Source: Phycisphaeraceae bacterium (GTDB lineage: Bacteria; Planctomycetota; Phycisphaerae; Phycisphaerales; Phycisphaeraceae). Taken from it: DNA of 11,452 bases. The position numbers and the translations under genes were made by a program. The stretch is taken from positions 1 to 11,452 of the forward strand of contig JAJDCT010000206.1 in assembly GCA_029260695.1 (NCBI GenBank), written 5' to 3'. The notes under the pieces were generated by a model, which was given only the letters and a program-made list of their open reading frames with translations, did not search any database and was not told the DNA's origin. Position 1 is the first letter of the stretch, and every line of letters begins with the position of its first letter. Shown here one piece after another: positions 1 to 11,452 of this stretch.

Positions 1-1
1 G

Positions 2-88
2 CCTCCGTCTATCGCTATCCCCGAGCCCACATCTATCATGGCTTCCGGGCTCGTCGGTGTTGTGTTGCTGATGCGTAGGAGGAACTGA
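2..88 (+). CDS. C-terminal end of a PEP-CTERM-anchored exported protein (5' truncated by window edge)
   Basis: An open frame enters from the left edge and ends at TGA 86-88. Its last 28 residues include IPEPTS, then a short hydrophobic stretch (MASGLVGVVLLM) and the basic end RRRN. This Pro-Glu-Pro, transmembrane, Arg-rich order is the PEP-CTERM signal recognised by exosortases, which move such proteins to the outer surface or extracellular matrix. Nothing of the catalytic or binding part is in the window, so its function is unknown. It lies 33 bases before another PEP-CTERM gene on the same strand, so the two may be co-transcribed. Seen: the tripartite tail and the stop codon. Inferred: surface sorting. 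Confidence 0.75.
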   Translation, partial: PPSIAIPEPTSIMASGLVGVVLLMRRRN

Positions 89-121
89 CCCGGTGCGGTA
101 TCCAACCCCGGTTGTTACGTT

Positions 122-1837
122 ATGAGTTATCCCTCATGTAGCACCACGTTTTCCCCCCGGTGGCTGGCGACCGTCTGCCTGGCGGGGATGTGTTTGGCCT
201 GGGCGGGCACCGACGCTGTGGCGCTGACCAGCGCCGAGCACGACGCGGCGATCGCGGGCGTTGACGCATTTCTTGACAGGCAGATGGACCGATTTGTTCC
301 GGTCCCCAACGACTACCCGGCCAAGTTCTCTGACGCGCAGCTGATCCAGACCTACGACGTACCCGTATCCGATCCTAGCTTCGGGCCGCTGTTCCACCGC
401 GCAGATATCTACGACACGGCCTTGGCGGCGATCTACTACACCCGCCGTGGCGACCTGGACCGCGCACGAAAACTGCTCGACGGGATCCGCTTTGTGCAGG
501 ACAACGACCCGTTCAAGGATCCGAATAACGCCGCGATCGGCGACGGACGGCTGCGCACCTCGTACTGGGCAAACGACCTGCTCGCACCCGACCGCGTGTC
601 ACCGTCGATCGATACGTCCGATGCCGCGGTCGGCAATACCGCCTGGGCCGGGATCGCTCTGACCCACTACTACAAAGCAACCGGCGAGCAACCTTATCTC
701 GACGCCGCCAAGCGCGCCGCCGACTGGATCATCGACCATACCCAGCAGAGCAACGCTGACGGATTCGGAGGCTACTCCCTGGGGTTGGACGCAGCTACTA
801 ACCCGATCGCCGGCACGACCCAGGCACGCAGCACGGAAAACAACATCGATGCCTACGTCCTGGCAATGAACCTTGCGGCGTTGGATGCCGGTGACCCCAA
901 GTGGTCCGCCATGGCCCAGCATGCGCAACAGTTCGTGCAGGTGACCTTCAACAATCAGCCCGGTCAGGAAAAGTATTGGACCGGCACACAGCCCGGGCCC
1001 GGGGGGCAAACGGAGCTTGCGTTCTTCCCGGTCCCGACCGACACCCAGACCTGGACCGCCTTGGCTGGGATCGACACGGCCACCCGGCTCGACCAGACCA
1101 TACGCTGGGTTTCCGACTCACCCGCCAACGATCCGGCCGGCCTGAAGGTCAGCGATGACATCGGCGATGGCCGAGTTTTCGACGGGCTACGGTTTAGTTC
1201 AGGCGGGCAGCACCTGCAGGTCGAAGTCACCGGCGGCTACGCGCTGGCGCTCTGGGCCGGGCAGCAGGCGGGCTGGCTGACCGAAGGCGCAGGCGATCCT
1301 GTGGGCCGATGGTCCAACGAATTACAAAGCCTGCTCGACAACCTCGACGCGATCCGCACCACAGCCGACGGCAGCGACCCCGCGGGCGTCGGACTTGTAG
1401 CAACACCCTTGGCGGCGGGTGCCCCCTCCGGGTTCAGCTCCTCCACATACCCGAACCTGCGCCACGTCGCCAGCAGTGTGTGGACAGGTCTGGCGCTGCT
1501 CGCGTCACACCCCGACGCACTGCGGCGCGATCCGTTGGCGAACCCGCTGGCGGCGCTGACCCCGAGATTAACCGGCGACCTCAACGGCGACGGTTTCGTC
1601 GGCATCGAAGACCTGAACATCATCTTGGGAAACTGGAACCAGAACGTCACACCCGGCGACCCTCTGGCTGGCGACCCCACCGGTGACGGGTTCGTTGGCA
1701 TCGAAGACCTCAACGCCGTGCTCGGCGAGTGGAACGCAGGCACCCCGCCGAAGATTGAGTTGCCACCAAACTTACCCGAGCCCGCGACCTCAACACTGTT
1801 TTGCTTGGGTCTGTTTGCCCTGGGCCGACGCCGATAG
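122..1837 (+). CDS. Secreted six-hairpin (alpha/alpha toroid) glycosidase-like protein with dockerin-like repeats and PEP-CTERM tail
   Basis: A 571-residue exported protein. Residues 1-34 form a signal peptide (hydrophobic LATVCLAGMCLAWAG, probable cleavage after DAVA). Residues of about 35-465 are rich in paired helices (AGIALTHYYKATGEQ, YLDAAKRAADWI, STENNIDAYVLAMNLAAL, DTQTWTALAG), the style of six-hairpin glycosidase-like folds, so a role on polysaccharide is likely but no catalytic pair can be named. Residues 484-540 hold two Asp-rich dockerin/EF-hand-like loops. The tail from residue 552 is PEP, hydrophobic LFCLGLFALG, then RRR: a PEP-CTERM signal for exosortase sorting. No clear Shine-Dalgarno precedes the ATG, but the signal peptide begins properly there. 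The neighbouring sugar importer fits a role in releasing oligosaccharides. The fold call is moderate; export and sorting are firm. Confidence 0.7.
   Translation: MSYPSCSTTFSPRWLATVCLAGMCLAWAGTDAVALTSAEHDAAIAGVDAFLDRQMDRFVPVPNDYPAKFSDAQLIQTYDVPVSDPSFGPLFHRADIYDTALAAIYYTRRGDLDRARKLLDGIRFVQDNDPFKDPNNAAIGDGRLRTSYWANDLLAPDRVSPSIDTSDAAVGNTAWAGIALTHYYKATGEQPYLDAAKRAADWIIDHTQQSNADGFGGYSLGLDAATNPIAGTTQARSTENNIDAYVLAMNLAALDAGDPKWSAMAQHAQQFVQVTFNNQPGQEKYWTGTQPGPGGQTELAFFPVPTDTQTWTALAGIDTATRLDQTIRWVSDSPANDPAGLKVSDDIGDGRVFDGLRFSSGGQHLQVEVTGGYALALWAGQQAGWLTEGAGDPVGRWSNELQSLLDNLDAIRTTADGSDPAGVGLVATPLAAGAPSGFSSSTYPNLRHVASSVWTGLALLASHPDALRRDPLANPLAALTPRLTGDLNGDGFVGIEDLNIILGNWNQNVTPGDPLAGDPTGDGFVGIEDLNAVLGEWNAGTPPKIELPPNLPEPATSTLFCLGLFALGRRR
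1571..1741 (+). repeat. Paired dockerin-like calcium-loop repeats within the secreted protein
   Basis: Two copies of the motif GDGFVGIEDLN lie 96 bases (32 residues) apart, at residues 489-499 and 521-531. The first is preceded by D486-L-N488 and the second by D518-P-T520, giving the Asp/Asn spacing of calcium-binding loops, and each is followed by a helix ending in W-N (LGNWN, LGEWN). This is the type I dockerin pattern seen in many exported planctomycete-group proteins that carry PEP-CTERM tails. In cellulosomes dockerins bind cohesins; no cohesin gene is visible here, so the partner is unknown. The two copies are highly similar at DNA level, consistent with duplication. Confidence 0.7.
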
Positions 1838-2208
1838 AGTCCGCATCAACTCCCCGGGATAGCCAACCGCTGGCCGGAATACTTATTCAAGTCATCCACC
1901 GTTTGTGCAGGATGTGCTGGGGCAACTTGGACCCGTGTGATTCACAGTCGATGGGGTAGAGGGTGCCCATGGGAACACAGATTGCTTTGCATTAAAATTT
2001 GCATTCCAATGAACCTAGTGCCAACTACTCGAAATCGACATGAGTATATCTAAGTAGTGTATGTAAACATATTTATATATAAATCACGCCGCCCATGAGA
2101 TTTTCGGCGGCTCGATTCATCCAGATTATTTGCGTGAAAATTGCATTATCTATCTTGACTCGTCAGGCGGATTAATCTCTAATGATGCGTCCATTGTCGA
2201 GGGCAAAC
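1838..2208. other. AT-rich intergenic region upstream of the LacI-family gene
   Basis: I see no gene here. From about 1980 to 2160 the base composition becomes much more AT-rich than the flanking genes. The stretch has direct repeats of TTTGCATT at 1986-1993 and 1998-2005, with a third TTGCATT at 2141-2147, and a small palindrome TATGT-AA-ACATA at 2060-2071. A 6-bp hairpin (2088-2093 with 2106-2111) is too weak and lacks a T run, so it is not called a terminator. The region probably carries the repressor's promoter and possibly an autoregulatory operator, but I could not pick a convincing -35/-10 pair. Confidence 0.4.
2199..2203 (+). promoter_or_regulatory. Ribosome binding site deciding the LacI-family start
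   Basis: GAGGG sits five bases before the ATG at 2209. The in-frame upstream ATGs at 2182 and 2185 have no comparable site at good spacing. This supports 2209 as the start, which also gives the usual short N-terminus before the LacI helix-turn-helix. Confidence 0.55.
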
Positions 2209-3270
2209 ATGTCGGTGAATCAGCAAACCATCGCCGAGAAACTGGACCTGTCTGTCTCGACGGTTTCGCGTGCGCTGCGCAACGACCGCGCCATCCCAGC
2301 TACGACCCGGGCGCGTGTGATCCGCGCCGCCAGTGATCTGGGTTACCGCCGTCGGCCCGATGGCGGGTCGACTTCGCAGCGTTCGGCGCAGGCCCCAAGT
2401 AAGACAGTGATCGGCGTGTTTGCCCCCGTGGTGGGGGGGTTGAACTGGTCCGCTGCGGGCACGCACGAGGCCGGGCATTTCATGCTCACGGGGATCAGCG
2501 CCGCCACCGCGGCGCGGGGCGTCTACATGCTCTTCCACGGTGTGCGCAACGACGATCTAGCCAACCTGCTCTTGCCTGACAATCCAGATTCGGCCCTAAG
2601 AAACGAATCCCTCGCCGGTGCCGTGCTACTCTACAGCCACCCACACCCGGTAGCTGAACGGCTGTTTGAACTGATGCCCTGCGTCACTATCGTCGACCGA
2701 TATAGCGGGCTGAAGATGGATTGCGTCGGGGAAGACGCCGACTCGGGCATCGACGCGATGGTGCAGCACCTGTGTGATTTGGGTCACAAGCGCATCGGGT
2801 TTGTACACGGCGATTCCCTCGGCGAGTGGGTCGTGGACCGCTTCGCCTGCTACGTCAAGTCGCTGACACGTCGGGGCATCCCGGTAGACCCTTCGATTGT
2901 GCTGGGCGTGTACGGTGAGCGTGTCGCGATCAAGCAGCGCGCCGATTGGTTGCTCGACCAGACCAAGCGAGGCGCGACGGCGTGGATGTGTTCTAACGAC
3001 CTGACCGGTTACGAGGTCTGTCGGGCCTTGAAAGCCAAGGGTTTAAGCATCCCCGGTGACGTGTCGGTCACCGGGTTCGACGGGGTGGAGCCGGTCGGCG
3101 GTATGCCGCCTTTGACGACCGTCAGCGCACCGCTGGTAGAGTTGGGCGAGGAGGCGGTCGATCGTTTGTTGTTCCGGATCGCCAACCCGACGGATTCGAT
3201 CCGTAACATCCAGTTGGCTTGCCGGATGACGGTCGGTCAGACTACTGCGGAAGTGCGCGTGCCCGCCTGA
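2209..3270 (+). CDS. LacI-family transcriptional regulator
   Basis: A 353-residue DNA-binding regulator. The N-terminus holds the LacI helix-turn-helix (QQTIAEKLDLSVSTVSRALR, about residues 5-24), followed by the hinge-helix stretch with RARVIRAASDLGYRRRP. The rest is a periplasmic-binding-protein-like sensor domain: a hydrophobic strand opening with VIGVFAP, GHKRIGFVHGDS in the middle, and the typical GDVSVTGFDGVEP with a following PPLTTVSAP near the end. Such proteins bind a sugar or sugar derivative and release or tighten on palindromic operators. It lies 182 bases upstream of a sugar ABC importer on the same strand, so local control of that operon is the natural inference; the effector is unknown. 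A longer form starting at 2182 (nine extra residues) is possible but lacks a ribosome binding site. Confidence 0.9.
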   Translation: MSVNQQTIAEKLDLSVSTVSRALRNDRAIPATTRARVIRAASDLGYRRRPDGGSTSQRSAQAPSKTVIGVFAPVVGGLNWSAAGTHEAGHFMLTGISAATAARGVYMLFHGVRNDDLANLLLPDNPDSALRNESLAGAVLLYSHPHPVAERLFELMPCVTIVDRYSGLKMDCVGEDADSGIDAMVQHLCDLGHKRIGFVHGDSLGEWVVDRFACYVKSLTRRGIPVDPSIVLGVYGERVAIKQRADWLLDQTKRGATAWMCSNDLTGYEVCRALKAKGLSIPGDVSVTGFDGVEPVGGMPPLTTVSAPLVELGEEAVDRLLFRIANPTDSIRNIQLACRMTVGQTTAEVRVPA

Positions 3271-3305
3271 CCGCATGACGTAGACTTGAGAATCTTGCCG
3301 AAGGC

Positions 3306-3336
3306 TTGACAGACAAAATGGAATGCGTGTGACTAT
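3306..3336 (+). promoter_or_regulatory. Possible sigma70-type promoter of the ABC importer operon
   Basis: A perfect TTGACA hexamer lies at 3306-3311. The best -10 candidate is GACTAT at 3331-3336, with a 19-base spacer and only three matches to TATAAT. The -35 is good but the -10 is poor. The position between the repressor stop and the importer start is sensible, and the -10 overlaps the first CTATGAAA repeat. Confidence 0.25.
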
Positions 3337-3465
3337 GAAACCCACCATCACCCGCCTGACACGCCCAGCCACGCGAACACTTTTCATAGGATCCGTATTG
3401 ACCTTGTATCCCAACAACCTTGACCTTAATCCACCTAACCCACAGAGCAGATATGGCTATGAAAA
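3333..3465. repeat. Three CTATGAAA repeats, two direct and one inverted, around the importer start
   Basis: CTATGAAA occurs at 3333-3340, its exact reverse complement at 3382-3389, and CTATGAAAA again at 3457-3465, matching the 9-base reverse complement at 3381-3389. The last copy overlaps the start of the solute-binding protein gene. Sites of this kind near a LacI-regulated operon could be operators or a leader stem. The copies are real; their function is inferred. Confidence 0.35.
3398..3427 (+). repeat. Direct repeat TTGACCTT, 22 bases apart
   Basis: TTGACCTT occurs at 3398-3405 and 3420-3427, 22 bases start to start, about two helical turns. It lies just upstream of the solute-binding protein gene. 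It may be a regulator-binding pair, or chance similarity to -35 elements; no matching -10 follows either copy. Confidence 0.25.
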
Positions 3466-4859
3466 GATCAATCCTGGGATCCGGCTATCTGTCGCCGGGT
3501 AGCGCGATCGTCATGCTGATCGCTGCGGTGTCTACCGTGGTGGTCCTGGTCTGGCCGATCGAAAAGCGGCAGGGCCTGGAGTTCTGGACGTTCTCCAAGA
3601 CCCACTCCCAGATGTACGCTGAGCAGCTTAAGACCTGGAATGCCCAGGCCGACGCTGAGGGCGCGCACCCGCGGGTCAACCTGTTCGTGATCGACATGAC
3701 AGCGCTGGTCCGCCGGACGCTTTCATCGTTCTGGGCAGACACACCCGTAGCGGACATGATTGAGGTCGAGGGCAACACGATCGGGCGGTACGTCGCCGGG
3801 CCGCTGGAAGATGTTGGGTTTGTCGACCTGACAGATCTATTGCAAGAGGAAGGTATATACGACCTGGTCAACCCACCGTCGTTCAGCCTTTGGACCAGCC
3901 GGGGCCGCGTGTTCGGGCTGCCGCACGACGTCCACCCCGTGATGCTGTGCTACCGGGCGGATATCGTCGAGGAGGCGGGCATCGACGTGAGCGAGATCGA
4001 GACGTGGGATGACTTCGCCCGCGTGCTCGCGCCGCTGATTAAGGACCTCGACGGGGACGGCCGACCCGACCGGTACCTACTGAATACCTGGTACACCAAC
4101 ACCGAATGGATCGAGCCGCTGATGCTTCAGGCTGGGGGCGGGACGTTCGACGAATCTGGTGAGTTGATCGTGGCGTCTAAAGCAAACGCTCTGGTGATCT
4201 CGACGATCATCCACTGGTGCTTCGGTGAGGGACGTATCGCGATCGACGCCCCGGAGTTCAGCCCGGCTGCAAACCACCTGAAGATCGAGGGTCGGGTGGT
4301 CGCGTCGCTGATGCCGGACTGGCTCGCGTCGACCTGGAAGAACGACATGCCTCAGCTCAGCGGCAAGCTGAAGCTCATGCCTCTGCCTGCGTGGGAACCC
4401 GGCGGGCGGCGCACATCCGTTTACGGCGGGACCATGATCGCGATCCCCAAGTCCACCAAGAACTTCGACGAGGCCTGGGCGTTCGTCAAGCACCTGTACC
4501 TGTCGGAGGAGCTCGCGGAGGAGTTGTACCGGACGACCAACATCATCACACCGGTGCGACGTTATTGGGATTCGGATTACTTCAACGAGCCGGACCCCTA
4601 CTTCCAGGGGCAGGCCCCCGGGGCGATGTATATCGCTCTGGCACCGGACGTGCCGCCGCGGACCTCCTCACCGTTCCGCCCGTTGGCGATGACCCGCATA
4701 GGTGAGGCGATTAACGATCTACGCAAGTACGCACAGGCAAACGATATCTACGAGGTTGACGGGTTGATGCCCGAGGCCCTGAGGTTGCTTGAAGAAGCTG
4801 AGCGGCGAGTCCGCGCGGAGATGAGCAGGAACGTCTTCCTGACGGAGGTGACGCCATGA
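3453..4859 (+). CDS. ABC sugar importer solute-binding protein (family 1, MalE-like), N-terminally anchored
   Basis: A 468-residue extracytoplasmic binding protein that would capture a sugar and deliver it to the two permeases downstream. The N-terminus has a basic start (MAMKRS) and a hydrophobic helix at about residues 17-34, with neither a lipobox cysteine nor a clear AxA cleavage site, so it may stay tethered by this helix. The mature part opens with LEFWTFSKTHSQMY, typical of family 1 binding proteins, and later shows YGGTMIAIPKSTKNFDEAWAF, also characteristic. Residues 198-206 (DLDGDGRPD) look like a calcium loop. The start at 3453 (or 3459) is preferred over an upstream in-frame TTG at 3420, which would add a hydrophilic leader. 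Its stop overlaps the next gene (ATGA), showing tight coupling. The substrate is unknown; a di- or oligosaccharide is likely. Confidence 0.85.
   Translation: MAMKRSILGSGYLSPGSAIVMLIAAVSTVVVLVWPIEKRQGLEFWTFSKTHSQMYAEQLKTWNAQADAEGAHPRVNLFVIDMTALVRRTLSSFWADTPVADMIEVEGNTIGRYVAGPLEDVGFVDLTDLLQEEGIYDLVNPPSFSLWTSRGRVFGLPHDVHPVMLCYRADIVEEAGIDVSEIETWDDFARVLAPLIKDLDGDGRPDRYLLNTWYTNTEWIEPLMLQAGGGTFDESGELIVASKANALVISTIIHWCFGEGRIAIDAPEFSPAANHLKIEGRVVASLMPDWLASTWKNDMPQLSGKLKLMPLPAWEPGGRRTSVYGGTMIAIPKSTKNFDEAWAFVKHLYLSEELAEELYRTTNIITPVRRYWDSDYFNEPDPYFQGQAPGAMYIALAPDVPPRTSSPFRPLAMTRIGEAINDLRKYAQANDIYEVDGLMPEALRLLEEAERRVRAEMSRNVFLTEVTP
4844..4850 (+). promoter_or_regulatory. Strong ribosome binding site of the MalF-type permease
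   Basis: GGAGGTG lies five bases before ATG 4856, inside the end of the binding-protein gene. The second permease gene has an almost identical copy before its start. Confidence 0.75.
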
Positions 4860-5737
4860 GTCGAGGCACCCGTACTCCATGGTGGGCTCCGTACCTGTTC
4901 ATCGCACCGTTCGCGGTCGCCTTCTGTGTGTTCACGGCCTACCCCCTGTTCGAGTCGATCGTCATGGCCTTCCTCCAGACCAGCGGGCCCAAACGTTCAG
5001 AATATGTCGGGCTGAGTAACTTCTCCTGGATGTGGGAGGACCCCGACTTCCACAAGGCGGTGCGCAACACCGTGATCTTTGCGTGCGGTTCGATCTTTAT
5101 CCAGTTGCCATGCTCGCTGGGTTTGGCGCTGCTGCTGAATCGGCCTGACATCAAAGGCCGGGCGTTCTGGCGGATGATCTTCTTCGCTCCGTCGCTGGTC
5201 GGGTTGGCGTTTGTCGCGATCCTTGCAGGGCTGGTGTTTGAGAAGAACACCGGTCTATTGAACGTGGCGCTGCACCAGGTGATCTGGTTCGACCCCGAGT
5301 TCCCCTGGCTGCAGGAGTATGTGATGCCCGCGCTGATAATCTCGGCGTTCTGGATGTACGTCGGGTTCAACATGGTCTACTTCCTCGCGGCGCTTCAGAA
5401 CGTCAACACGGACCTGCTCGAGGCGGCCCAGGTCGACGGTGCCGGGCCGCTGCATCGGTTCAGGCATGTGACGATCCCCGCCATCCGCCCTGTTGCCACA
5501 TTCGTCATCTTGCTTTCCTTGATTGGTAGTTTCCAGCTCTTCGAGTTGCCTTACCTGCTGCTGAATAACAGCGGCGGGCCTGACAACCAGGGGCTGACCA
5601 TCGTGATGTATCTGTATCAGAAAGGCTTTGACTGGGGCGACCTGGGCTACGCCAGCGCGGTCGGGTGGGTTCTGGCGCTGCTGCTGAGTGTGTTTGCCAT
5701 AATCCAGCGGATACTGTCCAAGACGGAGGTGGCCTGA
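4856..5737 (+). CDS. ABC sugar importer permease, MalF/UgpA-type
   Basis: A 293-residue inner-membrane protein with six hydrophobic segments (about residues 11-35, 70-95, 105-127, 153-180, 207-232 and 262-287). The cytoplasmic EAA loop is clear: E189-A-A, D194-G195 and the closing I207-P208. This is the surface that docks the ATPase subunit. The opening PYLFIAPFAVAF followed by YPLFESIVMAF is typical of the first permease of carbohydrate importers. Its ATG overlaps the binding-protein stop, and its TGA overlaps the ATG of the second permease, so the three form one translationally coupled unit. No nucleotide-binding subunit is encoded in the window, so energy must come from an ATPase encoded elsewhere, as is common for this family with shared MsmK/UgpC-like ATPases. 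Confidence 0.92.
   Translation: MSRGTRTPWWAPYLFIAPFAVAFCVFTAYPLFESIVMAFLQTSGPKRSEYVGLSNFSWMWEDPDFHKAVRNTVIFACGSIFIQLPCSLGLALLLNRPDIKGRAFWRMIFFAPSLVGLAFVAILAGLVFEKNTGLLNVALHQVIWFDPEFPWLQEYVMPALIISAFWMYVGFNMVYFLAALQNVNTDLLEAAQVDGAGPLHRFRHVTIPAIRPVATFVILLSLIGSFQLFELPYLLLNNSGGPDNQGLTIVMYLYQKGFDWGDLGYASAVGWVLALLLSVFAIIQRILSKTEVA
5725..5730 (+). promoter_or_regulatory. Ribosome binding site fixing the MalG-type permease start
   Basis: GGAGGT lies six bases before ATG 5737, in a context (GACGGAGGTG) nearly identical to that before the first permease. It rules against an upstream in-frame start at 5665, which would add 24 non-membrane residues read from inside the previous gene. Confidence 0.75.
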
Positions 5738-6576
5738 TGTTTCGTAAGCTCGCGGTTTATACGCCCCTGACCTTATTTGCGGCGATCACCCTGGTACCCT
5801 TCTTGTACCTGGCCTGCTCGTCGTTGAAGACCAACGATGTCTTTTTCTCCTCACCGTTTTTGCCGATCGACTCGGCGTGGTGGGACATCAACTGGTCCGG
5901 CCTGACGCTGGATAACTTCAAGCGGCTGTTCCAGGAGGCCGGCATCGGCCGGGCGATCGTCAACTCGTTCTTCTTTGCATCGACGATGGCGGTCCTGGGA
6001 ACCCTGGGCAGTGCGATGGGCGGTTACGCGCTGGCGAAGTTCAACTTCCTCGGCCGGGGGATGTTTACTAACATCGTCCTGACCGCGCTGATCATCCCGG
6101 GCGCTCTGTTGCTGGCGCCGGGGTACAAGGTGCTCTACACCCTGGGCCTGTTGGATAGCTACGCCGGTCTGATCCTCCCGGGCGTTGCACCTGCGTTCGG
6201 GGTGTTCCTGTTCCGCCAGGCGTTCGTCAGCGGCCTGCCGACTGAGATGATGGAGGCCGGGCGTATCGATGGCTGCGGTGAAGTCCGCATGTTCTTCCAA
6301 CTCGCGTTGCCGATGGTCCGTCCGATGGTGGGCGCGTTCCTGCTGATCACCTACCTGGGCACATGGAACAACTTCATCGGCCCGCAGATCGTCCTGCAGA
6401 CACCAGAAAAATACCCCCTGGCGGTCGCGGTCGCCCAACTCCGCGGGCCCTACGGCTCGGAATACGGCATGATCATGGCAGGCACCATCGTAGCCATCCT
6501 GCCCGTGCTCATCCTCTTCCTGATGCTCCAGAAAGACTTCATCGCCGGCCTCACCGCCGGGTCTGTCAAGGGATGA
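5737..6576 (+). CDS. ABC sugar importer permease, MalG/UgpE-type
   Basis: A 279-residue inner-membrane permease that pairs with the preceding one to form the transport channel. It begins MFRKLAVYTPLTLFAAITLVPFLYLACSS in two parts: a short basic start, then the first membrane helix, followed by the SLKTNDVF segment usual for MalG-type subunits. The EAA loop is at residues 173-192 (E-A-G-R-I-D-G ... L-P), preceded by GLPTEMM. The C-terminus FIAGLTAGSVKG is the standard ending of this family. The gene shares one base with its predecessor (TGATG). It is the last gene of the coupled set: a 110-base gap follows before the isomerase-like gene, with no convincing terminator in it, so read-through is possible. 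Confidence 0.93.
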   Translation: MFRKLAVYTPLTLFAAITLVPFLYLACSSLKTNDVFFSSPFLPIDSAWWDINWSGLTLDNFKRLFQEAGIGRAIVNSFFFASTMAVLGTLGSAMGGYALAKFNFLGRGMFTNIVLTALIIPGALLLAPGYKVLYTLGLLDSYAGLILPGVAPAFGVFLFRQAFVSGLPTEMMEAGRIDGCGEVRMFFQLALPMVRPMVGAFLLITYLGTWNNFIGPQIVLQTPEKYPLAVAVAQLRGPYGSEYGMIMAGTIVAILPVLILFLMLQKDFIAGLTAGSVKG

Positions 6577-6651
6577 CCCACCGCTGCACGTTCACCACCT
6601 GACTTCAGCGCGCCATCGTGACGGGGGCCCACCGTGTGTGACGCGGCGGCT

Positions 6652-6676
6652 ATTGAGTTTAATTGTTACACTCAAT
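6652..6676. promoter_or_regulatory. Inverted repeat just upstream of the isomerase-like gene
   Basis: ATTGAGT (6652-6658) and ACTCAAT (6670-6676) form perfect 7-base arms around an 11-base AT-rich centre. The repeat ends 10 bases before ATG 6687, where a normal Shine-Dalgarno is missing. It could be an operator for a dimeric regulator or an RNA hairpin near the start codon. There is no T run after it, so a terminator is unlikely. Confidence 0.4.
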
Positions 6677-6686
6677 TTGAATCACC

Positions 6687-7991
6687 ATGACCGACCCCAA
6701 CCTCTCCGCCACCGTCCACCGCATCGTCGCCGACCAGCCGGTGACCGACCTGCACACCCACTGCTTTGCTCCCCGCTTCGGGCACTCCACGGACGGGACC
6801 GGCAGGGGGTTGATGCTCTGGGGGATCGACGAGCTGGTGACGTATCACTACCTGATCGCCGAGGTATTCCGCGTCGTTACGCCCGACAAGCTGCCGTACG
6901 ACCATTTCTGGAAGATGAGTCAGACCCAACGGGCCGACCACATATGGAAGCACCTGTTCGTCGATCGCACCCCGATCAGCGAAGCCTGCCGGGGCGTGCT
7001 TACCACGCTTAGTAAACTCGGGCTGGACCCCAACGAGAAGACGCTCGATCCATACCGCAAATGGTTTGCAGACCAGGACGCCGACGCCCACGTCGATAAG
7101 GTGATGCAAATCGCCAACGTCGATTCGATCACGATGACCAACGAGGTCTTCGACGAGCACGAACGGCAACTCTGGTTGGATAACCCGTCGCTGGGCGACG
7201 ACCCAAGGTTCCGCCCGGTAGTACGGATCGACCCGATGGTGTGCGATTGGCCTGACGCGAGTGAAAAACTCTCCGCGTGGGGCTACCAAGTCAACAGCGA
7301 TCTCACAGCCGGTGCGATAGACGAAGCCAAGCGGTTCCTAAACGACTGGATCGACCGGACGCGCCCCGCCTACGTCGCCGCAAGCCTGCCGCCGACTTTC
7401 ATGTACCCCGCCTCCAGTGTAAAGAACTCGCCTGCCTCCCGGGCCACCAATGAAACCGCATTGACGCAGGTCGTCTTGCCTGTCCTGGAAGATCGGGGTT
7501 TATCCTTCGCGATGATGATCGGCGTACACCGTGGCGCAAACCCATCCCTGCGCAGCGCGGCGGATATCTCTGGTAAAGCGGACACGCAAGCCGTCGCCAA
7601 CCTCTGCGCCGCGTTCCCCGGCAACCGATTCCTGGTCACGATGCTGTCCCTGGAAAACCAACACGAGCTCTGCGTCGCCGCCCGCAAGTTCGGCAACCTG
7701 ATGCCCTTCGGGTGCTGGTGGTTCCTCAATAACCCTTCGATCATCGAAAGCATGACCCGCATGCGCCTCGAGATGCTCGGGACCGGGTTCATCCCGCAGC
7801 ACTCCGACGCCCGTATACTGGACCAGCTTATCTACAAGTGGGACCACTCCCGACGAGCCATCGCCAATGTGCTGACCGAAAAATATGACGGCCTGGCGCG
7901 GGCCGGCTACCGGGTCACCGAGCACACGATCCGAAGCGACGTCCAGCGGCTGCTGCGAGATAACACCCGCGCGTTTTGCCAAACGCGATGA
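6687..7991 (+). CDS. Uronate isomerase-like (UxaC/COG1904-type) amidohydrolase
   Basis: A 434-residue cytoplasmic protein with no signal peptide. It resembles uronate isomerase, which interconverts D-glucuronate with fructuronate or D-galacturonate with tagaturonate. Visible landmarks, in order: the metal-type HxH at H23-T-H25 (TDLHTHCF), FRPVVRIDPMV in the middle, the histidine of MMIGVHRGAN (H281), FGCWWFLNNP resembling the FGSGWWFND region of UxaC, and S-D374-A-R376 matching the D-S-R catalytic region. It is somewhat shorter than classical UxaC (about 470 residues) and the spacing differs, so it may be a divergent paralogue with another sugar-acid substrate. Its place after a sugar importer with a LacI-type regulator supports catabolism of an imported uronate. 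No other uronate-pathway enzyme is in the window. Confidence 0.72.
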   Translation: MTDPNLSATVHRIVADQPVTDLHTHCFAPRFGHSTDGTGRGLMLWGIDELVTYHYLIAEVFRVVTPDKLPYDHFWKMSQTQRADHIWKHLFVDRTPISEACRGVLTTLSKLGLDPNEKTLDPYRKWFADQDADAHVDKVMQIANVDSITMTNEVFDEHERQLWLDNPSLGDDPRFRPVVRIDPMVCDWPDASEKLSAWGYQVNSDLTAGAIDEAKRFLNDWIDRTRPAYVAASLPPTFMYPASSVKNSPASRATNETALTQVVLPVLEDRGLSFAMMIGVHRGANPSLRSAADISGKADTQAVANLCAAFPGNRFLVTMLSLENQHELCVAARKFGNLMPFGCWWFLNNPSIIESMTRMRLEMLGTGFIPQHSDARILDQLIYKWDHSRRAIANVLTEKYDGLARAGYRVTEHTIRSDVQRLLRDNTRAFCQTR

Positions 7992-8117
7992 ATCTTACGG
8001 ATCTTGAATATCGATAAGTCATGTCATCCTGGCTAACTTAAGCCGTCGCAACATCTTTGATATGAGGGAAAGAGACGACCGCCGAGCCAGGGATGGATCT
8101 CCGCGCGATTCAGGCCA

Positions 8118-8131
8118 TGCCGTAAACGGCA
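8118..8131. repeat. 14-base palindrome between convergent genes
   Basis: TGCCGT-AA-ACGGCA has perfect 6-base arms around a 2-base centre. It lies in the 196-base gap (7992-8187) where the isomerase-like gene and the lipoprotein gene converge. A T run is absent on both sides and the loop is too short for a stable hairpin, so a protein-binding site is as likely as a transcription-end signal. I see nothing else convincing in this gap. Confidence 0.3.
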
Positions 8132-8187
8132 CAGACGCTTATCGTTCGGATGGCGCGTTATGTGTGCAGTTGCCACGACCTTTTCTT

Positions 8188-8787
8188 CTAATGTCGGAAG
8201 TGCCTGTGGTAGAAGTAATAGTCGTACGGCCTTGGGTATCCGACATAGTAGTTGTCGTGTCGATATGCCGGAGGGGCTATGCGATCGAACGTTGCGCTTA
8301 AGTAATAGGATCGGCCCTCGTGTTCGACTGCCCACCTGAGGTTCAGGCCGTTGAGTTCGAATGCTTTTGGATGTTCGGTTTCAGGGAATGGAAAGATCAA
8401 GGTGACCCGTGCCGTCTGCTCCGGCTCGACACGGATACTTTGGCCTGTCTGGTCTGGATCGGGGAATCGTTGTGCGTTCCCCGTAAAGAGCGCTGCCGTG
8501 GCAGGATCGAACGCGATGGTCTGCTTGGAGGTGTTGTCGAAAAGGATTGCGGCTTCGACGAACGAACGGTTGTTGGCCTCTTTTGTGGGTCGGCGTACGC
8601 CGATGATGCTGCTGAGCATCCGAAGCGGTGGAGAGTCCGGGTCGTCTCCGAATTGAATCGCCGTCACGTTTGGCCTGGGTTGATAGGCGTATCGGGAGTC
8701 GTACGCGGAGCACCCACCGACCAGCCAGAGACAGGCGATCAGAAGTACGGTCGCGAACCGCCGGGTGTTCTCTTTGATAACTATCAT
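8188..8787 (-). CDS. Predicted lipoprotein of unknown function with a Tyr/His-rich C-terminal tail
   Basis: A 199-residue exported lipoprotein. The N-terminus is basic, then hydrophobic (FATVLLIACLWLVGGC), with a lipobox ending at C26 (V-G-G-C), so it should be lipidated and membrane-attached. Residues of about 45-165 alternate polar and hydrophobic residues (FVEAAILFDNTSKQTIAFD, then TARVTLIFPFP), suggesting a beta-sandwich like those of small envelope lipoproteins. The last 25 or so residues are crowded with Tyr and His (YRHDNYYVGYPRP, YYFYHRHFRH), which could contact metal, cell wall or another protein. I do not recognise the family. An AAGGGA-like site precedes the ATG at a somewhat long distance. 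The gene is on the same strand as the upstream cytochrome but 211 bases away, probably with its own promoter. Confidence 0.78.
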   Translation of the reverse strand: MIVIKENTRRFATVLLIACLWLVGGCSAYDSRYAYQPRPNVTAIQFGDDPDSPPLRMLSSIIGVRRPTKEANNRSFVEAAILFDNTSKQTIAFDPATAALFTGNAQRFPDPDQTGQSIRVEPEQTARVTLIFPFPETEHPKAFELNGLNLRWAVEHEGRSYYLSATFDRIAPPAYRHDNYYVGYPRPYDYYFYHRHFRH

Positions 8788-8838
8788 GATGACATCCCTT
8801 CTCTTGGCTCATCCCGCGTGTACTCTTGGCCGTATCCA

Positions 8839-8867
8839 ATCATTGGCTGGCACGGCGAGTGAGTCAA
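8839..8867 (-). promoter_or_regulatory. Predicted sigma70-type promoter for the lipoprotein gene
   Basis: On the minus strand TTGACT (plus positions 8862-8867) is followed after 17 bases by AATGAT (8839-8844): five of six and four of six consensus matches with ideal spacing. Transcription would begin about 40-50 bases before ATG 8787. No factor-independent terminator of the upstream cytochrome gene was found in 8868-8998, so read-through is also possible. Confidence 0.35.
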
Positions 8868-8998
8868 ACACTTTTTTACAAACGGTGCACGTGTGGGGTA
8901 TGTTTCGTACCCATCTGCGTTGAGTGTGGTGTCTCAAGCCCGCAAGGCTCAGTGGGTACGTACGAGTTTTTCCCTATCTACGGGTGGACCTCGGTGAC

Positions 8999-11176
8999 TC
9001 AGTCTTTCCCCGTGGGGTGGCAGCTCAGGCAGGCAGGGCTCGACCAGTTGTATCCGCCAACCTCATCGTGTTTATCGTTCATCTTGGACTGACGGTGTTC
9101 GTGGCAGTGGGTGCAACTGAACACACTCTGGTTGGTGGGGTTCAGGTGGCAGTCGTTGCAGTCAAGATTTTTGTGATCGCCGCTGTTGATCGGGAATGTG
9201 TGGTTGAAGCTCGCGCCTTGCCATGAGTTCGTACCGTTGTGGCACTGTGTGCAATCAGTGCTGAACCCGCTGGCTGCGTGGTTGGGGTTGTTAACGCCCT
9301 GGTAGTCCGAGAGGTGGCAGTCGACACAATTGGAGGAGAGTCCTTGGAAGTTACCGCCGACGTGGCAGTCGTTGCAATTCAGGCCGCCGTGACCGCCGTT
9401 GAGTGGGAATGAATTGGTATGGGTGAACGAAGCGCCCTGCCATGAGTTCGTCCCGTTGTGACACTGCGTACAGTCGGTGCTGAACCCGCTGGCCGCGTGG
9501 TTGGGGCTGTTGGTCGATTGGAAATCACTGATGTGGCAGCTGACGCAGTCGGTAGACAGGCCTTGGAAGTTGCCGCCGACATGGCAGTCGTTGCAATTCA
9601 ACCCGCCGTGCCCGCCGTTGAGTTGGAATGAGTTGGGGTGGTTGAAGGTAGCGCCCTGCCAGGAGTTGGTGTTCTTATGGCACTGCTTGCAATCGGTGCT
9701 GAACCCACTGGCGGCGTGGTTGGGGCTGTTGGTCGCCTGGAAATCGCTGATGTGACAACTGACACAGTCTGCGGACAGGCCCTGGAAGTTGCCGCCGACG
9801 TGGCACTCCGTGCAGTTCAGCCCGCTGTGCGCGCCGCTGAGCGGGAAGTTATTGGTGTGGTCAAAAGTTGCGCCTTGCCAGGAGTTCGTGCCGTTGTGGC
9901 ACTGCTTGCAGTCGGTGCCGAACCCGCTGGCCGCGTGGTTGGGGCTGTTGGTTGCCTGGAAATCGCTGATATGGCAACTCACGCAGTCGGTAGACAGGCC
10001 CTGGAAGTTGCCGCCGGTGTGGCATTCTGTGCAGTTCAGCCCGCCATGTCCACCGTTAAGCGCAAATGAGTTGGGGTGGTCGAAAGTCGCGCCCTGCCAG
10101 GCGTTGGTGTTCTTGTGGCACTCCATGCAATCGGTGCTGAACCCGCTCGCTGCGTGGTTTGGGCTGGTGGTGGATTGGAAGTCGCTGATGTGACAGCTCA
10201 CGCAGTCGGTGGAGAGTCCCTGGAAGTTGCCGCCGACATGGCAATCGTTGCAATCGAGTCCACCGTGCCCACCGTTAAGCGCAAATGAGTTGGGGTGGTT
10301 GAATGTTGCGCCTTGCCAGGAGTTGGTGTTCGAGTGGCACTCTTTGCAATTCGTGCTGAACCCACTGGCGGCGTGGTTGGGGCTGTTGGTGGCTTGGAAA
10401 TCGCTGATGTGACAACTGACACAGTCGGTGGAGAGTCCCTGGAAGTTGCCGCCGGTGTGGCATTCGTTGCAGTTCAGACCGCCGTGCCCGCCTGTCAACG
10501 GCATGGTGTTGGGGTGGCTGACCGTGGCGCCCTGCCATGTGATGGGGCTGTGGCAGTCCTGGCAGTCGGTGCTGAACCCGCTGGCCGCGTGGTTGGGTGC
10601 GCTGGTCGCCTGGAAGTCGTCGTTGTGGCAGTTAATACAGCCGACATCGAGCCCGGAGAAGTTGCCGGTCTGAGCGCCCTGGTGGCAATCGATGCATTCG
10701 GTGGCGGCGTGTGCGCCGATCAGCGGGAAGCGTGTGCGGTTGTGGCTGGCTATGGCGTTGGTGGGTCGCCATGACAGCTCGTCGTGGCAATCGATACAGT
10801 TGACTCCGAGCCTGCCCTGGTGCTTGTCGATGTGGCAGCCCGCGCACCCCCGCGCGGCAAACTGCGCAACGGGGCCGCGGTCGTTGTGACAGCGTAGGCA
10901 CTGGGCATCTTCGTGGGCACCGTTCAGGGCTACGCCGGTCTCTTTCTCGTGGTCGAATATGAAGTCTGTTTTGAGCGTGTTCCAATTCTCACTCACGTGG
11001 CATAGCGAGCAATCGCCGGGGAAGGTGTCGTGTGGGATCACCAGGCCTTCCTGCTTGTTCCAGTCCTGCCTCGGCTGGACCCGTGTGCATGAGGCCCAGA
11101 CCACCAGCAGCAGGAGTGCCAGGGCCACGTTGCGGTGCGTTTTGATCCATCGCGCTAGGTTGGTGTGTTTTTTCAT
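8999..11176 (-). CDS. 28-heme multiheme cytochrome c with nine three-heme repeat units
   Basis: A 725-residue exported cytochrome, inferred to carry electrons in or across the cell envelope. The N-terminus is a signal sequence (RNVALALLLLVVWASC); C30 could be lipidated, though W at -3 makes the lipobox imperfect. I count 28 CxxCH heme-attachment motifs: nine units of three, then a final CLSCH. Each unit runs CxxCH, W, a F/S-x-H position, G-x-H, CxxCH, a CxxCH about 16 residues later, then a further His (N-H-A-A-S-G-F in the central units). Outside the motifs there are 28 such His, one per heme, which fits bis-histidine ligation. Units three to eight are nearly identical; the first two and the last are more diverged. 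The C-terminus (CTHCHEHRQSKMNDKHD, then CLSCHP) looks like a capping module. The gene starts 5 bases after a beta-barrel gene, so the two products probably act together. Confidence 0.93.
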   Translation of the reverse strand: MKKHTNLARWIKTHRNVALALLLLVVWASCTRVQPRQDWNKQEGLVIPHDTFPGDCSLCHVSENWNTLKTDFIFDHEKETGVALNGAHEDAQCLRCHNDRGPVAQFAARGCAGCHIDKHQGRLGVNCIDCHDELSWRPTNAIASHNRTRFPLIGAHAATECIDCHQGAQTGNFSGLDVGCINCHNDDFQATSAPNHAASGFSTDCQDCHSPITWQGATVSHPNTMPLTGGHGGLNCNECHTGGNFQGLSTDCVSCHISDFQATNSPNHAASGFSTNCKECHSNTNSWQGATFNHPNSFALNGGHGGLDCNDCHVGGNFQGLSTDCVSCHISDFQSTTSPNHAASGFSTDCMECHKNTNAWQGATFDHPNSFALNGGHGGLNCTECHTGGNFQGLSTDCVSCHISDFQATNSPNHAASGFGTDCKQCHNGTNSWQGATFDHTNNFPLSGAHSGLNCTECHVGGNFQGLSADCVSCHISDFQATNSPNHAASGFSTDCKQCHKNTNSWQGATFNHPNSFQLNGGHGGLNCNDCHVGGNFQGLSTDCVSCHISDFQSTNSPNHAASGFSTDCTQCHNGTNSWQGASFTHTNSFPLNGGHGGLNCNDCHVGGNFQGLSSNCVDCHLSDYQGVNNPNHAASGFSTDCTQCHNGTNSWQGASFNHTFPINSGDHKNLDCNDCHLNPTNQSVFSCTHCHEHRQSKMNDKHDEVGGYNWSSPACLSCHPTGKD
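9200..10639 (-). repeat. 219-base tandem repeat encoding the cytochrome's heme units
   Basis: The same word GGAAGTT (GGAAGTTA/G on the plus strand) recurs at 9346, 9565, 9784, 10003, 10222 and 10441, exactly 219 bases apart each time. A second landmark, CTGAACCC, recurs with the same period from 9261 and makes its last step, to 10572, in 216 bases because that unit lacks one residue. Each repeat encodes 73 residues with three heme motifs and three extra His. The array covers about six and a half copies, with small differences between copies that mostly sit at third codon positions or in the two variable residues of CxxCH. Confidence 0.93.
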
Positions 11177-11181
11177 AGCGG

Positions 11182-11452
11182 TTAAAACCGGCGAGAGATA
11201 AACGTGCCCAGTGTGTATTCATCATCCGTGTCACCGAAGTAGTGGTCTAAAGTCACGCTGTAATACCACTTGTCTGCGGACCAGCTCACGCCGCCGCGGA
11301 CCAGTTGCCGGACGAGTGATTCCGTTCCACCCGCCACGCTTTCGATGTCGTAGCTGAAGAACTCATAGCCAAGAAACACGTCCGCGTCCCGGATCGTCTT
11401 GCGGGCCTCGGTACGGACGCCTTCGCCGGAGTTGAAGCTGCCTTCGGTGAAA
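11182..11452 (-). CDS. C-terminal part of an outer-membrane beta-barrel protein (5' truncated by window edge)
   Basis: The minus-strand frame is open from the right edge to TAA at 11182-11184, giving the last 89 residues. They show alternating hydrophobic/polar strands rich in aromatics (DADVFLGYEFFSYDIES, VRGGVSWSADKWYYSVTLDH, EYTLGTFISRRF) and end in phenylalanine, the C-terminal signature used by the BAM machinery to insert outer-membrane barrels. A GTG inside the frame at 11377-11379 could be misread as a start, but the coding pattern continues past it to the edge. Only 5 bases separate its stop from the cytochrome start, so the genes are almost certainly co-transcribed. By analogy with MtrB/PioB-type pairs it may be a porin sheath for electron transfer, but too little is visible to assign a family. 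Confidence 0.72.
   Translation of the reverse strand, partial: FTEGSFNSGEGVRTEARKTIRDADVFLGYEFFSYDIESVAGGTESLVRQLVRGGVSWSADKWYYSVTLDHYFGDTDDEYTLGTFISRRF

What the first reader, a model, noticed from the sequence alone, without database searches (positions are those of the whole stretch)
8999..11176. 28-heme cytochrome built of nine triheme units, with one extra histidine per heme
Counting by eye gives 28 CxxCH motifs and 28 non-motif histidines at fixed places (F/S-x-H, G-x-H and a third His per unit, the last supplied by DKHD). This exact match implies that all hemes are bis-His ligated in a regular chain, like a modular molecular wire. Long multiheme cytochromes are known in metal-reducing bacteria and some form extracellular filaments. 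One with this regular 73-residue triheme module in a planctomycete-like genome may be undescribed in function.
Basis: partly seen in the sequence, partly recalled or inferred. Interest (0 to 1): 0.8.

Follow-up and report, generated by a model that had tools for sequence, protein, structure and literature searches.

The report
Outer cytochrome of an electron conduit
This gene encodes a protein with 28 heme groups that is probably the outermost wire of a set of neighbouring proteins carrying electrons through a bacterium's cell envelope; similar gene sets occur in many planctomycetes and Bacteroidota, including one cultured species, and what they do is untested.

Summary
In detail: 725 aa, 28 CxxCH motifs (shuffles average 0.37). 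Past the signal there are 29 free histidines, not 28. Layout: lipobox-like Cys30; N-cap (7 hemes, 7 His); six 73-residue triheme units; C-cap (3 hemes, 4 His). Bis-His ligation is well supported by sequence.

The protein ends a conserved operon: fused ferredoxin-FAD/NAD(P)-cytochrome b membrane protein; 20-29-heme cytochrome (MHC1); barrel-like protein; this cytochrome (MHC2). In 121 relatives, reductase, barrel and MHC2 were found only in the same 9 genomes. Bacteroidota have the same set, e.g. on Emticicia oligotrophica plasmid pEMTOL02. MHC1 has 20, 23, 26 or 29 hemes in 85 of 86 untruncated copies; long MHC2 has 13-64, 3n+1 in 45 of 51. In 17 of 47 planctomycete loci MHC2 is only the 7-heme N-cap, followed in 15 by an 11-heme cytochrome.

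Best reading: a PCC3-like porin-cytochrome conduit with a dedicated NAD(P)H-type input, a periplasmic wire, a heptaheme outer-membrane piece and a length-variable surface wire. Direction and substrate are unknown. New variant of a known kind; filament formation is not supported.

The parts
8999..11176 (-). MHC2: 28-heme c-type cytochrome, 725 aa
   Evidence: 28 CxxCH; Pfam Cytochrome_C7 in 10 stretches, E 5.9e-40; 3189 proteins at E <= 1e-3 among 8000 scored candidates
11087..11176 (-). residues 1-30: signal sequence ending in Cys30, the only cysteine outside heme motifs (lipobox-like WASC, Trp at -3 atypical)
   Evidence: Cys at this place in the planctomycete orthologs printed; a loose lipobox pattern fits 31 of 85 homologs with both caps; the three Bacteroidota MHC2 printed have ordinary signal peptides. 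Lipidation is inferred
10517..11086 (-). residues 31-220: N-cap, hemes 1-7 with seven distal His (49, 76, 88, 119, 145, 156, 196)
   Evidence: exists as a separate 7-heme protein in 17 loci, 48-58% identical, seven His at matching offsets
9203..10516 (-). residues 221-658: six consecutive 73-residue triheme units (F-x-H or V-x-H, G-x-H, CxxCH, CxxCH, PNH, CxxCH), hemes 8-25
   Evidence: unit number varies between homologs in steps of three hemes
9002..9202 (-). residues 659-725: C-cap, hemes 26-28 with four candidate His (659, 668, 694, 703)
   Evidence: similar final spacings (15, 28) recur in homologs
11182..11451 (-). last 89 residues of the barrel-like protein of the operon, cut by the contig end
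   Evidence: 92% identical to residues 471-559 of the barrel-like protein of G004; no Pfam or NCBIfam match
8188..8787 (-). 199-aa probable lipoprotein (signal LVGGC) downstream of MHC2
   Evidence: syntenic with the 207-aa protein of G004; only sub-threshold DUF4352

Best explanation
The protein is the terminal, outer-membrane/cell-surface cytochrome (MHC2) of a trans-envelope electron conduit. Proposed path: NAD(P)H in the cytoplasm -> FAD and Fe-S domain -> two b hemes in the fused inner-membrane domain -> MHC1, 20-29 hemes, crossing the periplasm -> heptaheme N-cap of MHC2 at or inside the barrel-like protein in the outer membrane -> triheme units of MHC2 as a bis-His wire reaching outwards, ending in the C-cap, which meets an extracellular partner. 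Shown by sequence: operon, co-occurrence, motifs, bis-His pattern, narrow MHC1 size classes, variable MHC2 size, the free-standing N-cap. Inferred: barrel fold, lipid anchor, which piece sits in the barrel, that the repeats are outside, heme contacts, NAD(P)H use and outward flow. My odds: surface end of a conduit 0.8; N-cap in or at the barrel with repeats outside 0.6; outward flow from NAD(P)H 0.55.
For: Co-occurrence: reductase 9, barrel 8 and MHC2 8 of 121 relatives (E <= 1e-100, 1e-10, 1e-30), all within the same 9 genomes and none in the other 112; the two gaps (G001, G002) lie at contig ends. Five of the 9 are of the window's genus, so these are 5 genera of 81, not 9 independent cases. 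Own genome: a reductase fragment at the end of contig C80, syntenic with G004. First gene: Fer4, Pyr_redox_3 (E 4e-42) and two WX3HX13H motifs with [STA]GxxGR between, in 119 of the 120 listed homologs, the signature printed for the PCC3/PCC4 inner-membrane proteins. Bacteroidota: of 40 loci chosen by the inner-membrane protein, 37 hold the reductase and 33 the barrel (one only a 130-residue piece). MHC1: 20 (35), 23 (33), 26 (15) or 29 (2) hemes in 85 of 86 untruncated copies; in 51 paired loci s.d. 2.8 hemes for MHC1, 13.6 for MHC2 (13-64). A review (passages read) estimates about 27 hemes to cross a ~200 A periplasm. Swap: in 17 of 47 planctomycete loci MHC2 is only the N-cap, followed in 15 by an 11-heme protein. 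Cytochrome c biogenesis genes adjoin in some (ResB in G004, ccsA in Emticicia).
Against: No structure: heme distances and the barrel fold are unmodelled. The barrel-like protein matches no family. MHC1 and the rest of the barrel were not found in the window's own assembly, so the full operon is seen only in relatives. The three Bacteroidota MHC2 starts printed have no lipobox, so lipid anchoring is not general. 6 of 51 long MHC2 break the 3n+1 rule (diheme repeats) and a 38-heme protein in L059 has another N-terminus and was not classed. One untruncated MHC1 (L044) reads as 15 hemes. Two of 40 Bacteroidota loci (L045, in a 3.9-Mb contig, and L060) have the inner-membrane protein but no cytochrome nearby, and L083 has the reductase with no MHC1 or barrel found downstream. 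ccsA and the lipoprotein were found in only 4 of 44 Bacteroidota-set loci. The second Fe-S motif has His for one Cys, and Emticicia's first motif has Ser for one, so the cluster content is uncertain. Copies from one genome or genus are not independent. No redox, expression or localisation data were available.
Confidence: 0.72

Rival explanations
1. Same anatomy, opposite direction: an electron-uptake conduit in which an extracellular donor (Fe(II), Mn(II), reduced humics or a neighbour cell) feeds electrons inwards to the respiratory chain, as proposed for PCC3.
For: PCC3 was proposed in iron oxidizers (passages read); all 9 carriers searched have a COX1-family (heme-copper oxidase) gene, so an oxidant is probably at hand.
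Against: The dedicated NAD(P)-type flavoprotein domain would have to be reduced uphill by such donors, and inward electron flow works against an inside-negative membrane potential (both inference). NAD(P)H activity of that domain is untested.
Confidence: 0.3
2. MHC2 stays in the periplasm: both cytochromes form a periplasmic capacitor or bridge, and the barrel-like protein is an ordinary porin.
For: Bacteroidota MHC2 starts printed are plain signal peptides; capacitor-like roles have been suggested in print for very large MHCs (passages read).
Against: Linkage to the barrel-like gene; MHC2 ranges over 13-64 hemes while MHC1 of the same operons stays within 20-29, not expected if both span the same gap; N-cap alone in 17 loci, with an 11-heme protein after it in 15.
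Confidence: 0.15
3. MHC2 polymerises into a cytochrome filament like OmcS, OmcE or OmcZ.
For: Long regular heme protein; one spare conserved His in the C-cap (29 for 28 hemes) could ligate a neighbour.
Against: No PDB sequence match named as a filament cytochrome; length is already varied within one chain; it is tied to a barrel-like gene and a periplasmic wire.
Confidence: 0.05
4. A catalytic multiheme enzyme rather than a wire.
For: Many multiheme cytochromes are reductases (established knowledge); the 11-heme protein of the other subtype could be one.
Against: Each heme has a conserved distal His candidate, leaving no obvious open site; enzyme-family models (DmsE, NrfH, HmcA) score far below cut-off.
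Confidence: 0.04

Closest known systems
PCC3 porin-cytochrome clusters (He et al. 2017, PMC5566968, passages; PMC10734462 and PMC12442390, passages)
   Same: Porin, very large surface MHC, 21-27-heme periplasmic MHC, inner-membrane protein with two WX3HX13H and SGXXG; few residues per heme (24.8 here)
   Different: In the passages PCC3 is a four-gene set found in Proteobacteria; here a ferredoxin-FAD/NAD(P) reductase is linked or fused, the periplasmic MHC counts 20/23/26/29 rather than 21/24/27, and the hosts are Planctomycetota and Bacteroidota. Direct homology to PCC3 proteins was not testable
PCC4 (same paper, section 16 read)
   Same: Porin, periplasmic MHCs, an inner-membrane protein with the same motifs, other redox proteins incl. 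an Fe-S gene in one subgroup; that subgroup includes Planctomycetes
   Different: MHCs of 4, 5 and 10 hemes and no extracellular MHC
PCCs with a nearby ferredoxin-NADP+ reductase in karst MAGs (PMC13264449, section 18 read)
   Same: Ferredoxin-NADP+ reductase gene beside a porin and a large cytochrome, in 7 of 11 clusters of its first group; two PCC-bearing MAGs are Planctomycetota
   Different: There the cytochrome is a 4-5 kb decaheme protein; the section names no triheme repeat, 20-29-heme partner or fused cytochrome b. Planctomycetota PCCs were also reported in PMC10732223 (passages read), without details there
MtrCAB / OmcB conduits
   Same: Periplasmic cytochrome, barrel, surface cytochrome
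   Different: MtrB_PioB model found in 0 of 14 carriers; DmsE/MtrA model 36.7 bits against a cut-off of 192.2
Geobacter triheme 'nanowire' cytochromes (TIGR04257; PDB 3ov0, recalled to be GSU1996)
   Same: Tandem triheme c7-like units; best PDB profile match 3ov0, E 4e-8; TIGR04257 41.8 bits against 40
   Different: Those are periplasmic, without a barrel, with a His-Met heme per unit (all recalled); here Met lies only at 1, 225, 351 and 699; the 85%-identical G004 ortholog scores 36.9, below cut-off
Undescribed cytochromes with up to 112 hemes in activated-sludge MAGs (PMC11495043, passages read)
   Same: Bacteroidota and Acidobacteriota, very long MHCs, speculated extracellular transfer or capacitor role
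   Different: No operon or repeat rule in the passages read; whether they are this family was not tested

Membership tests
Porin-cytochrome conduit (general) | Outer-membrane barrel gene next to multiheme cytochrome genes | tested here: inconclusive
   A conserved barrel-like gene is adjacent, C-terminal Phe in at least 90% of 72 aligned homologs, but it matches no family and no fold could be predicted
Porin-cytochrome conduit (general) | Periplasmic plus surface multiheme cytochrome | tested here: inconclusive
   Two MHC genes present in 6 of 6 near relatives with enough flank, L020-L025, one MHC2 cut by a contig end; their location is inferred, not tested
PCC3 | Inner-membrane protein with two WX3HX13H motifs and SGXXG | tested here: met
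   10 of 10 loci tested and 119 of 120 listed homologs, SGXXG relaxed to [STA]GXXGR; number of membrane helices not computed
PCC3 | Periplasmic MHC with 21, 24 or 27 hemes (Gallionellaceae) | tested here: not met
   20, 23, 26 or 29 in 85 of 86 untruncated copies, 15 in one: similar size, different remainder modulo 3
PCC3 | Sequence homology to PCC3 proteins of Sideroxydans or Leptothrix | not testable with these tools
   No named PCC3 sequence was reached; plasmid searches gave small IMP-plus-MHC cassettes
MtrCAB | MtrB_PioB barrel (PF11854) | tested here: not met
   0 of 14 carrier genomes; the call's 14 control genomes hold no strong positive (1 match, below cut-off), so its sensitivity was not shown. 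The window-type barrel itself has no Pfam match
MtrCAB | MtrA/DmsE decaheme subunit | tested here: not met
   TIGR03508 36.7 bits for the window MHC2 and 47.8 for G004 MHC1, cut-off 192.2
Geobacter c7 nanowire cytochromes | TIGR04257 triheme domain | tested here: inconclusive
   41.8 bits (cut-off 40) for the window protein, 36.9 for its G004 ortholog
Geobacter c7 nanowire cytochromes | One His-Met heme per domain (recalled) | tested here: not met
   Met only at 1, 225, 351 and 699; three distal His candidates per unit; 298 of 1276 homologous units contain some Met
OmcS/OmcE/OmcZ filaments | Sequence relationship to a filament cytochrome | tested here: not met
   3 and 7 PDB sequences at E <= 0.01 with sequence and profile; none named as a filament cytochrome
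OmcS/OmcE/OmcZ filaments | Polymerisation with continuous heme stack | not testable with these tools
   Structure jobs interrupted, then tool switched off

The most novel reading that the evidence does not exclude
A quinone-independent, NAD(P)H-driven extracellular reductase: one membrane-bound flavo-Fe-S-cytochrome b protein, a periplasm-spanning 20-29-heme wire and a surface wire lengthened in three-heme steps (up to 64 hemes), exchangeable at the surface end for an 11-heme head on a common heptaheme outer-membrane connector, in bacteria with heme-copper oxidases. Its inner-membrane or reductase gene occurs in about a tenth of sampled Bacteroidota (40 of 395) and Planctomycetota (44 of 392) species.
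Probability: 0.35. Interest if true: 0.82.

Novelty: new variant of a known kind. Interest (0 to 1): 0.64.

Why it matters
Very large multiheme cytochromes keep appearing in genomes of bacteria not known for metal respiration, without a tested function in the papers I read. Here one is placed in a defined operon with a probable electron source, a simple length rule and a natural swap that points to which part belongs to the outer membrane. The operon sits on a plasmid of a cultured strain (Emticicia oligotrophica DSM 17448), so the question whether such Bacteroidota exchange electrons with their surroundings could be tested directly.

Tried and rejected
Stand-alone nanowire and enzyme readings were put last after the operon and ligand counts. 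Assembly artefact (collapsed or expanded repeats) was considered: the 28-heme count recurs in another genome, G004, at 85% identity. Within the gene, equal-length units are 77-85% alike at DNA level, about as alike as to G004 units at the same position (77-86%), so the units probably recombine; not pursued. A search for a proteobacterial PCC3 through plasmid records gave small IMP-plus-MHC cassettes near hydrogenase or metal-related genes, a Pseudoalteromonas reductase with no cytochrome annotated nearby, and weak MHC1 matches, most of them in sphingomonad plasmids, that I did not open. The class-wide search found MHC2 in 3 of 298 genomes, own included. Ten paper searches gave no description of this operon in the listings and passages seen; supplements were not readable, and preprints and most subscription papers are not held.

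Limits of the counts: the 120 MHC2 homologs are the best 120 of 3189, limited by the tool to 0.55-1.75 times the query length, so longer ones are missing there. 40 of the 66 places were fetched (rows 2-41); 39 of the 40 hits were fetched and the 40th was already held as L002. L003, L004, L005 and L026 came from cytochrome searches, so their cytochromes are by construction, as is the reductase in the planctomycete loci fetched. L006 (partial operon) and L007 (other context) were left out. Contig ends cut some loci (L038, L043, L053, L055, L061, L074 and others), which biases against long MHC2. In one search the C-cap test wrongly accepts the 7-heme proteins; one search excludes them. In one search the L025 MHC1 was hidden by a longer false ORF; one search recovers it. 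In one search the third His was sought at a fixed offset from the wrong side (193 of 1276); one search repeats it from the other side.
Full report
What is there. The ORF at 8999-11176 (minus strand) encodes 725 residues with 28 CxxCH motifs; residue shuffles give 0.37 on average and 3 at most in 2000. Cys30 is the only other cysteine and sits in a lipobox-like place. Past the signal there are 29 histidines outside heme motifs. By position they fall out as 7 for the 7 hemes of an N-cap, 18 for the 18 hemes of six units of exactly 73 residues (221-658), and 4 for the 3 hemes of a C-cap. In 26 aligned homologs the weakest is H145, His in 21 of 26; the others are His in 23-26.

Family. The protein search gave 3189 proteins at E <= 1e-3 among the 8000 candidates scored; the best 120 are listed. 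Of these 120, 85 have both caps, and 84 of those 85 have 3n+1 hemes, 28 to 49; the tool's length limit excludes longer ones. In the 120 proteins 1276 triheme units were found, all with free histidines in the expected segments. That test is loose; positions are the better evidence: nine residues before the third motif in 1263 of 1276, five before the next unit in 1112, sixteen to eighteen after the start of the third motif in 1231; shuffled segments give 83 and 85 for the first two. This is good sequence evidence for bis-His ligation. It does not show that the hemes touch.

The operon. The window is a whole contig and the upstream gene is cut off: 89 residues of a barrel-like protein, 92% identical to the C-terminus of G004's. 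In six relatives with enough flank (L020-L025) the order is: an approximately 765-residue protein with 4Fe-4S ferredoxin, FAD/NAD(P) oxidoreductase and cytochrome-b-like parts; a 20- or 23-heme cytochrome (MHC1); a barrel-like protein of about 560 residues; this cytochrome (MHC2). In G004 a small lipoprotein follows and a ResB cytochrome-biogenesis gene lies divergently upstream. In the window's own genome the first 288 residues of the reductase lie at the end of another 3.1-kb contig, syntenic with G004; MHC1 was not found.

Linkage. Among 121 relatives the reductase was found in 9, the barrel in 8 and MHC2 in 8, all within the same 9 genomes and in none of the other 112 at the thresholds used; the two absences (G001, G002) are at contig ends. 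Five of the 9 belong to the window's genus; one further congener (G003), 92% complete, has none of the three. A COX1-family oxidase gene is present in 9 of 9 carriers.

Spread. A protein search of plasmids (E <= 1e-20) hit one record, Emticicia oligotrophica DSM 17448 plasmid pEMTOL02, with ccsA, inner-membrane protein, NAD(P) protein, 23-heme MHC1, 40-heme MHC2, barrel-like protein and lipoprotein in a row. The inner-membrane protein was found in 40 of 395 sampled Bacteroidota genomes. Of those 40 loci, 37 hold the reductase and 33 the barrel-like gene (one a 130-residue piece); most misses are at contig ends, but L045 and L060 have no cytochrome at all nearby. In Planctomycetota the reductase was found in 44 of 392 genomes, some matches being unfused copies; 40 of the 66 places were fetched. 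One of them, L083, shows no MHC1 or barrel downstream.

Two lengths. In 86 untruncated MHC1 copies (42 in the Bacteroidota set, 44 in the Planctomycetota set) the count is 20, 23, 26 or 29 in 85; L044 reads as 15 and lacks the usual N-terminal spacing. In 51 loci with a complete MHC1 and a complete long MHC2 of both caps, MHC1 has s.d. 2.8 hemes (20-29) and MHC2 13.6 (13-64); 45 of the 51 MHC2 are 3n+1, and the six exceptions carry diheme repeats, which also occur in a few that fit the rule. A review estimates about 27 hemes for a 200-A periplasm (passages read). I read this as MHC1 spanning the periplasm and MHC2 having a free end.

The swap. In 17 of 47 planctomycete loci MHC2 is a 7-heme protein with the spacing of the window protein's N-cap (37, 18, 16, 34, 19, 25; one or two residues off in L113 and L114) and 48-58% identical to it. 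The seven histidines stand at the same offsets in 15 of 17 and move with their heme in L113 and L114; 12 of the 17 have one to three further histidines. The protein ends 10-20 residues after heme 7 in 16 and 74 after it in one. In 15 loci a large 11-heme protein follows; L113 stops at a contig end and L114 shows none in the stretch fetched. The 11-heme protein has c3/c7-type domains and a partial match to ExtM far below its cut-off. Thus the N-cap can stand alone, and repeats plus C-cap can be replaced by another head. This is my main argument that the N-cap is the outer-membrane connector and the repeats the surface extension. It is an inference.

Electron source. The first gene has two WX3HX13H motifs with [STA]GxxGR between them in 119 of the 120 listed homologs, the signature printed for the inner-membrane proteins of PCC3 and PCC4. 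In Bacteroidota it is a separate protein of about 290 residues; in Planctomycetota it is fused to the ferredoxin-FAD-NAD(P) part. A GxGPxG and a GGGDSA motif are present in the five fused proteins tested; the second Fe-S motif has His for one cysteine in all five, so the cluster content is uncertain. NAD(P)H as donor, and outward flow, follow from family knowledge and are not tested.

Relation to known systems. The closest kind is PCC3. Gene content, sizes and the inner-membrane signature agree; heme counts of the periplasmic cytochrome differ (21, 24, 27 in Gallionellaceae; 24 in a Sideroxydans) and PCC3 is printed as a four-gene set without a reductase. PCC4 shares the inner-membrane signature and reaches Planctomycetes, but has small cytochromes and no surface one. 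Sequence homology to PCC3 could not be tested, so I do not file it as PCC3. The MtrB-type barrel model found nothing in 14 of 14 carrier genomes. A 2026 karst metagenome paper already noted ferredoxin-NADP+ reductase genes near seven of eleven clusters with a large decaheme cytochrome, and PCCs in Planctomycetota, so that coupling is not wholly new. Very long cytochromes in Bacteroidota have been noted as undescribed. In ten paper searches and the passages opened I saw no description of this operon, of the 20/23/26/29 rule or of the heptaheme swap; supplements, preprints and most subscription papers were out of reach.

Verdict. A real, conserved and probably functional conduit component; a new variant of a known kind. 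Structure, location, direction and substrate remain open.

Noticed in passing
window 2182-6576 (+): LacI-type regulator, solute-binding protein and two sugar-type ABC permeases (UgpA/UgpE-like, below cut-off) in a row; looks like an ordinary carbohydrate uptake operon.
   Followed up: partly
window 6687-7991 (+): 434-aa protein with VTDLHTHCF near its start, amidohydrolase/uronate-isomerase-like by eye (recalled), but without a Pfam or NCBIfam match above cut-off.
   Followed up: no
window 122-1837 (+): 571-aa protein with weak dockerin and PEP-CTERM matches near its end and a weak GH127-like stretch, all below cut-off.
   Followed up: no
L089-L095, L100, L104-L106, L108, L109, L112-L115: Second subtype of the operon: free-standing heptaheme protein (17 loci) followed in 15 by an 11-heme protein (open frames of about 800-1270 residues), probably a different terminal head.
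   Followed up: partly
L076, L077, L080, L084-L088, L096, L103, L110, L111: Some planctomycete MHC2 proteins use diheme repeats (spacing about 23, 25) in place of triheme ones, as if the middle heme of each unit was lost.
   Followed up: no
L051, L059, L061, L064-L066, L069, L070, L072: Some Bacteroidota loci carry short 9-10-heme cytochromes instead of, or beside, the long one.
   Followed up: no
L045, L060, L083: Homologs of the inner-membrane or reductase protein without the rest of the operon nearby.
   Followed up: no
L027, L028: Plasmids of Methylophaga pinxianii and Alteromonas macleodii hold a small cassette: 2Fe-2S protein, inner-membrane protein 26-30% identical to the Emticicia one, cytochrome; near metal-related or hydrogenase genes.
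   Followed up: partly
L026 869-3460: Next to the Emticicia operon, a divergent block with c-type cytochrome, YceI, DUF5777 barrel and Rieske proteins.
   Followed up: no
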